Shown piece by piece: positions 1-64,000 of a stretch of DNA of 64,000 nucleotides (its first letter is position 1; each line of letters begins with the position of its first letter). The notes beneath the pieces were generated by a model. The model searched no databases. It worked only from the letters and a program-made list of their open reading frames with translations, and was not told the origin of the DNA. This DNA comes from Acidobacteriota bacterium (GTDB lineage: Bacteria; Acidobacteriota; Terriglobia; Terriglobales; Acidobacteriaceae). The position numbers and the translations under genes are program-made. The stretch spans positions 1,762 through 65,761 of the forward strand of contig QIBA01000030.1 in assembly GCA_003225175.1 (NCBI GenBank), in the 5' to 3' direction.

Positions 1-568
1 CATGGCCACTCTGTTTGACGAATGCCATCATCCCGTCTGCCCAGCGGCTCGCAGGATTACCACCAGTCTGTGAACCGGGAACACAGTCGGCTACAAGCTC
101 CGTAAACGCAGAAGCTTCGGTGTATCCCCCGGGAACATCGCTGTTCACTTCCGAAATCCGCCAGCCTTCGGTGGAGTAGTGAAAATCAAAGCGCAGGGTT
201 CGCACTGCTGCGGGCGTCATCCCGTGGACCGCGGCTTCCTTTAATACTGATCGGAGTTGCGCGGGCATGCCCAGCGGCGCACGAGGCCCGCTTCGACGAA
301 GCAGTTCCTCTTCCGCGAGCATTAGCTCGGCAGCAAGAGCTTCGGCCAGAGTCTTCAATTCTTCCCAAGTCTCAGGACGGAGCAACAGAGGCTGACGAAA
401 GAGAGTAGACACATCACCGACCTGGCAGTCCCATTTGAAGAACTCGAGAGCAAGCCGGCTCTGGATTCGCCGGAATTCGAGCTCGTCGAGGGTTGCGCCG
501 AATCTGAGCGGGACGATGTCCGGCGCGCAAATGTTAGAGCGGGACGAGATTTCGGGCGTGATATACAA
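1..568 (-). CDS. ATP-grasp / glutathionylspermidine synthase-like protein, partial (C-terminus beyond left edge)
   Basis: An open frame on the minus strand runs 189 codons from position 568 to the left edge without a stop, so only the N-terminal part is present. The frame is closed upstream by a TAG at 583-581, and the first usable start after it is TTG at 568-566. The product begins LYITPEISSR and contains RFDFHYSTEGW followed by EVNSDVPGGYTEAS. In glutathionylspermidine synthase-like ATP-grasp proteins a similar E-x-N-x-D-x-P stretch lies near the start of the catalytic core, which is the basis for the family call; the substrate cannot be inferred. Codon use resembles the neighbouring genes. 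The gene is divergent from the phosphoesterase gene to its right. I am confident it is coding and only moderately confident of the family. Confidence 0.65.
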   Translation of the reverse strand, partial: MYITPEISSRSNICAPDIVPLRFGATLDELEFRRIQSRLALEFFKWDCQVGDVSTLFRQPLLLRPETWEELKTLAEALAAELMLAEEELLRRSGPRAPLGMPAQLRSVLKEAAVHGMTPAAVRTLRFDFHYSTEGWRISEVNSDVPGGYTEASAFTELVADCVPGSQTGGNPASRWADGMMAFVKQSGH

Positions 569-737
569 CTCACAAAGATTCTACGAGAAAATCAATCCAG
601 ACCGAACATTCCCATTCCGGTATCGTTGGGGGCAGTCGCTCCGGATGATCTCAGCGCTGGCCTTGAGCCACAAAGAGGCTCCTAAGCGGCTAAGCATCAA
701 AACAGCTACTGGTCTCGGGTAAAACAATCGGCGGGTG

Positions 738-767
738 GCGCACCCTTTGCGGTTTTCAAGGGTGCGC
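738..767. repeat. Short perfect hairpin
   Basis: A 10-base perfect inverted repeat (GCGCACCCTT and AAGGGTGCGC) has a 10-base loop and lies between divergent genes. There is no T tract after it. It resembles a short dispersed repeat more than a terminator. Confidence 0.45.
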
Positions 768-801
768 AGGTCAATTTGTTTTTAAGGAACTCCGGAGGAA
801 T

Positions 802-939
802 TGGGGACAGCCTGAGAGCCTGTCGGAGTAAACGATTCCCGAACCAGGAATCAACAACTTACAGACAGAGCACTCCTCGCAAGTTGTTGATTCTTCATTC
901 CAGAAAATCTATCTCCGACAGGCTCTCAGGCTGTCCCCA
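802..939. repeat. Nested long palindrome (REPIN- or MITE-like element)
   Basis: The outer arms 802-828 and 913-939 are perfect 27-base reverse complements (core GACAGCCTGAGAGCCTGTCG). Inside them a second perfect pair, 848-860 (GAATCAACAACTT) and 881-893, brackets a 20-base spacer. The whole 138-base unit can fold into two stacked hairpins or a cruciform. It has no coding content and no poly-T tail, so it looks more like a mobile palindromic repeat than a terminator. No second copy is visible in this window. Confidence 0.7.
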
Positions 940-1184
940 TTTTCTTTCCATTTTCTTTCAATGTAATGCCTCAATGTGCGCTCTATAAAAGGCGGTGCCG
1001 AACACTGTGTTCACATCTGGTCGGGAGAAGTGCTTACTCTCGACATTGCCCTCTATAACATCCACCGCCCTGTAGGACTAAGGCCCCCGATTACGGCTTC
1101 TTTCGCAAAGTCTTAAGCCGCTCTCCCGATATAACCAGAGTAGAAGGTTGCTTAGCCTCTATGGAGTTCTTCTCCGAGGCCGGC

Positions 1185-2264
1185 ATGCAGTTGATTCAAA
1201 ACTCTTTTGTTCCGAAAGCGATTCTGATCGGGACGCTTTGTGCACTATCGTCATTGATTTCCGGGTGTGGTGCAGCGGGACAGCAGGTGGCCACTACCAA
1301 CGTTATCTCCTCTACGGCGCCCGGCGCCACGAGTACGCCAACCTCAGCGCCGTGTACCAGCGCAACTGCACCGGCTCCACCGGCTGCACCGGCTGCGCCC
1401 TCTCCATCCCCTGCTCCGCCGGCGCCTACTCCAGCTGCGCCCACTCCCACGGCTTCCGGGATACCGCATTCTTCTCATGTTGTGCTCGTCATTGAAGAGA
1501 ACAAAATGTTTACCGAGGTGTATCCCAACGGGATGCCGTGGCTGGTCGCGCAAGGGAACAAATATGGCTACGCCAGCAACTATCATGCTGACGTACCCGG
1601 CTCCATGATGGACTACCTGTGGCTGTCCTCCGGCAGTGGCGAAGAACCGTTCGGATGCGTGGGCGATGGCTGCAGGCAACCGATTACGTCAGACAACATC
1701 TTCCGTGAGCTTGGAAGAGCCGGCCTAACATGGAAGGTCTATGCGCAATCGTTGCCGAGCGCGGGTTATATGGGGCCATCGACGGGAGCTTATGCCGCTC
1801 ACCACAATCCCGCGAAGTGGTATTCCGACGTAATCGATAATCCGTCGCTCCAGCAGAACATCGTGCCCCTGACGCAGCTAGCTTTGGATTTGGCTGCGAA
1901 CCAGTTGCCTAACTACTCGATCATCATTCCAGACGGTGACAACGATGGGTGGGACGGCTCGATGGCGAGCGCCGATAACTTTCTGGCGGCGAACATTGCT
2001 CCTCTGCTAAGCGCGCCACACTTCCAGGCTGGCGGCGATGCGCTTATGTTCATCACCTTCGATGAATGCGATGAGGCTGTCGGCACGTGTCCAGGCAACG
2101 AGCAGGTCTACACAGCGGTGATCGGTCCCAAAGTGAAACCGGGCACAGTTTCCTCCACGCCGTACAAGCACGAGAATACGTTGCGCACGATCCTCGATGC
2201 CTTAGGAGTCACGGTTGACCCCGGCGCCTCGAGCAGCGTTGCCGATATGAAGGACTTTTTTTAG
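1185..2264 (+). CDS. Lipoprotein phosphoesterase (acid phosphatase/phospholipase C-like, PF04185 type)
   Basis: Predicted lipid-anchored phosphoesterase acting outside the cytoplasmic membrane. The start at 1185 is preferred over the in-frame ATG at 1161 because GAGG lies 7-8 bases upstream and the product then begins with a normal lipoprotein signal (MQLIQNSFVPKAILIG...LISGC). A spacer of about 50 residues, very rich in Pro, Ala, Thr and Ser, follows the lipid cysteine. The catalytic region starts at HVVLVIEENKMFTEVYP, which matches the metal-binding start of the phosphoesterase family, and continues through IIPDGDNDGWDG, FITFDECDE and HENTLRTILDALGV, the usual late motifs. About 360 residues suits a single-domain member. 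Substrate is unknown; related proteins cleave phosphomonoesters or phospholipids. Confidence 0.8.
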   Translation: MQLIQNSFVPKAILIGTLCALSSLISGCGAAGQQVATTNVISSTAPGATSTPTSAPCTSATAPAPPAAPAAPSPSPAPPAPTPAAPTPTASGIPHSSHVVLVIEENKMFTEVYPNGMPWLVAQGNKYGYASNYHADVPGSMMDYLWLSSGSGEEPFGCVGDGCRQPITSDNIFRELGRAGLTWKVYAQSLPSAGYMGPSTGAYAAHHNPAKWYSDVIDNPSLQQNIVPLTQLALDLAANQLPNYSIIIPDGDNDGWDGSMASADNFLAANIAPLLSAPHFQAGGDALMFITFDECDEAVGTCPGNEQVYTAVIGPKVKPGTVSSTPYKHENTLRTILDALGVTVDPGASSSVADMKDFF

Positions 2265-2731
2265 ATCTTCTAATCGATCACTGAGCCACCGCGATTTCTT
2301 GCAACTTCGCAAACAGATTGCGCCATTGATATCGGATCACCCTCGCCTGTAGTGCGGGCGGGTGGCCCAGCCTTTTCCCGTTTCGGTTTTTCCGTCGGAC
2401 TTCCAGACAAAGGGTGCCCCACTCTCGCACGATTTTCGCGAGGGTGGGATTACATAGATGTGTCATGCGTCGGTAGTTGCTTCTTGTTTCGCTTGACAAT
2501 CCACCCCCTCGATCCTAACGATAGTAGCCTTTCATCGGACCCTCTCCAATAACGGCGAGAGTCAACTGCGGGAGTTATTGATTCCTCTTAACCGCCTCGC
2601 GAACACCGCGCGAGAGTGGCAGTCTTAGCAGTCCGATGGAAGAGGAAAACAAAGGCTGGGCCATGCGGCAGCCCAGGTCATACAACTTTATTATTTGACC
2701 CCGCCAATCTGCCGGCCTAAGATGCGCTCGC
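2265..2731. other. Intergenic region upstream of the kinase gene, with inverted repeats
   Basis: This 467-base stretch contains no supportable gene. It holds a 13-base inverted repeat with widely spaced arms (TGGCCCAGCCTTT at 2363-2375 and its complement at 2651-2663) and a compact hairpin at 2418-2448 (CCCACTCTCGC / GCGAGGGTGGG, one G-T wobble). The compact hairpin could end transcription of the phosphoesterase gene, though no T run follows. The AT-rich ACAACTTTATTATTTGACC just before the kinase gene may hold its promoter. Confidence 0.5.
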
Positions 2732-5101
2732 ATGTCGTCGCCTGGCCTTGAGAGGCAAGTCCTCGGACACTATCGCATTATCGAGCCGCTCGGCGCAGGC
2801 GGGATGGGAGAGGTGTATCGAGCACGCGACGTGCAACTGGAGCGAGATGTAGCCATCAAGATTTTGCCGGCTCAGAACGTTTCTGATCCCAGTGCCAAGG
2901 CACGCCTGCTGCGTGAGGCCCGCACCGCGTCGCAACTGAACCATCCGAACATCTGCACGATCCATGAAGTAGGAGAGCTTGACGGCCAGACATTCATCGC
3001 CATGGAACTGGTTGCGGGAGAGTCCCTGAGCAGCAGACTTCGGCGCGGGCCGCTGCCCTCAGAACAACTCATTGTCAGTTGCGGACTGCAATTGGCAGAC
3101 GCAGTGGCACATGCGCATAAGAACAACGTTATCCATCGCGACCTGAAGAGTTCGAATGTCATGCTCACTCCGGAAGACCGGATCAAAGTGCTGGATTTCG
3201 GGCTGGCAAAGCGAGTGACGAAAGCAGATTTGGAAGCGGTAACTGTCTCGAAGTCGTCGCTGACGGCACCAGGAGCGATCTTCGGAACACTCAGCTATAT
3301 GGCGCCTGAACAGTTGTGCGGGCAGCCAGCCGATGAGCGTAGTGACATCTGGGCGACGGGAGTAGTGCTGTATGAAATGGGTACCGCCGCTTTACCATTC
3401 CGAGGGGCAACGGCTTTCGAAATTAGCTCCGCAGTCCTGCACCAAGCGCCGGTGCCCCTGCCGGTTGCCGTGCCTGTCGCACTTCGCGCGGTGATTGAAC
3501 GCTGCCTGGAAAAGGACCCTGCACGCCGCTATCAGGAAGCTGATGAGTTGCGAGATGCGCTGCAAGCGATCCGCACAGCCAGCGTGTCGGCATTCGGCCT
3601 GGTGCGTTATCGCCTCTCGCATCTCCGCTGGCAGGCTGCTGTTGGACTTGTGTTCCTGGTGTCACTGCTCGGAGGCTTGCTCAGTCCCTCGATCCGCACG
3701 CGCCTTGCTAGAGGACGGCAAATCCATTCTCTTGCCGTTCTGCCGCTGGAGAACCTGTCCGGCGATCCTCAGCAGGAGTACTTTGCCGACGGTGTGCATG
3801 AAGCGCTGATCGACAATCTCTCGAAGCTAAGCGCCCTGAACCGAGTAACAGCGCGATTTTCGGTGATGCGCTACCGCAAACCGGAACAGCCTGTGCGACA
3901 GATCGCGCGCGAGTTGGGCGTGGACGCGGTAATCACCGGATCGGTGCAGCGGGCGGGAGATCGCGTACGTGTGACGGCGCGCTTGATCAACGCTTCCAAT
4001 GAACAGCAGCTCTGGCGCGAGCAATACGATCGCCCGATCCGCGATGTGCTTTCACTGGAAGATGAAATCGTCGGCGAGATCACGCGGCAAATCAAGCTTC
4101 AAGTCACACCGGAAGAGAAGACGCGGCTGACAGCAGTGCGCCATATCGAACCCGAAGCATACGAGGCATATCTCAAGGGGCTTTCCGCATTGCATCGCCG
4201 TAGCCCAAAAGATTTGGAAATTGCGCTGCAGTACTTTCAGAGCGCAATAGAGAAGGACCCGAATTTTGCTGCACCCTATGCCGGCATTGCGCAGGTCTGG
4301 GGTCACCGCGTCGTGCTGGGATTGGTGAAGCGGAGCGATGTGATGGATCAAGACATAATCTGGGCGCGCAAGGCGCTCGAACTCGATCCCAACTCTTCCG
4401 AGGCACACCAGGTCTGGGGACTTGTTTCGTCCGTCCATGTAGCGAATTGGGAAACTGCCGACAAAGAGTTTCGCCGCGCCATTGAGCTTAGTCCGAACGA
4501 TCCGGATGCTCACCAGTACTACAGCGGATTTCTCGAGGCGCAGGGCCAACTCTCAGCAGCAATAGCAGAGGCGCAAAAGGCAGTAGAACTTGATCCTCTC
4601 TCTCCGATGACGCACGGGGCATATTCGCAGCGCCTTCTGGTGACTCACCGCTACGACGAAGCGATTGCCGAATGCAGGAAAAGTCTCGAATTGAACCCAT
4701 CAGCACCGGCCCCCCATCATCATCTGGCCGTCGCATACCACATGAAAGGAATGGACCAGCAGGCGTTCGCCGAGGCGAAGGCAGACTTTGGCGAAATTCG
4801 CCACGATGCGGATGTTGTTGCTGCGCTGGACAAGGGTTATGCACACGGTGGATTTCAGGCAGCGATGCGGCAAGCGGCGGAGGTTTTGGCCGAGCGCTCA
4901 AAGCAGAAGTTTGTGCCGTCCTCGTACATCGCGGAGCTCTATGCCTTTGCCGGAGACAGGAGTGACGCCCTGGCATGGCTGCGAACGAGTCTCGATCGCC
5001 AGGAACTGGCGGCCGCATTTCTTCGCCTGCCTACCTGGGACTTCGTACGGTCAGATCCCGATTTCCAGGAAATATTTCAGAAGCGCATGAAACCGCAGTA
5101 G
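2732..5101 (+). CDS. Membrane Ser/Thr protein kinase with TolB-like and TPR domains
   Basis: Hanks-type kinase domain at residues about 13-280: glycine loop GAGGMGEVY, ATP lysine K43 in VAIK, catalytic HRDLKSSN at 135-142, DFG at 155-157 and the APE-equivalent MAPEQ. A single transmembrane segment at about 302-320 separates it from an exported part. That part starts with a TolB/FlgO-like N-terminal fold (LAVLPLENLSGDPQQEYFADG, then ITGSVQRAGDRVRV). TPR-type helix pairs follow from about 470, including ELDPNSSEAHQVWG and ELNPSAPAPHHHLA. All catalytic residues are present, so an active kinase is expected. At 789 residues this is the common acidobacterial architecture: a cytoplasmic kinase coupled to a periplasmic protein-interaction module. 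The gene stands alone. Confidence 0.9.
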   Translation: MSSPGLERQVLGHYRIIEPLGAGGMGEVYRARDVQLERDVAIKILPAQNVSDPSAKARLLREARTASQLNHPNICTIHEVGELDGQTFIAMELVAGESLSSRLRRGPLPSEQLIVSCGLQLADAVAHAHKNNVIHRDLKSSNVMLTPEDRIKVLDFGLAKRVTKADLEAVTVSKSSLTAPGAIFGTLSYMAPEQLCGQPADERSDIWATGVVLYEMGTAALPFRGATAFEISSAVLHQAPVPLPVAVPVALRAVIERCLEKDPARRYQEADELRDALQAIRTASVSAFGLVRYRLSHLRWQAAVGLVFLVSLLGGLLSPSIRTRLARGRQIHSLAVLPLENLSGDPQQEYFADGVHEALIDNLSKLSALNRVTARFSVMRYRKPEQPVRQIARELGVDAVITGSVQRAGDRVRVTARLINASNEQQLWREQYDRPIRDVLSLEDEIVGEITRQIKLQVTPEEKTRLTAVRHIEPEAYEAYLKGLSALHRRSPKDLEIALQYFQSAIEKDPNFAAPYAGIAQVWGHRVVLGLVKRSDVMDQDIIWARKALELDPNSSEAHQVWGLVSSVHVANWETADKEFRRAIELSPNDPDAHQYYSGFLEAQGQLSAAIAEAQKAVELDPLSPMTHGAYSQRLLVTHRYDEAIAECRKSLELNPSAPAPHHHLAVAYHMKGMDQQAFAEAKADFGEIRHDADVVAALDKGYAHGGFQAAMRQAAEVLAERSKQKFVPSSYIAELYAFAGDRSDALAWLRTSLDRQELAAAFLRLPTWDFVRSDPDFQEIFQKRMKPQ

Positions 5102-5164
5102 GGAGGGGCCACCAGGTCAGATTCACCTGTACGACAAATTCATACTTTGTGTGATAATACCAAG

Positions 5165-5446
5165 ATGGGTATTTCCCGCTCTCGCCGCTCCCGAGTCTTT
5201 ACCATTAGCTTCCCTGAAGACTTGGCACTTCAAGTCGATCTGGTAGCTCGCCGGGAAAGCCGCAACATCAGCGAACTTTTTCGTGAAGCCTTTCGCATCT
5301 ATCGGCTGGAAAGCGTCCATCGTCAACTAGAGCGCTCCCGAGCTGCCGCACGGCGTCGAAGACCTCAGCCGGACTATGAGCAACTAAACGTTGAGAGTCT
5401 CGTAGACGAGGTTCGCTCAACGCGGACCCGCAAGAAGAGAAAGTGA
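5165..5446 (+). CDS. Ribbon-helix-helix antitoxin
   Basis: A basic protein of 93 residues whose N-terminal part (SRRSRVFTISFPEDLALQVD, then RRESRNISELFREAFRIYR) has the beta strand, turn and two helices of the MetJ/Arc/CopG fold. It should bind its own promoter and neutralise the PIN protein encoded next. The tail is Arg/Lys rich. ATG at 5165 is chosen over the in-frame TTG at 5147, whose extra codons overlap a -10-like TGATAAT. The stop codon overlaps the GTG start of the toxin gene (GTGA), typical of translationally coupled toxin-antitoxin pairs. Confidence 0.82.
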   Translation: MGISRSRRSRVFTISFPEDLALQVDLVARRESRNISELFREAFRIYRLESVHRQLERSRAAARRRRPQPDYEQLNVESLVDEVRSTRTRKKRK

Positions 5447-5832
5447 TCGTTGTTCTGGATTCAGGCATCTGGATTTCAGGATTTCATTTCGGGGGAATAC
5501 CGCTCGCGGCGTTAGATCAAGCCTTTATCTACGACCATATCGCGATTTGTGAAGAAATCATTACAGAGGTATCCACGATCATGGTGTCTAAATTTGGCTG
5601 GACAGAAAGACATGTTCATTCGGCCTTGCGGAGCTATTTGGCTGGAGCAAAGCACGTCACAATGAAAGGCGATCTCACCGGCGTGTGCCGCGATCCGAAA
5701 GACGACATGCTTTTTGAGTGCGCCGTGCGTGCAAAAGCGGAAATCATCGTCTCCGGCGACAAGGACGTTCTGGAAGTCGGCGAATATCGGGGCATTCGTG
5801 TCATCACCGCTCGGCAATACTTAACCAAATGA
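5443..5832 (+). CDS. PIN-domain toxin (putative RNase, COG1569-like)
   Basis: A 129-residue PIN domain starting with GTG inside the end of the antitoxin gene. Acidic metal ligands are at the expected places: D6 in VVLDSGIW, E in EEIITE, D in DPKDDMLFECAV and D in SGDKDVL. The layout fits the 'putative toxin-antitoxin system toxin component, PIN family' group. The expected action is Mg-dependent RNA cleavage, silenced by the RHH protein encoded upstream. Complete length; no sign of decay. Confidence 0.85.
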   Translation: MIVVLDSGIWISGFHFGGIPLAALDQAFIYDHIAICEEIITEVSTIMVSKFGWTERHVHSALRSYLAGAKHVTMKGDLTGVCRDPKDDMLFECAVRAKAEIIVSGDKDVLEVGEYRGIRVITARQYLTK

Positions 5833-5843
5833 TCTTTAGTTGA

Positions 5844-5937
5844 GCCGGATTCTATATAAGGCGATGTCAAGAGCAAACAGATCTCCCGAACAGATCGGAG
5901 AGGAGTTGCTTGGCATGGCCTTTATATAGAACCCCGC
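5844..5937. repeat. Long imperfect nested palindrome
   Basis: TTCTATATAAGGC at 5850-5862 pairs with GCCTTTATATAGAA at 5918-5931 (one extra T). Pairing extends outward with two mismatches and inward through ATGTCAAGAGCAA / TTGCTTGGCAT and CTCC / GGAG. The unit is about 94 bases long, starts 12 bases after the toxin stop, and could fold as one long hairpin. It could be a MITE-like repeat or the structured 3' end of the toxin-antitoxin transcript. There is no T tract. Confidence 0.6.
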
Positions 5938-6107
5938 AACCGGAGTCGGCGCCTACGCCCAGCCCTCCGAAAACCATGGAGACACGGAGTCACTGAGAAA
6001 GCAAGACCTCGCCCAGGGCCCGGCGTCGCTATAGCTCCTTCCAAAACAACTGGACAACATCCTCGTCTAACTTTTGGAACCTTCGTTTCGTCAGAAGCGA
6101 ATACGGG

Positions 6108-6752
6108 ATGAACAAAACGCCCGCTCTGATCCGGAGCGGCGCCAGCGCCGTGGACACGACTGAAATTCAAAACCCGCTCTTGCGTCGGGCTGTTCGCGGC
6201 GATAAAGAGGCTTTTGCGCAGCTTTATGACGCACTCGCTGGGCCGCTCTATTGTTTTGCGTTTCACATGCTGGGCGAGCGGGCCCAGGCTGAGGACACAG
6301 TGCACGAAGCTTTCCTCACACTGCTGAATGCAGCGAAAGATTTTGATGAGGCGCGTGGAAGCCTCTTGAACTTCGCTCTGGGAATTACGCGGAAGCTGGT
6401 GCTGCGTCATCTGCGCTGGAAGTTGCGATGGTTCACCTCCCAGCCGGAGGACCTGGAACGCTTCAGCCGTGACGGAGAAGCGAGTGCACAGGAGAAGCTG
6501 GAGCTTGCGGAGCAGGTGGCGGCAGTGCGGAAAGGCGTGGCGAGTCTGCCGACGAAGTATCGCGAAGTGATAACCCTGTGCGAGTTGTGCGAGATGAGCT
6601 ATGAAGCCGCAGCCGCGCAGATCGGCTGTTCCGTGGGAACGGTGCGCTCGCGATTGCACCGCGCGCATGCATTGCTTGCGGAGAAACTGAAGCAGCGATT
6701 TTGCCGCGAGGACAAAGCAAGGCCACAGATGACGGAGGTGGCGACGCCATGA
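6108..6752 (+). CDS. ECF-type RNA polymerase sigma factor
   Basis: A 214-residue sigma-70 family protein with region 2 (LLRRAVRGDKEAFAQLYDAL ... EDTVHEAFLTLLNAA) and region 4 (LPTKYREVITLCELCEMSYE ... GCSVGTVRSRLHRAHALL). A short linker replaces region 3, as in ECF sigma factors. It would direct RNA polymerase to a specific regulon under control of a partner protein. The last codon overlaps the next gene (ATGA at 6749-6752), so the downstream one-TM protein is probably that partner. Confidence 0.92.
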   Translation: MNKTPALIRSGASAVDTTEIQNPLLRRAVRGDKEAFAQLYDALAGPLYCFAFHMLGERAQAEDTVHEAFLTLLNAAKDFDEARGSLLNFALGITRKLVLRHLRWKLRWFTSQPEDLERFSRDGEASAQEKLELAEQVAAVRKGVASLPTKYREVITLCELCEMSYEAAAAQIGCSVGTVRSRLHRAHALLAEKLKQRFCREDKARPQMTEVATP

Positions 6753-7381
6753 CCTCTTGGAACAGGCGAGCCGGAACTCATGACCAACCTGGTGTGGCCG
6801 ACGCCGCGGCCAAAGCTCTGGATCAACAGGCGATGTTGAGGTTGTCCGCAGCGGAAGCTGAACCTTCCGCGCAGCTACGGGCTCGGGTGCTCACCAGCTT
6901 TGCGCAGCGCACGCACCGCGAGAATCCAAGCTGGACGTGGCTCGCAGCGGCAACCGCAGCGGCAATGGCGGTTGCGGTAGTGATCGGGCTCGGCTATTGG
7001 AGATTGCGAGCACCAGGGCCTCCGACACGGTTGCCGATTGCTCCAAAGGCGATTGCCAATGTGCGCCTTGCCGCGCCCGAGGTACAACCCGGGCATGTGC
7101 GCACAGGCGCATCTACGCGGCCGCGAAATCAACATCGCCGGCCCGACGGCGTACAGGTGAAAAGGCCCGCTGCAAGCAATGATTTGCCAGTCGCCCAGTT
7201 CGACAGTTTGCTCTATTGCGACGCATTTAGCTGCGGAGATCCAATGCAAGTGATCCGCCTGGAAATGCCGGCAGCCAATGTGGGCCGAGCGTATCGATCG
7301 CTAGCCCGGAATGGTTTCGTGAGCGCGGAGCTGATCGTCGGCGCAGACGGTCTGACACGCGCCGTGCGATTCACAAAGTAG
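6749..7381 (+). CDS. Single-pass membrane protein, probable anti-sigma partner
   Basis: A 210-residue protein starting at the ATG that overlaps the sigma-factor stop. The N-terminal about 65 residues are soluble (MTSWNRRAGTHDQPG ... LRARVLTSFAQR). One transmembrane segment follows (WLAAATAAAMAVAVVIGLGYW), then a Pro/Arg-rich linker and a C-terminal extracytoplasmic part ending in AELIVGADGLTRAVRF. I see no HxxxCxxC zinc motif, so a ZAS-type anti-sigma domain is not supported. The call rests on position, coupling and topology. The C-terminal segment looks like a small sensor or TonB-C-like fold, but this is weak. Confidence 0.6.
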   Translation: MTSWNRRAGTHDQPGVADAAAKALDQQAMLRLSAAEAEPSAQLRARVLTSFAQRTHRENPSWTWLAAATAAAMAVAVVIGLGYWRLRAPGPPTRLPIAPKAIANVRLAAPEVQPGHVRTGASTRPRNQHRRPDGVQVKRPAASNDLPVAQFDSLLYCDAFSCGDPMQVIRLEMPAANVGRAYRSLARNGFVSAELIVGADGLTRAVRFTK

Positions 7382-7429
7382 TGAAACGCGTTGTCATGTA
7401 CTGTGACCACAATTAATTAAGGAGCTGCA

Positions 7430-8395
7430 ATGAAACAGAGAATCCCATTTGCTGTTGCTGCATTTGTCGTTCTGATCCTCGCACTGACGTCCCTGGCCTG
7501 GGGGCAACAAGGCGGTGAGCCGCCGAAGACTTTCACGCGCACGTTTGCTGCTCCTTTCGAGGGCGCAGGAATTGCGATGGAGCAAGGCTTTGGCGTAGCC
7601 GGAGTGAAGGTGCTGGACACCATGAGCGACGAAGTGGTGAAGGGCGCTCCGTTCAGCGGCACGATGCGAACTGAATCAACTCGAACCTTCGCCGACGGTA
7701 ACCGAATCCATCAGGAGAGCAGCTCGAAGAGATGGCGCGACAAGGAAGGGCGCGTGCGAACGGAGGCCGAGATCATGCTGCCTCCGGGCCTCGCGCAGGA
7801 CGCACCTATGCTGATCACGATCAGCGATCCGGTGGCAAAAGTACGCTACGTGCTGGAGCCAGAGAGGAAGATCGCGAGAAAGCTTCCCTTCGCTGCCGAA
7901 TTTCAAGTGCGCCACATGTCCGGTCCAGTGACAGCCGCTGGTCCGGGAATGATGCAGATCGCGGTCGCCCCTCCGCCTGACGCTCCTGCCGCTGCTGGCG
8001 TTGCTGGCGCTCCGGTGCATCGCCGCGATGTGTTCTTCTACTCCAAAGGCAAGCGCATGAATGACGATGACCAGGCCAAGTCGGAAAATCTCGGCGAACG
8101 CGACTTTGACGGAGTGCGCGCCAGCGGAACACGCCTGACGACGACGATTCCAGCCGGCGAGGTTAACAACGATCGTCCTATCGAGATTGTGAGCGAGAAC
8201 TGGTACGCAAAGAGTCTGAAAACCACAGTGATGACCAAGCATTCGGATCCGTGGGCCGGCGACTTCACCAGTCGTCTCACCGAGATAAGCACGAATGACC
8301 CTGATCCCGCATTATTCGCGGTTCCGCCGGGCTACAGCGTTGTCGAGGACAAGTTTGCCGATGAAATGCAAGCTACACCTCCTGGTCCAAAATAG
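7430..8395 (+). CDS. Secreted protein of unknown function
   Basis: A 321-residue protein with a clear signal peptide (MKQRIPFAVAAFVVLILALTSLAWGQQ) and a strong AAGGAG ribosome binding site 5 bases before ATG. The mature part is beta-rich with no recognisable catalytic motif. It contains a charged stretch with two regularly spaced segments about pre-treatment of conditions (ESTRTFADGNRIHQESSSK; REVRYVLEPERK-like) and a Pro/Ala linker near residue 185. It is probably cotranscribed with the sigma factor and membrane protein upstream (48-base gap) and may be the output or sensed component of that system. I do not recognise the family. Confidence 0.75.
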   Translation: MKQRIPFAVAAFVVLILALTSLAWGQQGGEPPKTFTRTFAAPFEGAGIAMEQGFGVAGVKVLDTMSDEVVKGAPFSGTMRTESTRTFADGNRIHQESSSKRWRDKEGRVRTEAEIMLPPGLAQDAPMLITISDPVAKVRYVLEPERKIARKLPFAAEFQVRHMSGPVTAAGPGMMQIAVAPPPDAPAAAGVAGAPVHRRDVFFYSKGKRMNDDDQAKSENLGERDFDGVRASGTRLTTTIPAGEVNNDRPIEIVSENWYAKSLKTTVMTKHSDPWAGDFTSRLTEISTNDPDPALFAVPPGYSVVEDKFADEMQATPPGPK

Positions 8396-8464
8396 TGCAC
8401 ATGGGTGCTTTACATAGGAATCGCACGCAAAAAGCCAAAACGGGAAACAGGCTGGGCAACCTGA

Positions 8465-11400
8465 TTAGTTCGCGGAGCGTACGACATCGGCGGTCAGCAA
8501 TGTGAATTGGCAATCTGGAAGGTAACCTCCGCACATCAGAATGCCGCGACGAAAGAGGTTGGCGGGTGATTCGTCCGGGAATTGCGTGAGCATGTTCTTT
8601 TCGCGCAGGAGCTTGTCGAGGCCGCGCAACTGCTCCGATCCTGAGATGAATTTGATCTCTACCACTTTTCCGCTGCCTGGCTTCCCAACCTCCTTCAGCG
8701 TCGCTAAATCTACCGTGACCGACTTCCCATCCGGCGTCGGCGTCACTTTTCTGGAGACAGGCACTGAACTCTGTTCTTTGTTCGACAACATGATCATGAA
8801 CTCGGCGCTCGTGTGCTGCTTCCCGAATTGGGGAAGGTGGAGCGTTCTCATTCGGCCGAGCTCTTCTCTCGGTCTCCAGTCCGGCGGTTCTGCTATTCCC
8901 GATCTAGTAAGCCGGAAGAGCTTATCTTGAACCTCGTCTGATGGATTCGAGCTGTTTGCGGCAAGCGAATAGAAGCGGACGGCTCTCTTGAGGTCGTGCG
9001 TCTTTGCATAAACATCGCCCAGGTGTTCAGCCACAACGGAAAACTGATCGAGGTCCCAGGAGCTGCGGAGATATCGCTCAGCCTTCAAGTAATCGGCGCG
9101 CAAATAATAGATGTATCCGAGCGTATCCCAGTACGCTGCCAGCGAACTCATCAAGCGAATATGCTTGATATCGAGTTCATCTAAGTCTTTTATCTCCAGA
9201 GTCTCTTTCTCAAGCTCTCTTACGGCGTCTTCTGCCCAACGCTGACTTTCTTCCAGATGAACTTTTTTCCGAGCGAGATTATAGGCAACGTCATTTTCGT
9301 AGGCGGGCTTATCGCCGGCCAATTCGATAGACTTCGCATAGTACTTAAATGCCCTCTCGAATTCGTCTGTGCCATAGTAAGCATTCCCAAGCTGAAACTG
9401 TACTAGCTCACTGTCCGCATTCAGCTCTGCCGCCTTCTCCAAGGGTTTTATTGCCTCCTGGTAGCGCTTGAGAGTTAGCAGCGCGCGTCCGAGATTGGCC
9501 GGAGCATCGCGATCATTCGGTATTTTTTCGTTCCATTTTTTCAGGACTGTAACCGCTTCTTCGGTGTACTTCAGATCCATCAATGCAAAGGCCAAGCCAC
9601 GCCAGGCAGCCGGCTCGTCGGGAGTTTCCTTCGCTTGCCGCCGTAACCCTTCTAATCCTGCTTGTACATCTCCCAGCATCAGCCGGGCCGCGCCGATCGC
9701 GAACCAGACTCCCGGAATCTTGGGATCCGTCTTTGCAGCCGATTCGAAGTCGGCAACAGCTTCGGTAAGATGCTTTGACTGAAACTGAGTGATTCCATTT
9801 CGGAACAATTGTCCCGCTTGTGTATCGGGTGGGTGCGGAAACCCCGGCGGCCAGCCGCCTCGCGCCGCAACTGCCGAACCCCCACTCTTTCCGGGTTCCT
9901 TGCTGTTAAACGTGATCCAGGTTGCCGTGTCGTCCAGGACTTTGTGGCCGAATTCACGGAATTTGGCGTAGCCAGATGGCGGCACTTCATTGGCCAGGAT
10001 TCTCAAGCTGCGTGTCGCGTGGAGGGCACCGTTTTCAAGAGCGTACGTCGAGTGATACTCAGCGAAATCGGTCTTCACATCGGCATTGGCAGGAAGGTCG
10101 GGTTTATAACCGGGAGGTGTCTTGATATCGACCACGTAGCGAATCTCACTTGGCCCTCCCAGCGGAACAGGCTGTCCAGATTTTTGATATTCCTCATCCG
10201 GGATAGCCACCGTCATCGGTGGGAATGGCGGGATTATTCGCTTGTTGTCGGCCCACTCTGGATATTCCTTACGGTCGTACTTGTAGCTGAACTGAAAAGG
10301 CTCAGAGGTTTTCTCCGGGTTTGAGGCCACAACATCGGTGACGGTCCCGGCATATCCTTGCGACTGGACGATCCTTTGCACCAGCTCTTTCCATTGTGGC
10401 TGGGGCACGCGATGGAAGCCGCTGCGGAAGGGCACCTCGTAGTCTCCACGATATTTCTGTACGAACGATGCCTGGAGTTCTCCGGCTTCACTCAGCGAGC
10501 CGGTTGTCGTCACTTCCTGTAAGCCCGGCAACACCGGAGCTGCCGGTACCATGGTGAGCTTCGAATGCTGCGGTAGCACCACCAGCGCCTGTTTGCCGCG
10601 AACGGCCTGAAGTATGAGTCCGAAGGGCGCGACTTCGCTCGTAGTGTCGAGCCACACGATCGAGCTCTCTGGATGAACCGCCGTGATCACGTGATCAAAC
10701 TGGCCGGGTGAAGGCACATCCTGATCAATATCGGATGTGCTGGAGACCAATGCGGGCGCACTGTGTATTCCCACTGATTCAAGCAGGGCCGCCAGGAGCG
10801 TGTGCTTGTCCTTGCAGTCTCCATACGAATTATCGAGAACATCGGCCGCTGAGTGCGGTTGATATCGCCCTATGCCGAAAGCAACCCCGATGTAGCGGAA
10901 GCGAGTGGAGACAAAGTCGTAGAGAATACGAGCTTTCTCTTCTTCCGTTTTTGCATCCTTGGTGAGTTCCTCAGCCTTGGCTCGAACCGCGGAGGAGGGA
11001 GACACCTTCTCCTGTTGAAGTGAGTTGTACCAGTCTCCTACTTCCTGCCAGTTGCGAAAGCTGGAGATCTGAATGTCGCTAGGTTTGCGATGAAAGGCTC
11101 GAGCAAACTTTTCTTTCAGATCCTCCTCTGGACGTGTTAGTTGGGCGTACTTCCAAAGGTAGATTTTGCGACCGTTCTCAACACGAACCTCCGGTTTGTG
11201 GTCACCACTTTTAACATTTACGTAGAGATTGTTCGGGACTTCCAGGCGAAATTGTTCCTCCCGGACAATGGCGTTCTTTTCAAAGCTATAGTCGAGCCAA
11301 AACTCGTTCGCTGCGAGCGCTTTGAAGATGCGAGTGCTGCAACTCCATTCGAGGGTGTCGCCAATCGCGAGTCCCTTTACCGCGACATGTTTCTCCCGCA

Positions 11401-11788
11401 AGTCACTGTAGAACGGAGCCGCGCGCGTGATCTCGGATTCCAGGTCCTGCACGTCATCCAGTGAAGTATTGATAACGGTGCCGTCTGGCTTGCGCGCGCG
11501 CACATAGTTGATTGTTAGTTCCTGAAAATTCTTCTGATACGGAAATGTCAGCAGCCCATACTGCTGAACTCCGGCGCTCGACTGTAGGCGGATGCGAGAG
11601 CTGTTATCGGACTTGCCCGTGCCGTCAGCCTCATAGCTGAGAATGGTATCGAGTTGCTCAATAATGGCAGCCTCTTGAGAAAGGTCAGGCTTTGACTGCG
11701 CCTTGCTTGAATTGGCTGAACTTCCTGGAGCGGATGTCTGAGCAGACAGAATTGAGGCAGAGAAGAGGAGACAAAGAAGAGCCCGCAT
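8465..11788 (-). CDS. Secreted DUF3857 / transglutaminase-like / TPR protein
   Basis: A very large exported protein (about 1107 residues). I chose the ATG at 11788 because it gives a textbook signal peptide (MRALLCLLFSASILSAQ). Longer in-frame starts exist at 11833, where GAGGAGG directly abuts ATG, and at 11869. A DUF3857 beta domain comes first. Next is a transglutaminase-like core with its triad visible: Cys in YGDCKDKHTLL near residue 325, His in FDHVITAVHP and Asp in IVWLDTTSE. TPR repeats occupy about residues 660-930 (for example GRALLTLKRYQEAIKPLEKA and QLGNAYYGTDEFERAFKYYA). The family is common in Acidobacteriota and Bacteroidota, probably in peptide cross-linking or cleavage at the envelope, but its substrate is unknown. 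Confidence 0.85.
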   Translation of the reverse strand: MRALLCLLFSASILSAQTSAPGSSANSSKAQSKPDLSQEAAIIEQLDTILSYEADGTGKSDNSSRIRLQSSAGVQQYGLLTFPYQKNFQELTINYVRARKPDGTVINTSLDDVQDLESEITRAAPFYSDLREKHVAVKGLAIGDTLEWSCSTRIFKALAANEFWLDYSFEKNAIVREEQFRLEVPNNLYVNVKSGDHKPEVRVENGRKIYLWKYAQLTRPEEDLKEKFARAFHRKPSDIQISSFRNWQEVGDWYNSLQQEKVSPSSAVRAKAEELTKDAKTEEEKARILYDFVSTRFRYIGVAFGIGRYQPHSAADVLDNSYGDCKDKHTLLAALLESVGIHSAPALVSSTSDIDQDVPSPGQFDHVITAVHPESSIVWLDTTSEVAPFGLILQAVRGKQALVVLPQHSKLTMVPAAPVLPGLQEVTTTGSLSEAGELQASFVQKYRGDYEVPFRSGFHRVPQPQWKELVQRIVQSQGYAGTVTDVVASNPEKTSEPFQFSYKYDRKEYPEWADNKRIIPPFPPMTVAIPDEEYQKSGQPVPLGGPSEIRYVVDIKTPPGYKPDLPANADVKTDFAEYHSTYALENGALHATRSLRILANEVPPSGYAKFREFGHKVLDDTATWITFNSKEPGKSGGSAVAARGGWPPGFPHPPDTQAGQLFRNGITQFQSKHLTEAVADFESAAKTDPKIPGVWFAIGAARLMLGDVQAGLEGLRRQAKETPDEPAAWRGLAFALMDLKYTEEAVTVLKKWNEKIPNDRDAPANLGRALLTLKRYQEAIKPLEKAAELNADSELVQFQLGNAYYGTDEFERAFKYYAKSIELAGDKPAYENDVAYNLARKKVHLEESQRWAEDAVRELEKETLEIKDLDELDIKHIRLMSSLAAYWDTLGYIYYLRADYLKAERYLRSSWDLDQFSVVAEHLGDVYAKTHDLKRAVRFYSLAANSSNPSDEVQDKLFRLTRSGIAEPPDWRPREELGRMRTLHLPQFGKQHTSAEFMIMLSNKEQSSVPVSRKVTPTPDGKSVTVDLATLKEVGKPGSGKVVEIKFISGSEQLRGLDKLLREKNMLTQFPDESPANLFRRGILMCGGYLPDCQFTLLTADVVRSAN

Positions 11789-12004
11789 CAAGCAAAGAAT
11801 CAAATCACAACCGGACAGCAAAACGCAATCCATCCTCCTCGGGGGAGGCTGGTTAGGAGGACGACACATAACGAGCCAAGATATCGGGCTCAGCTGAAAT
11901 CAAGGAACAATGGAGGCAGCCTTTCCGGTCGCAGCTTCCTGATCCACGCGAGTGGATTCACCTTCTGTTCGGATTACGTCGACATTCCTGCGCATGGCCC
12001 GTGC

Positions 12005-12439
12005 TCATGCCGTGAATGGATTCGTGATCTTCAGGCCAGTAAATCGAGTAAAGTCGCGGTCGCCGGTTAGCAGTTCACTCGCTCCGTGCTCCCGGCACAG
12101 AGCAACAATATGGGCGTCGTGCATGAGGTCTCCCGCGACTCCCGATTGCTTCACAACCTCATCCAGGATCGTCGCGTGCACCGCGGTTTCGGAGAGCAAC
12201 ACCAGCGACGGCGAAGCCAATATGGCCTTCAAATCCTGCAGAGCAACTTGCGAAGGCAGGGGCGGGTGATAGACACGGGGATGCATGACGAGGCGCAGGA
12301 ACTCGTAAATACACGGCCATGGAATCGCCCAGGCTGCGGGACCCTGCGCAAGCTCGGTCAAGACCTGGTGCGCGCGTGAGTGCTGTGGGCTGCTTGTGAT
12401 CTCTGCATAGATAAGAATGTTGGTGTCGACCGCCTTCAT
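12005..12439 (-). CDS. vapC: VapC-type PIN-domain toxin
   Basis: A 144-residue PIN protein: MKAVDTNILIYAE carries the first acidic ligand, CIYEFLRLV the second, LMHDAHIVALCREHG the third and LLTGDRDFTRF the last. It should be an endoribonuclease acting on tRNA or rRNA when its antitoxin is lost. The ATG at 12439 overlaps the antitoxin stop (ATGA), which rules out the longer frame starting at 12511. C-terminal features (TGLKITNPF) are typical of VapC. Confidence 0.88.
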   Translation of the reverse strand: MKAVDTNILIYAEITSSPQHSRAHQVLTELAQGPAAWAIPWPCIYEFLRLVMHPRVYHPPLPSQVALQDLKAILASPSLVLLSETAVHATILDEVVKQSGVAGDLMHDAHIVALCREHGASELLTGDRDFTRFTGLKITNPFTA

Positions 12440-12669
12440 TCCCGGTCCATAGCGTCGAACAGGCTGTCGCGATCCAGTATGTCGATGCCAGGCTGTAATT
12501 GTGCCTTCCAACCTTGCAACTTGAGCCGATACGTCTGCCGATCGGACTGGGTCAGTGCCCGGCGCAACAGTTCATTTGCAACCGCCTGAAGGGTTCGACC
12601 TTCGCTGGCAGCCTTCTTCTTCATCTGACGGAATAAATTATCGTCGAGCACTAATGTGGTTCGCGCCAT
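12436..12669 (-). CDS. vapB: VapB-type antitoxin
   Basis: A 77-residue protein starting MARTTLVLDDNLFRQMKKKA. It has an N-terminal RHH-like strand-helix (TLQAVANELLRRAL is the second helix) and a C-terminal toxin-binding tail ending DSLFDAMDRE. It would repress its own operon and block VapC. ATG at 12669 is preferred to 12690, because the longer form would overlap the truncated hydrolase gene. The upstream sequence GCATATTTATGC around the start is AT-rich and could hold the promoter or operator. Only 11 bases separate this start from the stop of the hydrolase fragment. Confidence 0.85.
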   Translation of the reverse strand: MARTTLVLDDNLFRQMKKKAASEGRTLQAVANELLRRALTQSDRQTYRLKLQGWKAQLQPGIDILDRDSLFDAMDRE

Positions 12670-12680
12670 GCATAAATATG

Positions 12681-13517
12681 CTACATGCATTGCACATCGA
12701 TGTCAGCTTGTTCAATTACTCCCCGCGCAATCTTTTCGCTGTGGTTTTGATTCCCGATTCCGATCCTGAAAATGGGAGCCACACTCTTTTGCGGTTTCCA
12801 AAGCGGTGAATGTGTCGCGCCTACGCCACAGTCGTACCAGGAATCCACAAACAGCGCCGGCACGTCGAACTGATCGCTTGATTTGACGTAACCCAGCGTG
12901 TCCCACCACGGATCACCTTCGTGGTGGGTGACGAAATCGTCCCAATCTGTTGGCGGCATTCCCGCGCGAGTCATCATTCCCTTTAAAGGAAGACTGTACC
13001 AAAGCGCCCTCCAATCCACGGCCGGAGGCTTTACCTGCGGCCGAACCTTCGCGCCGTGGGAAACGACCCAATTAGAAGTAGCGGCCAGTTCAAAGGCGCC
13101 GCCCCGCCGCGACGCGAAGTACTGCAATGCTCCGCTCGCGGCTTGGGGATTCATGGCCAGCTGATGGCCGTTTCTGCGCTTAGCCATCTCCACTTGGTTT
13201 TCACCGGCATAGGAGCATCCGGTGGTGCCGACTTTGCCATTGGACCACGACTGTGCCGCGAGCCAATCCACTGTGTCTGATCCGTCGTTTGTATCCGCGG
13301 CCGAGATGATGTAGTCGCCTTCGGATTCAAATTTTCCTCTGACGTCTTGCACGGCGGCAACGTATCCTCGCGCCGCGAAGCGGCGGGCGCCGGCCACATA
13401 GGACTCACCGTTCTTGTTGTAGGGCGTGCGAATCAGGATGACCGGCAGCGGTTCCCTGAGATCGGCCGGGAAGTACAGATCGGTCGCTAGCTTCACGCCG
13501 TCAGGCATGGCAACCAT
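12681..13517 (-). pseudogene. CocE/NonD-type (S15) hydrolase, truncated at the 3' end
   Basis: An alpha/beta hydrolase start (VAMPDGVKLATDLYFP, then VILIRTPYNK and AVQDVRGKFESEG), with the nucleophile motif GCSYAGEN and the acid-containing region FVDSWYDCGVGATHS. After that the sequence stops resembling the family. A full CocE-like enzyme has about 550-650 residues, with a lid region, a catalytic His and a C-terminal jelly-roll. This product is 278 residues and lacks the His region. The frame also stays open upstream for 27 codons (TFTVTFGFEVPIAYEIRLQ...) without a good start, so the 5' end may be altered too. It terminates immediately before vapB. Most likely a deletion remnant; a short functional protein is not excluded. 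Confidence 0.65.
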
Positions 13518-13714
13518 GATGCTCTTCTGTAATCGAATCTCGTAGGCAATAGGGACTTCGAAACCGAAGGTGACCGTGAATGTCTATCGGCCGAGTGCAG
13601 AAAGCCGACTGGCGATCGCCGCTTCCTTCAGCAACTCACCTTGGTAATCAACAATCCGCGTGACTATCCGTTGTACAATCCGCCCATTCAGGGCAATCTG
13701 CCCGAATCGGCCAC

Positions 13715-15475
13715 GTGTCCTCCCGCGAACAATTCGTCAATCGACATCCGTGGCTCACTGCCCTGGTTGCCCTTGCTGCCGTACAGATTGCCACCTCCGG
13801 CATTCTGAAAGGACAAACGCTCGCCGCTTTCGCGGACATACTGCAATTCGCGATCATGATCGCGATGATAGTAGGCACAGCCATCAACATCCGTCGGAGC
13901 AAGGGCTCGGCTCGCGGGTTCTGGCTCCTATTGACTGTAAGTGCAGTGATGTGGGCCGGCGACTACGCTAGCTGGGTCTACTACGAAGTGATTCGCGGCG
14001 TTCAGATGCCCGTGCCGCAACCCGGCGACACGCTGCTGATCCTGCACGTTGTGCCGATCATGATGGCACTTGCCATGCTCCCGCATCGCGTGCTGAAGAG
14101 TGGATCTCCGCTGGCGAGCAATCTTGAGTTCCCGTTGATTGCCTGCTGGTGGGTATATCTGTACTTCCAGTTTGTCTTTGCCTGGCAATACATGTCGTAC
14201 GATGCCATGGCTTTTCATCGAAACTTCAACTTGCTGTACCACGCGGAACTTGCGACTACGATCGTCGCTCTGTTTTATCTTGCCCAGCAAAGCCACGACG
14301 GATGGCACGAGATCTACAATCATTATCTAATCGCGTTTCTGATCTACGCCCCGACCTCCGCGATCATCAACATTCTCATCCAGCAGAAGCTGTATACCAG
14401 TGGCGGACTCTGGGACCTTCCGCTCACGATTTCCATTTCCTATCTCGCGTGGATCGGATTTCGTGCGCGCCGGCTTCAACTTGAGCCTGAGCGAAGCAAC
14501 AGCGATATTCAGCCAAGCCTGGCAATTCCAGAATGGGCAGCGACGATCGCTGCCACCAGCATTCCCGCGATCGCTCTCTTTTCGTATGAGCGTTTACATA
14601 GTCCGCCACCTGTTCGCCATTTCCGGGTCGCAATCAGCTTTCTTGCAATGCTCTTGATCGGTATCCTGATTTTCACGAGGCAGCAGCTACTGAATCGCCG
14701 ATTGTCTGTGTTACTCACCAATGCGCAACACGCCTATGACAATCTGGAACGACTGCAAAGCCAGGTGATGCAGACAGAAAAGCTAGCTTCCATTGGACGC
14801 CTGGTTTCCGGAGCAGCGCACGAGCTGAACAACCCGCTCACCGCAATACTTGGATACTCAGAGCTAATCGCCACCGACCAGGAAGTCCCGGCGGCCCCGC
14901 GGGGATTCGCTGAGAAAATCGCACAGCAGGCGCGAAGAACCAAGAATCTTGTCTCTAACCTGCTCTCGTTTGCACGTCAGACGCCACCGCAAAAGCGCCT
15001 TACAGATCTCAACTCACTGGTCAATAACGCCTGCCAGCTAAGGCTCGCGAGCATGCCAACCAAGCTCTCGCTGCTGCGCGACCTTCAGCAGGACCTTCCG
15101 CTAGTCCTTGGTGACGACAATCACCTTCTACAAGTGTTCCTGCACATCCTCAACAACGCCATTGATGCTATCGCAGAGCTGGGTGGTGGTGGAGAAATCA
15201 TCGTGCGCACGCAGGCCCGAGGCGAGCATGTGGTTCTGGAGGTATGTGACAGCGGACCAGGGATCGCGGAGCCCGCGCGAGTTTTTGATCCGTTTTACAC
15301 GACGAAGCCGCTGGGGCAGGGCTCTGGCCTAGGTCTGAGCGCTTGCTACGGCATCATCCAGGAGCACGAAGGGACCATCGAGTGCTTTAACCTGCAACCT
15401 CGCGGAGCGATGTTCCGGATTAGTTTTAAGGCGGTCGCCAAGCCAGCTCCTTCGGAGCCTGTCGCCGCGTCCTAA
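13715..15475 (+). CDS. Polytopic membrane sensor histidine kinase
   Basis: GTG start at 13715. The first about 330 residues form about ten hydrophobic segments (for example WLTALVALAAVQIATSGIL, GFWLLLTVSAVMWAGDY and FLAMLLIGILIF), an integral membrane sensor without a large periplasmic loop. A short coiled linker leads to the dimerisation domain with phospho-acceptor H369 in GAAHELNNPLTAILGY. The ATPase domain follows: N-box LNNAIDAIAE, G1 DSGPGIAEP and G2 GQGSGLGLSACYGI. No receiver domain and no adjacent response regulator, so it is an orphan kinase. The signal is unknown. Confidence 0.9.
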   Translation: MSSREQFVNRHPWLTALVALAAVQIATSGILKGQTLAAFADILQFAIMIAMIVGTAINIRRSKGSARGFWLLLTVSAVMWAGDYASWVYYEVIRGVQMPVPQPGDTLLILHVVPIMMALAMLPHRVLKSGSPLASNLEFPLIACWWVYLYFQFVFAWQYMSYDAMAFHRNFNLLYHAELATTIVALFYLAQQSHDGWHEIYNHYLIAFLIYAPTSAIINILIQQKLYTSGGLWDLPLTISISYLAWIGFRARRLQLEPERSNSDIQPSLAIPEWAATIAATSIPAIALFSYERLHSPPPVRHFRVAISFLAMLLIGILIFTRQQLLNRRLSVLLTNAQHAYDNLERLQSQVMQTEKLASIGRLVSGAAHELNNPLTAILGYSELIATDQEVPAAPRGFAEKIAQQARRTKNLVSNLLSFARQTPPQKRLTDLNSLVNNACQLRLASMPTKLSLLRDLQQDLPLVLGDDNHLLQVFLHILNNAIDAIAELGGGGEIIVRTQARGEHVVLEVCDSGPGIAEPARVFDPFYTTKPLGQGSGLGLSACYGIIQEHEGTIECFNLQPRGAMFRISFKAVAKPAPSEPVAAS

Positions 15476-15706
15476 AAACAGTAGGCATTCCCCCAAAGCA
15501 CAGCCGACGTGATAGCACTGAAAATAACACTGAATTCTCGAAGAATAACCCACTGTTATTGAATTCCTCCTAAATTCTCGAAAAGCAACTTTTTCGGAAC
15601 AGCTAATGAGAGTGAATCACCAGTGAACTCTTTCTGTGACGACAGTTCACTATAGGCATTCACTTTTTTCCACGGCCGGAAGCGTAGGCGCAACCATTGC
15701 GACCCC
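15476..15706. promoter_or_regulatory. Region upstream of mutS2 with repeated short sites
   Basis: The 10-base direct repeat AATTCTCGAA occurs at 15533-15542 and 15573-15582, exactly 40 bases apart. The inverted pair AGTGAAC (15622-15628) / GTTCACT (15645-15651) lies nearer the gene, and AATAACA / TGTTATT forms another pair around 15523-15560. The region is AT-rich relative to its surroundings. This looks like a promoter/operator region, but no factor can be assigned. Confidence 0.35.
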
Positions 15707-18202
15707 ATGCTCTGCCACGCTGGTAGCATGAATTCCATGCCTCACTGGAGCGAGCGACTCCTGGAGTTCGACCGCCTGCGCGAAATTCTGCTGGCCTACT
15801 GCGGCTCCGATCCTGGACGGCTGAGAGTTGCCAGCTTGCATCCGGTTACGGATGTCGCGTGGATCCGCCAGCAGCACGAACTCACGGAGGAAGTCCAGCA
15901 ATTCCTTGATGCTGGCGGAGGCTTTGATTTCCAGGGGCTGACGGATAATCGCAAACTGCTGAAGAAATCCGCCATCAGCGGTGCGGCGCTCGAAATTTCG
16001 GAGCTACAGGACGTGCTGCGGCTAGCGGATCGTGCCGATGAATGGCGTGCAATCGCCTTCACTCCGCCGGCCTCGCTGGAGCAAGGCTGGCCGGCAATTC
16101 GCCAAGTGTCTGAACGGCTTGCCGACTTTACGCTCCTGCTCCGATTCTTCCGCGGCAAAATCCTTCCCGATGGCACACTCGATGACCGCGCCTCGCCCGA
16201 ACTCGTACGGCTGCGACGCGAAGTCGAGAAGCAAAAGCGCGAGATCCAGACATCGCTGCACAGCTACTTACGGCACCTTGCCGAGGGCGGGGCGGTACAG
16301 GACGAGCTGGTCACAATACGCGGTGAGCGCTTCGTAATCCCTGTGAAGGCGGATCAGAAGCGCCGCGTGAATGGAGTCGTTCACGGCGCCAGTTCCAGTG
16401 GACAAACAGTGTTTGTCGAGCCGCTTGAAACCATAGAACAGAACAACGAACTCATGCGCCTCCTCGAGGAAGAGAATGCGGAGGTCCATCGCATTCTGCT
16501 TGAGATGACCGCACGCGTCGCCGAACACGCCGAGGCACTGGAGACAGCCCTCGATGTTCTTGCGGAAATTGAGCTGCAGTTTGCCAAAGCGCGCCTTGCT
16601 CGCGATTATCAGTGTGTGCGGCCAATGATAGTCAATGTGGATGCGGGCGCCTCGCCCGAGGGCGGCCGCATCCACGTTCGTCTACTTAAGGCGCGCCATC
16701 CCGTATTGGAACGCAACCTCAAACTGCGCGGTGCACGCGTGGTTCCGATGTCGCTTCACCTGGAGGGCAACGATCGCCAGCTCATCATCAGCGGACCGAA
16801 CACAGGTGGTAAGACGGTCGCGCTAAAGACAGTGGGACTGATTGTTCTGATGGTTCAGTCAGGAATTCCCATACCGGCAGATTCGGCCGAACTTCCCGTC
16901 TTCGATGCTGTCTTCGCCGACATCGGGGACTACCAATCCATCGAGCAGAACCTATCGACATTCTCTGCGCACGTGAGCAACATCGACATCATCTCGAAAA
17001 CTGCAACGGCGCAAAGCCTGGTGTTGCTCGACGAGCTTGGTTCGGCAACGGATCCCGAAGAAGGCGCGGCTCTCGCCGTTGCGATCGCAAGGCATTTCCT
17101 CGATCTTGGTGCCACCAGCATCATCTCGACACATCACACCGCGCTGAAGGTTTACGCGACCAATACGCCAGGCGTGGTCAACGCTGCCGTTGGGTTTGAC
17201 GAGAAGACGCTACAGCCTACTTACGAACTGAAAGTCGGGGTTCCGGGTGCCTCGGCAGGTATCAACATCGCCCAGCGCCTGGGATTGAACTCACAAATCA
17301 TCGCCGCAGCGCGCCAACGTCTAGCGGGACAAACCCAGGACATCGCTCTCTTTCTTGATCAGCTCCACCAGCAGCTCGATGCTATTGAGCGCGAGCGCGC
17401 CGAGCTGCGGAGGCGCGAGCAGGAAGTCGCGCGGGAACGAAGTCGCCTGGAATTGGAAGGACTAAAGGAGCAGCGCCATCACGTGCGCGAGCTCGAGAAA
17501 AAACTTGAAAACCTGCTGCGCGACTTTGAATACCAGGCTCGCGAAGCAGTGAATGCAGTGCAAGAAAGATCAGCCGCGCAGAAGCTGTCGAAAGATGCCG
17601 AGCGCCGCATCACGCGACTACGCCGCGAGTTCAAAGAGCAGTTCGATTCGACGGTTGTTGCACACCGAACGGGTGCAGATCGAGGCGATCCCCATGCTCG
17701 TCCGGGAGAAGTGAAGCACGTTGCGGAAGGCGACACCGTACGCCTGAAATCGCTCGGCCGCGATGCAGTTGTAAAGCGCAAGATCGACCAAAACACCTTC
17801 GAAGTAGAAGCCGGCATCATGAAGATGCGCGTGCCGCGCTCTGACATCGCAAATGTCGTCAAATCTGCCGCGCTCGAGCGAGCCGAGACTCCCGTCGCTG
17901 CCGCGCGAGCTCGCGGGATTTCCATCTCACTGAAAAATGAGAACGACGATCTGACCGTGCCCAGCGAGATCAACGTCATCGGACAAACGGTTGACGATGC
18001 CACGCGCGAAGTAGAGAAATTCGTCGATCGCGCCTTTCTGGCCGGCGTGCCTCGGGTGCGCGTAGTCCACGGTAGTGGGATGGGAATCCTACGTAAGGCG
18101 CTGCGGCACTTTCTAAAATCCCACCCTCACGTCGCAATGGTCACAGAGCCCCCGCAGAGGGAAGGTGGAGCGGGAGCAACCGTGGTGGAACTGAGGCTCT
18201 AG
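15707..18202 (+). CDS. mutS2: MutS2 family protein (Smr-containing ATPase)
   Basis: An 831-residue MutS2: the MutS core ATPase has Walker A GPNTGGKT and Walker B LVLLDELGSATDPEEGAA, with the STHHT switch. A long charged coiled coil follows (about residues 540-660) and a C-terminal Smr endonuclease domain (GQTVDDATREVEKFVDRA, then VHGSGMGILRKALRHFL). MutS2 acts on branched DNA and on collided ribosomes rather than in mismatch repair. The exact start is uncertain: ATGs at 15707, 15728 and 15737 all lack a good ribosome binding site. selB follows 26 bases downstream, probably in the same transcript. Confidence 0.93.
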   Translation: MLCHAGSMNSMPHWSERLLEFDRLREILLAYCGSDPGRLRVASLHPVTDVAWIRQQHELTEEVQQFLDAGGGFDFQGLTDNRKLLKKSAISGAALEISELQDVLRLADRADEWRAIAFTPPASLEQGWPAIRQVSERLADFTLLLRFFRGKILPDGTLDDRASPELVRLRREVEKQKREIQTSLHSYLRHLAEGGAVQDELVTIRGERFVIPVKADQKRRVNGVVHGASSSGQTVFVEPLETIEQNNELMRLLEEENAEVHRILLEMTARVAEHAEALETALDVLAEIELQFAKARLARDYQCVRPMIVNVDAGASPEGGRIHVRLLKARHPVLERNLKLRGARVVPMSLHLEGNDRQLIISGPNTGGKTVALKTVGLIVLMVQSGIPIPADSAELPVFDAVFADIGDYQSIEQNLSTFSAHVSNIDIISKTATAQSLVLLDELGSATDPEEGAALAVAIARHFLDLGATSIISTHHTALKVYATNTPGVVNAAVGFDEKTLQPTYELKVGVPGASAGINIAQRLGLNSQIIAAARQRLAGQTQDIALFLDQLHQQLDAIERERAELRRREQEVARERSRLELEGLKEQRHHVRELEKKLENLLRDFEYQAREAVNAVQERSAAQKLSKDAERRITRLRREFKEQFDSTVVAHRTGADRGDPHARPGEVKHVAEGDTVRLKSLGRDAVVKRKIDQNTFEVEAGIMKMRVPRSDIANVVKSAALERAETPVAAARARGISISLKNENDDLTVPSEINVIGQTVDDATREVEKFVDRAFLAGVPRVRVVHGSGMGILRKALRHFLKSHPHVAMVTEPPQREGGAGATVVELRL

Positions 18203-18228
18203 AAGCGCACGAGCATACACTTACCTCA

Positions 18229-20136
18229 ATGAAATCGGTCATCGTCGGCACGGCTGGGCATATTGATCATGGCAAGACTACCTTGGTCAAGGCGCTCACC
18301 GGCGTAGATGCAGACAGGCTCGAAGAAGAGAAGCGACGCGGGATCACTATCGATCTCGGCTTTGCCAATCTTGAACTATTGTCGGACTCGGGGGAGAAGC
18401 TGCGGCTTGGTTTCGTCGATGTTCCCGGACACGAGCGGTTTGTGCGCAACATGCTTGCCGGAGTTGGCGGCATTGATATTGTGCTGCTGGTGATCGCGGC
18501 GGATGAAGGTATCAAGCCACAGACGCGCGAGCACTTCGATATCTGCCGGCTGCTTGCGATACCGCGGGGAATTGTTGTTCTCACAAAATCAGATCTGGTT
18601 GATGCTGACACGCTGGAGGTTGTACGACTCGAAATCGAAGACTTCTTACGCGGATCTTTTCTTGATCCGCAAAAAACACCTGTCATCCCCGTCAGCGGCC
18701 TCAGCGGCCAGGGTATCGATCAACTCACGCGCGAGCTGGCGCGTATGGCTTCCGAAATCGGGACAAAAAATGCCGGCGCTCTTCCTCGGTTGCCGATTGA
18801 TCGCGCATTCGTGATGAAGGGATTTGGCGCCGTAGTTACGGGCACGCTGATTGCCGGTACCATCCAGCGCGAGCAGGAGCTCGAGCTTCAGCCCTCGGGC
18901 AAGCGCGCGCGAGTTCGGGGCATCCAGGTGCATGGCATGTCCACTCATCAAGCTCGTGCAGGCGAGCGTACCGCGATCAACTTGGCAGGAGTTGCAGTTG
19001 AGGAACTTGCGCGCGGCATGATGCTCAGCCAGCCTGGCGCTCTGCAACCAACGCGGCAGATCGATGTGCGCCTGCAGTTGCTTTGCGACGTCCGCCCTCT
19101 GAAAAATCTATCGCGAGTGCATTTGCACTGCTTTGCTTCGGAAACAGTTGCCCAAGTTCGCCTGCTTGGAGACAAGGAGATCGAGCCCGGAAGCAGTACT
19201 CTCGCGCAACTGCGCACAGCCGAACCTCTCCTGCTTATTCCAGGTGATCGCTTCATCATTCGCCAATTCTCTCCAATGATCACGATAGGCGGAGGAACCG
19301 TGCTGGATTCGTTTCCACTGCCACGCAGCACAAAACAACTGGTTGCCGCTCGAGATTTCTTGGCCGAGCTTGAACGCGCTGACCTGAGCGGAGCGATCGC
19401 GTTGCGCACGCAGCGCCGGAACGCGGGAGGCCTGCGTCATCAGGATGCAGTGCGAGAGACAGGCCGTACAGGACACGAAATCGATCTGCAGGCCAAGGCG
19501 CTCATCGAGAACGGAAAACTGCTGGCTGCTGGGGATGTGCTCATTGCAAAGGGTGCAGCGCTGGACGCTGCCATGAAACTGCTTTCAGAATTAGAGAAGT
19601 TTCAAAAAGGGAATCCTCTTGCGGGAGGGATGGGCAAGGAAACTCTTCGCGAAAAGCTGGATCTCGGCCAAGCGGTATTCTCCTTTCTGCTCACACAGCT
19701 CGCCGCAGGGAAGAAGATCGATATCCTGGGGGAGCAAGTGCGGCTCGCGGGACGGGGGGTCACGATGACCACGGACGAGGAGCGGGCCCGCAACGCTATC
19801 GAGCAAGCGTTTTCGACGGCCGGATTAAAGGTTCCGCTGCTCAAGGACGTGCTGGGTTCACTTTCAATTGACCGCGCGCGTAGCCAGAAGATCATGACAC
19901 TTCTGCTGCGTGAAGGCGTGTTGGTAAAGCTCGGGGATGAGCTCGTCTTTCATCGCGCGGCGTTGGAGCAACTGCGACGATTGGTCGCTGCAGAAAAATC
20001 ACGAACTCCTAACTTGGACGTTGGACGTTTCAAAGATCTGATCGGCGTGACTCGCAAGCACGCCATTCCCTTGCTTGAGTATCTCGATCGCGAGCGGGTC
20101 ACACGTAGGGTCGGCGACTTGAGGGAGATTCTATAG
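18229..20136 (+). CDS. selB: Selenocysteine-specific translation elongation factor SelB
   Basis: A 635-residue translational GTPase that delivers selenocysteyl-tRNA to UGA codons. GTPase motifs: [10 protein letters not shown] (G1), [13 protein letters not shown] (G3) and LTKSDLVD (G4). The beta-barrel domains follow ([17 protein letters not shown] and RDxx-type [16 protein letters not shown]). The C-terminal part is a series of small winged-helix modules that in SelB bind the SECIS hairpin ([24 protein letters not shown] is the last). It implies the genome makes selenoproteins. selA, selD and tRNA-Sec are not visible in this window. Confidence 0.95.
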
Positions 20137-20226
20137 CTCGATTCCATGGGATTTTCGGTCGGGTGCAGAAAAATTGTCAATCCAGTTCGACGAGGGCAGG
20201 CCTCCTTACAGCTTATTCAAAACATT

Positions 20227-20247
20227 CTGGGCTGCGACACAGCCCAG
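20227..20247. terminator. Terminator-like hairpin between convergent genes
   Basis: CTGGGCTG-CGACA-CAGCCCAG is a perfect 8-base-pair GC-rich stem with a 5-base loop, followed on the plus strand by TGCTTTGTT. It sits between selB and the oppositely oriented propeller gene and could serve both strands. The T tract is imperfect. Confidence 0.5.
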
Positions 20248-20352
20248 TGCTTTGTTAAAGCTTGGTTTGCCGAGCGCGGGCCGGGTCCAGCGGACGCCGA
20301 CGTTGCGGCTGATGTAAAAACGGGTCGTTGAGCTCCGTTTTTGGAACTGGAA

Positions 20353-21489
20353 TCAAAAGGCCAACACCTGGTTCGGCACCGCCGTATCGGGAGTGAAGGG
20401 TGAGCCCGTCACCTGCGTAAGCGTTCCGTCTGTCGCAATTGCAAAGACCTGGATTGAACCGGTGTTGCTGCTTGCGTTACTGGTGACGATGAGGAACCTA
20501 CCCAGCGCGGCGCCTGCGGCAGACACCGGTCTCGCCCCGACGGCATACGGCGAGCCCTTGAGTTCAGTCAATTGTCCAGTCGCACTGTTCAACGCGAATG
20601 CTGAAACACTATTGGAGGTCTGATTTACCACGTACAGCGCTCCCTGCGAGAAAACCGCGTTCACCGCGGTCGTGCCTACTGGAGTGGGCGAGCTAGTCAC
20701 CTCACTCAGCGCTCCGGTCAATGAGACAGAAAAGACTGAGACGCTTCCGGTACCCACGTTGCCTCCCAGATTGACTCCGAAGAGGAAGTTGCCGCTGCTG
20801 TCAAAGGTGAGATAGAAGGGCGAGCCCTGCTTGGGAATGGTGGTCGTGAGCGGAGTTAAACCACCGGTTGTGCCGATCGCGAAAGAGCTAATAACGTTGC
20901 TAGTCGGGTTCGAGGTGTACAGGAAAGATCCATTTGGAGATATCGCCAGACCGGCTTCCCCGGAGGAGCTCAGCGAAACCGGAAATCCAGTCAGAAGAGC
21001 CAGCGCTCCGGTGCTGGAGTTGAAGCTGTAACCGAAAATTTGTCCTGGAGTACCGCTCAGCGTGTACGCAAACCTTCCATTGGGATGCATTACCATCCGC
21101 ACAGAATTTCCGGGAGTACTAAAAGGGGACCCGGTCACAGCCGACAGGGCAGCCGTGGAGCTATTAATGCTGAACACCGAGATTGATGTAGACGCGGAGT
21201 TTGCAACCAGCAGGAACTTCTTTGCCGGGTCCGTTGCCATTGAGTCGGGGGAGGAGCCGCCCGTAGTCACAGGAGAACCTGTTGTTCGCTGCAAAGCTCC
21301 GGAAGTTTCATTGAGCTGATATACAGAAACGTTTCCGGCACTGTTGTTGGTCACGTATACCGGTGATCCACTCTGGGCGCCACCGCCGCCCGTGCTTTTG
21401 GGAGTGCCTGGTCCTCCGCCTGCGCCACAAGCCACGTTGCCAACGCACAGAGCCAGGACGCTCAAGTTAAGTAACCTCGCTACTCTCAT
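20353..21489 (-). CDS. Exported beta-propeller (YncE/lactonase-like) lipoprotein
   Basis: A 378-residue exported protein. ATG at 21489 has a GAGAGG ribosome binding site 8 bases upstream and starts a signal peptide (MRVARLLNLSVLALCVGNVACG). The cysteine is a plausible lipid site, though the lipobox is not ideal. A Gly-rich linker is followed by seven-fold repeated blades of the 6-phosphogluconolactonase type (VYVTNNSAGNVSVYQLNETS; LYTSNPTSNVISSFAIGTT; LYVVNQTSNSVSAFALNSA), each followed by LTxxxGSPF. The repeats are clear; enzymatic activity is not implied. These proteins are numerous in Acidobacteriota and usually of unknown role. Confidence 0.85.
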   Translation of the reverse strand: MRVARLLNLSVLALCVGNVACGAGGGPGTPKSTGGGGAQSGSPVYVTNNSAGNVSVYQLNETSGALQRTTGSPVTTGGSSPDSMATDPAKKFLLVANSASTSISVFSINSSTAALSAVTGSPFSTPGNSVRMVMHPNGRFAYTLSGTPGQIFGYSFNSSTGALALLTGFPVSLSSSGEAGLAISPNGSFLYTSNPTSNVISSFAIGTTGGLTPLTTTIPKQGSPFYLTFDSSGNFLFGVNLGGNVGTGSVSVFSVSLTGALSEVTSSPTPVGTTAVNAVFSQGALYVVNQTSNSVSAFALNSATGQLTELKGSPYAVGARPVSAAGAALGRFLIVTSNASSNTGSIQVFAIATDGTLTQVTGSPFTPDTAVPNQVLAF

Positions 21490-21640
21490 CAGCCCGACCT
21501 CTCTATTCGCAGTTAACTCGCTCATCTTACTGCGATACCCTCCGGCCTATAAGTGAAGACCCGGCTTGGAATCGGCCTTACAAACACCGATAAAGCAAGG
21601 CCAGATTACCATCGTTAATCGTTCTTCTTTGCGGTGAATC

Positions 21641-23902
21641 ATGTGCCAGGTTAAACTTCCCATAATGGGATTCACGCATCATATCTCAGTCTTCTTGTAT
21701 GTTAGTCTCTTGGTTCCCAAACTTGCCAGGAGTCTGCGCTTGCCCCCAATTCGCCGCCGGTCCTGCTTCTCCATATTTGCTGTGCTGGTTTTGACAGGCT
21801 TTAGTCAGGGACCACGCGCCGGGGCTGACGATCAGGTCTTCGGGTTCCGCGACTTCTCGCGCCAGGCGGAGATCGATCGCAGGTTCAATCAATCTCCCGA
21901 CACGAAGCTAGCTGAGGAGCATCTCCGCATCCTTACGCAGGCACCACACGTGGCGGGCTCTCCAGAAGATCGCAAGACGGCAGAGTATGTTGCGCAGAAG
22001 TTTCGTGAGGCTGGCCTGGATACGCAAATCGTCGAATACAAGGTCCTGCTCTCCTTTCCGGAAGAGATAAGCGTCGATGTCATCGCCCCCGCGGACGTGA
22101 AGATGCATGGACCGAGCCGGGAGCATGTTGATGACGATCCTTACCAGGACGATCCCCGCGTACTGCCGCCCTACAATGCATACTCGCCGTCGGGAGATGC
22201 CGAGGCGGAAGTCGTTTACGTGAACTTTGGCAGTCCTCAGGACTACAAACAGCTCGAGGCCATGAAAGTCGACGTGCGTAGCAAGATCGTTATGGTCCGT
22301 TACGGCGGAAATTATCGCGGAGTAAAGAGCCTCGTAGCGCAAGAGCACGGAGCTGCGGGCGTGATTATCTACTCCGACCCAATTGACGATGGTTTCTATC
22401 GTGGCGACATGTATCCCAAGGGCCCATTCCGTCCTGCAACCGGCGTGCAGCGCGGCTCCGTGGATTACACCTTCAAATATGCGGGTGATCCGACTACGCT
22501 GGGAATCGCATCGCTGCCGAGCCTTCCCGATTCGCAACGCACATCGCCGGCGATGGCAGCCGATCTGCCGAAGCTTGTGACCATGCCGATGTCATACGCC
22601 GATGCGGCGCCCATCATGCAGAACCTCGGCGGGCCAGAGTCTCCTCGAGAATGGCAAGGCGCGATGCCATTTACCTATCACGCCGGCCCTGGACCCGTGC
22701 GTGTGAAGATGCACCTGAAGATGACCGCTCCGTACAAAATCATTTGGGATGTGGTGGGAACGGTGCGGGGCTCGGAGTTTCCTGATGAGTGGGTAATCGG
22801 AGGCAATCATCGTGATGCCTGGGTGTACGGCGCGGTGGATCCGAACAGCGGCACCGCGGCCATGCTCGAGGCGGTACATGGAGTTGGCGATCTGCTGAAG
22901 TCAGGGTGGAAGCCAAAGCGGACCATGGTCTTCTGCAGCTGGGACGGCGAAGAAGAAGGCATGATCGGCTCCACCGAATGGGGCGAGCAGCACGCGCAGG
23001 AGCTTCAACATGCGGTTGCCTATCTCAACATGGACGTGGGAGTCGCTGGTCCCAATTTCGGGGCAAGCGCTGTTCCCGCTTTGAAACAGTTTGTGCGCGA
23101 TGCCACCAAGCAGGTGGCGAGTCCAAAAGGCGGCACCGTATACCAGGCTTGGAAAGATACGCGGGAACGCGAAAGAGCAAAGAACATCTCTCCCGATTTG
23201 GGAGGATCGCAAAATCGTCCACCTGCCGCCAAGATCGACAATGACGTGGAAGTCGGCGACCTCGGCAGCGGGTCAGACTACTCGGTTTTCCTGCAGCACC
23301 TCGGAGTTCCCGCCACCGATATAGGTTCGGGCGGTCCTTACGGCGTGTATCACTCAGTCTTCGACAACTTCGCATGGTTCAAGAAGTTCGGCGATCCCGA
23401 ATTCAAATATGAACAGCAAATGGCTCGGGTCTTTGGGATAGAGATGCTGCACCTGGCAGCAGCCGATTATCTGCCGGAAGACTACGAACTGTACGGTCGC
23501 GAGATCGTGAGCTATGTGCAGCAAGCCGAGAGCAAGGCCAAGCAGACCTTCGGCGAACGATCACCATCGTTTGCCGATGCCCTGATTGCCGCACAGCGAT
23601 TTCAGAAAGCTGGAAGCCAGATTCGCCAGGCGCAGAGCTCAGCGACCCGCTATCTGGCGAGGCTGAACCGGACTCTTATGGAAGCCGAAAGGGCTCTGCT
23701 GATTGACCAGGGATTGCCAGGTCGTCCATGGTTTCGACACGTTATTTATGCTCCGGGAGAATACACAGGCTATGCGGCTGTTGTGATTCCGGGCGTGAAC
23801 GAAGCCATTGAGGCCAGGAACGCTACGACAACCAGCGCGCAGCTCGGTGTTCTTTCTGCCGCGTTGAATCGTGCTGCTGGCGTGCTGGAAGGTTATCGCT
23901 AG
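21641..23902 (+). CDS. M28 family glutamate carboxypeptidase-like metalloprotease
   Basis: A 753-residue exported peptidase of the N-acetylated-alpha-linked acidic dipeptidase (glutamate carboxypeptidase II) type. A hydrophobic export signal lies within the first 60 residues, and the start could be 21641 or 21665. A PA domain (YGGNYRGVKSLVAQEHGAAG) precedes the zinc peptidase core: GGNHRDAWVYGAVDPNSG carries His and bridging Asp near residue 388, WDGEEEGMIGSTEW the catalytic and binding Glu pair, LNMDVGVAG an Asp and YGVYHSVFDNF the last His. A TfR-like dimerisation domain ends the protein. All zinc ligands are present. It probably trims C-terminal Glu/Asp from peptides in the periplasm. Confidence 0.9.
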   Translation: MCQVKLPIMGFTHHISVFLYVSLLVPKLARSLRLPPIRRRSCFSIFAVLVLTGFSQGPRAGADDQVFGFRDFSRQAEIDRRFNQSPDTKLAEEHLRILTQAPHVAGSPEDRKTAEYVAQKFREAGLDTQIVEYKVLLSFPEEISVDVIAPADVKMHGPSREHVDDDPYQDDPRVLPPYNAYSPSGDAEAEVVYVNFGSPQDYKQLEAMKVDVRSKIVMVRYGGNYRGVKSLVAQEHGAAGVIIYSDPIDDGFYRGDMYPKGPFRPATGVQRGSVDYTFKYAGDPTTLGIASLPSLPDSQRTSPAMAADLPKLVTMPMSYADAAPIMQNLGGPESPREWQGAMPFTYHAGPGPVRVKMHLKMTAPYKIIWDVVGTVRGSEFPDEWVIGGNHRDAWVYGAVDPNSGTAAMLEAVHGVGDLLKSGWKPKRTMVFCSWDGEEEGMIGSTEWGEQHAQELQHAVAYLNMDVGVAGPNFGASAVPALKQFVRDATKQVASPKGGTVYQAWKDTRERERAKNISPDLGGSQNRPPAAKIDNDVEVGDLGSGSDYSVFLQHLGVPATDIGSGGPYGVYHSVFDNFAWFKKFGDPEFKYEQQMARVFGIEMLHLAAADYLPEDYELYGREIVSYVQQAESKAKQTFGERSPSFADALIAAQRFQKAGSQIRQAQSSATRYLARLNRTLMEAERALLIDQGLPGRPWFRHVIYAPGEYTGYAAVVIPGVNEAIEARNATTTSAQLGVLSAALNRAAGVLEGYR

Positions 23903-24112
23903 TCCCCAGAAAAACGGAGTGCCCGGGGCGATTTCGGCTCGGAATGAGAGTTTCATCGTCAATTGAGGCTCTTTCCAGATCAGACCTTCTACAGGCGCAT
24001 CAATGTGACCTTAGTCAGACCCATCTTGTACCTTCGAGTTAGATTCAAGACTCCGACTAAGGCTTTCGTAGGATAGGCGCGACGGGAGTGCACCTTCTAC
24101 ATTCAAACCAAT

Positions 24113-24322
24113 ATGACCACCGCCACCGCCGTCTCGCAATTTCTGGAAGCTCACGATCGCTATCTTGCCTTGGACAACGCCCGCACCTCCTGCACTCGTC
24201 CCGTAGAACGAGAGCAGATGCATATTGAGATCCTCAAGGCCTATTTAGAAGTTCAGTACCGGGCGAAGATGATCGCAGGCATGCAGTACGCTGACGGCAA
24301 TAATTACGCCGAAGTCAATTAG
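24113..24322 (+). CDS. Small hypothetical protein
   Basis: A 69-residue frame (MTTATAVSQFLEAHDRYLALD...) with codon choice resembling the local genes and a helical, charged composition. No signal peptide, membrane segment or known motif, and no clear ribosome binding site. It lies alone in a 670-base stretch between larger genes, with about 200 bases of unassigned sequence on each side. Plausible but unproven. Confidence 0.45.
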   Translation: MTTATAVSQFLEAHDRYLALDNARTSCTRPVEREQMHIEILKAYLEVQYRAKMIAGMQYADGNNYAEVN

Positions 24323-24571
24323 GACTTCCGAGCTTATCAGCATCTCCCTTTTGCCGGATCCTGCAATGCTCTTGCCCTATTCCCGCTTCCCTCTCTACAC
24401 GCACTTGTCTCTAAAGGGACTTGTCTTCCGCCCGCCGCAACTACCGCTTTAACTTAGAGTTCATGCGAGAGACGACCTAAGCGCCCAGAGTTGCATCTAA
24501 AGAGATGCGCCGCTCCGTCGAAAACTTTGGGGGGGATTTCTCTCCTCGTTCCTAACGAAAGGCCACGTTTT

Positions 24572-26137
24572 ATGATGGCGTCCTTTAGTCCGGACGATAA
24601 CTCTTCCAAGCCGAAGGACGCTTCGGAAGCGAGCGGCTTCATATACGACCACGCCAACGCTCCAGCGCCCGCTGAATCAGGCTACGTTCCCGAACGCGAG
24701 TTCGTGCTTATGCCGCTCTTTCGGCGCTTTGGCGAAATGCTGGGAATTCGCCGAGAACCGGAGCCTGAATATATCTATCAGGGAGAGGAGCTGGCTCCGG
24801 AGACACTGCATCAACCAGAGCCACAGCATCGATCCGATCTTGGCGATAACGAAACCAGCTGCGCCCGTGAAGAGACCGTCCCCGCCGAACCGAAATTTGC
24901 TGCGGTGGACCAGCAGCTGGAACCCGTAAATCAATTCCACGAGCAGAAGGTAGCAGAGCCGCTGCCCAGTGTCGCTCCCGCAGTTCCCGAGCCTATAGTC
25001 TTCGAAACAGCTGCCACAGAACCCGAATCTCCAGTGCTCGAATCGCCAGCGGAGGCAACAGGCTCGCATTTCGAAGCGCCTGCGCGGCAACCCATCATCC
25101 CGCCGCTAACTCCTGTCGAGTACGAACAAGCTGCAGGTTACGAATCTATTGCTGATGAAATCGAGGCACCTGTCGCGCACTTTGAGGAGGCTCACGAGCA
25201 TCCGTCTACGGGAGAGGACCTAATTGCGGAAACGCCGATGGCCATGGCCGAAGTAGCGCAAGCAAGTTCAGCGGCTGCGCAAAAGACTCAAGCCCAAAAG
25301 ACGCCTGCTCGGCGCCCAGACGAGCTCGACGAGGCGATTGCTATGTTGCGCGAAGCCGGTTCAAAGATCTCTGCCGCGGTTTCAGAGGCAATCGAGTGGC
25401 TGAGCGCTAAGGAGAATGAGCTCGTACTGAAGGCAGAACGGTCGCTGGGTCCTGCTCCAAAGACCAGACGAGTTGCATCATCCTCAGCTGCTCGGAGTAC
25501 GAGAACAAATCGCATTCAGAGACGGTCTTCCAGCCCAGCGGTTGCGGCCAGCGACTCAGAGAGAATTCCTGAATCTGAAGCCGACCCGAAATGGGAACCG
25601 TTGGCCTTTCCCAGCCTGCAGCGCGAAGTCGCCTGGAAAGAACAAGGTGGGCCTGCCTTGGCGGAGCAGCCGGAGGCTCGGCCGATGCGTCAGGCGACAA
25701 ATCAGCCTCCTGTGCCTCGCCCGACTTTGGTGCACTCCAGTTCTAAAGTTCCATTTTGGAAACGCTTCAATTGGGCGGGACAATTCACTCCCAAGCGTGT
25801 CGCAGTACTGGGCGGACTCACGATGGCCATACTCCTGGTGCTTGGCGTGTCGCTCGCGCGCAGGCCAGCGTCTGAGGTTTTGCCGCCTCAACCTCGACCG
25901 ATTCAGCCGAGGGGAGTAACGGTTACTACATACCCTGTAACGAATCCGCACGCCTCACAGCCACACCGGACGCCTGCTCCCGCACAGCATGCAGTTGCGC
26001 CACGAACTCAGCGCGCGTCACGCGCAGCCAAACACGATGAGGAGCCGGAAGTGGTAACGCACTACTACAAAGCCAAACCGTCACCCTCGAAGCAAGCCAC
26101 GGTGGCTGGCGTAAAACATTATTCGGACATGGAATAG
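24572..26137 (+). CDS. Hypothetical protein with long Glu/Pro/Ala-rich region and one membrane segment
   Basis: About 521 residues from ATG 24572, chosen because GAAAGG precedes it by about 10 bases. The upstream frame is not needed. Residues 1-230 are acidic and rich in Pro, Glu and Ala. Residues about 250-290 form an amphipathic helix (AIAMLREAGSKISAAVSEAIEWLS), and a basic Ser-rich segment follows. A transmembrane helix (VAVLGGLTMAILLVLGVSLA) lies near residue 420, followed by a Pro/His-rich exported tail. The low-complexity layout resembles envelope-spanning linkers, but no family is recognisable. Function unknown. Confidence 0.75.
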   Translation: MMASFSPDDNSSKPKDASEASGFIYDHANAPAPAESGYVPEREFVLMPLFRRFGEMLGIRREPEPEYIYQGEELAPETLHQPEPQHRSDLGDNETSCAREETVPAEPKFAAVDQQLEPVNQFHEQKVAEPLPSVAPAVPEPIVFETAATEPESPVLESPAEATGSHFEAPARQPIIPPLTPVEYEQAAGYESIADEIEAPVAHFEEAHEHPSTGEDLIAETPMAMAEVAQASSAAAQKTQAQKTPARRPDELDEAIAMLREAGSKISAAVSEAIEWLSAKENELVLKAERSLGPAPKTRRVASSSAARSTRTNRIQRRSSSPAVAASDSERIPESEADPKWEPLAFPSLQREVAWKEQGGPALAEQPEARPMRQATNQPPVPRPTLVHSSSKVPFWKRFNWAGQFTPKRVAVLGGLTMAILLVLGVSLARRPASEVLPPQPRPIQPRGVTVTTYPVTNPHASQPHRTPAPAQHAVAPRTQRASRAAKHDEEPEVVTHYYKAKPSPSKQATVAGVKHYSDME

Positions 26138-26156
26138 CAGGTTTTCTGTCTAAACA

Positions 26157-26178
26157 GAGACTCAGCATGCTGACTCTC
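26157..26178. terminator. Bidirectional terminator-like palindrome
   Basis: GAGA-C-TCAGCATGCTGA-C-TCTC lies in the 48-base gap between two convergent genes. The central 12 bases are a perfect palindrome, extended by four pairs beyond one mismatch on each side. Position suggests a shared terminator; no T tract is present. Confidence 0.4.
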
Positions 26179-26185
26179 TATCGAT

Positions 26186-27684
<1,499 letters not shown>

Positions 27685-27750
27685 CGCACCCCAGAGGCGA
27701 ACACCCATTCGACTGCGCTCAGGGCAGGCTCCGGTCACAAAGAGAAACGC

Positions 27751-27788
27751 GGAGGTCATGAAGTACAAAGCCGATCTTTGTGACCTCC
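27751..27788. repeat. Hairpin repeat upstream of ccmE
   Basis: GGAGGTCA (27751-27758) pairs with TGACCTCC (27781-27788), and CAAAG pairs with CTTTG inside, leaving a 7-base bulge. It follows a GACTGCGCTCAGGGCAGGC segment and resembles the repeat at 30605-30683 on the other side of the ccmA/ccmB/mddA-like genes. Confidence 0.5.
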
Positions 27789-27862
27789 TGTTTCAGCTTG
27801 GTCCCGTTCGTGTCCGCCTTTATTCCTTGACCACGCTATGCACCGGGAATACTCTTTTAAAC

Positions 27863-28324
27863 GTGCCTTCTACGGGTAGATACCTTCGTTTTGGCATCGC
27901 GATCCTCGTGATCGTTGGCGCGATGTCGTATCTCGCGTTTACCGGCATTCAGGAGAGCAAGAGCTACTACGTCACTATCAAAGAGCTGCAAGGAATGGGT
28001 GACCAGGCACATGCCAAGCGGCTGCGCATCGCGGGGCTGGTTGTTCCAGGCAGCATTCGCCGGCAAGGTACAGGAGCTGATTTCCAGATCGATGAGCAGG
28101 GACTGAAGCTGCAGGTTGCGTATCGCGGCACTGAACCACCTCCCGACACATTCAAGGACAACGCGCAAGCTCTGGTCGAAGGCTCGTACGGAAAAGATGG
28201 CGTGTTCCACGCCAAGCAGATTCAGGCAAAATGCGCCTCCAAATACGCTCCGGCAGCGAACCAGACCGGAACGGCTGAGATGCCGGCAGCCAAGCCCACA
28301 GCAGCAAGTCAGAATGCCAACTGA
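27863..28324 (+). CDS. ccmE: Cytochrome c maturation protein CcmE, CXXXY variant
   Basis: A 153-residue haem chaperone for c-type cytochrome assembly. GTG at 27863 gives the normal family length and an N-terminal membrane anchor (GRYLRFGIAILVIVGAMSYLAF); the longer frame to 27536 overlaps thiC on the other strand and is rejected. The OB-fold core reads KRLRIAGLVVPGSIRR, FQIDEQGLKLQVAYRG and ALVEGSYGKDGVFHAKQIQAK. Where classical CcmE has the covalent haem ligand His in HxxxY, this protein has C124-A-S-K-Y128. This is the CXXXY type known from Desulfovibrio and archaeal 'System I*'. A Pro/Ala tail ends the protein. First gene of the ccm cluster. Confidence 0.9.
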   Translation: MPSTGRYLRFGIAILVIVGAMSYLAFTGIQESKSYYVTIKELQGMGDQAHAKRLRIAGLVVPGSIRRQGTGADFQIDEQGLKLQVAYRGTEPPPDTFKDNAQALVEGSYGKDGVFHAKQIQAKCASKYAPAANQTGTAEMPAAKPTAASQNAN

Positions 28325-28327
28325 CGA

Positions 28328-29083
28328 TTGACTGATTCCGAAATCCATTCCGCTTCGTTTTCCCAATCTGAACCGACCCATTTTGATCCTGCTCACTCTG
28401 AACCTGCGGTGGTTTTGCAAGGCATAAGCAAGCTTTTTGGGCGCTTCGCCGCGCTCCACGATCTAAGCCTCTCTCTTCCTGCGGGACGGGTATATGGTTT
28501 GCTCGGCGAAAACGGCGCAGGCAAAAGTACGCTGCTCCGAATCATCGCTGGACTCGCACGTCCATCCCGCGGCAGCGTTCGCGTCCTCGGCAGCTCCGAC
28601 GTGCGTTCGGTTGGCGCGCGCATCGGCTACATGGCTCATGCGATCCTCCTCTACGACGACCTCTCGGCGCGAGAGAACCTTGATTATTTTCGCGGGCTCT
28701 ATCCCGCCGACCGCACGGCCGGCGTTGTTGAACTGCTGGGGCAAGTTGGGCTGGCAAATGTGGATAGCCGTCGGCGTGTCGGGCAATACTCCCAGGGAAT
28801 GAAGCAGCGCCTGGCGCTCGCGCGTGCCATGCTCGCAACTCCGGATCTCCTGTTGCTCGATGAGCCGTTCTCAAATGTCGACTCTGTTTCGACCACAGCG
28901 ATGTCGACACTTCTTGGAACGCTGCGCGATCGCGGCGCGACTCTGATCGTCGTCACACATCAGCTCGAAGCCCTGGCGCGAGTGGCGGACGAGTGGATTA
29001 CCTTGCACGCCGGAACTATCGTCAAGCATGAAGCCGCTCACAATCGTTCTCCCTTAAGCGCCGGGCGAGGAGGCGAGCGATGA
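28328..29083 (+). CDS. ccmA: Haem exporter ATP-binding protein CcmA
   Basis: A 251-residue ABC ATPase: Walker A LLGENGAGKSTL, signature YSQGMKQRLALARAM, Walker B LLLDEPFSNVD and H-loop VTHQLE. With CcmB and CcmC it loads haem from CcmC onto CcmE. The start appears to be TTG at 28328, four bases after the ccmE stop; the first about 25 residues are unlike the family and may be untranslated. The stop overlaps ccmB (ATGA). Confidence 0.93.
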   Translation: MTDSEIHSASFSQSEPTHFDPAHSEPAVVLQGISKLFGRFAALHDLSLSLPAGRVYGLLGENGAGKSTLLRIIAGLARPSRGSVRVLGSSDVRSVGARIGYMAHAILLYDDLSARENLDYFRGLYPADRTAGVVELLGQVGLANVDSRRRVGQYSQGMKQRLALARAMLATPDLLLLDEPFSNVDSVSTTAMSTLLGTLRDRGATLIVVTHQLEALARVADEWITLHAGTIVKHEAAHNRSPLSAGRGGER

Positions 29084-29754
29084 ACCTGGCACGCACGGTG
29101 GCGTTGCATTTGCGAAAAGACATGCGCCTCGAGTGGCGCTCGAAGGACGCAGCAAATTCGATGTTGTTCTTCGCACTGCTGGTGGTAGTCGTGTTCGCAT
29201 TCGCCTTCGATCCGCTGATGGAGGACTCTCGCCAAATCAGCGGCGGAATTGCGTGGGTGGCGCTGATGTTTTCGACCATCGTTGCTCTGAACCAGAGCTG
29301 GGCACGGGAACTGCGCAACAGCGTCCTGGACGCGCTTCGCCTTGCACCTGCGCCGCCTAATGGTCTCTTTTTGGGAAAGGTGATCGCCAACTTCCTATTT
29401 GTCACCATCGTCGAGATTCCCATGTCCCTCCTCTTCGTCGTGTTCTACAACCTCCGCGTGATTGGCTCGTTGGCGCAGCTCGCGCTGGTAGTTGCTCTGG
29501 GAACTTGGGCCCTGGTGGTGAATGGAACATTCTTCTCGGCGCTCTCAATTCGCACACGCAATCGCGAGCTCATGCTGCCCCTCATCCTGCTTCCCATATC
29601 GCTGCCAGCACTTCTGGGCATGGTGGTGGCTACGACAAACATCCTGAGTGGAGACAGCTCGCCGGTTTTTGGCATCAAGCTTGTGGCGGTTTACGACGTC
29701 GTCTTCACCACGGTCTCGCTACTGCTCTTCGAGGCGGTGCTCGGGGCGGAGTGA
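29080..29754 (+). CDS. ccmB: Haem exporter permease CcmB
   Basis: A 224-residue integral membrane protein with six predicted helices. The family-typical start is HLRKDMRLEWRSKDAANSMLFFALLVVVVFAF, here HLRKDMRLEW followed by the first helix, and RELRNSVLDALRLAPAP marks the cytoplasmic coupling loop. It forms the ABC complex with CcmA and CcmC. The start overlaps the ccmA stop by four bases, so translation is probably coupled. Confidence 0.93.
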   Translation: MNLARTVALHLRKDMRLEWRSKDAANSMLFFALLVVVVFAFAFDPLMEDSRQISGGIAWVALMFSTIVALNQSWARELRNSVLDALRLAPAPPNGLFLGKVIANFLFVTIVEIPMSLLFVVFYNLRVIGSLAQLALVVALGTWALVVNGTFFSALSIRTRNRELMLPLILLPISLPALLGMVVATTNILSGDSSPVFGIKLVAVYDVVFTTVSLLLFEAVLGAE

Positions 29755-29782
29755 TCGATCAAATTTAGGCGTTACCGCCTGA

Positions 29783-29810
29783 TTGACATACGCCTGCGTT
29801 TTGATAACAT
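29783..29810 (+). promoter_or_regulatory. Sigma-70-type promoter before the mddA-like gene
   Basis: TTGACA at 29783-29788 and TAACAT at 29805-29810 with a 16-base spacer, lying between ccmB and the next gene. The strong ribosome binding site AGGAGGTG follows at about 29820. This suggests the mddA-like gene has its own promoter inside the ccm cluster. Confidence 0.6.
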
Positions 29811-29830
29811 CGCGCGCGCAGGAGGTGTGT

Positions 29831-30595
29831 ATGGCTGGATTTCTGGCTCTCGCCTACGGAATGATTGCATACCTGATCTTCTTCGTCACGTTTCTCTATG
29901 CAATCGGATTTGTCGCCAACATTGGCGTTCCCAAGTCAATCGATTCCGGAATGCCTGGATCCCCGATTCAGGCGCTGATCGTGAATTGTGTCCTGCTGAG
30001 TTTGTTTGCGATTCAGCACAGCGTAATGGCGCGCCAGGGATTCAAGCGCGTGTGGATGAAGATCATCCCTCCCGCGATTGAGCGCAGCACTTTTGTGCTC
30101 GTGGCTAGCCTGATTCTCGATCTCATGTACTGGAAGTGGCAGCCGATTAAGAGCATCGTGTGGCATACCACGAATCGCGCGGCCGTCGACGGACTCTATG
30201 TGCTGTCTGGGCTGGGATGGGGAGTGGTTTTGATTGGCACGTGCCTGATTAGCCATTTTGGCTTGTTTGGAATGGATCAGGTTTACTCTTATTTCCGCGG
30301 GAAGGAATACCGTCACCCGGATTTTTCTTCGCCCTCGATGTATCGCTTTGTTCGACATCCCATTTATTTGGGCTTCGTCCTTGCCTTCTGGTCCACGCCG
30401 GTGATGACCGCAGGGCATCTGCTCTTTTCGATTGCCACTACGGGATACATTCTCGTCGGCATTTACTTCGAGGAGCGCGACTTGGTGAGCTTATTTGGAG
30501 ACAGGTACCGCGAATATCGGCAGCGTGTTCCGATGCTGATTCCGTTTACAGGCCGTAAGCAGGAGATCAAGGCGAAGGCGGTTGGGCAGCCGTAA
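29831..30595 (+). CDS. mddA: Methanethiol S-methyltransferase-like membrane protein (MddA/NnrU family)
   Basis: A 254-residue polytopic protein starting at ATG 29831 behind AGGAGGTG. The upstream in-frame TTG at 29783 is the -35 box. It has about five to six helices. [18 protein letters not shown] followed by [28 protein letters not shown] is the C-terminal S-adenosylmethionine-binding signature of the isoprenylcysteine methyltransferase superfamily. The N-terminus ([25 protein letters not shown], then VPKSIDSG) matches the MddA group, which converts methanethiol to dimethyl sulphide. The symbol is tentative, because NnrU relatives have other roles. It interrupts the ccm genes. Confidence 0.7.
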
Positions 30596-30604
30596 CAGCA
30601 AAAG

Positions 30605-30683
30605 CCCGGGGCGAACGCGAAGGTCACAGAGGACTTGTTCGTGACGTTAAGTTTTTATTCGTGACCTTCATCTTCGCTCCGGG
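30605..30683. repeat. Nested palindrome upstream of ccmC
   Basis: Outer arms CCCGGGGCGAA (30605-30615) and TTCGCTCCGGG (30673-30683) pair with one mismatch. Inner arms GAAGGTCAC (30619-30627) and GTGACCTTC (30661-30669) pair perfectly around a 33-base T-rich spacer. It ends 43 bases before ccmC and could act as terminator, mRNA stabiliser or mobile repeat. Confidence 0.55.
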
Positions 30684-30726
30684 AAATCGACACTCGTGGC
30701 CCGCCTGTGGAGTACACTTCGCCTAG

Positions 30727-31440
30727 ATGAACCGCGCAGCTTTCACCCTTAGCGCAATTCTCGTGGCGCTTCTGTTGTCCTATGGATTGCATGAAGCACT
30801 CAACGTTGCACCCACGGAAGCTACGATGGGCAACGTTCAGCGGATCTTCTATTACCACGTGCCCTCGTACGCAGCTGCGTTCACGATGTTTGCGGTGAAC
30901 TTGCTTGCCTCTATCTTCTATCTGGCGCGGCGAAGGACAGCATCTGCCGCCGCTGCGGACGCGGTCGCGGTCTCGGCGGCGGAATTGGGCGTGCTTTTTT
31001 GTTCCGTCGGGCTCATGACCGGAATGCTTTGGGCCAAGCCCGTTTGGGGAATCTGGTGGACTTGGGATGCACGGCTCACGAGCACATTCGTACTCTGGCT
31101 GATTTATGTCAGCTATCTCATGTTGCGCAGGCTGTCAGAAGGCGGTCAGGCGCCGACGCTTGCGGCAGCGCTGGCTATCTTTGGATTCGTGGATGTCCCG
31201 ATCGTGTACATGTCCATCCGTTGGTGGCGTACACAACATCCTCAGCCAGTGATCTTTGGCGAGCAGAACTCTGGACTTGATCGCTCTATGCTGCCGGCAT
31301 TGCTCATTAATCTCGCGGCCTTCATCTGTTATGGAGCCCTGCTGTTCTGGGTGCGCTACAAACTAGAACGCGCACGCCAGGAACTGCGGGACACGCAGGC
31401 AGTGCACTCGCTGGAATTGGCCCGAGCGGAGGCTCGCTAA
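30727..31440 (+). CDS. ccmC: Haem handling membrane protein CcmC
   Basis: A 237-residue six-helix protein. The tryptophan-rich haem-binding motif WGIWWTWDARLTS is present, with the flanking histidines in YYHVPSYAAAF and WWRTQHPQP. It presents haem to CcmE. Its last base is the first base of the following small gene (TAATG), indicating coupling. Confidence 0.94.
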   Translation: MNRAAFTLSAILVALLLSYGLHEALNVAPTEATMGNVQRIFYYHVPSYAAAFTMFAVNLLASIFYLARRRTASAAAADAVAVSAAELGVLFCSVGLMTGMLWAKPVWGIWWTWDARLTSTFVLWLIYVSYLMLRRLSEGGQAPTLAAALAIFGFVDVPIVYMSIRWWRTQHPQPVIFGEQNSGLDRSMLPALLINLAAFICYGALLFWVRYKLERARQELRDTQAVHSLELARAEAR

Positions 31441-31580
31441 TGGACACGGTACGGAGCCTTCAACATCTGCACGCCGCGTACATCCTTACGTGGTGCGTTC
31501 ATCTGGGATACGTAATCTATCTGGTAAGAGGCTTCGTCCAGCTAAAGCGGGAGGCGACGGAGTTAAGGAAGTCATCTTAA
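31440..31580 (+). CDS. ccmD: Small haem exporter subunit CcmD
   Basis: A 46-residue frame starting at the ATG that overlaps the ccmC stop (TAATG). One membrane helix (AAYILTWCVHLGYVIYLV) is followed by a charged tail (KREATELRKSS), the usual shape and length of CcmD, which helps release CcmE from CcmABC. Its position directly after ccmC supports the call. ccmF, ccmG and ccmH are not in this window. Confidence 0.8.
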   Translation: MDTVRSLQHLHAAYILTWCVHLGYVIYLVRGFVQLKREATELRKSS

Positions 31581-31723
31581 GAAGTACCGATGGCCATGCC
31601 TATGCCACTAGTTATCGCTAACTAAGTGCTTTCTGTCCCGTCTATCTTGCAACTCTTTCTGTGCCCATTTAGCTTGGTCTTATTACCCAGAATTGCAACC
31701 CATTCCATTTCAGTGAGGTATCC

Positions 31724-33130
31724 ATGCGGACTTTTTTGCGCGCCGTCGCAGTGTTCTCGCTAGTACTGCCAGTGACTTTCGTGGCGTTGGCAGCTCCGCC
31801 CGACGCAGCTTCCAACAGCTTTTCGGTCCCGGTCGTGTACTACAAATTGACGAACGGTCTACGCATTGTGCTTTCGCCAGATCACTCTGCTCCGACTGTC
31901 GCCGTTGCGGTTTACTACCGCATCGGCTTTCGGGTTGAGCCGAAAGATCGCACCGGATTCGCTCATCTGTTCGAGCACATGATGTTCCAGGGCTCACAGA
32001 ACCTCGGCAAGATGGAGATGATCAAGCTGGTGCAGCAGAACGGCGGAACGCTGAATGGGTCCACCCGCTTCGACTTCACCAATTACTTCGAGATCGTGCC
32101 CGCCAACAAGCTAGAGACGATGCTCTGGGCGGAAGCGGATCGCATGCGCGGACTCGCCGTCAATGAAGACAATCTCAAGAACCAGCAGGGCGTAGTCGGG
32201 AATGAGGTGAAGGTCAACGTGCTTAACCGCCCTTATGGCGGATTCCCGTGGCTCGACATGCCGCAGTATGCCAACACCAATTGGTATAACGCGCACAACT
32301 TCTATGGTGACTTGAGGGATATCGAAGCCGCCACGCTTCCCGATGTCCAGCAGTTCTTCAAGACCTATTACGCTCCGAACAACGCAGCCTTGGCGATTGT
32401 GGGCGATTTCGATACTGCTGAGGCGCGCAAGCTGATCGAGAAGTACTTCGCTGGGATTGCCTCTGTTGCTCAGCCAAAAGAGCCTGATCTCACTGAGCCT
32501 CGTCAAGAACAAGAAAAGCGGGCCTCGAAACCGGATACTCAGGCAAAGCGTCCTGCATTAGCTGTGGCGTATCACATGCCTGCTCGCAATACTCCCGAGT
32601 ACTATGCGATGGGGTTGATCGATCAGATTTTGCTGGAGGGAGACGACAGCCGTCTTTATGAGGAGCTGGTGCAGACGCGCGGCATCACGGGCGGACTAGA
32701 AGGTGGAATCAACCTTATCGGGAACATGTACAACTACAATGGCCCCATGCTGTGGATCATGGACCTTTACCATGACAACAATGTGAAAGACGAAGACATT
32801 CTGGCTGCCATCGATTCCGTGATCGAGCCGCTGCGCACGAAGCCAGTGGATCAAAAGACGCTCGATCGCGCACTGGTAAAGATACGCTCAGATTTTTACG
32901 ATCAGGTCAGCCAGTTCAATGGATTCGGGCGCGCCGACATGCTCGCCAGCTTCGCCCTGTTCGATGACAATCCGCAACGGATCAACGACATCGAATCCCA
33001 ATTCCGGAAGGTCACTCCAACGCTGATCCAGAAAACTGCGCAGGAGTATCTGCGGCCTACGAACCGCACGATCCTGACTATCGAACCGAAGGCCGGCGAG
33101 AACACGCAGGCGGCCAAGTCGGGAAATTGA
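31724..33130 (+). CDS. M16 family zinc protease (catalytic subunit)
   Basis: A 468-residue protein with a signal peptide (MRTFLRAVAVFSLVLPVTFVALA). The inverted zinc motif HxxEH is intact in FAHLFEHMMFQGS, with the third ligand Glu in VVGNEVKVNVL. A C-terminal M16 domain follows (AYHMPARNTPEYYAMGLIDQIL). The gene for a second M16 protein without the motif follows after 25 bases; such pairs form heterodimers that degrade peptides in the periplasm. Confidence 0.93.
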   Translation: MRTFLRAVAVFSLVLPVTFVALAAPPDAASNSFSVPVVYYKLTNGLRIVLSPDHSAPTVAVAVYYRIGFRVEPKDRTGFAHLFEHMMFQGSQNLGKMEMIKLVQQNGGTLNGSTRFDFTNYFEIVPANKLETMLWAEADRMRGLAVNEDNLKNQQGVVGNEVKVNVLNRPYGGFPWLDMPQYANTNWYNAHNFYGDLRDIEAATLPDVQQFFKTYYAPNNAALAIVGDFDTAEARKLIEKYFAGIASVAQPKEPDLTEPRQEQEKRASKPDTQAKRPALAVAYHMPARNTPEYYAMGLIDQILLEGDDSRLYEELVQTRGITGGLEGGINLIGNMYNYNGPMLWIMDLYHDNNVKDEDILAAIDSVIEPLRTKPVDQKTLDRALVKIRSDFYDQVSQFNGFGRADMLASFALFDDNPQRINDIESQFRKVTPTLIQKTAQEYLRPTNRTILTIEPKAGENTQAAKSGN

Positions 33131-33155
33131 GATCGGGAGCACAAGGAGACAGATT

Positions 33156-34583
33156 ATGAAAAATCGATTGATTGCCATCGCATGCATGATGTTCCTGGCT
33201 CTCGGATGGAGCCTTCCTTCGGCTGCACAGGATGCCGCCGGTACCGCGCAAGCGGCGCGAGTAAAGAAGCAAAGCCCGCCGCCGGGAAGTGTGCCGAAGC
33301 CGTTCCTCGTTCCGCAGACAGAGAAACTCACTCTGCCCAATGGACTTCAGGCGACGCTGGTTCCCTACGGCGCGGTTCCCAAGGTGCAGATCACGCTGAG
33401 CTTAAGGGTCGGCAACTTGAACGAAGCTGAGAACCAGATTTGGCTCGCCGATCTGCTGGCAAGCCTTGTGAAGGAAGGGACGACCTCGCGCTCCGCGCAG
33501 CAGGTGGCACAAGAGGCTGCGTCGATGGGAGGCTCGGTGGATGTGAATGTCGGCGCCGACCTGACCCATATCGCAGCCGACGTGCTCTCCGAATACGGGC
33601 CCAAAATGGTAGGACTCTTGGCCGATGTGGCCATGCATCCGCTGCTGCCGGCGTCAGAGATCGACCGTCTGAAGAAAGACCAGCTGAGAAATCTGACGAT
33701 CCAGAAATCTCAGCCCCAACCAATAGCACTCGAGCAGTTTCGGAGAGCGCTGTATCCAAATCATCCGTATGGCCGTGTGTTTCCGACGGAGCAGATGATC
33801 CAGAGATACACGATCGAGGATGTTCAGAAATTCTACAAAGACAACTTCGGCGCGGCGCGGACGCATATTTACGTTGCAGGAAAATTTGACGCTCCCGCGA
33901 TCAAGAAGGCCATCACCGAAGCTTTTTCCTCGTGGCAGCATGGTCCGGATCCGTTCATCGATATTCCTAAACCGATAACCAAACACGAGCTGGAGTTGGT
34001 CGATCGCCCAGGTGCGGTGCAGTCCACGCTTTATATTGGATTGCCAACCATTGATCCCAGTAATCCAGACTACATCCCGCTTCAGGTGATGAATTCACTT
34101 CTGGGAGGCTCACTTGGATCGCGCATAACCTCCAACATTCGCGAGCAGAAGGGATACACCTACTCACCAAACAGCCAGCTCTCCGCGCGCTATCGCGACG
34201 CTTATTGGCTGCAGGTTGCGGATGTAACCGAGCAGCACACTGGCGATTCGATTAAGGAGATCCTGTATGAGATCGACCGCCTGCAGAAAGAAGCTCCTGG
34301 AGACGCTGAGCTCACAGGAATTAAGAACTATCTCGCGGGCGTCTTCGTGTTGCGGAATTCAAGCAGGGCGGGACTCATCGTCCAACTTGAATTCGTGGAT
34401 CTGCATAAGCTCGGCGACGATTACGTGAATACTTACGTACAGACGGTATACGCTGTGACTCCGCAACAAGTCCAGCAGGCTGCGCAGAAATACATCAATG
34501 CGGAGAAGCTAACGATGGTGGTTGTTGGAGACAAGCAGAAAGTGTCCGAGCAGGTGGCTGCTTATCAGAGCAGTGGGATGTAG
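33156..34583 (+). CDS. M16 family protein (non-catalytic partner)
   Basis: A 475-residue exported protein (signal MKNRLIAIACMMFLALGWSLPSAAQ, ribosome binding site AAGGAG). The M16 fold is clear (LPNGLQATLVPYGAVPKVQ and LLGGSLGSRITSNIREQKGYTY). Where the catalytic HxxEH should be it reads WLADLLASLVKEG, so it cannot bind zinc there. The R/Y pair of the C-terminal domain (NIREQKGYTYSP) is kept, fitting the substrate-holding subunit of a heterodimer with the upstream gene. Confidence 0.92.
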   Translation: MKNRLIAIACMMFLALGWSLPSAAQDAAGTAQAARVKKQSPPPGSVPKPFLVPQTEKLTLPNGLQATLVPYGAVPKVQITLSLRVGNLNEAENQIWLADLLASLVKEGTTSRSAQQVAQEAASMGGSVDVNVGADLTHIAADVLSEYGPKMVGLLADVAMHPLLPASEIDRLKKDQLRNLTIQKSQPQPIALEQFRRALYPNHPYGRVFPTEQMIQRYTIEDVQKFYKDNFGAARTHIYVAGKFDAPAIKKAITEAFSSWQHGPDPFIDIPKPITKHELELVDRPGAVQSTLYIGLPTIDPSNPDYIPLQVMNSLLGGSLGSRITSNIREQKGYTYSPNSQLSARYRDAYWLQVADVTEQHTGDSIKEILYEIDRLQKEAPGDAELTGIKNYLAGVFVLRNSSRAGLIVQLEFVDLHKLGDDYVNTYVQTVYAVTPQQVQQAAQKYINAEKLTMVVVGDKQKVSEQVAAYQSSGM

Positions 34584-34668
34584 AGCTTCGCGCTGCTCCA
34601 TTAGCACTGTAATAGTGAGTACTCTTTCGGCGGAAGATCTCCCGCGGTTCATCGCACTAATTTCCTGG

Positions 34669-34697
34669 CTCTTTCACCAAGAACTTGGGCCAAAGAG
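34669..34697. terminator. Hairpin between convergent genes
   Basis: CTCTTT-CA-CCAAG-AA-CTTGG-GCC-AAAGAG forms an interrupted 11-base-pair stem in the gap between the M16 gene and the oppositely oriented secreted protein. Location suggests a shared terminator. No T tract. Confidence 0.4.
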
Positions 34698-34777
34698 TTG
34701 AGGCACAGCGTTAGAGTCCGAGATTTCGGGGGAGATCCTTCGCAGGGGCTCAGGATGAGATTAAGATTGCGACACCA

Positions 34778-35794
34778 TCACAATCTTCCTAATTCCCCAA
34801 TCCTCTTCTCCACCACCTCCGAGTAGCTCATCACGTCTTTATCGGAATATCCCGCCGCACGGAATGCGTCCTGAATCTGTTCCGGCTTGAGCTGCGCAAG
34901 TAAACTAGCGATCCACTTAGCATCCTGAATGGGAATGTTGCGCCCGATCCACCGCAGTTTCATGCGGGTTACAAAATTGGGAATGGAGAAAATGCCGAGC
35001 AGGCCGATCACAGTCGAGTGCGCCGGCGAAGTGAAGTCGATCGTATCTTTATGAACATGCGAGATGAACTTCGACTTCCTGTATAGATCGAGGGAGCCTT
35101 TGCCACGTCCGGGCCCTAAACGGTATCCAATGCTGCCAAAAGACGCGCCCAAATCGGTAACGATGTAAATGTCCCTGCCGGTGCGCTCGTCTTTATAAAT
35201 CGCGTTGTTCTCGTCCTTGGGGTCCCAGTTATTGAAGAGTGACATCATCACGCGCAGTCCATTGAACTCGCGCGTGCCGCTGAAAGGGTTCCTTTCCCAG
35301 CTCCAGGGATCTTCCTTCTCGCGGTGCTTGGGATGACGCTTCATGCGCGCGTCCTTCACCAGCCCTCCGGGCTCTATAAAATTCTGACCGCGCTGCAGAT
35401 GCGGAGGAAGATTCTTGACCTGGAGTTCCGGAAGAAGGTAGTCGTTCTCGGTAAAGTAGCCAACTGCCCATAACAAGCGAGTCGCAGCCGTTTCCGGGCG
35501 AGCTTCCACTCCCAACTTTACCTTCCATTTCTCGCCGTCTTGATCCCGAGCATCAAATTTGGGATTTGAGCCTTTCCTATCTTCCTTCTCGAAGACAACG
35601 GGAGGACGTGGCCGGCCTTTCTCCCCGCCGGAGCCATATCGCAGATTACGGGAACTGATGTCCCCAGGGTCCTTCCAAATGAGTGGGGGTTGGCCCTGAC
35701 TGGATTCCCGTGGCTTGGTTTGCGCAGGACCGCTGGTGGACGAAATAACCAGCAGGCAGAGGAATATCGAACCGCTAATGGGTACCCTGCGCAT
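34778..35794 (-). CDS. Secreted protein with atypical kinase-like motifs
   Basis: A 338-residue protein with a signal peptide (MRRVPISGSIFLCLLVISSTSGPAQ). Reading along it, an ATP-lysine-like GEKWKVKLG (K91/K93) is followed by a helix with E102 (ETAATRLLWAVGYF), a catalytic-loop-like NNWDPKDENN with D191 and N196 five residues apart, and a metal-binding-like VTDLGASFG (D214). This order and spacing resemble the protein-kinase-like superfamily (PI3/4-kinase, HipA or Fam20 branches), but no overall family match is certain. Export would make it an extracytoplasmic kinase. The gene is alone on the minus strand. Annotated databases may list the family only as hypothetical. Confidence 0.6.
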   Translation of the reverse strand: MRRVPISGSIFLCLLVISSTSGPAQTKPRESSQGQPPLIWKDPGDISSRNLRYGSGGEKGRPRPPVVFEKEDRKGSNPKFDARDQDGEKWKVKLGVEARPETAATRLLWAVGYFTENDYLLPELQVKNLPPHLQRGQNFIEPGGLVKDARMKRHPKHREKEDPWSWERNPFSGTREFNGLRVMMSLFNNWDPKDENNAIYKDERTGRDIYIVTDLGASFGSIGYRLGPGRGKGSLDLYRKSKFISHVHKDTIDFTSPAHSTVIGLLGIFSIPNFVTRMKLRWIGRNIPIQDAKWIASLLAQLKPEQIQDAFRAAGYSDKDVMSYSEVVEKRIGELGRL

Positions 35795-36109
35795 GGCTGC
35801 TTAACTGCCGACTCTTTAGATAGGCAGAGCACTTGATTAGGCTGCTTAGAACGTGATTTGGGCGCCGTCCGCACCTCAGTAAACGCAACAGCGGCGATTG
35901 TTAGAGAAACCCCGCCTCGCCCGGGTTTTTGCTTCTCAGGTTAGCGACTCCAGGAATTGAGATTTCCGGCCTGAGCACTCGCCGCACCTAGGAAATCGCA
36001 ACACGCATCAACTCAGCCGGGCTGCGGGTCCAAGTTTTCGGACTGCGCCGGTAGTTCTTTTCCGCATCCAAGCTTGCAGGAACTCGGACCGTGAGGGGGC
36101 GCGAGCCGC
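35795..36109. other. Intergenic region between divergent genes with terminator-like hairpin
   Basis: These 315 bases have no supportable gene. AAACCC (35907-35912) and GGGTTT (35923-35928) form a stem followed by T5, an intrinsic-terminator shape on the plus strand, although both flanking genes point away from it. This leaves room for a short plus-strand RNA starting in 35800-35900 or a leader attenuator for the gene at 36110. Confidence 0.4.
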
Positions 36110-37219
36110 TTGAAATTGCTAGTCCAGCCGGGTGACGGCGTTAGGCCGCTCGTTAAGGCCATCGAAAAAGCCAAAAAAAGCATTCAGGTTGTCATCTTCC
36201 GATTCGACCGCCTGGAGATCGAGAAAGCGCTCGAGGATGCTGTTAAGCGAGGTGTATCGGTAGACGCCCTCATCGCGTTTACCAACCGAGGTGGAGAGAA
36301 AAACCTCCGCAAGCTGGAAATGCGCTTCCTGGAATGCGGTGTGACCGTCGCGCGCACCGCGGATGACCTCGTCCGCTACCACGGCAAGATGATGATCATC
36401 GATGGCAAGGAGCTACATCTGCTCGCGTTCAATTTCACCCAGATCGATACCGAACGCAGCCGCAGCTTTGCATTCATCACGCACGACAAGGAGCTCATCA
36501 AGGAAGCTGAAGATTTGTTCGACTGTGACTGCAAGCGGCGTCCCTATAAACCGAGTTCGTCCCGCTTCCTGGTCAGTCCACTGAATGCTCGCGAAGAGCT
36601 CGCCAATTTCATCGAAGGAGCCAAAAAGGAACTTCTGATTTACGACGTGAAAATAAGCGATCGCGAGATGATCAAGCTGCTGGAGGAGCGTGCCCGTGAC
36701 GGGGTGGAGGTCCGCGTAATCGGGAAGATGGCCCGCCATAGCAGCCAGATGTCAGTCAGACAACTTAAAGACCTTCGCCTGCACACACGAATTATTGTTC
36801 GAGATCGCAAAGAGGCCTTCATCGGAAGCCAAAGCCTGCGCGAGCTGGAGCTCGATTCACGTCGCGAGATCGGCGCGATGTTTCGCGATGCGGAGGCCAT
36901 CGCTAAGATCATTGACGTCTTCGAAGCTGATTGGAAATCCGGCGTAGTAGCAACGGGAGATGAAGCCGACGATGTCGTGAAGCCCCCTGCGGCCAAGGTG
37001 GCAAAGAAAGTGGCCAAAGCTGTGACGAAGATACTTCCGCCGGTAGCCCCGGTTGTAGAAGAAGTCGTGAAGGACGTTCTGAAAGCAGGTAACGGTATTC
37101 CCATCGATCACGAAGATATTGAAGAAACCGTCAAAGATGCCGTGAAGCAGGCTGTGAAACAAGTCGTGCGCGAGACCGTCGAGGATGTAGTCGAACAACA
37201 ACGCGAACCGGAAGCATAA
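36110..37219 (+). CDS. Phospholipase D-like protein with amphipathic C-terminal tail
   Basis: A 369-residue cytoplasmic protein (no signal peptide) of the PLD/cardiolipin synthase-like superfamily. The first half carries a full HKD motif, YHGKMMIID (H, K, D present). The second carries a variant, HTRIIVRD followed by GSQSLRELELDSRREIG, with Arg in place of Lys. Residues about 285-365 form a Lys/Val/Glu-rich series of amphipathic helices (KVAKKVAKAVTKI; VEEVVKDVL; VKDAVKQAVKQVV) that could lie on membranes or form a coiled coil. The start is TTG with GAGGGGG 11 bases upstream. It overlaps the next gene by one base (TAATG). It might act on phospholipid or nucleic acid. Confidence 0.8.
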   Translation: MKLLVQPGDGVRPLVKAIEKAKKSIQVVIFRFDRLEIEKALEDAVKRGVSVDALIAFTNRGGEKNLRKLEMRFLECGVTVARTADDLVRYHGKMMIIDGKELHLLAFNFTQIDTERSRSFAFITHDKELIKEAEDLFDCDCKRRPYKPSSSRFLVSPLNAREELANFIEGAKKELLIYDVKISDREMIKLLEERARDGVEVRVIGKMARHSSQMSVRQLKDLRLHTRIIVRDRKEAFIGSQSLRELELDSRREIGAMFRDAEAIAKIIDVFEADWKSGVVATGDEADDVVKPPAAKVAKKVAKAVTKILPPVAPVVEEVVKDVLKAGNGIPIDHEDIEETVKDAVKQAVKQVVRETVEDVVEQQREPEA

Positions 37220-37818
37220 TGCTGAAATCAATCAAACTGACAGTCCTTCGAAATGGGATTCTGGTCTCGATGCTGATGTTGCTGAGCACAGCTTCGCTAG
37301 GCGCGCAACAGAAGTCAGGACCGCCGGTAAACGCCAATGCCGCGATTGCTGCGAAGTTCGAGCAGAACGTTGCAAACTATATGAGGGTTCGGCAGAAGGC
37401 GATGGCGGGCTTATCGGTCCCAAAGAACACAGATTCGCCTGCAAAGATTGCGGAGTTCCAGAAGCAACTTGCGGCGAACATTCGAGCGCTTCGCGCAAAT
37501 GCCATAAAGGGAGAGCTCTTCACGCCTGAGGTCGTGGGACTATTCCGGAATCTGGTTGCAATAGCAATGCGCGGACGCGACGGAGCCCTAATTCGCACAA
37601 GCTTCGAACACGCCGAGCCGATCCAGGGGGTGCGCTTCGACGTAAATGCGGCCTATCCCGACGGCTTGCCATTACAGTCTATGCCGCCATCTCTGCTGCT
37701 GAATCTGCCTCAATTATCGAAAGAGCTGGAATATCGATTTGTGGGCCGCGAACTGATTCTGCGCGATGCTCCGGCAAATCTGATCGTGGACGTAATTCCT
37801 GATCTAAGCATCCCTTAA
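37219..37818 (+). CDS. Secreted protein of unknown function
   Basis: A 199-residue protein with an N-terminal export signal (MLKSIKLTVLRNGILVSMLMLLSTASLGAQQ), starting on the last base of the PLD-like gene. The N-terminal mature half is helical (KFEQNVANYMRVRQKAM and ALRANAIKGELFTPEVVGLFR). The C-terminal half is beta-like and ends DLSIP. No known motif. Coupled translation with the PLD-like gene and the phosphatase gene downstream (5-base gap) indicates a joint role. Confidence 0.8.
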   Translation: MLKSIKLTVLRNGILVSMLMLLSTASLGAQQKSGPPVNANAAIAAKFEQNVANYMRVRQKAMAGLSVPKNTDSPAKIAEFQKQLAANIRALRANAIKGELFTPEVVGLFRNLVAIAMRGRDGALIRTSFEHAEPIQGVRFDVNAAYPDGLPLQSMPPSLLLNLPQLSKELEYRFVGRELILRDAPANLIVDVIPDLSIP

Positions 37819-37823
37819 ACGAA

Positions 37824-38777
37824 ATGACCCGCCGGATCCTCTCAATTGCAGCTCTCGTCATTCTTGGATGCGGCGTTATCTCCCTTCACCCGCGCTCTGA
37901 GCTTGCCGCCATCTTCGCGTCTCATGAAACTGCGCCTGCCAGTGGAGTGGCGGTCGATGTGAAGCTGCCTCTGGAGCAGAAATCTGTCCGCTTTGCTGTG
38001 ATTGGCGACAACGGAACTGGCGACAAACCGCAATATGAAGTGGCTGCGGAGATGGAGGCTTACCGCAAAGTTGTCGGTTATGATTTCGTGACCATGATGG
38101 GCGACAACATCTATGGAAGTCACAAGCCCAAGGATATCGAGCGCAAATTCGAGACTCCCTACAAGCCTCTGCTTGATGCCGGAGTGAAGTTTTACGCTTG
38201 CCTGGGCAATCACGACGACTCGAACGAAACCTTGTACAAAAATTTCAACATGAACAGCCAGCACTACTACTCGTTCAAGAAAGGCGACGTCCAGTTTTTC
38301 GTTCTCGACAGCAACTATATGGACTCGAAGCAGCTTGATTGGATCAACAATCAGATCAGCGGTTCAACGGCGAAGTGGAAGATCGCCTACTTTCACCATC
38401 CGCTATATTCCGATGGACGTTTTCACGGCCCCGATCTAGACCTGCGCAAACAACTCATGCCGATCTTCGAGAAGTACGGCGTGAACGTAGTGATGTCTGG
38501 TCATGATCACGTCTATGAGCGCTTCAAGCCCGAAGAAGGAATCTACTTCTTTCTCGTGGGGAACTCAGGCGAGCTCCGCTACCACAACCTGCGCCAGGGT
38601 TCCAACATCATGGCAGTGGGCTTCGATACCGACCAAACATTCATGCTCGTCGAAATCAGTGGCGATAAACTGTATTTCCAAACGATCTCCCGAACCGGAC
38701 AGACGGTTGATTCCGGCGTGCTGCTACATCAACCGAAACCACAGACTCCACTTCAGGCCCAGCAGCAGGTTCACTAG
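37824..38777 (+). CDS. Exported calcineurin-like metallophosphoesterase
   Basis: A 317-residue exported phosphatase of the purple acid phosphatase-like group. Metal-binding motifs are complete: AVIGDNGTGD (D), MMGDNIYG (GDN), CLGNHDD (GNHD), YFHHPLYSDG (H) and GHDHVYER (GHxH). An N-terminal hydrophobic segment directs export. It follows the PLD-like and secreted genes in one operon, so it may remove phosphate from a lipid or nucleotide headgroup released by the upstream enzyme; this is inference. Confidence 0.9.
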   Translation: MTRRILSIAALVILGCGVISLHPRSELAAIFASHETAPASGVAVDVKLPLEQKSVRFAVIGDNGTGDKPQYEVAAEMEAYRKVVGYDFVTMMGDNIYGSHKPKDIERKFETPYKPLLDAGVKFYACLGNHDDSNETLYKNFNMNSQHYYSFKKGDVQFFVLDSNYMDSKQLDWINNQISGSTAKWKIAYFHHPLYSDGRFHGPDLDLRKQLMPIFEKYGVNVVMSGHDHVYERFKPEEGIYFFLVGNSGELRYHNLRQGSNIMAVGFDTDQTFMLVEISGDKLYFQTISRTGQTVDSGVLLHQPKPQTPLQAQQQVH

Positions 38778-39112
38778 TTTCAAGATTGCGTGGTTCCGGG
38801 CCGCCCTCGGCCGGTAGACGGGGTCCGATGTCCAAAGAGGTTCTATTAGGAGATTCTGAATGGTCGATTTTCTGCCGCTGGCATTCTGAATTATCGACCG
38901 ACATGCGTTCTTCAACCCTTGTAGCGTCCGGCGGACAGGGCCCATAGCAGATGCCGATGTTGCGGCTGCTGAGGTGAGAAGGCGGCCGGTATCACGTAAT
39001 CAACTGTTCGCGAGCGGACAGGTGGCAGGTGATCTTCCTCTCTAAATGCTTGCTTTTTCATTCGTACAAGTGGCACAGCGACTGCACTAAGGTCTGGGTT
39101 CCAGGAGTTTCC
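38778..39112. other. Intergenic region with repeat fragments and a promoter
   Basis: It contains a copy of a GC-rich arm (GTTCCGGGCCGCCCTCGGCC, 38793-38812) also found near 50423 and 50520. It also has GCCGATGTTGCGGCTG (38953-38968), shared with 20296-20311, and the sigma-54-like promoter listed below. No gene is supported. Confidence 0.5.
39071..39086 (+). promoter_or_regulatory. Sigma-54-like (-24/-12) promoter of the ADOP permease gene
   Basis: TGGCAC-AGCGA-CTGCA matches the sigma-54 consensus TGGCAC-N5-TTGCA with one difference, and GG and GC are exactly 10 bases apart. A start site about 12 bases downstream leaves room for AGGAG at 39103 and the GTG start at 39113. Confidence 0.55.
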
Positions 39113-41593
39113 GTGATTGAGAACATCCGTTTCGCTTTACGTCAGATCATCAAGAACCCAGGTTTTGCGTCGCTAGCAATTCTGACTCTCGCTCTGGGTA
39201 TTGGAGCTAACACCGCCATGTTCACGGTAATCGATACCGTCTTACTGCGGCCCCTTCCCTATCGCGATGCGGATCGGCTGGTGGCAATCACACCAGGACT
39301 CCGTTCCGACAACTCAGTTCAGGCAACGTCCTGGCCGAATTATCGGGACATCCGCGAGCAGACGCGGGAAGTACGCGATGTCGCCGCTTACATGATCGAC
39401 TTCGTAGTGATGCGAACTGCGCAAGGTAGTGAAGGCGCAACAGCTATCAAGACGACCGCAAACCTGCTCGACATTCTTGGAGTACAGCCGATCGTCGGTC
39501 GCAGCTTCGTCGCTGCTGACAATGAGCCTGGTGCAGCGAAAGTCGTCATCTTGAGCGCCCCGTTTTGGCGCAAGCACTTCAATTCCGACACACACGTTGC
39601 CGGACAAACAGTTCGTATAGGAGACGAGCCCAACAGCGTCATCGGAGTGTTGCCGGACAATTTTCGGTTTTCAGGAAACGACGCCTCGTCTGGAGTCTGG
39701 CTGCCCTACCAGCCAACCTCGGACGCGCTTTCGGATCGTGGCTCAAACTTCATCTACCTACTTGGTAGCTTGCGGCCAGGAGCAAGAATTGAGGCAGCGC
39801 AAGACGAGCTCACCTCCATTGCGAACGGCATCGCTCAGAGAACACCGAAAGGCGCTAGAGGTCTGCAGCTCCATGCCATTCCATTTCGCAATGTGGTGAC
39901 GTCGGATGTAAGGGCGGTATTTCTGGCGCTTACCGGCGCGCTCATTCTGGTTCTTCTTATCGCTTGCGCGAATGTTGCCAATCTTCAGCTCGCCCGCTGC
40001 TTGGGGCGAACCCAGGAATTTGCAGTACGAATCGCACTAGGTGCCAGCCGCCGGGCATTAATGATGCAGATGCTGATTGAAGGCGGCGTGCTCTGCGCTT
40101 TTGGCGCGGCGGCAGGCCTCGCACTGGCGCAGTTAATGCTTAGCGGGATTCGGCATCTTCCTCCCGATTTGATCCCGCGCGCAGACGAGATTCATCTGCG
40201 TGCAAGCGTGTTCGTCGCTCTTCTGGTTGCGGCCGCAGTGGTGACGCTGCTTTCATCCATCGCGCCGGCTGTCCTGGCTGGCAGCAGTGATCCGCAAGCG
40301 GTGTTGCAGGAAGGGGCCCGTGGGTCGAGCGGCGGTCCAAAACGGTCTCGGGTAAGCGCAACCATGGTGGCGGGGGAGGTCGCGCTATCCGTGATCCTAT
40401 TGATCTCCAGCGGCTTAATGTTCCGCACCCTATACAAGCTTGAGCACAAATATTTGGGATTCGATCAGGACAATCTCACTACCTTCCTGGCCCTGCCCGG
40501 AAATGCTGCAGGATTCTTCACAGTGAGACAAGCTCAGGCAACGAATCAGGCAGAGTCGATCCTTACGCGAGTGTATGAGCCGATGCGACAGAAGCTGCGA
40601 GGCTTGCCTGGGGTCCTGGATGTAGCCTTCGCGAACGCAGTTCCGCTTCAGGAAATCGACATGCACAGTTCCTTCGACGTCGTCGGACGCCCCAAAGAGG
40701 AGCAATCGCCGAACAAGAACAGCGCACTCATCCGCACTGTGAGCGGCGGTTACGCCCGAGTACTCGGCACACCAGCCATCCGCGGCCGCATGATCACCGA
40801 GGATGACAGCGCGAGTTCGCCCTACGTAATCGTGATCAATGAAACCTTCGCGAAACGCTACTTCGCCGGACAGGATCCCATAGGGCAACAGCTCGAGTTA
40901 GGCGGCAAAGATACAGGAATGATTACACCGTACACGATCGTCGGAGTGATGGCTGATGCTGCGCAGAACAAGCTCGCCGCAATGCAGCAACCAGAGATGA
41001 ATGTGCCGTATGCGCAAATCCCAGTTACCTCGATCTTCTACCAATTCATGGTTGCCGCCGAAACGAACTACGTCGTGCGAACTCATGCATCGATCGAGAT
41101 CGTCTCGGTGATCCGCAGTGCGTTTCGTGAGTCGGCGCCGGACTTCGCACTCGAAGATTTCAAGACCCTTCGGGATGCCCACGATCAGGCGGCGTTCAAT
41201 CAGCGGCTTGGACTGTACTTGATCGGATCATTTGCGACGATCGCGGTCATCATGGTGTTGGCAGGGCTGTATGGCGTGCTTTCGCACCTCGTTGGGCAAC
41301 GGCGGCGTGAGATCGGAATTCGCATGGCACTGGGGGCGAGCCGGGAGCTGATCTTGAATATGGTGTTGCGCCGCGGCCTGCGGCTGATCGGCGTCGGGCT
41401 GGGAATCGGACTTCTGGCTTCGCTCGGAGCAGTCCAGTCTCTAAGGAGCTTCTTGTACGAGGTGTCGCCACTGGACGCTCCAACGTACTTCGCCGTCGCC
41501 GTGATCCTTCTGGCGGTTGGCACTTCCGCCGCTCTCATCCCCGCGCGCAGAGCGGCTTCGATTGAACCCACGCAGGCGCTGCGCGCGGAATAG
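39113..41593 (+). CDS. ADOP-type ABC transporter permease (MacB/FtsX fold, duplicated)
   Basis: An 826-residue permease. GTG at 39113 is chosen because AGGAG lies 5 bases upstream and the protein then starts ENIRFALRQIIKNPGF, the usual beginning of the family. A first transmembrane helix (LAILTLALGIGANTAMF) precedes a MacB periplasmic core. A first FtsX domain (three helices around ALILVLLIACANVANLQLA) and a second periplasmic core and FtsX domain (IGSFATIAVIMVLAGLYGVLSH, ending EPTQALRAE) follow. No ATPase gene is adjacent, as is usual for this acidobacterial family. It probably works in export or efflux across the envelope. Confidence 0.92.
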   Translation: MIENIRFALRQIIKNPGFASLAILTLALGIGANTAMFTVIDTVLLRPLPYRDADRLVAITPGLRSDNSVQATSWPNYRDIREQTREVRDVAAYMIDFVVMRTAQGSEGATAIKTTANLLDILGVQPIVGRSFVAADNEPGAAKVVILSAPFWRKHFNSDTHVAGQTVRIGDEPNSVIGVLPDNFRFSGNDASSGVWLPYQPTSDALSDRGSNFIYLLGSLRPGARIEAAQDELTSIANGIAQRTPKGARGLQLHAIPFRNVVTSDVRAVFLALTGALILVLLIACANVANLQLARCLGRTQEFAVRIALGASRRALMMQMLIEGGVLCAFGAAAGLALAQLMLSGIRHLPPDLIPRADEIHLRASVFVALLVAAAVVTLLSSIAPAVLAGSSDPQAVLQEGARGSSGGPKRSRVSATMVAGEVALSVILLISSGLMFRTLYKLEHKYLGFDQDNLTTFLALPGNAAGFFTVRQAQATNQAESILTRVYEPMRQKLRGLPGVLDVAFANAVPLQEIDMHSSFDVVGRPKEEQSPNKNSALIRTVSGGYARVLGTPAIRGRMITEDDSASSPYVIVINETFAKRYFAGQDPIGQQLELGGKDTGMITPYTIVGVMADAAQNKLAAMQQPEMNVPYAQIPVTSIFYQFMVAAETNYVVRTHASIEIVSVIRSAFRESAPDFALEDFKTLRDAHDQAAFNQRLGLYLIGSFATIAVIMVLAGLYGVLSHLVGQRRREIGIRMALGASRELILNMVLRRGLRLIGVGLGIGLLASLGAVQSLRSFLYEVSPLDAPTYFAVAVILLAVGTSAALIPARRAASIEPTQALRAE

Positions 41594-41710
41594 CTGGTGC
41601 TTCACTGGTATCAGCCAACATCTCTGGCCGGAGCTGCTTCTAAGTTGCAGTAAGCGCCTGATTCTGAAGCATCGTAAGCGGTTTCAGCTACACTGGAATC
41701 ATTCCGCCCA

Positions 41711-42715
41711 ATGGAGCAACTGTACCCACTTTTATTGCTGCCAGAATTTCACGAGCGCGTCTGGGGCACGCACGACTTGAGTGCGTTTTATCCGTCTCAC
41801 AAAGTTGGCAATGAGCCGATCGGCGAAGTCTGGCTCACGGGCGAAGGTTGCCGGATTGCGAACGGATCGCTTCAGGGCCGAACACTCGGCGAGATCTCCA
41901 AAGAATTTAGAGACAAGCTCAACGGCACACTGGCTCGAGAACAACGTTTTCCTTTGCTGGTGAAGATCATCTTTCCGAAAGACAAGCTGTCCGTCCAGGT
42001 GCACCCTGACGATGAGGACGCACGCAAGGCGAGCCTGCCATGCGGCAAAACTGAGTGCTGGTATGTGCTCGATGCTGCTCCAAGCGCCAAAGTGGGACTA
42101 GGGCTGAAGCCTGGTGCTCATCGCAAAGAGGTGGAGGACTCCATTCACTCAAAAAACATGGAGCAACTACTCAACTGGATTTCGGTGAAGCCGGGAGACA
42201 TGATCTATGTTGATGCCGGCACCGTGCACGCGATTGGTCCGGACTGCGTGCTGCTCGAGACTCAGCAGAATTCGGACACGACTTACCGACTGTACGATTA
42301 TGGCCGCCCACGCGAGCTGCACATTGGTCTCGGATTACAAGCGATGAAGGAAGTCACTCGGGCAGGGAAGGTGAAGAGCCGCGGCGGGAATGGACACGTC
42401 GTGCTGATCTCATCCCCATCATTTGCTGTGGACAAGATGATGTTGAAAGAGGTTAAGACTCTGAATACGGAGGAGGTGTCGCGACGATCTTCTCCACATT
42501 GCATCATCGGATTGCGCGGCTGCGGCATTATTGAATACGATGGCGCTCCGGCAATCAGCGTAGGTCGGGGTGAAGCTGCAGTGGTGCCTGCGTCCATTGG
42601 CTCATACAGGATCCGGCCACAATGGGAATTCGAGTGCGTGCGAGCGCTTGTGCCCGTGAGCGCGAGCGAGCCGGAAACCGAAAACCCCGTTCAACTGCTT
42701 TCTGCAGCCCGATGA
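41711..42715 (+). CDS. manA: Mannose-6-phosphate isomerase, class I
   Basis: A 334-residue cupin enzyme interconverting mannose-6-P and fructose-6-P. Zinc-site motifs are VQVHPDDEDA, GKTECWYVLDA and DAGTVHAIGPDCVLLETQQNSDTTYRLYDYGR, the last including the active-site YDYGR. It supplies mannose-6-P to the GDP-mannose branch together with the next two sugar genes. 16 bases separate it from manC. Confidence 0.94.
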   Translation: MEQLYPLLLLPEFHERVWGTHDLSAFYPSHKVGNEPIGEVWLTGEGCRIANGSLQGRTLGEISKEFRDKLNGTLAREQRFPLLVKIIFPKDKLSVQVHPDDEDARKASLPCGKTECWYVLDAAPSAKVGLGLKPGAHRKEVEDSIHSKNMEQLLNWISVKPGDMIYVDAGTVHAIGPDCVLLETQQNSDTTYRLYDYGRPRELHIGLGLQAMKEVTRAGKVKSRGGNGHVVLISSPSFAVDKMMLKEVKTLNTEEVSRRSSPHCIIGLRGCGIIEYDGAPAISVGRGEAAVVPASIGSYRIRPQWEFECVRALVPVSASEPETENPVQLLSAAR

Positions 42716-42731
42716 AATTAACGACGGCCTG

Positions 42732-43844
42732 ATGACTAAGATCTCAACTTTTTATCCCGTAATCCTCGCCGGTGGTAGTGGTACGCGCTTCTGGCCGCGC
42801 AGTCGCCGCAAGATGGCCAAGCAGGTGCTGAACCTTGATGGCGACCAATCCATGATCCAGCAGACTGTGGAGCGCCTGCTGCCGATGGCCGATGAGAACA
42901 ATTTCTGGGTCATTACTAACGATCACATCTTCGAGGTGATTAGTGGCCAGTTGAAGAAGGTCCCTAAAAAGCAGATCGTCTCGGAGCCAGTAACACGCAA
43001 CACGGCTCCGGCGATTGGGCTCGCAGCGTGCATCTTAGCTCGACAAAATTCAAATGCCGTGATCGGCATGTTCCCGGCTGATCACGTAATCAAGGATGAA
43101 AGGAACTTCCACAAGGTCCTGGCTGATGGCATCGAGTTGGCCGCCGCTGGCGAGAACATCGTCGTGATGGGCATCGCTCCGAACCGTCCCGAAACGGGAT
43201 ACGGATATATCGAGGCTGGCGAGAAGTTGGGTGATGGCCTGTATCGTGTCCGTCGCTTTACCGAAAAGCCAAATCAGCAGCGCGCCGACGAATTTCTGGC
43301 CGCCGGCAACTACTACTGGAACAGCGGAATGTTCCTGTGGTCGGCGAAGACGCTGGTGAACGCCATGCGCGAGCACTTATCGGAGACCGCCCCTTATCTG
43401 GAACAGATCGCCGCGGCTTGGGGAACGTCAAAGTTCCAGTCGATCTTCATGCATCTCTACGAGAAGTGCGAAAACATCAGCATCGATTACGCTGTGCTGG
43501 AGCCGCGATCGGCAAAAGGCGAGCACTCGTCAAACCTCTACTGCCTGCGAGCCGATTTTGGATGGAATGATCTCGGTTCGTGGACAGCGCTCTTCGAACA
43601 CCAATTGTCCAGCGCCAAGAACGGCGGAGGCTTCAACGTGATTGACGCCGAAGATCACTTCGTCCTGAACGCCGAGGGTAACTACGTTTACTCGCCCAAG
43701 AAATTTGTAGCCGCAGTCGGCGTGAAGAATATCGTCGTCGTGGAAACCGAAGACGCGATCCTCATCACCACGCGCGAGCACTCGCAGGATGTCGGCAAAG
43801 TGGTGAAGCATCTTGCGGATAAGAAACTCACGAAGCTGATTTAG
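42732..43844 (+). CDS. manC: Mannose-1-phosphate guanylyltransferase
   Basis: A 370-residue nucleotidyltransferase forming GDP-mannose. The signature VILAGGSGTRFWPRSRRKMAKQ, EPVTRNTAPAIGLAA, PADHVI and RFTEKPN are present. It lacks the C-terminal isomerase domain of bifunctional ManC, in keeping with the separate manA upstream. Good length for the monofunctional family. Confidence 0.94.
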   Translation: MTKISTFYPVILAGGSGTRFWPRSRRKMAKQVLNLDGDQSMIQQTVERLLPMADENNFWVITNDHIFEVISGQLKKVPKKQIVSEPVTRNTAPAIGLAACILARQNSNAVIGMFPADHVIKDERNFHKVLADGIELAAAGENIVVMGIAPNRPETGYGYIEAGEKLGDGLYRVRRFTEKPNQQRADEFLAAGNYYWNSGMFLWSAKTLVNAMREHLSETAPYLEQIAAAWGTSKFQSIFMHLYEKCENISIDYAVLEPRSAKGEHSSNLYCLRADFGWNDLGSWTALFEHQLSSAKNGGGFNVIDAEDHFVLNAEGNYVYSPKKFVAAVGVKNIVVVETEDAILITTREHSQDVGKVVKHLADKKLTKLI

Positions 43845-43990
43845 TCCTAGTCTTGAAAGTGATTTCAGGTCCGATAGGCTTTCGTAGCCATGCTGCCCAA
43901 GCTTCGCGTGGCCTGCCGATTGGGAACAGATGCAGGGCGATGATCGTTCCCGTTGCTGGGATCCGGGTCAAGCCCCACACCGCTCGATAA

Positions 43991-44227
43991 CTATGCCAAA
44001 GCCTTGGCTACTCTTTGCCGCATCGAATCACAGCATGCTTGAATCTGCACTTTGAGTCCGGAGAGTGATTCGCCATTCACCTGGATCGCGGCCGACATCA
44101 TGTGCTGCGGGCAAGTAACTCCGGCGACCTTCTCCTGCATGGAGCGCCTTACCTGATCCAGCACGAAGTGGTCGAGTCCTCCAGCGGCCCCAACCTCCTG
44201 GCCGTTGACCTTCATTTTGATTTTCAT
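43991..44227 (-). CDS. Small cysteine-containing hypothetical protein
   Basis: A 78-residue protein (MKIKMKVNGQEVGAAGGLDH...) on the opposite strand to its neighbours. Features are one Cys-Pro-x-His (CPQH) and a second region with CC (IQACCDSMRQRV). It is a compact alpha/beta composition with good local codon use. A metal or redox role is possible but not shown. Family not recognised. Confidence 0.65.
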   Translation of the reverse strand: MKIKMKVNGQEVGAAGGLDHFVLDQVRRSMQEKVAGVTCPQHMMSAAIQVNGESLSGLKVQIQACCDSMRQRVAKALA

Positions 44228-44686
44228 GCTGGCATTTTCCGCCCGCCATCCGGTTGAAAAAATCGGAATAAAGGAGCTCGAGGTTACTTTCGCGCCCGAG
44301 AATCACAGAAAAATACTGTTAACTGCGCGGAACATGCACCAAGGTAATGCGGCACCTTCGCTGAATGTGGGCTAACTTAGCCCTACTCTATGCTGCAGAT
44401 CCTCCAGGGAATCGATGTCGCCCTCGGACTGACGATGGCGATTCTGCTTGCCCGATCGACCGCGGCGGAAATTCGCAAGCTCTGGAAGAATTAGATTCGG
44501 CTCTGCAGGCGAAGATTTTCGGTTCATCCGCCGCCTCGAGTGCGCCTTTCGCCGCAACTTCGCCTTAACTTCATAGCTGTCCACACCCACAACTTGTCCA
44601 CATTGCATCCAAGAACTCGGCAGTAGCTCAGCGTGCATGGTACCGCTTCACCATATCGTCTAAACTACAAGGTTTCTTCTCGCTCT
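44228..44686. other. Intergenic region upstream of the phosphohexomutase
   Basis: These 459 bases contain a possible mini-gene at 44390-44494 and two DnaA-box-like 9-mers (CTGTCCACA 44577-44585 and TTGTCCACA 44594-44602). Otherwise I see no clear feature. The phosphohexomutase start lacks a recognisable ribosome binding site. Confidence 0.4.
44390..44494 (+). CDS. Possible 34-residue membrane peptide
   Basis: The frame MLQILQGIDVALGLTMAILL... ending RKLWKN would encode a single short hydrophobic helix with a basic end. Codon use is like local genes (CTG, ATC, GCG, CTC). No ribosome binding site is seen, and the length is too short to exclude chance. Confidence 0.22.
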   Translation: MLQILQGIDVALGLTMAILLARSTAAEIRKLWKN

Positions 44687-46138
44687 ATGCAACCAATCAA
44701 ATTCGGTACGGATGGATGGCGTGGCATCATCGCTGATGACTACACGTTTGCCAATGTCCGGCGCGCCGCTTCCGCCATCACCAATTACGTTCTGAAAAAT
44801 GAAGACAGCCGACGCGGTGTTGTGGTCGGTTACGACACGCGGTTCGGCTCGGCGATGTTTGCTCAAGCCGTTGCCGAAGTACTTGCCACTGCCGGCATTG
44901 ACGTTCAATTGTCCAACGACTACACACCGACACCTGCTCTCTCATTCGGCGTAAAGTACTTCGGCGCAGCTGGTGGGGTGATGATTACGTCGAGTCATAA
45001 TCCGTTCAACTGGAATGGAGTGAAGTACAAGGCGAGTTATGGTGGATCGGGACGCCCGGCAATTATGCAGGCCATTGAGGCTGAACTCGATAAGCCTGTC
45101 CCAAAGGGATCGAAGGCAGGCACGATTAGTGATACAGACTTCAAGCAGCCTTACATCGAAGCCATCAAGAAATTCGCGGATCTCGAGAAGATCACCGCCG
45201 CCGGCTTCAAGTTCCTCATCGACTCCATGTACGGATCCGGCCGATGTGTACTCTCGGGCATCTTCGCCGAGCGTGGAATCAAGCACGTAGAAATTCGCTC
45301 CGAGGTAAATCCGCTCTTTCCGGGCATCAATCCGGAACCCATCGAACCGCACGTGCGCGAGGCGCAAGAAGCGGTTGTGCGCGAGCGCTGCCATGGCGGC
45401 CTGATCACCGACGGAGATGCGGATCGCATCGGTGCCGTGGCCGAAGACGGCAGTTTCGTTGATTCACACAAGATCTACTCGATCCTGCTTCGCTGGCTAC
45501 TGGAACGTAAGAAATGGCCGGGAGAGGTAGTGCGCGCATTCAATACGACGAAGATGGTCGATCGCATCGCTGCGGAGCATGGACGAAGGCTGCACGAATG
45601 CGGAATAGGCTTCAAGAACATCTGCGATCTCATGTTGGAACGCGACATCCTGATCGGAGGCGAGGAGTCAGGGGGAATCGGAATTACGCGTCATCTTCCT
45701 GAACGTGACGGCATTCTCAACGCTCTTCTTCTCGCGAACGTCATGGCAGAAGAGAAGCGCACGCTGGCCGAACTAGTGCAGGATCTTCAAAAAAAGTATG
45801 GAGAGCACTATTACGCACGTCTGGACATGCATATTCCGAATGAGCTGAAAGAGTCAGCGATTACTCGCGCCAAATCCGGAGTACGTGAGATGGGAGGAAA
45901 TGAGATTCTGCGTGTTGAGACGCTCGATGGCGTGAAGTTCTTCCTCGACGCGCCGAAGGGAAAACCGGGCACCGCATCGGCGGCGGCAGAAGCGTGGCTG
46001 CTGCTGCGAGCATCGGGAACCGAACCGCTGCTGCGTGTCTACTCCGAAGCCGGATCGCCAGAGATTGTGCAGCAGCTACTAAAATCGGCTGAAGCCTTCG
46101 TCTACCAGGGCGAAATGGCGGGGACAGCAGCTCACTAA
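44687..46138 (+). CDS. Alpha-D-phosphohexomutase (phosphomanno/phosphoglucomutase)
   Basis: A 483-residue enzyme starting MQPIKFGTDGWRG. The phosphoserine loop ITSSHNPFNWNG, metal loop DGDADRIGAV, sugar-binding GGEESGGIG and phosphate-binding RASGTEPLLRVYSE are all intact. Given manA and manC next door, its likely job is converting mannose-6-P to mannose-1-P, but glucose substrates are also possible, so no symbol is given. The longer frame to 44633 has a poor start. The M48 protease gene follows directly on the stop. Confidence 0.9.
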   Translation: MQPIKFGTDGWRGIIADDYTFANVRRAASAITNYVLKNEDSRRGVVVGYDTRFGSAMFAQAVAEVLATAGIDVQLSNDYTPTPALSFGVKYFGAAGGVMITSSHNPFNWNGVKYKASYGGSGRPAIMQAIEAELDKPVPKGSKAGTISDTDFKQPYIEAIKKFADLEKITAAGFKFLIDSMYGSGRCVLSGIFAERGIKHVEIRSEVNPLFPGINPEPIEPHVREAQEAVVRERCHGGLITDGDADRIGAVAEDGSFVDSHKIYSILLRWLLERKKWPGEVVRAFNTTKMVDRIAAEHGRRLHECGIGFKNICDLMLERDILIGGEESGGIGITRHLPERDGILNALLLANVMAEEKRTLAELVQDLQKKYGEHYYARLDMHIPNELKESAITRAKSGVREMGGNEILRVETLDGVKFFLDAPKGKPGTASAAAEAWLLLRASGTEPLLRVYSEAGSPEIVQQLLKSAEAFVYQGEMAGTAAH

Positions 46139-47302
46139 ATGCCCGCAGCAAACACCGACGTGGCTGGCCATATCCATCCGGAAGGACATGCCGATACTCC
46201 CGAGGCGCGGCAGTATAGCCGCATTCGTCGCTGGATCTCCGTTGCGGATGCCACTCTGGGAATTGTCTTCCTCGTGGTACTGCTGGCAACAGGATGGACG
46301 CGTGATCTCCGCGATGTGGCATTTCGCTTCGCCCACGAACACTATGTGCTCGCACTGTTCTACTACGTGCTCTTGCTGACGATCATCAGCAAAATTGTTA
46401 GCCTGCCTCTTGATACATACAGCTTTCGTATTGAACACCGATTCCACCTTTCGAACCAACACACTCCTGCGTGGATCCTCGATGAAATCAAGGGCTGGGC
46501 CGTTGGGCTCGTTCTCGCCACTTTGCTCACAGAGTTGGTCTATTGGATTATCCGCAGCGCGGCAATCTATTGGTGGCTGTATGCCTGGATTGCGTTTACA
46601 GCGCTGTTCGTAATTTTCGCGCAGCTTGCCCCGGTCGTGCTTTTTCCTATCTTTTACAAATTCGTTCCTCTCGAAGATCAGGAGTTGCGCAATCGGCTGG
46701 TGAAGTTGAGCGAGCGTGCAGGGACTCGCGTTCGCGGAGTGTACGAATGGAAGCTTTCAGAAAAAAGCAAGAAGGCCAATGCGGCGCTCACAGGTTTGGG
46801 GAACACGCGTCGCATCATCCTAGCTGACACACTATTGCAGAACTACTCCCACAATGAAATTGAAGCCGTGCTGGCGCATGAACTTGGACATCATGTGCAT
46901 CGGCACATTTTCAAGAGCATTGTGCTGCAGATGGTTGTTACTTTCATCGCCTTCTGGGTAGCGAATGAAGTCTTGCGCTATGCCACTTATGAGTGGCACA
47001 TGTTCGATCTGCTCTCCGACTTCGCAAACCTGCCACTGCTGGCGCTCGTTTCGGCAGCACTCTCTCTTGTCCTCTTACCTGCGCTGAACGCCTACTCGCG
47101 CTTCAACGAACGCCAAGCAGACCGTTACTGCTGGCAGTCAGTTCCCAGCGTCGATCCGTTCATCACCGCGATGGACAAGCTCAGCTTGCAGAATCTCTCC
47201 GAGAAAAAGCCATCGCGCCTGATTGAGATTCTCTTCCATTCCCATCCCGCAGTTTCGCGCCGCATTGCTGCTGCGCGGGAGTTCGCAAGCGCCCGGAGTT
47301 AG
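46139..47302 (+). CDS. M48 family membrane metalloprotease (CAAX protease/Ste24-like)
   Basis: A 387-residue membrane protease with a zinc motif in VLAHELGHHVHRHI (HExxH) and the second ligand later in NERQADRYCW. Seven or so hydrophobic segments and the cytoplasmic loop LDTYSFRIEHRFHLSNQ are typical of the Ste24/CAAX prenyl protease 1 group. In bacteria these enzymes take part in membrane protein quality control. ATG begins at the base after the phosphohexomutase stop. Confidence 0.92.
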   Translation: MPAANTDVAGHIHPEGHADTPEARQYSRIRRWISVADATLGIVFLVVLLATGWTRDLRDVAFRFAHEHYVLALFYYVLLLTIISKIVSLPLDTYSFRIEHRFHLSNQHTPAWILDEIKGWAVGLVLATLLTELVYWIIRSAAIYWWLYAWIAFTALFVIFAQLAPVVLFPIFYKFVPLEDQELRNRLVKLSERAGTRVRGVYEWKLSEKSKKANAALTGLGNTRRIILADTLLQNYSHNEIEAVLAHELGHHVHRHIFKSIVLQMVVTFIAFWVANEVLRYATYEWHMFDLLSDFANLPLLALVSAALSLVLLPALNAYSRFNERQADRYCWQSVPSVDPFITAMDKLSLQNLSEKKPSRLIEILFHSHPAVSRRIAAAREFASARS

Positions 47303-47436
47303 AGGCACTCGGCTTTCGGCTATCAGCGCTCGAAGAGCAACTCTCCTCGCTATAGCCTTTAAGACTGTGAGCTGCATTTCCGTCACTGACGCTACGTAGC
47401 CGTAAAGAGGCCGAGTGGCGACTGCCGAGTGCCTCT
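47301..47436. repeat. Widely spaced inverted repeat
   Basis: AGAGGCACTCGGC (47301-47313) and GCCGAGTGCCTCT (47424-47436) are perfect 13-base complements separated by 110 bases, starting inside the stop codon of the protease gene. The spacer contains CTTTCGGCTATCAGCG-like sequence. It resembles the REP-pair layout of the other intergenic palindromes here. Confidence 0.5.
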
Positions 47437-47511
47437 CCTCTACGGTGTAAACTAGAGGGTTGCGGCAGGCTTTCGGGGCGCCGCGGTAAACCTTCCTAGA
47501 GGAATCCTCCA

Positions 47512-49113
47512 ATGGCAGCTACCATCGAAACCATTTCCGCTATCTCCTTGCATTCACCCCGGGGGGAGTTCCGAAATAGCCCCCATCTTGATTTCACGAA
47601 CCCGGAGAATGCCCGAGCGATGCGTGATGCGCTTCGTCAAGTGCATTCGCAGCTCGGAACTGAATACGATCTTGTAATCGGCGGGCAAATGGTCCGCACG
47701 AAGGACAAGATCAAGTCGCTGAATCCAGCCAAGCCGTCTGAGGTGGTCGGAATTCACCAGAAATCCGGCGCGGAGCATGTTGAGCCAGCGATGGAGGCTG
47801 CTCTGCACGCGTCCGAGAGTTGGCGCACTACCTCCTGGGAAGAGCGGGCATCGTTGCTGCTGAATGCGAGCGCTATCATTCAGTCGCGACGCCTTCAATT
47901 CAATGCATGGATGGTTTACGAAGTCGGTAAAAACTGGATGGAAGCGGATGCCGATACCGCCGAAACCATTGACTTTCTCGAGTTCTACGCGCGCGAAGCT
48001 CTGCGCTTGTCGCGAGTACAGACTCCTGTGCAGCTCCCAGGCGAGCAGGATGAGCTGCTCTATATCCCGCTTGGCGTGGGTGCGGTAATTCCGCCCTGGA
48101 ACTTCCCATTTGCGATTATGGCCGGCATGACTTCGGCCTCGATTGTGTGCGGAAATACCGTCATCCTGAAGCCATCGAGTGACTCACCGACAATCGCAGC
48201 GAAATTTTTCGAGGTTCTTCAGGAAGCCGGAATGCCGGAAGGCGTAGTGAACTTCTGTCCCGGATCGGGAGGCACCTTCGGCAATGCCCTGGTGGAGCAT
48301 CCAAAAACTCGCTTCATCGCCTTCACCGGATCGAAGGAGGTGGGCCTCGACATTCATTCGCGCGCAGCCCAGCCAGGCAAGGGTCAGATCTGGATCAAGC
48401 GCACGATCCTCGAGATGGGTGGAAAAGACTCGATGATTGTGCAGGCCGATTGCGATCTGGATTCGGCGGTTGAGGGTGTGGTCGCATCCGCTTTTGGCTT
48501 CAATGGACAAAAGTGCTCGGCGTGCTCTCGCGCAATTGTAGAAGAGCCTGTCTACGATCTCTTTGTATCCCGGCTCCGTGATCGAGTAAATCAGTTGTCC
48601 CAAGGCGATCCGACGCAGAACAAGAACACGGGTCCGGTCGTGAATGAAGGTGCGTTGAAGTCGATTCTTGAGTACATCGAGATTGGCAAGCAAGAGGGCA
48701 GGCTGATCACGGGCGGGGGCCGCTCGACCGACCTCGGCGATGGTTACTACGTTCAGCCAACTGTTATCGCCGACGTAGCGCCAAACGCGCGCATCTCGCA
48801 GGAGGAAATCTTCGGTCCGGTCTTGGCAGTAATCAAGGCGAAGGACTTTGAAGATGCGCTGGCAATCGCTAACAACACCGAATACGGACTCACCGGAGCC
48901 ATCTACACGTCTTCACGCCAGAAGATTGAATACGCAAAGCGCGATTTCCATGTCGGGAATCTTTATATCAATCGCAAGTGCACTGGAGCCATGGTAGGTG
49001 CACATCCGTTTGGCGGATTCAACATGTCCGGCACGGATTCTAAGGCCGGCGGTCCGGACTATCTGTACCTGTTTACTCAGGCGAAGTCTGTAGCGGAGAA
49101 GGTGATTCGCTAA
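47512..49113 (+). CDS. pruA: L-glutamate gamma-semialdehyde (P5C) dehydrogenase
   Basis: A 533-residue NAD-dependent aldehyde dehydrogenase converting glutamate semialdehyde to glutamate in proline breakdown. The P5C-specific N-terminus precedes the Rossmann region ([15 protein letters not shown]), the general-base Glu is in [12 protein letters not shown], and the catalytic Cys is in [10 protein letters not shown]. It ends with [20 protein letters not shown], diagnostic for this family. It is not fused to proline dehydrogenase. AGAGGA lies 8 bases before ATG. The stop shares one base with glyA (TAATG). Confidence 0.94.
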
Positions 49114-50399
49114 TGGCCAATCGAATGGAGCGTCGGTTATCTGAGATCGATCCCGACATGTTTGCTGCGATCGAGAACGAGCAGCGCCGTCAACATGAAG
49201 GACTTGAGCTGATTGCTTCGGAAAATTTCGTCAGCGAGGCCGTACTGGAAGCGGCGGGAAGCATTTTCACAAACAAGTACGCAGAAGGGTATCCCGGGAA
49301 ACGCTATTACGGCGGCTGCGAGTTTACTGACGTAGTTGAGAATCTGGCTCGCGAACGCGCCAAAGAGCTCTTTCAAGCCGAGCATGTCAATGTGCAGCCA
49401 CACTCAGGCTCCCAGGCGAATGCCGCAGCCTATTCCTCGATTCTCCAACCCGGAGATACCATTTTGGGACTCGACCTTGCTCATGGCGGCCATCTCACGC
49501 ACGGCCACAAGCTGAATTTTTCCGGCAAGCTCTACCGAGTCGTCTCGTACGGCGTGAGTAAGGACACCGAAACCATCGACTATGACGATCTCGAGCAGAT
49601 TGCGACGCGCGAAAAGCCAAAGCTGGTTATCGGCGGGGGCAGCGCGTATCCTCGAATCTTTGATTTTGAGCGTATGCGCGCGATTGCCGATAGCTGCGGA
49701 GCATTGTTGCTGATCGACATGGCGCATTTCGCCGGACTGGTGGCGGGGGGCGTGCATCCCTCGCCAGTTCCTCACGCGCAGATCGTTACCACAACGACGC
49801 ACAAGACACTGCGTGGACCTCGCGCTGGCATGATTCTTTGCGAGCAGGAGTACGCGGCCGCTGTCGACAAGAACGTATTTCCCGGACATCAGGGCGGCCC
49901 GCTGGTGCATATAATCGCGGCGAAGGCAGTCGCGTTCAAAGAAGCACTGGAACCATTGTTCGCCGACTATGCCCGCCAAATCGTAGCGAATGCTAAGGTC
50001 TTGGCGCAGACCTTGAAGGATGTAGGCTTCCGCATTATCTCGCGCGGAACGGATACGCATCTTGTACTCGTGGATGTTTTCGCCAAAGGCATGCTCGGCA
50101 GCGAGGCGGAAGCGGCGCTCGGAAAAGCGGGTATCACGGTGAACAAGAATGCCATTCCGTTCGACACGAACCCGCCGCTCAAGCCGAGTGGAATCCGAAT
50201 CGGAACGCCAGCGCTTACGACGCGTGGGATGAAAGAGTCGGAGATGATGCAGATCGGCCACTGGATCGCCGAGGCTCTCGAGCGGCGTTCAGAGGACAAG
50301 GCTCTCGAGCGCATCCGTCACCAGGTATTCGAGCTTGCAGAACAGTTCCCACTGTATGCGGAACGACGAGCTCGCAGCGGCGTTGTGATGGCCAGATAG
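49113..50399 (+). CDS. glyA: Serine hydroxymethyltransferase
   Basis: A 428-residue PLP enzyme interconverting serine and glycine with one-carbon transfer to tetrahydrofolate. PLP-lysine motif [12 protein letters not shown], substrate motifs YYGGCEFTD and [11 protein letters not shown]-like [11 protein letters not shown], and the C-terminal [14 protein letters not shown] are present. Translation is coupled to the P5C dehydrogenase by the overlapping TAATG. Confidence 0.97.
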
Positions 50400-50422
50400 A
50401 ATCAGCGTTTGAGTACGTGGTC

Positions 50423-50539
50423 GGTCGCCCTCGGCCGGTCACGGCGTAAGATTTCGTGTAGGTGCGTTTTTTAATTTGCTGGCTTAAAACGGCAAACCAA
50501 AGAGTGACGATCCATACTGGAACCAGCCGAGGGCAGCCG
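50423..50539. repeat. GC-rich inverted repeat pair after glyA
   Basis: GGTCGCCCTCGGCCGGT (50423-50439) and ACCAGCCGAGGGCAGCC (50522-50538) pair over most of their length. The right arm, read on the minus strand with its flank (GTTCCGGCTGCCCTCGGC), closely matches 38793-38812. Together they indicate a dispersed repeat family. Confidence 0.5.
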
Positions 50540-50557
50540 GAACCCGCTACTCAAAGT

Positions 50558-51081
50558 CTACTGTGAGCTGCTGTTCCAGGATTCCAAAGCTACCTTCCAT
50601 GAACCATCTGTCTGCTTTTGCAGGATCAGCGTGATCTTACTTTTGTCTTTGACTGGTTCCACGCGATCTGGGACGGAAATGGTTTGCGTGTTGATCCCCA
50701 CTCATACGCCAAGTGGCCGGCAACGCGTGTCTCACGCCAATCCACGTCGCACTGAAGCACCTTCACGCCCTTCATCTTTTCACCGAGCCCTATTAGCCAC
50801 CTTGAAATCTCGGGTTTGCCGACCATCGGTTCCATGGCGGGCAGCAGATCCACTCCGTCATCAGCCCATAGCTGCGCTGCCGCATCGTGATTCATATTGC
50901 GACAAGCTTCAATAAAGGCGTGATTGAATTCATCGAGTCCCTTCTTCGCATCTTGGTTCGAGCTACTCTGGTTGAAGTTGGTTTCTCCGGGCTTTATCTG
51001 GGCCAAAGCTGAATTCCCGATGCTGAAATCTGTAAGCGCAAGAAAAACAAGGAGTAGAGCAGGATTTATTGTGAGCTTCAT
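50558..51081 (-). pseudogene. SnoaL/DUF4440-like secreted protein, frameshifted
   Basis: A signal peptide (MKLTINPALLLVFLALTDFSIGNSALAQ) and an NTF2-like fold start (FNHAFIEACRNMNHDAAAQL, then LWADDGVDLLPAMEPMVGK). The frame is correct to YEWG near 50697, then runs into unrelated residues and stops at 50626. Reading one base out of phase from 50695 gives INTQTISVPDRVEPVKDKSK followed by ITLILQKQTDGSWKVALESWN, the expected end of a DUF4440 protein, stopping at TAG 50560-50558. One base is therefore missing in or next to the CCCC at 50696-50699. It may be a real frameshift or an assembly error. Confidence 0.8.
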
Positions 51082-51200
51082 CGCTCGAGGGATGTAGCAC
51101 CTGAATCGCGTACATACAAAATTGCCACTTGTCTGGCCTTCCTTAAGCCCGACTTCCGCTTCTAAACAGGTGTTCACTCGTCAATAGGTGGAGTTGTGTG

Positions 51201-51995
51201 ATGTCGGGCCCTCGCTACCAGTACACCCTCACGACGGCTATGTCAGTCCTGTTGCTTGCTCTCTTGTTTGGGAATGCGCAGGCCATCGCCGCCGAGCTCG
51301 CAAACGCATCATCGCACCCCGATATCGCCTCTCTCGTAAAAAAAATCATTGAGGCACAGTTAGAGAGTCACGTCCAGGCTAGACCTTACTCAGTTACCCG
51401 CGAATACAAAGTCTTTGGCTCCGATAGTGATCGGCCGCGCACCGAGGTCCTTGCTCAAATCAATTTCCTGCCCCCGAACGTGAAGAGCTACGACATTGAC
51501 AAGAGCACCGGCGGCATGGGCGAAAAGGTCGTTCGCCGCATTCTCGACCATGAAATCGACGCAACGCGCGATCCAAAGATGATGATGGTCAACGACAGCA
51601 ATTACGACTTCGCCTTCGCGGGCGCGGGAATAGCCGACGGACGCCCGTGCTACAAACTTGAGATCAAACCCAGGCATGAACGTAAGGAATTACTCAATGC
51701 AATGATCTGGGTGGACAAAGATTCCTATCGAATTCTCCGGATCGAAGGCGATCCAGCGAAAAGTCCTTCATTCTGGGTGAAAGACGTACACGTAGTCATT
51801 CAGTACGCCGAGGTTGCCGGCATGTGGCTGCAAACCGAAACGCAGGCTCTCGCGCACCTGCGCTTCGGAGGCGAATATCGGATCGTTTCTCGAGACGTAG
51901 ATTACGACGTGGCCCGCACGGTTGCGACGAATGCGACTCAGGCTCGCGCGCACCGAAGACACTCGTCAGCGCTCATCGCCGCGACCGTGAGGTAG
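51201..51995 (+). CDS. Exported LolA-like hypothetical protein
   Basis: A 264-residue exported protein (signal MSGPRYQYTLTTAMSVLLLALLFG...AIAA) with GGTGGAG 8 bases before ATG 51201. The mature part is a beta sheet of the outer-membrane-lipoprotein-sorting (LolA/LolB) type. Its pattern includes YSVTREYKVFGSD, KLEIKPRHERKELLNAMIWVDKDSYRILRIEGDP and the closing YRIVSRDVDYD. This fold binds lipid acyl chains in known members; the role here is unknown. It faces the propeller lipoprotein gene. Confidence 0.75.
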   Translation: MSGPRYQYTLTTAMSVLLLALLFGNAQAIAAELANASSHPDIASLVKKIIEAQLESHVQARPYSVTREYKVFGSDSDRPRTEVLAQINFLPPNVKSYDIDKSTGGMGEKVVRRILDHEIDATRDPKMMMVNDSNYDFAFAGAGIADGRPCYKLEIKPRHERKELLNAMIWVDKDSYRILRIEGDPAKSPSFWVKDVHVVIQYAEVAGMWLQTETQALAHLRFGGEYRIVSRDVDYDVARTVATNATQARAHRRHSSALIAATVR

Positions 51996-52051
51996 AAACC
52001 CAACTATGGGCATTTAACGTGGATGCGGCTCGATCCAGGTTGAAAGGCGCT

Positions 52052-54127
52052 CTATTTCGGCCTCACCACCACTATTCTCGGATTGAAGCTCACAGAAATC
52101 TGATTTGCATCTGTCGGACCACCTGAAGCAGTGAGATCAATGTGATGCACGAACGGACCTGTGCTGCTATTGCCAATTGTTCCCACGTACAGTGAGTGCG
52201 CGTCCTGTGTGATTCCGCCTGACAATAGCGCTCCGCCTGGATTGACCAAGGCGATCATGCCAGTGCTACCGTCGGCGAGATGATACAAAGGAATTCCAGG
52301 CGCGTCGCTACCGCCGCCGTATCCCGTGAGGAAAGCAATGGAATCGTCGGAAGCCACTGCGATCTTAGCGGGTGTTCCGACGAATGCCGGAAAGGCTGCA
52401 TTGCGAGCGGTGTTGCTCGTGATGGGCGGGCATCCATTGCTGTTGGTAACCGTGTAGCTAAGGTCCGTCCAACCTCCGGCTCCGGCACCGAGCATGTGAG
52501 TGCCATCGGGAGTAGGAGCGAATACATTAACGGCGCTCGCAGTTGCAGGGGCCGGAGAGTCGTTGCAGACTACAAGTCCCAAAATGGAGCTTCCCCCGAA
52601 AAATGCGACCGCTCCCTGTGGAGCGAAAGCAACGCCGTCGGCTGCAAAGCTCAGCGTCTTCACGCCTGTTGAAGGAGAGTACTCGTACACGGCAGAGCCG
52701 CTCGTTAAATAGGCCTTACTGTTGTCGCTATTGAAGTCGGCGGCGGTTACCCCTGCCAAGTCGAATGTCTGGACTGTTTGTTGTTTCGTATTGAAAACAA
52801 ACACTTTGCCCGCCGAAGCGTCGGATACGAGAACCGTGAGCCCATCATTCGAAACAGTCAGTACTGTTCCAGTGATCCCGCTCGCAGTACCGGTCACGGT
52901 ATTGGTGCCGGGATCGAAGATCAACATACCAACCGAACTGCCCAAGTACGCTTTCGTTCCAGCGCGGTCGAAGACCATCGAGTTCGGTGATCCGGGCAAA
53001 GTAACCGCGGTTCCCGCTGTATTGGCCGAGACGTCGATCGGGATCAGGGAAGTGTTTGCCGTCGCATCGGGTTTGTCGCTCCCCGTTACGTAGACGGTTG
53101 TCGCCGTTGTACCTGTAATCGTTCCAATGACCGGATTGCTATAAATAGCGAGTCCGGCTCCGCTGCCGTTGAAATTTATGTTTGGCCCAGATGCTGGGTT
53201 ACATCCTGGTGGCACGCACGAGGCGATCAACGTGCTCACGCCTGCTCCCGGCGTTGTAACCGCAGCTGCCGTCGTGATTGAAGCCGCACTTGGTACATAA
53301 CTGGAATAAGTGAGTGCAGCATTGGCGATCGGCTGTCCAAGGATATCGGTTACATCGGCTGCGAGCGTCTGGGCGGTGCCTGTTGCCACATTGAAAGAAG
53401 TATCGGTCACACCCGCGACGTGTAGCGAGATTGTTTTCGGTGGACACGAGACCACGACGGCCGGAGTCCCCGTAGTGTTTGCCACTGAGGCCACAACCGT
53501 CGTCGCTCCGGGTTGCTGGGACTTGACCACGCCATTCGAATCGACCGTGGCAACGGTGGTCGAACCAGTGCTCCACGTGAGTGGCCCGACGTTGGCGGTG
53601 ATGTCGACGGGGCTCCCCTGCTGATTGCTAAAAACCTTTGCTGTGAACGGCTCAGTCAAGTTCTGCGAGAGACAAACTGGCGGATTCGGCGGCCCCGTCA
53701 CCGTTATCTTATCCACGTGCGCGTGCACGTAAACCGGAACCGTTGCTGTGAGACCTCCGGAAGTAACGGTGACATTAATGGTCTTGTCCGGCAACAAATT
53801 ACCGCTGCTGTCTTTCGTCTGGCAGACGATGTTGTTAGCGTCGAATACGCCTGCGCAGACCATGCCGGCGGAGGTCACCGTCACTGAGCTCGGATCAGCC
53901 GACGTGTAGGTCACGGTCGGCGTCGGTGTAATCGGGTCTCCACTGGAATTTGCCACGGAGACGCTGATGCCCGCGACATCCCCATGCGTGAGAGAGAGGC
54001 TCGTGGGATTTGCGGTAATCGTTGTAGGAGTGTTCGTTGTGTTCGCTTTACTGCCACCGCCACAAGCTGCCAGTACCGCGGTAGCTCCACAAATCAGGAG
54101 CAACCGGGTCACCAGATAAAGACGCAT
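52052..54127 (-). CDS. Large Ig-like / beta-propeller lipoprotein
   Basis: A 691-residue lipoprotein (lipobox VLAAC after MRLYLVTRLLLICGATA). The ribosome binding site GGGAGGGTAC precedes ATG. The N-terminal third has Big2/Ig-like segments (ITANPTSLSLTHGDVAGISV, then LTWSTGSTTVATVDSNGVVKS). The C-terminal half is a YncE-like propeller (NSMVFDRAGTKAYLGSSVGM and AADFNSDNSKAYLTSGSAVYEY). It is Thr/Ser/Val-rich, surface exposed and without catalytic motifs; probably adhesion or structural. A TATAGT at 54224-54219 is a possible -10. Confidence 0.82.
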   Translation of the reverse strand: MRLYLVTRLLLICGATAVLAACGGGSKANTTNTPTTITANPTSLSLTHGDVAGISVSVANSSGDPITPTPTVTYTSADPSSVTVTSAGMVCAGVFDANNIVCQTKDSSGNLLPDKTINVTVTSGGLTATVPVYVHAHVDKITVTGPPNPPVCLSQNLTEPFTAKVFSNQQGSPVDITANVGPLTWSTGSTTVATVDSNGVVKSQQPGATTVVASVANTTGTPAVVVSCPPKTISLHVAGVTDTSFNVATGTAQTLAADVTDILGQPIANAALTYSSYVPSAASITTAAAVTTPGAGVSTLIASCVPPGCNPASGPNINFNGSGAGLAIYSNPVIGTITGTTATTVYVTGSDKPDATANTSLIPIDVSANTAGTAVTLPGSPNSMVFDRAGTKAYLGSSVGMLIFDPGTNTVTGTASGITGTVLTVSNDGLTVLVSDASAGKVFVFNTKQQTVQTFDLAGVTAADFNSDNSKAYLTSGSAVYEYSPSTGVKTLSFAADGVAFAPQGAVAFFGGSSILGLVVCNDSPAPATASAVNVFAPTPDGTHMLGAGAGGWTDLSYTVTNSNGCPPITSNTARNAAFPAFVGTPAKIAVASDDSIAFLTGYGGGSDAPGIPLYHLADGSTGMIALVNPGGALLSGGITQDAHSLYVGTIGNSSTGPFVHHIDLTASGGPTDANQISVSFNPRIVVVRPK

Positions 54128-54493
54128 GTACCCTCCCCGCTGCCTCGATCAGCCAAACTTTCACGCGTGTCGAGGGATAAAAATCAGCGGAAACAATGAA
54201 AATACTGAAAATGAATGAACTATACAGTTTAGAGTTGCTACGCCTGCTGGAGCAAGCGAACGGGGTGAGCATGGGCGGCGGGCAAGGGCGTGAATCGTAC
54301 AGCGATGAAGAAGGACCGACTGCCCCCTCGCGGCGCGTGTTTTCCAGTTCGCCGAAAAGCGGAAGAGAGCCTTCCGAACATCAATCCCTGCGAAGCTTCG
54401 CTGCATGAACGTAACCCCGCGGTAGGACGCACGTCGTCCTTTGCATGATCGAAACACCTGCTCGAGTATTGCATGCTACACTCCGCCTATCCC
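54128..54493. other. Divergent intergenic region
   Basis: 366 bases between oppositely oriented genes. An AT-rich block (54180-54235) likely holds promoters for both strands. A short plus-strand frame at 54196-54408 lacks coding character. No repeat or riboswitch is recognised. Confidence 0.4.
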
Positions 54494-55687
54494 ATGTTGA
54501 AACTGATTGCCGGCTGGGTGTTGGCATTGAATATTGGGCTATTCGCCCCTTTGCCCGCTGCGAGTCAGGACTTCGTCTTCGGTGCCAATCAGCTTTCCGC
54601 TCAGATCAGCCAGGTAGTAGCACCGACCTCTGCTTCTGTCACTGTTGCTAACCGCTCTCCACTCGATGACGCAACCGTCGCGTCCATTCAGGCGGGCCTT
54701 GTACAGGCATTACAGTCCCGTGGATGGAGACTCGGAAAACCGGAAGCAAGCGAAGCCGCGATCGCAATCACTTTGGGCGCGAATTTTCGAAATTATGTCT
54801 GGACGGCGGAAATCGCTAAAGGGGCTTCCCACGAGATTCGAATTCTTGAGCTAGCGAAGAGCTCCGCTGGACGTCCACCAGCAAACGACCCCATCGCGAT
54901 TTCACGTTACCTGTTAATCAGCTCGGATCTTCCCCTGCTGGATGTCACTCTTCCAGAAGGAAAGATCGGGGAAGGCGCGCATCTATTGGCGCTAAGTTCG
55001 AGGGCCGTACAGCTGTTTCAACTCCAGTCAGCACAGTGGCGCCTTCTGCAAACACAATCACTGGGACAGACACCGTTGGCAAGCCGGGATCCACGCGGGC
55101 GAATTGCACCCGGGCAAATCGGCAGCTTCGACGCGTATCTTCCCGGACTTCATTGCACAGGTAACTCGAGCAGCACTCTTACAATCGGATGTCGCGCCAG
55201 CGACGATCCTTGGCCGCTCACAGGCGATCGCCAATCGCTCGCGTTTTATGCCCCGAATCGAAACTACTTCAACGGAGTGCTCTCCTCTCCGAATGGACAG
55301 AGCGGCACGGTCAATGCATTTTTCTCAGCCGCAGTCTTGAGCGATCGAGTTATCTTCACCAACTTGGATGGACACGCATCCATGGTGCAGGGAGGGCGCT
55401 CGACACCAATAGCTGACAGATGGGGAAGCGACATCGCCGGAATTCAAAGCTCATGCCGTGCTGACCTCGTTCTGGCCACCGGAGCGGGCGATTTCCAGCA
55501 ATTCGATTCCTTATCGGCTTACCAAGTATTGAACTCGCAATTCAGACCGGTATCAGACTCGATGCAATTTCCCGGACCAGTAGTGAGTTTGAAAACTTCC
55601 GCGGATCATCAACAGGCAATCGCGATCGTCGCCACTCCATCCGGACGTTATGAAGCGTACCTTCTTACTGCTCACTGCGGCACTTAG
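54494..55687 (+). CDS. Secreted hypothetical protein, first gene of the signalling run
   Basis: A 397-residue exported protein (MLKLIAGWVLALNIGLFAPLPAAS). The N-terminal part resembles a small domain (VANRSPLDDATVASIQAGLV, then LGKPEASEAAIAITLG). The rest is beta-rich, with conserved-looking Trp/Asp/Gly segments (FYAPNRNYFNGVL and FTNLDGHASMVQGG) suggestive of a propeller. Cysteines in LHCTG, IGCRA, SSCRA and AHCGT could pair as disulphides. It overlaps the solute-binding protein gene by 38 bases, so the two are made together. No family recognised. Confidence 0.75.
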   Translation: MLKLIAGWVLALNIGLFAPLPAASQDFVFGANQLSAQISQVVAPTSASVTVANRSPLDDATVASIQAGLVQALQSRGWRLGKPEASEAAIAITLGANFRNYVWTAEIAKGASHEIRILELAKSSAGRPPANDPIAISRYLLISSDLPLLDVTLPEGKIGEGAHLLALSSRAVQLFQLQSAQWRLLQTQSLGQTPLASRDPRGRIAPGQIGSFDAYLPGLHCTGNSSSTLTIGCRASDDPWPLTGDRQSLAFYAPNRNYFNGVLSSPNGQSGTVNAFFSAAVLSDRVIFTNLDGHASMVQGGRSTPIADRWGSDIAGIQSSCRADLVLATGAGDFQQFDSLSAYQVLNSQFRPVSDSMQFPGPVVSLKTSADHQQAIAIVATPSGRYEAYLLTAHCGT

Positions 55688-57026
55688 TCTCGCCGCAACC
55701 GCCTGGCCCGCCATACGTCCGCATTTCGGCGGTACCCTGCGTGTCCAAATGCGCGGAGCGATCAGCTCCTTCGACATCACTGATGATCCGAATGCTGCGC
55801 GCGCATTGCTTCGCGATATCGTTCTTAGCAACGTCTGTGACCGGCTGGTGACGCTGAATGGGAACGGAGAGCCGCAGCCATCGTTAGCCACATCGTGGCG
55901 CTCCGAGCGCGAGGGCCGTTCCTGGTACTTCATACTCCGCGACGTGCCATTGCACAACGGCAACACGCTGACCGCACAGACAGCGGTTACAGCGCTGTCG
56001 GCGCAGAATCCGGAGTGGCATGCGCGCGCTAATGGGAATGAGCTGCTGATTCAATCGGACACGCCTCTTGCCGGCATTCTCTATCAGCTGACAGAGGCGC
56101 ACAACTCCGTTTGCGTGGCGGGTGACAATGGACGGTGGATCGGGAGTGGCCCATTCCAGATCAGTGACTTCCAACCTGGACAGCAAATTGAGTTGCACGC
56201 CTTTGATGAAGCATGGCAAGGGCGCCCATTCCTGGATCGCATCCGGATTCAAATGGGCAGATCATTCACAGATCAAGCAGCGGACCTGCAGACTCAGCGC
56301 GCGGATATCATCGAGAGCGATCCAACCCAGCCCCGGACGGCTGCTGGGAATTCAAGCCTCACTGATCCGATTGAACTCCTCGCGCTGGCCTTCACTCCAA
56401 ATCATCCGGCGGTTGCGGATCCTGGTGTGCGTGAAGGGTTGGCGCGCTCGCTCGACCGTAATTCGATCTACTCCGTGTTGCTGCGCAGGCAAGGTCAGCC
56501 TAATGCAGCGGTATTGCCAGCGTGGATGTCCGGCTACGATCATCTCTTCAAGGCAGTACAAGATATCTCCGCCGCGCGGCAACTGCGAAATCCGCTTGGC
56601 GCGCTCATGCCGCTTTCGCTCGTCTTCGATGCCAACGACGACTTGGCCAAGCTGGTCGCTGAACGCGTTGCCGTAAATGCGCAGGCAGCGGGAATCACAG
56701 TTCAGCCGCGCCCTGACACACCATCGTTCCGAGGATTCAATGCCGATGTGAGACTCGTGCGCCTTCGTCTGGAATCGCCTGAAGCCGGAGCCGCTCTTAC
56801 CAGAATCGGAACCATTCTGAACCTCCCGAAGCTGCAGAAAGCCGAGACGACCACGACTCTTGAGGCAATGTATGCAATTGAAAGCGATGCGCTGAAGGAT
56901 TATTCGTTGGTTCCAATCGCCCACATTCCAGAAGCGTACAGCCGCGCGCCGATTGTTCATGATTGGTTCGTGACGCGCTGGGGAGATATCCGTCTCGCCG
57001 ATTTGTGGGTTGAGAGTGCGAAATGA
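55650..57026 (+). CDS. Family 5 extracellular solute-binding protein
   Basis: A 458-residue periplasmic protein (signal MKRTFLLLTAALSLAATAWPA) of the DppA/OppA-like family. GGTLRVQMRGAISSFDITDD is the usual start of the mature domain, SNVCDRLVTLNGNGEPQPSLATSW a following family block, and SGPFQISDFQPGQQIELHAF the hinge area. No permease or ATPase gene lies nearby. It overlaps both the secreted protein before it and the histidine kinase after it (ATGA), which points to a ligand sensor feeding the kinase rather than transport. Confidence 0.85.
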   Translation: MKRTFLLLTAALSLAATAWPAIRPHFGGTLRVQMRGAISSFDITDDPNAARALLRDIVLSNVCDRLVTLNGNGEPQPSLATSWRSEREGRSWYFILRDVPLHNGNTLTAQTAVTALSAQNPEWHARANGNELLIQSDTPLAGILYQLTEAHNSVCVAGDNGRWIGSGPFQISDFQPGQQIELHAFDEAWQGRPFLDRIRIQMGRSFTDQAADLQTQRADIIESDPTQPRTAAGNSSLTDPIELLALAFTPNHPAVADPGVREGLARSLDRNSIYSVLLRRQGQPNAAVLPAWMSGYDHLFKAVQDISAARQLRNPLGALMPLSLVFDANDDLAKLVAERVAVNAQAAGITVQPRPDTPSFRGFNADVRLVRLRLESPEAGAALTRIGTILNLPKLQKAETTTTLEAMYAIESDALKDYSLVPIAHIPEAYSRAPIVHDWFVTRWGDIRLADLWVESAK

Positions 57027-58840
57027 GCTTGCGCATGCGGCTGCTACTGATCTTCGGCGGCATCGTCGTTATCACGGTCGCATTGGTTTCGTACGCGGTC
57101 GCAGTAGGGGCACGAAGATCATTCGAAACAGCCGACAATCAGCGGAGCACGGCAGTGACGCAACAATTCCAGCGGGAGTTTGAATTACAAGGGCAGGCTC
57201 TTGCCTTGCGAGCCGCAGCCATCGCGCGTTCACAGCCGTTGCGGAGCATGGCCCTCGCGCTGAGTGCACCCGGCGGAGACCCTGCGCCTTATGTGAATCT
57301 TGCGCCCTCGCTCGCGGCCGAGCAACAGCTCGATTTCCTGGAAGTTCTTTCGCAGGACGGAACCGTTATTTCCTCTGCGCAATGGCTTGCGCGCTTTGGC
57401 ATCCGCTTGGCTTGGATAGATGAAGTTCCAGATTGGAACCTTCAGCCTGTCTTTTTACAAAATGAGGAAACTCCTCAAGGAAGAGAACTCGCCCTTATAT
57501 CAGTCCGAGCGCTCGCCCCTGCGGACCGACGCTTTCTTATAGTGGCCGGCCAGAAGATCGACTCCAGCTTCCTGAGAAGTCTTGCACTGCCAGAGGGCAC
57601 GCGGGTTTTGTTATGGCAGCCGTCGGTCGCAGGCGGAGAGTTGGAAGACGCTTACGGAAAAGTGAGCATGCCTGGGGAATTAAAACCTATCCTCAAGGAA
57701 TCATTGCAGGAAAGAAAACCTGTAAGGCGGAGCATCCATTTAGACGACGGTGCCGATGGTGTGTACACCGCGCACGCAATTCCGTTTACTGGCCGTGACT
57801 CTAAACAACCCATTGCGATTCTGGTCGTCGCCAGCAGTCATCGCGAACTCGGGGATCTACAAAGCCGGATTCGGAATATTGGTCTGTTGGTAGCAGCGGG
57901 CGGCATCCTTTTGAGCATCATCGCCAGTGGATGGTCTGCGGCGCGCATCAGCCAGCCCATCGAAGAGCTTTCGTCGGCTGCGCAGGATGTGGCGGGGGGT
58001 AATTGGGAGCGTAAGGTCCATGCAAATTCGGCGAATAATAAGGGCGAAGTCGCGCAGCTCATTGCATCGTTCAATAAGATGACCGATGAGTTGCTTCGGC
58101 AACGTGATCGAGCTCTGCAAGCCGAACGCGTGGCAGCCTGGCGCGAACTTGCGCGCCGCCTTGCGCATGAACTTAAAAACCCGATGTTTCCCCTTCAGAT
58201 TACGATTGAGAATCTGATGAAAGCGCGGCAGCAGAACTCGCCCGAATTCGATGAAATATTCGCGGAGAGCACAGCTACCTTGCTGGCAGAACTGAGTAAT
58301 TTGAAGAAGATCGTCGGACGCTTCAGCGATTTTTCTAAGATGCCTGTACCCCAGCTGCAGCGCGTCAACATCGACCAAATCCTGGAGGAGATCGCGAAAC
58401 TATTTGCACCACAACTCGCCTCGACGGCGAAGCCGATCAAGATGGAAACCAGGCTTACCTCGGAGGACCCAAATGTCGCTGCCGACCCGGAGCTTCTGCG
58501 ACGCGCTTTTGAGAATCTGGTCTTGAACGCTATCGACGCAATGCCTGATGGCGGAACCCTGCGCATCACTACGCTGGGCTCCGCCGAGAATATGACGGTC
58601 GAAGTCTCTGATAGCGGTGCAGGATTTGACGAAGAAGAAGCCAGCCGTCTGTTCACCCCTTATTACACGACAAAGCAGCATGGCACCGGACTGGGACTTG
58701 CAATTGTGCAATCGGTAATCAGCGACCACGGAGCGAGAATCTCCGTCTCCAGCCGTCCGGGACTTGGAACGACATTCCGCATGGAATTTCAGCGCAAGCC
58801 AGCAACGCAGACCAACGATGCGGCCATGGGAAAGGCATAA
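57023..58840 (+). CDS. NtrY-like membrane histidine kinase
   Basis: A 605-residue kinase with two membrane helices (LLIFGGIVVITVALVSYAVAV and NIGLLVAAGGILLSIIASGW) around a periplasmic sensor of about 260 residues. A HAMP domain follows (SQPIEELSSAAQDVAGGNWE), then phospho-acceptor H382 in RLAHELKNPMFPLQI and an ATPase with LNAIDAMPDGG, DSGAGFDEE and HGTGLGLAIVQ. It starts within the last codons of the solute-binding protein gene and is followed after 2 bases by its NtrC-type regulator, so kinase and regulator form one system. Confidence 0.93.
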   Translation: MSLRMRLLLIFGGIVVITVALVSYAVAVGARRSFETADNQRSTAVTQQFQREFELQGQALALRAAAIARSQPLRSMALALSAPGGDPAPYVNLAPSLAAEQQLDFLEVLSQDGTVISSAQWLARFGIRLAWIDEVPDWNLQPVFLQNEETPQGRELALISVRALAPADRRFLIVAGQKIDSSFLRSLALPEGTRVLLWQPSVAGGELEDAYGKVSMPGELKPILKESLQERKPVRRSIHLDDGADGVYTAHAIPFTGRDSKQPIAILVVASSHRELGDLQSRIRNIGLLVAAGGILLSIIASGWSAARISQPIEELSSAAQDVAGGNWERKVHANSANNKGEVAQLIASFNKMTDELLRQRDRALQAERVAAWRELARRLAHELKNPMFPLQITIENLMKARQQNSPEFDEIFAESTATLLAELSNLKKIVGRFSDFSKMPVPQLQRVNIDQILEEIAKLFAPQLASTAKPIKMETRLTSEDPNVAADPELLRRAFENLVLNAIDAMPDGGTLRITTLGSAENMTVEVSDSGAGFDEEEASRLFTPYYTTKQHGTGLGLAIVQSVISDHGARISVSSRPGLGTTFRMEFQRKPATQTNDAAMGKA

Positions 58841-58842
58841 GC

Positions 58843-60213
58843 GTGACCAAGGCGCACTTGCTCATTATCGATGACGAGCCAAATACTCTGGCATCGCTCT
58901 CGCGTGCCTTCCGCCTTGCCGGGCACGAGGCGGCGGTCTGCGATCAACCCGCGCGAGCTCTCGAACTGGTCAAGAGCCAAACCTTTGATCTCATTCTGTC
59001 CGATGTCGTGATGCCCGGGAAAGACGGCATAGCGCTGCTGGAGGAGATCAAGACGCTGGGCGTCACCACGCCGGTAGTCATGATGTCCGGGCAGGCGCAC
59101 GTGCAGATGGCAGTGCGCGCAACCAAGGTGGGCGCAATCGATTTTCTGGAGAAGCCTATCTCCACAGACAAGCTCCTGCTGACGCTCGACAATGCCATGA
59201 GGCTCACGCGTCTCGAGCGGGAGAACCGCGAGCTCCGCGGAACGCTGGGCAAGCATGAACTGGTATGGCGTGGAGAGGTGATGTCGCGCCTCATGGCACA
59301 GATTGAACGCGTGGCGGCCAGCGAGACGCGCGTTTGCATCTTGGGAGAGACGGGAACCGGCAAAGAGCTGGTGGCGCGCACGCTCCATCAGAAGAGTCCG
59401 CGCGCTGGACAGCCGTTTGTTACGCTCAATTGCGCCGCAGTCCCCGCCGAATTAATCGAGAGTGAACTCTTTGGACATGAAAAGGGGGCGTTCACCGGAG
59501 CCGCAGCACGTCATCTTGGGAAATTCGAGCAGGCAAACGGGGGCACACTCTTTCTCGATGAGATCGGCGACATGCCTCTGGCAATGCAGGCGAAGCTTCT
59601 GCGCGGTCTCGAAGAAGGAGAGGTAGAGCGAATCGGCGGCAGTGGCACGGTTAAGGTGGACGTGCGAGTAATCGTCGCGACTCATCGCGACTTGACCGAG
59701 CAGGTACGCGAAGGCAAGTTCCGCCAAGATTTATTTCATCGCATCTATGTTTTCCCGATCACCCTGCCGCCATTGCGCGAACGGCGTGACGACATTCCCG
59801 TTCTGATCGAACATTTTCAAAAACAGATCGCTCGCCAGAACAATTGGAAAGCTACCGAATTTACCGCCGATGCTATCGCTGAGTTGCAAAAATACTCATG
59901 GCCCGGAAATGTCCGCGAGCTGCGCAACATGATTGAACGCCTACTTTTGCTGGCGACGAACAACGTCGTGGATCAATCGATCGTGCGAGTGGCATTGCCG
60001 TCCAACTCGAGTATGCCTGCCGCTTCCATTCCCGATGGTCAGGGAACCTTGGCACAGCGCATGGATCAGGTCGAGAGAAAGATCATCCTGGCAGAACTGG
60101 ATCGTCAGCAACATCACATCACCAACACATCCAAAGCACTTGGCGTGGAGCGCAGTCATCTTTATAAGAAGTGTCAGCAATTGGGAATTGATCTAGTAAA
60201 AAAGGCGCGCTAG
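58843..60213 (+). CDS. Sigma-54-dependent NtrC-family response regulator
   Basis: A 456-residue activator with GTG start. Receiver domain with phospho-site D54 (ILSDVVMPGKDG). The AAA+ domain has Walker A LGETGTGKE, sigma-54 contact GAFTGA, Walker B GGTLFLDEIGDM and an R-finger region LRERRDDIPVLIEHF. A C-terminal Fis-type helix-turn-helix (ALGVERSHLYKKCQQLGI) ends it. It activates sigma-54 promoters when phosphorylated by the upstream kinase. All motifs are intact. Confidence 0.95.
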   Translation: MTKAHLLIIDDEPNTLASLSRAFRLAGHEAAVCDQPARALELVKSQTFDLILSDVVMPGKDGIALLEEIKTLGVTTPVVMMSGQAHVQMAVRATKVGAIDFLEKPISTDKLLLTLDNAMRLTRLERENRELRGTLGKHELVWRGEVMSRLMAQIERVAASETRVCILGETGTGKELVARTLHQKSPRAGQPFVTLNCAAVPAELIESELFGHEKGAFTGAAARHLGKFEQANGGTLFLDEIGDMPLAMQAKLLRGLEEGEVERIGGSGTVKVDVRVIVATHRDLTEQVREGKFRQDLFHRIYVFPITLPPLRERRDDIPVLIEHFQKQIARQNNWKATEFTADAIAELQKYSWPGNVRELRNMIERLLLLATNNVVDQSIVRVALPSNSSMPAASIPDGQGTLAQRMDQVERKIILAELDRQQHHITNTSKALGVERSHLYKKCQQLGIDLVKKAR

Positions 60214-60342
60214 AGACGCAGCATGCTGCGCCTTTACCATAAGGCATGTAATCATCCACATGAGGACCAGATTGAACCAAACCAGCAACTAACCAGTAAT
60301 CACAATTTCATGAGCCGCCCTAAGTCCGGTGCTATGTTGTAG

Positions 60343-61629
60343 TTGCTCTGTGCGACATCCGTTACTTCGTCTGTGGTGGATCAAAATTCGAAATTCTTCC
60401 GCCTCTTTGCCGTCCTGAGGACGATCGCCGAGGTGGGGCCTGTGGCAACGGCCGACCACGAATTCTCGGATGCCGCCCGGCAGATTCTCGAGCGCATCCT
60501 GGGTGCTTTTGAGGCTGATCAAGGCGCACTCCTGCTTCTAGATAGCGCCGCTTCCAAGCTTACCTGTGTAGCTTCGACTGGATTCCCTGGCCTAACCGCT
60601 CATTGTGTGCTCCCCCTGGTCGGTGTTTCGCAGCATCATTGGAATCAGACGCGAGCACCGCGCCTTACGAACCGGCAGCAGGATATACAAGAGCTTTTTG
60701 GCTCTTCGCAAACTCCTTTCCTCAACGCGATCAAATGCTTCGCGCCGCTGCGCGTGAATACCGGCCCGATTGGCGCTTTGGTGCTCGGTGGGCGGCAGGG
60801 TCAAGAAACCTATGGGATCGTCGATCTCGAAGCACTGGAGATGCTGTCGTCGCACGTGGCACTGGTACTGCACAATCACTCATTGGCGGAATCGCTGCGT
60901 CATCAGATCGCTGACAATCTGCGGCTCCTCAGCTCACTTCATCATTCCTATGACGATGCGCTTGAGGCGTTCGCAACGACCATTGACTCGAAAGATACTT
61001 ATCTGCGCGGACATTCGGTGCACGTAGCGCGCTTTTCCGCCGGCATCGCAACCACTCTAGGCATGAGTGAAGAAGAAGTCGCAGGAATTCGCGCGGCTGC
61101 GCACCTGCACGATATCGGCAAGGTAACTGTAGATAAGCAGTTTTTCGCTAAGGCCTCCACCCTGCGTCCGGAAGAGTTTCGCGCCATCGCGGACCATACC
61201 GTAATGGGCCACCAGATCGTCTCCTCGGCCCGCTTTCCCTGGCCGCAGGTGCCTGAGGTAGTCCGCTGGCACCACGAACGTGCCGACGGCTCCGGATATC
61301 CCGACCGCCTGCATAACGACGAGCTTCCGCTTTCGGTACGTATCGTTGCGGTAGGCGATACGTTTGACGCCATGACGAGCGATCGTCCCTATCGTCAGTC
61401 GAATTCTGTAATGAGTGTTTGTCATGAACTGGTAAGGCTGTCGCCTTCGAAGTTCGATTCGAGCGTGGTCCAGGCTCTATTAGTGCATTTGCGGCGCGAT
61501 TTGGAAAACAAGAGCGCCACGCGATTGCTGCCGCAGCAGAAGACGACGCAGATCACCGTCGCGGACATCGATAGGCTTTCTTGCGACCTAGTAGGACGGC
61601 TTACTGGGCACCGAGTGTATTCCGCGTGA
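60343..61629 (+). CDS. GAF and HD-GYP domain protein (probable c-di-GMP phosphodiesterase)
   Basis: A 428-residue cytoplasmic protein. A GAF domain at about 35-190 (LERILGAFEADQGALLLLDSAA, ending ALVLGGRQGQETYGIVD) is followed by an HD-GYP domain: RGHSVHVARFSAGIA, AHLHDIGKVTVD (HD), HTVMGHQIV, WHHERADGSGYPD (GYP) and VGDTFDAMTSDRPYR. All catalytic residues for c-di-GMP hydrolysis are present. The start is uncertain; TTG 60343 or GTG 60373/60376 are possible and none has a good ribosome binding site. It follows the NtrC-type regulator gene by 129 bases. Confidence 0.92.
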   Translation: MLCATSVTSSVVDQNSKFFRLFAVLRTIAEVGPVATADHEFSDAARQILERILGAFEADQGALLLLDSAASKLTCVASTGFPGLTAHCVLPLVGVSQHHWNQTRAPRLTNRQQDIQELFGSSQTPFLNAIKCFAPLRVNTGPIGALVLGGRQGQETYGIVDLEALEMLSSHVALVLHNHSLAESLRHQIADNLRLLSSLHHSYDDALEAFATTIDSKDTYLRGHSVHVARFSAGIATTLGMSEEEVAGIRAAAHLHDIGKVTVDKQFFAKASTLRPEEFRAIADHTVMGHQIVSSARFPWPQVPEVVRWHHERADGSGYPDRLHNDELPLSVRIVAVGDTFDAMTSDRPYRQSNSVMSVCHELVRLSPSKFDSSVVQALLVHLRRDLENKSATRLLPQQKTTQITVADIDRLSCDLVGRLTGHRVYSA

Positions 61630-61701
61630 AAATCTGCATTTCCTGTTTTCAGCGATTGAGTTTGAGAAGAAAGATCGACCGCGAATCGGGGAACTCGCAC
61701 C

Positions 61702-62940
61702 TTGTACTCAATTGAAGAGATTTGCGATGCGATGATCACTGCAGGATCAGCCGCTGCTCTTTGCCGTACCGAGCAGGACTTTCTCCTCTGCGCCTTACAG
61801 ACAGCCGGAGAATTGCTCGAAGTAAGTTGCGTCGTCTTCTATCCCGCAGCTGGACCTCCATGCGGACATATCGGTACGTTGCGCGTAAACGAGCGCGCCG
61901 GCAGTGACCTTGAGACTCCCGAACACCTGCCTGCGTCATTTAGTGATTACCTGCGCCGGCAACCGCGCCGCATTATCGTCTCCGGCGACTGGGATTCGCT
62001 GAGAACGCTTCTACCCTCATTCGATTTTTCCTGCTGCGCCTCGCTCTGGATTTCGCTCGGTAACGAAGATCAAGTCTTTGGCACGCTGGCGTTATTCGAT
62101 CACGAATCGCGCCGCTTCGACCGCACTCAGCAGAAGATCTCTGAACTTATTGCGCACCTAATCCGCTTGGGTCTGGAATCTCAAGCAGGCCGACAGACAC
62201 TGCAAAGCAGTGAAGCCTCCAACTATCAGGAATTTGCAAATCTCGTCGGCGGCGTGGCACGTGATCTCATTAATCCGCTCACCGCGATCTTCGGCTACAT
62301 TGAGCTGCTGAAAGCGGAAACTGTGGAACCGCGCTCCGCGCATCTAGTCACGCGCATGGAAGAGCAGATCGAGAAAGCTCGAAAAGTGATCGCGGCCTTC
62401 TCGAGCGGCTCGGAGATAAAGAAGCTGCGTGGAGGAGAAGGTGTGAGCGTCCCACGAGCGGAGCTGGAGCGGCCGGTTACGCCGATAAAGTCGAAACCGG
62501 AGACCGATACATCAGCCTGGCAATCGATTCCACCTGAGGATAATGCAGGTACGCGCATACTCCTCGTTCAGCGCAGTGAAGCGGTACTCGAGTTCCAAAG
62601 GTCAGTTCTCAGTGCTCTCGGCGCAGAGGTGATCCCCGCCCTTTCAGCCAACGATGCCCTTGATCATCTTCGCACTTCGAAGATGGATGCCATCATCCTC
62701 GACGATGAACTTGAAGAACCTCTTTCCAGCAAGCGCCTCGTCTGGTGGGTACGTGAAAATCGGCCCGAGCTCGCCGAGCGAATGCTGCTCACAGTTTCGC
62801 GAAGGCCAAGCCGCGAAACGCGCGAGATCCTCGAAATCGCGATGCTCCCACACGTAACCAAGCCGCTCGAAGTCCTGGAACTTTATTCGCGCGCCCAGCA
62901 GGTATTGCAAGCGGGAAAGAACCCGCATCTGCTCCAATAG
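61702..62940 (+). CDS. GAF - pseudo-histidine-kinase - receiver-like protein
   Basis: A 412-residue soluble protein. A GAF-like domain (residues about 10-165) is followed by a segment clearly related to histidine-kinase dimerisation domains (FANLVGGVARDLINPLTAIFGY) in which the phospho-accepting His is replaced by Arg 187 (ARDLINPL for AHELNNPL). There is no ATPase domain. A receiver-like domain ends it (RILLVQRSEAVLEF, IILDDELEE, LEIAMLPHVTKPLEVLEL), with the phospho-Asp site present but the acidic pocket changed to QRS. It probably works as a binding or scaffold protein. The start is TTG with GGGGAA about 9 bases upstream. Confidence 0.8.
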   Translation: MYSIEEICDAMITAGSAAALCRTEQDFLLCALQTAGELLEVSCVVFYPAAGPPCGHIGTLRVNERAGSDLETPEHLPASFSDYLRRQPRRIIVSGDWDSLRTLLPSFDFSCCASLWISLGNEDQVFGTLALFDHESRRFDRTQQKISELIAHLIRLGLESQAGRQTLQSSEASNYQEFANLVGGVARDLINPLTAIFGYIELLKAETVEPRSAHLVTRMEEQIEKARKVIAAFSSGSEIKKLRGGEGVSVPRAELERPVTPIKSKPETDTSAWQSIPPEDNAGTRILLVQRSEAVLEFQRSVLSALGAEVIPALSANDALDHLRTSKMDAIILDDELEEPLSSKRLVWWVRENRPELAERMLLTVSRRPSRETREILEIAMLPHVTKPLEVLELYSRAQQVLQAGKNPHLLQ

Positions 62941-62969
62941 GAGCAGCCACACTGCCCTTAAGTGGAAGC

Positions 62970-64000
62970 TCAGGCAAGTGACGCTACTCTCGCTCCGGAA
63001 TGCGCCACGAGCCCTAGGACCTTCTGCCTCCAGATAAACACTAACAAAGTACCGATGATCGCCAGCGACACGGCCAGGCCGACCCAGACCCCAACGGCAC
63101 CAAATCCAAGTACGAATCCCAGGTAATATGCAAGCGGCAAACCGATCACCCAATATGCGATGAACGAACTGAACATCGGAATGCGTGTCTCGCCCGCTCC
63201 GCGAAGCGCGCCCGTAGCAACGGTCTGTAATCCGTCGAACAACTGAAAGGCGGCTGCGACTAAGAGGAGCATCACACCAATGCGCATAACTTGCGGGTCA
63301 GGCGTGAAAGCACGCACGATCAACCGCGGGGCGAAGACGAGCACGAGCGCTGCGACGGTCATGAATCCCGCTCCCATCGAGAGCGCTGCCCACCCTGCAC
63401 GTCCGGCGGCTACGGGATCGCGACGTCCAAGGGCTTGCCCCACCCGCACGGCTGCGGCTGAACAGATTCCCAGCGGTACCATGTAAGTGAGACTGGCGCA
63501 GTTCAGCGCAATCTGATGCGCAGCAACCGAGGCGGCATCGAGCCGCGCGATTAGCGCGGTCGCCGCAGTAAAGACGCCGATCTCGAAGAACATCTGCACA
63601 GCCATCGGCAATCCGATCCGTACCAGCTCACGAATTCGTACGAAATCGGGACGCAGGGGACGATCCAGCAGCGGCAGCTTATGCCTGCGGTGCTGCCAGA
63701 CTACAACGGCGAACAACACCGTGGCCATATAGGTACGCGAAATACAAGTGGACCATCCTGAGCCCGCGACGCCAAACACAGGCGAACCAAGATGTCCGTA
63801 GATCAAAATCCAGTCTCCAATAAGGTTCACAACATTGGCGGAAATGAGGGCGAACGTCACCGGCTTCACCAGATCCACAGCCTGGAGATAGCGGCGGAAG
63901 GCGAAGTACAGCAGCATGGGCAGAGTGCTCCAGTTCATCGCCCGCAAGAAGGGCAACGCCTGCGCAAGCACTTCCGGATTCACTCCTATTTCGGGAAGCA
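62970..64000 (-). CDS. MATE family efflux transporter, partial (N-terminus beyond right edge)
   Basis: The frame is open through the right edge (the GTG at 63983 is internal), so the N-terminal part is missing. What is seen is a multi-helix MatE/NorM-type antiporter: RAMNWSTLPMLLYFAFRRYLQ, NVVNLIGDWILIYG, VRIGLPMAVQMFFEIGVFTA, LGRRDPVAAGRAGWAALSMG and GALRGAGETRIPMF, the last a characteristic MATE loop. It exports drugs or metabolites using Na or H gradients. It is convergent with the pseudo-kinase gene, with a 29-base gap. Confidence 0.93.
   Translation of the reverse strand, partial: LPEIGVNPEVLAQALPFLRAMNWSTLPMLLYFAFRRYLQAVDLVKPVTFALISANVVNLIGDWILIYGHLGSPVFGVAGSGWSTCISRTYMATVLFAVVVWQHRRHKLPLLDRPLRPDFVRIRELVRIGLPMAVQMFFEIGVFTAATALIARLDAASVAAHQIALNCASLTYMVPLGICSAAAVRVGQALGRRDPVAAGRAGWAALSMGAGFMTVAALVLVFAPRLIVRAFTPDPQVMRIGVMLLLVAAAFQLFDGLQTVATGALRGAGETRIPMFSSFIAYWVIGLPLAYYLGFVLGFGAVGVWVGLAVSLAIIGTLLVFIWRQKVLGLVAHSGARVASLA

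What the first reader, a model, noticed from the sequence alone, without database searches (positions are those of the whole stretch)
34778..35794. Secreted protein with a protein-kinase-like set of motifs
In order and spacing, WKVKLG, a helix with Glu, NNWDPKDENN (D to N five residues) and VTDLGASFG reproduce the lysine, catalytic loop and metal-binding Asp of the kinase-like superfamily, in a protein with a clear signal peptide. Extracytoplasmic kinases are rare in bacteria.
Basis: inference. Interest (0 to 1): 0.65.

Follow-up and report, generated by a model that had tools for sequence, protein, structure and literature searches.

The report
Secreted HipA-like kinase with partner operon
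A soil bacterium of the phylum Acidobacteriota encodes an exported protein that carries all the catalytic residues of a kinase and sits in a recurrent gene neighbourhood with an exported phosphatase, a phospholipase-D-like enzyme and, in relatives, a lipid-type exporter, which points to an unstudied system for adding and removing phosphate outside the cell.

Summary
The ORF at 34778-35794 (-) encodes a 338-aa protein with a signal peptide. Its kinase motif residues are nearly invariant in 80 homologues: K93 79/80, E101 77/80, D191, D214 and G216 80/80, N196 69/80 (Q in the other 11). K91 is not conserved.

No Pfam or NCBIfam family covers the protein. Profile-profile comparison links its superfamily (80 sequences) to HipA-type kinases: 94.8%, E 5e-8, score 65.2 against a best decoy of 16.5. 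The close family alone is only weakly linked. The only structure prediction made failed (pLDDT 32), so the fold is inferred.

The context is the more interesting part. Beside the kinase gene lie a PLD-like gene, a small exported protein and an exported calcineurin-type phosphatase. The PLD gene occurs in 28 of 297 Acidobacteriota genomes, 27 of which also have the kinase; 21 of 31 PLD copies lie within 6 kb of a kinase gene, though only 23 of 73 kinase copies have PLD near. Some relatives form an exporter-kinase-PLD-HYP-phosphatase operon.

Best reading: an extracytoplasmic kinase/phosphatase system acting on an exported or envelope substrate. Activity and substrate are unproven.

The parts
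34778..35794 (-). KIN: secreted HipA-like kinase, 338 aa
35720..35794 (-). signal peptide of KIN, residues 1-25 (cleavage after GPAQ is my reading)
   Evidence: sequence; N-terminal hydrophobic segment kept in 40/46 close relatives
35558..35572 (-). GSNPK, residues 75-79: candidate nucleotide-loop glycine; aligned with the G-x-x-x-K start of HipA_C
35516..35518 (-). K93, candidate ATP lysine (PKA K72)
   Evidence: 79/80
35492..35494 (-). E101, candidate helix-C glutamate (PKA E91)
   Evidence: 77/80
35207..35224 (-). D191-P-K-D-E-N196, catalytic loop (PKA D166, N171)
   Evidence: D191 80/80; N196 69/80, Q in 11
35147..35155 (-). D214-L-G216, metal-binding motif (PKA D184-F-G)
   Evidence: D214 and G216 80/80
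36110..37219 (+). PLD: phospholipase-D-like protein (PLDc_2), divergent from KIN, no signal peptide seen, one conserved HKD motif
37219..37818 (+). HYP: small exported protein of unknown family (export by eye); relatives are fused to the phosphatase in four loci
37824..38777 (+). MPE: exported calcineurin-like metallophosphoesterase with conserved metal ligands (export by eye)

Best explanation
KIN is an exported enzyme with a two-lobed protein-kinase-like fold of the HipA type. It most likely transfers phosphate from a nucleotide to a substrate outside the cytoplasm, a protein or a lipid/glycan of the envelope. K93 and E101 would hold the nucleotide, D191 act as catalytic base, and N196 and D214 bind metal. 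The exported phosphatase MPE, with its partner HYP, would remove the same phosphate, giving a writer/eraser pair. In relatives an MsbA-type ABC exporter in the same cluster would bring the substrate (or its carrier) across the membrane, and the cytosolic-looking PLD-like protein would act on the same phospho-compound or its precursor inside. Shown by computation: conservation of the catalytic residues, profile similarity to HipA kinases, N-terminal export segments, and the recurrent gene cluster. Inferred: the fold, catalysis, the nucleotide source, the substrate and the roles of the partners.
For: Catalytic residues nearly invariant over 80 diverse members. The superfamily of 80 against HipA_C+HipA_2 gives 94.8%, E 5e-8, score 65.2, against 16.5 for the reversed and 14.9 for the best of 20 shuffled templates; 93.6%, E 2e-7 without the fused member L114. 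The chain holds at each step: g1-g3 99.9% E 1e-33; g3-HipA_2 95.9% E 6e-9 (94.7%, E 6e-8 without L114); HipA_2-HipA_C 96.6%. HipA_2 is matched by 4 of 67 members on their own at E up to 0.5, best E 4e-4. The best of 177,635 PDB sequences for the 67-row profile is a kinase, actin-fragmin kinase 1cja, aligned with lysine and glutamate in register, though at E 0.033 with a non-kinase next at 0.093. Export segment in 40/46, 16/18 and 9/16 members of the three groups against 1/26 HipA_2 proteins. Fusions fit the envelope: kinase + Omp85 barrel in L206; kinase + PAP2 phosphatase in L114. Co-occurrence over 297 genomes: KIN 37, PLD 28, both 27, expected 3.5; KIN and MPE 23 of 30, expected 3.7. PLD within 6 kb of KIN in 21 of 31 copies, MPE in 19 of 50. 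The ABC exporter in the same stretch as KIN in 10 of 20 stretches. One-strand operon ABC-KIN-PLD-HYP-MPE in L225.
Against: No structure: the model has pLDDT 32. The close family alone is only weakly tied to HipA: 7-15% to HipA_C, 31% to the pooled set, and 1.1% to HipA_2 alone, where its score of 22.2 barely exceeds the best shuffle, 21.7. The significant link needs the distant members. Close-family and g3 profiles find no kinase in the PDB. No match to a kinase model passes its curated Pfam cut-off in the scans that show bits. The partners are not constant: of 73 KIN copies listed, 23 have PLD and 19 have MPE within 6 kb; 10 of 37 KIN genomes lack the PLD gene and 14 lack the MPE gene at the thresholds used. 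The nearest relative, L001, has none of PLD, HYP, MPE or ABC in its 8-kb stretch. ATP is scarce outside the cytoplasm (recalled). PLD has no signal peptide, so not all partners share a compartment. In the window's genome the ABC orthologue is on another contig. The co-occurrence P values do not correct for shared ancestry, and cluster make-up changes often on the tree.
Confidence: 0.6

Rival explanations
1. The protein has the kinase fold but does other chemistry with nucleotide, such as AMP transfer (as in SelO) or amino-acid ligation, or is a nucleotide-binding sensor.
For: Kinase-like folds with other chemistry are known (SelO as AMPylase: listing of PMC12663964). N196 is Q in 11 of 80 and E101 varies in 3 of 16 of group 3.
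Against: K93, D191, D214 and the DxG motif keep their usual identity and order in nearly all members. A phosphatase is a recurrent partner, which fits phosphate transfer better.
Confidence: 0.18
2. An ordinary cytoplasmic HipA toxin-type kinase whose N-terminal hydrophobic stretch is a misjudged start.
For: Profile similarity is to HipA kinases, whose studied members belong to toxin-antitoxin modules (PMC8262856, passages).
Against: Export segments in 40/46 and 16/18 relatives; fusion to an Omp85 barrel. No HipB-type antitoxin family appears among the 25 commonest Pfam families of 114 neighbours from 19 stretches (the other 109 of 134 families are not shown). Recurrent neighbours are instead PLD, MPE and ABC genes.
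Confidence: 0.07
3. Not a kinase at all: an unrelated exported fold in which D-x-K-x-x-N and DLG motifs arose by chance.
For: No confident structure. The close family alone gives weak profile scores. Another window ORF matches a loose version of the motif.
Against: Near-invariance of exactly the catalytic positions in 80 members and an in-register match to HipA kinases well above shuffled and reversed decoys.
Confidence: 0.06
4. A phosphorus-scavenging island: the exported phosphatase and PLD-like gene serve uptake of phosphate from phospholipid or nucleic acid, and KIN is an accessory or regulator rather than the writer of the phosphate that MPE removes.
For: PLD, calcineurin-type and in places PTP/phytase-like or PAP2-like genes are all phosphoester enzymes.
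Against: PLD lacks a signal peptide. The ABC partner has the exporter architecture ABC_membrane+ABC_tran, not an uptake one. I did not look for Pho-regulon signals.
Confidence: 0.09

Closest known systems
HipA_2 (Pfam PF20613, HipA-like kinase)
   Same: Best profile link, 95.9% with group 3. N-lobe lysine and glutamate, N-x-D..N loop and the D-x-G motif align in register.
   Different: Only 1 of 26 HipA_2 proteins here has an N-terminal hydrophobic segment. KIN has longer stretches between the motifs and a C-terminal part, and does not match PF20613 itself.
HipA_C (Pfam PF07804), HipA toxin kinases
   Same: G-x-x-x-K start, W-(I/K)-V/L-K, E and N-x-D loop align; superfamily 57%, 61% without L114.
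   Different: Below the Pfam cut-off; exported; no toxin-antitoxin context seen in what was shown. The HipA kinases of Gerdes et al. (PMC8262856) are not described there as secreted: no 'secreted', 'signal peptide' or 'periplasm' in the main text.
CotH kinases (Pfam PF08757)
   Same: NWD....N and D-x-x-x-x-FG segments look alike over about 44 columns: close family scores 28.8-33.1 against decoys of at most 22.7. CotH too is an atypical bacterial kinase (listing of PMC7821199).
   Different: Group 3 shows no likeness (13-14, within decoys) and the whole set little: 20.6 against 19.2, 26.8 without L114. No Pfam match.
Actin-fragmin kinase (PDB 1cja)
   Same: Top PDB sequence hit of the 67-row profile, N-lobe only, lysine and glutamate in register.
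   Different: E 0.033 is not significant on its own; a eukaryotic cytosolic enzyme (recalled).
Legionella envelope-linked kinase families Lcin_0519 and Lani_1194 (PMC9758233)
   Same: Kinase-like proteins proposed to decorate envelope or secreted molecules; Lcin_0519 has ABC exporter (Wzm/Wzt) neighbours in part of its neighbourhoods (passages).
   Different: Those carry methyltransferase domains and lack an identifiable helix-C glutamate; 'Acidobacter' does not occur in the main text. No sequence comparison with them was made.

Membership tests
Protein-kinase-like (PKL) superfamily as defined in PMC1821047 | Six catalytic key residues: G52, K72, E91, D166, N171, D184 (PKA numbering) | tested here: met
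   Counterparts G75 (41/46 of the close family), K93, E101, D191, N196, D214; 69-80 of 80 for the last five; definition from passages of PMC1821047. The paper's other four key residues were not assigned
Protein-kinase-like (PKL) superfamily as defined in PMC1821047 | Two-lobed kinase fold | tested here: inconclusive
   Model from two sequences, pLDDT 32; profile-profile support only
Protein-kinase-like (PKL) superfamily as defined in PMC1821047 | Nucleotide binding and phosphotransfer | not testable with these tools
   needs the bench
HipA_2 / HipA_C (Pfam) | Score above the curated Pfam cut-off | tested here: not met
   Window protein: no match at E up to 10. Relative L099 gives 19 bits against 27. 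4 of 67 relatives match HipA_2 and 2 HipA_C at E up to 0.5, best 4e-4 and 0.072
HipA_2 / HipA_C (Pfam) | Homology of the kinase core | tested here: met
   Superfamily against both: 94.8%, E 5e-8, far above decoys; close family alone only 31%
HipA toxin-antitoxin kinases | HipB-type HTH antitoxin gene next door | tested here: inconclusive
   Not among the 25 commonest families of 114 neighbours; 109 rarer families not shown
CotH kinases | Match to PF08757 | tested here: not met
   (E up to 10); profile-profile resemblance local only
Fam20C and PI3/PI4 kinases | Match to Pfam PF06702 or PF00454 | tested here: not met
   one search lists neither at E up to 10 for the window protein (weak matches above about 0.1 may be filtered out); the two were not compared profile to profile
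Exported (Sec) proteins | Cleavable N-terminal signal peptide | tested here: inconclusive
   N-terminus reads as one and a hydrophobic 13-mer is present in 40/46 relatives; no SignalP run, cleavage not shown

The most novel reading that the evidence does not exclude
A dedicated bacterial extracytoplasmic phosphorylation system: an ABC exporter delivers a substrate, an exported HipA-like kinase (in one lineage tethered to an outer-membrane Omp85 barrel, in another fused to a PAP2 phosphatase) phosphorylates it in the envelope, and an exported metallophosphatase reverses it, with a PLD-like enzyme handling the same compound inside. It would be a bacterial analogue of the Fam20 secretory kinases, evolved from the HipA branch.
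Probability: 0.33. Interest if true: 0.87.

Novelty: new variant of a known kind. Interest (0 to 1): 0.7.

Why it matters
Phosphorylation outside the bacterial cytoplasm is poorly charted, and the source of its nucleotide is an open question (my view of the field). This family gives a concrete, exported kinase candidate with all six catalytic residues, a recurrent exported phosphatase partner and an exporter, so the question of whether bacteria run reversible phosphorylation in the envelope becomes directly testable. It also adds an exported branch to the HipA kinases, which are known mainly as intracellular toxins. Among the rows listed by my searches of the open-access library I saw no paper on it. 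Several of those searches found far more papers than were listed (1,042,608), and subscription papers and preprints are not held.

Tried and rejected
Pfam and NCBIfam on the protein: nothing. PDB by sequence, single protein and close-family profile: nothing of note. Phages: no relative of KIN. Plasmids: none of the window protein or of three relatives; only a 26%-identical PLD relative on an Acidisarcina plasmid. Viral contigs: none in four scans. Genome-contig scan: one close relative only, L001; its 8-kb stretch holds none of the partner genes. Structure prediction with window + L001: pLDDT 32, discarded, and no fold search was run on it. Promoter and terminator scan of 34500-36300: nothing above chance.

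CotH was considered because of NWD...NN and DxxxxFG; rejected as the nearest family because the resemblance is local and weakens with distant relatives. PI3/PI4 kinase: PF00454 has only fragmentary, mostly sub-cut-off matches in the phylum and was not pursued.

In one search the label 'OMP', and in part 'HYP', is contaminated because the profile was built from fused proteins; I use no 'OMP' label from that call, and HYP was redone. A regular expression for the motifs is too loose to classify: 17 of 38 members match. Group 3 was defined by frame length, so it includes L114, a g2-like kinase fused to PAP2; leaving it out does not change the HipA link.

Sampling. The 80 homologues are not a random sample: they are the de-duplicated hits (domain of at least 180 aa) in loci returned and in 40 stretches I chose. 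In one search three hits were left out: the window's own copy, a fragment in L007 and the fused L016. Of 29 HipA_2 loci three were dropped because two frames fitted, leaving 26. Neighbour counts of 20 come from 20 stretches I chose for contig size and diversity. In one of them (L189) the ORF caller missed the kinase because of an antisense ORF, so the 114 proteins of the Pfam tally come from 19 stretches; L189 is included. Most stretches were picked because they held a PLD, MPE or kinase hit, so searches show how clusters look, not how frequent they are. In one search at most six candidates per genome were scored, so its counts are lower bounds.

Full report
OBSERVATION. The ORF at 34778-35794 on the - strand is 338 aa. 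It is under selection as a protein: 74, 56 and 190 differences at codon positions 1, 2 and 3 over 313 codons against L001. The protein matches no Pfam family (best: DUF6544, E 0.11, below its cut-off), no NCBIfam family and no PDB sequence of note (best E 0.79).

FAMILY. A search of 297 Acidobacteriota genomes with the protein found relatives in 37 at E up to 1e-5. A search of 396 with a 30-row profile found matches in 91 at E up to 1e-3; by my count of that table 48 of these have a best E below 1e-20. The window's own genome has one copy at E up to 1e-5. Of the 26 genomes of its family f1 that one search lists, 6 have it; 240 genomes without a match are not listed there. Three groups were set up: g1, window-like, 46 sequences; g2, distant, 18; g3, open frames of 540-755 aa, 16 (including L114, a g2-like kinase fused to PAP2). 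The sets are not random samples (see Tried and rejected). g1 and g3 are homologous: hhalign 99.9%, E 1e-33, or 99.8%, E 8e-30 without L114.

CATALYTIC RESIDUES. Over the 80 sequences K93 is 79, E101 77, D191 80, N196 69 (Q in 11), D214 80 and G216 80. E97 is invariant in g1 and g2 but not in g3. These match the catalytic key residues of the protein-kinase-like superfamily as listed in PMC1821047 (passages read): K72, E91, D166, N171, D184, with G75 as candidate for G52 (41 of 46 in g1).

WHICH KINASES. I built profiles of CotH, HipA_C and HipA_2 proteins from the same phylum. The close family alone gives weak but above-decoy scores to HipA_C and CotH (0 of 60 shuffles reach either) and no clear score to HipA_2 (22.2 against a shuffled maximum of 21.7). 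With the whole superfamily the picture clears: HipA_C+HipA_2 94.8%, E 5e-8, score 65.2, reversed template 16.5, best of 20 shuffles 14.9; CotH falls to 20.6 against 19.2. Without L114 the values are 93.6%, E 2e-7 for HipA and score 26.8 for CotH. g3 against HipA_2 is 95.9%, E 6e-9, with HipA_2 itself 96.6% to HipA_C. In the aligned pairs the lysine, the glutamate and the N-x-D..N loop fall together, and with HipA_2 the D-x-G motif too. Four of 67 members match HipA_2 in Pfam by themselves at E up to 0.5 (best E 4e-4; L099 is at 19 bits against a cut-off of 27). The 67-row profile's best PDB hit is actin-fragmin kinase, E 0.033, followed by a non-kinase at 0.093; I count it only as a pointer, since the g1 and g3 profiles alone find no kinase. 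So the protein works like, and descends with, HipA-type kinases, but is not a member of HipA_C or HipA_2 as Pfam defines them.

STRUCTURE. The only alignment I could admit had two rows; the model has mean pLDDT 32 and was discarded. The fold is therefore inferred from profiles and residues.

LOCATION. A hydrophobic 13-mer before the domain is present in 40 of 46 g1, 16 of 18 g2 and 9 of 16 g3 proteins, against 1 of 26 HipA_2 proteins (a crude hydrophobicity rule, not SignalP). One member is a single frame of kinase plus Omp85 barrel (L206; Omp85 29.3 bits against a cut-off of 24; 30.7 bits on the C-terminal part alone). Another is kinase plus PAP2 phosphatase (L114, 69 bits against 27.2).

NEIGHBOURHOOD. 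In the window KIN is divergent from three + strand genes: a PLD-like protein (36110-37219), a small exported protein HYP (37219-37818, no Pfam match) and a calcineurin-like phosphatase MPE (37824-38777). In 20 stretches around relatives a close PLD relative is present in 10, a close relative of one MsbA-type ABC exporter in 10 and an MPE relative in 5. The ABC proteins first compared are 48-97% identical to each other (8 loci). In L225 the five genes ABC-KIN-PLD-HYP-MPE lie on one strand; the same order is seen in L189, with a gap between ABC and KIN. HYP is fused to the N-terminus of MPE in four loci: L213, L215, L216, L217. MPE keeps its metal-ligand motifs in at least 90% of 22 rows and most rows begin with what looks by eye like an export segment; PLD keeps one HKD motif (H96, K98, D103 in the aligned frame) in at least 92% of 24 rows.

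STATISTICS OF THE LINK. Over the same 297 genomes: KIN 37 (E up to 1e-5), PLD 28 (1e-50), both 27 (expected 3.5, hypergeometric P 6e-29); MPE 30 (1e-40), shared with KIN 23 (expected 3.7, P 7e-19). PLD lies within 6 kb of a KIN gene in 21 of 31 copies, MPE in 19 of 50. Seen from the kinase the link is looser: 23 of 73 listed KIN copies have PLD and 19 of 73 have MPE within 6 kb, and 10 of 37 KIN genomes have no PLD gene, 14 no MPE gene at these thresholds. Many genomes have several KIN copies, so some are evidently unlinked paralogues (the KIN list in the distance test takes in distant g1/g2 copies, not g3; contig ends can hide links). P values ignore shared ancestry. On a quick tree of 37 kinases the window copy groups with eight f1 relatives, six of them with ABC+PLD (SH-aLRT 86, not starred). 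The PLD/MPE link occurs on both sides of the deepest split, though many of those loci were picked for having it. Cluster make-up is clustered on the tree yet labile: 17 changes, shuffled mean 22.3, 0 of 200 as low. In the window's genome the ABC orthologue (63% identical to that of L201) is on another contig.

MECHANISM. I hold it most likely that KIN phosphorylates an exported or envelope substrate and that MPE+HYP reverses this. The ABC exporter would supply the substrate and PLD would act on the same compound inside. The steps supported by computation are conservation, homology, export segments and gene linkage; catalysis, nucleotide source, substrate and partner roles are inference. The cytosolic look of PLD and the many unlinked kinase copies are the least comfortable facts.

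LITERATURE. PMC9758233 and PMC8262856 (passages of each) describe atypical and HipA kinases; 'Acidobacter' occurs in neither main text, and PMC8262856 does not use 'secreted', 'signal peptide' or 'periplasm'. Among the rows listed by searches for secreted HipA-like kinases, extracytoplasmic kinases and this gene set I saw nothing on it (listings and abstract starts only, several lists cut).

VERDICT. The novelty lies in an exported HipA-like kinase family with a recurrent phospho-gene cluster: a new variant of a known kind.

Noticed in passing
window 31724-33130 and 33156-34583 (+): Two adjacent M16 (insulinase-type) peptidases with export-like N-termini, just downstream of KIN on the opposite strand. 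No relative of the first at E up to 1e-30 in the other 40 mapped stretches, so probably unrelated to the kinase cluster.
   Followed up: partly
L114 (G293:C24) and L206 (G199:C19): Single-frame fusions of the kinase domain with a PAP2 phosphatase and with an Omp85-type outer-membrane barrel.
   Followed up: partly
L099-L113, group 3: A second group of uncharacterised proteins in frames of 540-755 aa with the same kinase core (motif roughly KSxGxTPGF..D..G....VKF..., then NHxDxKxxNT and DFGS.LG), found in many genomes of the phylum; one shows a Pfam HipA_2 match, E 9e-4.
   Followed up: partly
L218 (G285:C35): One g1 and one g2 kinase, two MPE genes, a HYP and a PLD gene within about 7 kb: possible duplication of the whole system.
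   Followed up: no
L196:8930-9520 (-) and L200:5060-5656 (+): Dual-specificity/PTP phosphatases with phytase-like matches next to the kinase in loci where no close PLD or MPE relative was found: perhaps an alternative eraser.
   Followed up: partly
L203:7468-9297 (+): A large exported-looking protein with a weak PAP2 match (21.4 bits, cut-off 27.2) that looks like a vanadium haloperoxidase, divergent from a kinase gene (the haloperoxidase reading is recalled).
   Followed up: no
window 36110-37219 (+), C-terminal third: The PLD-like protein has an Ala/Val/Lys-rich tail beyond the two PLD domains; several relatives have frames of only about 300 aa.
   Followed up: no
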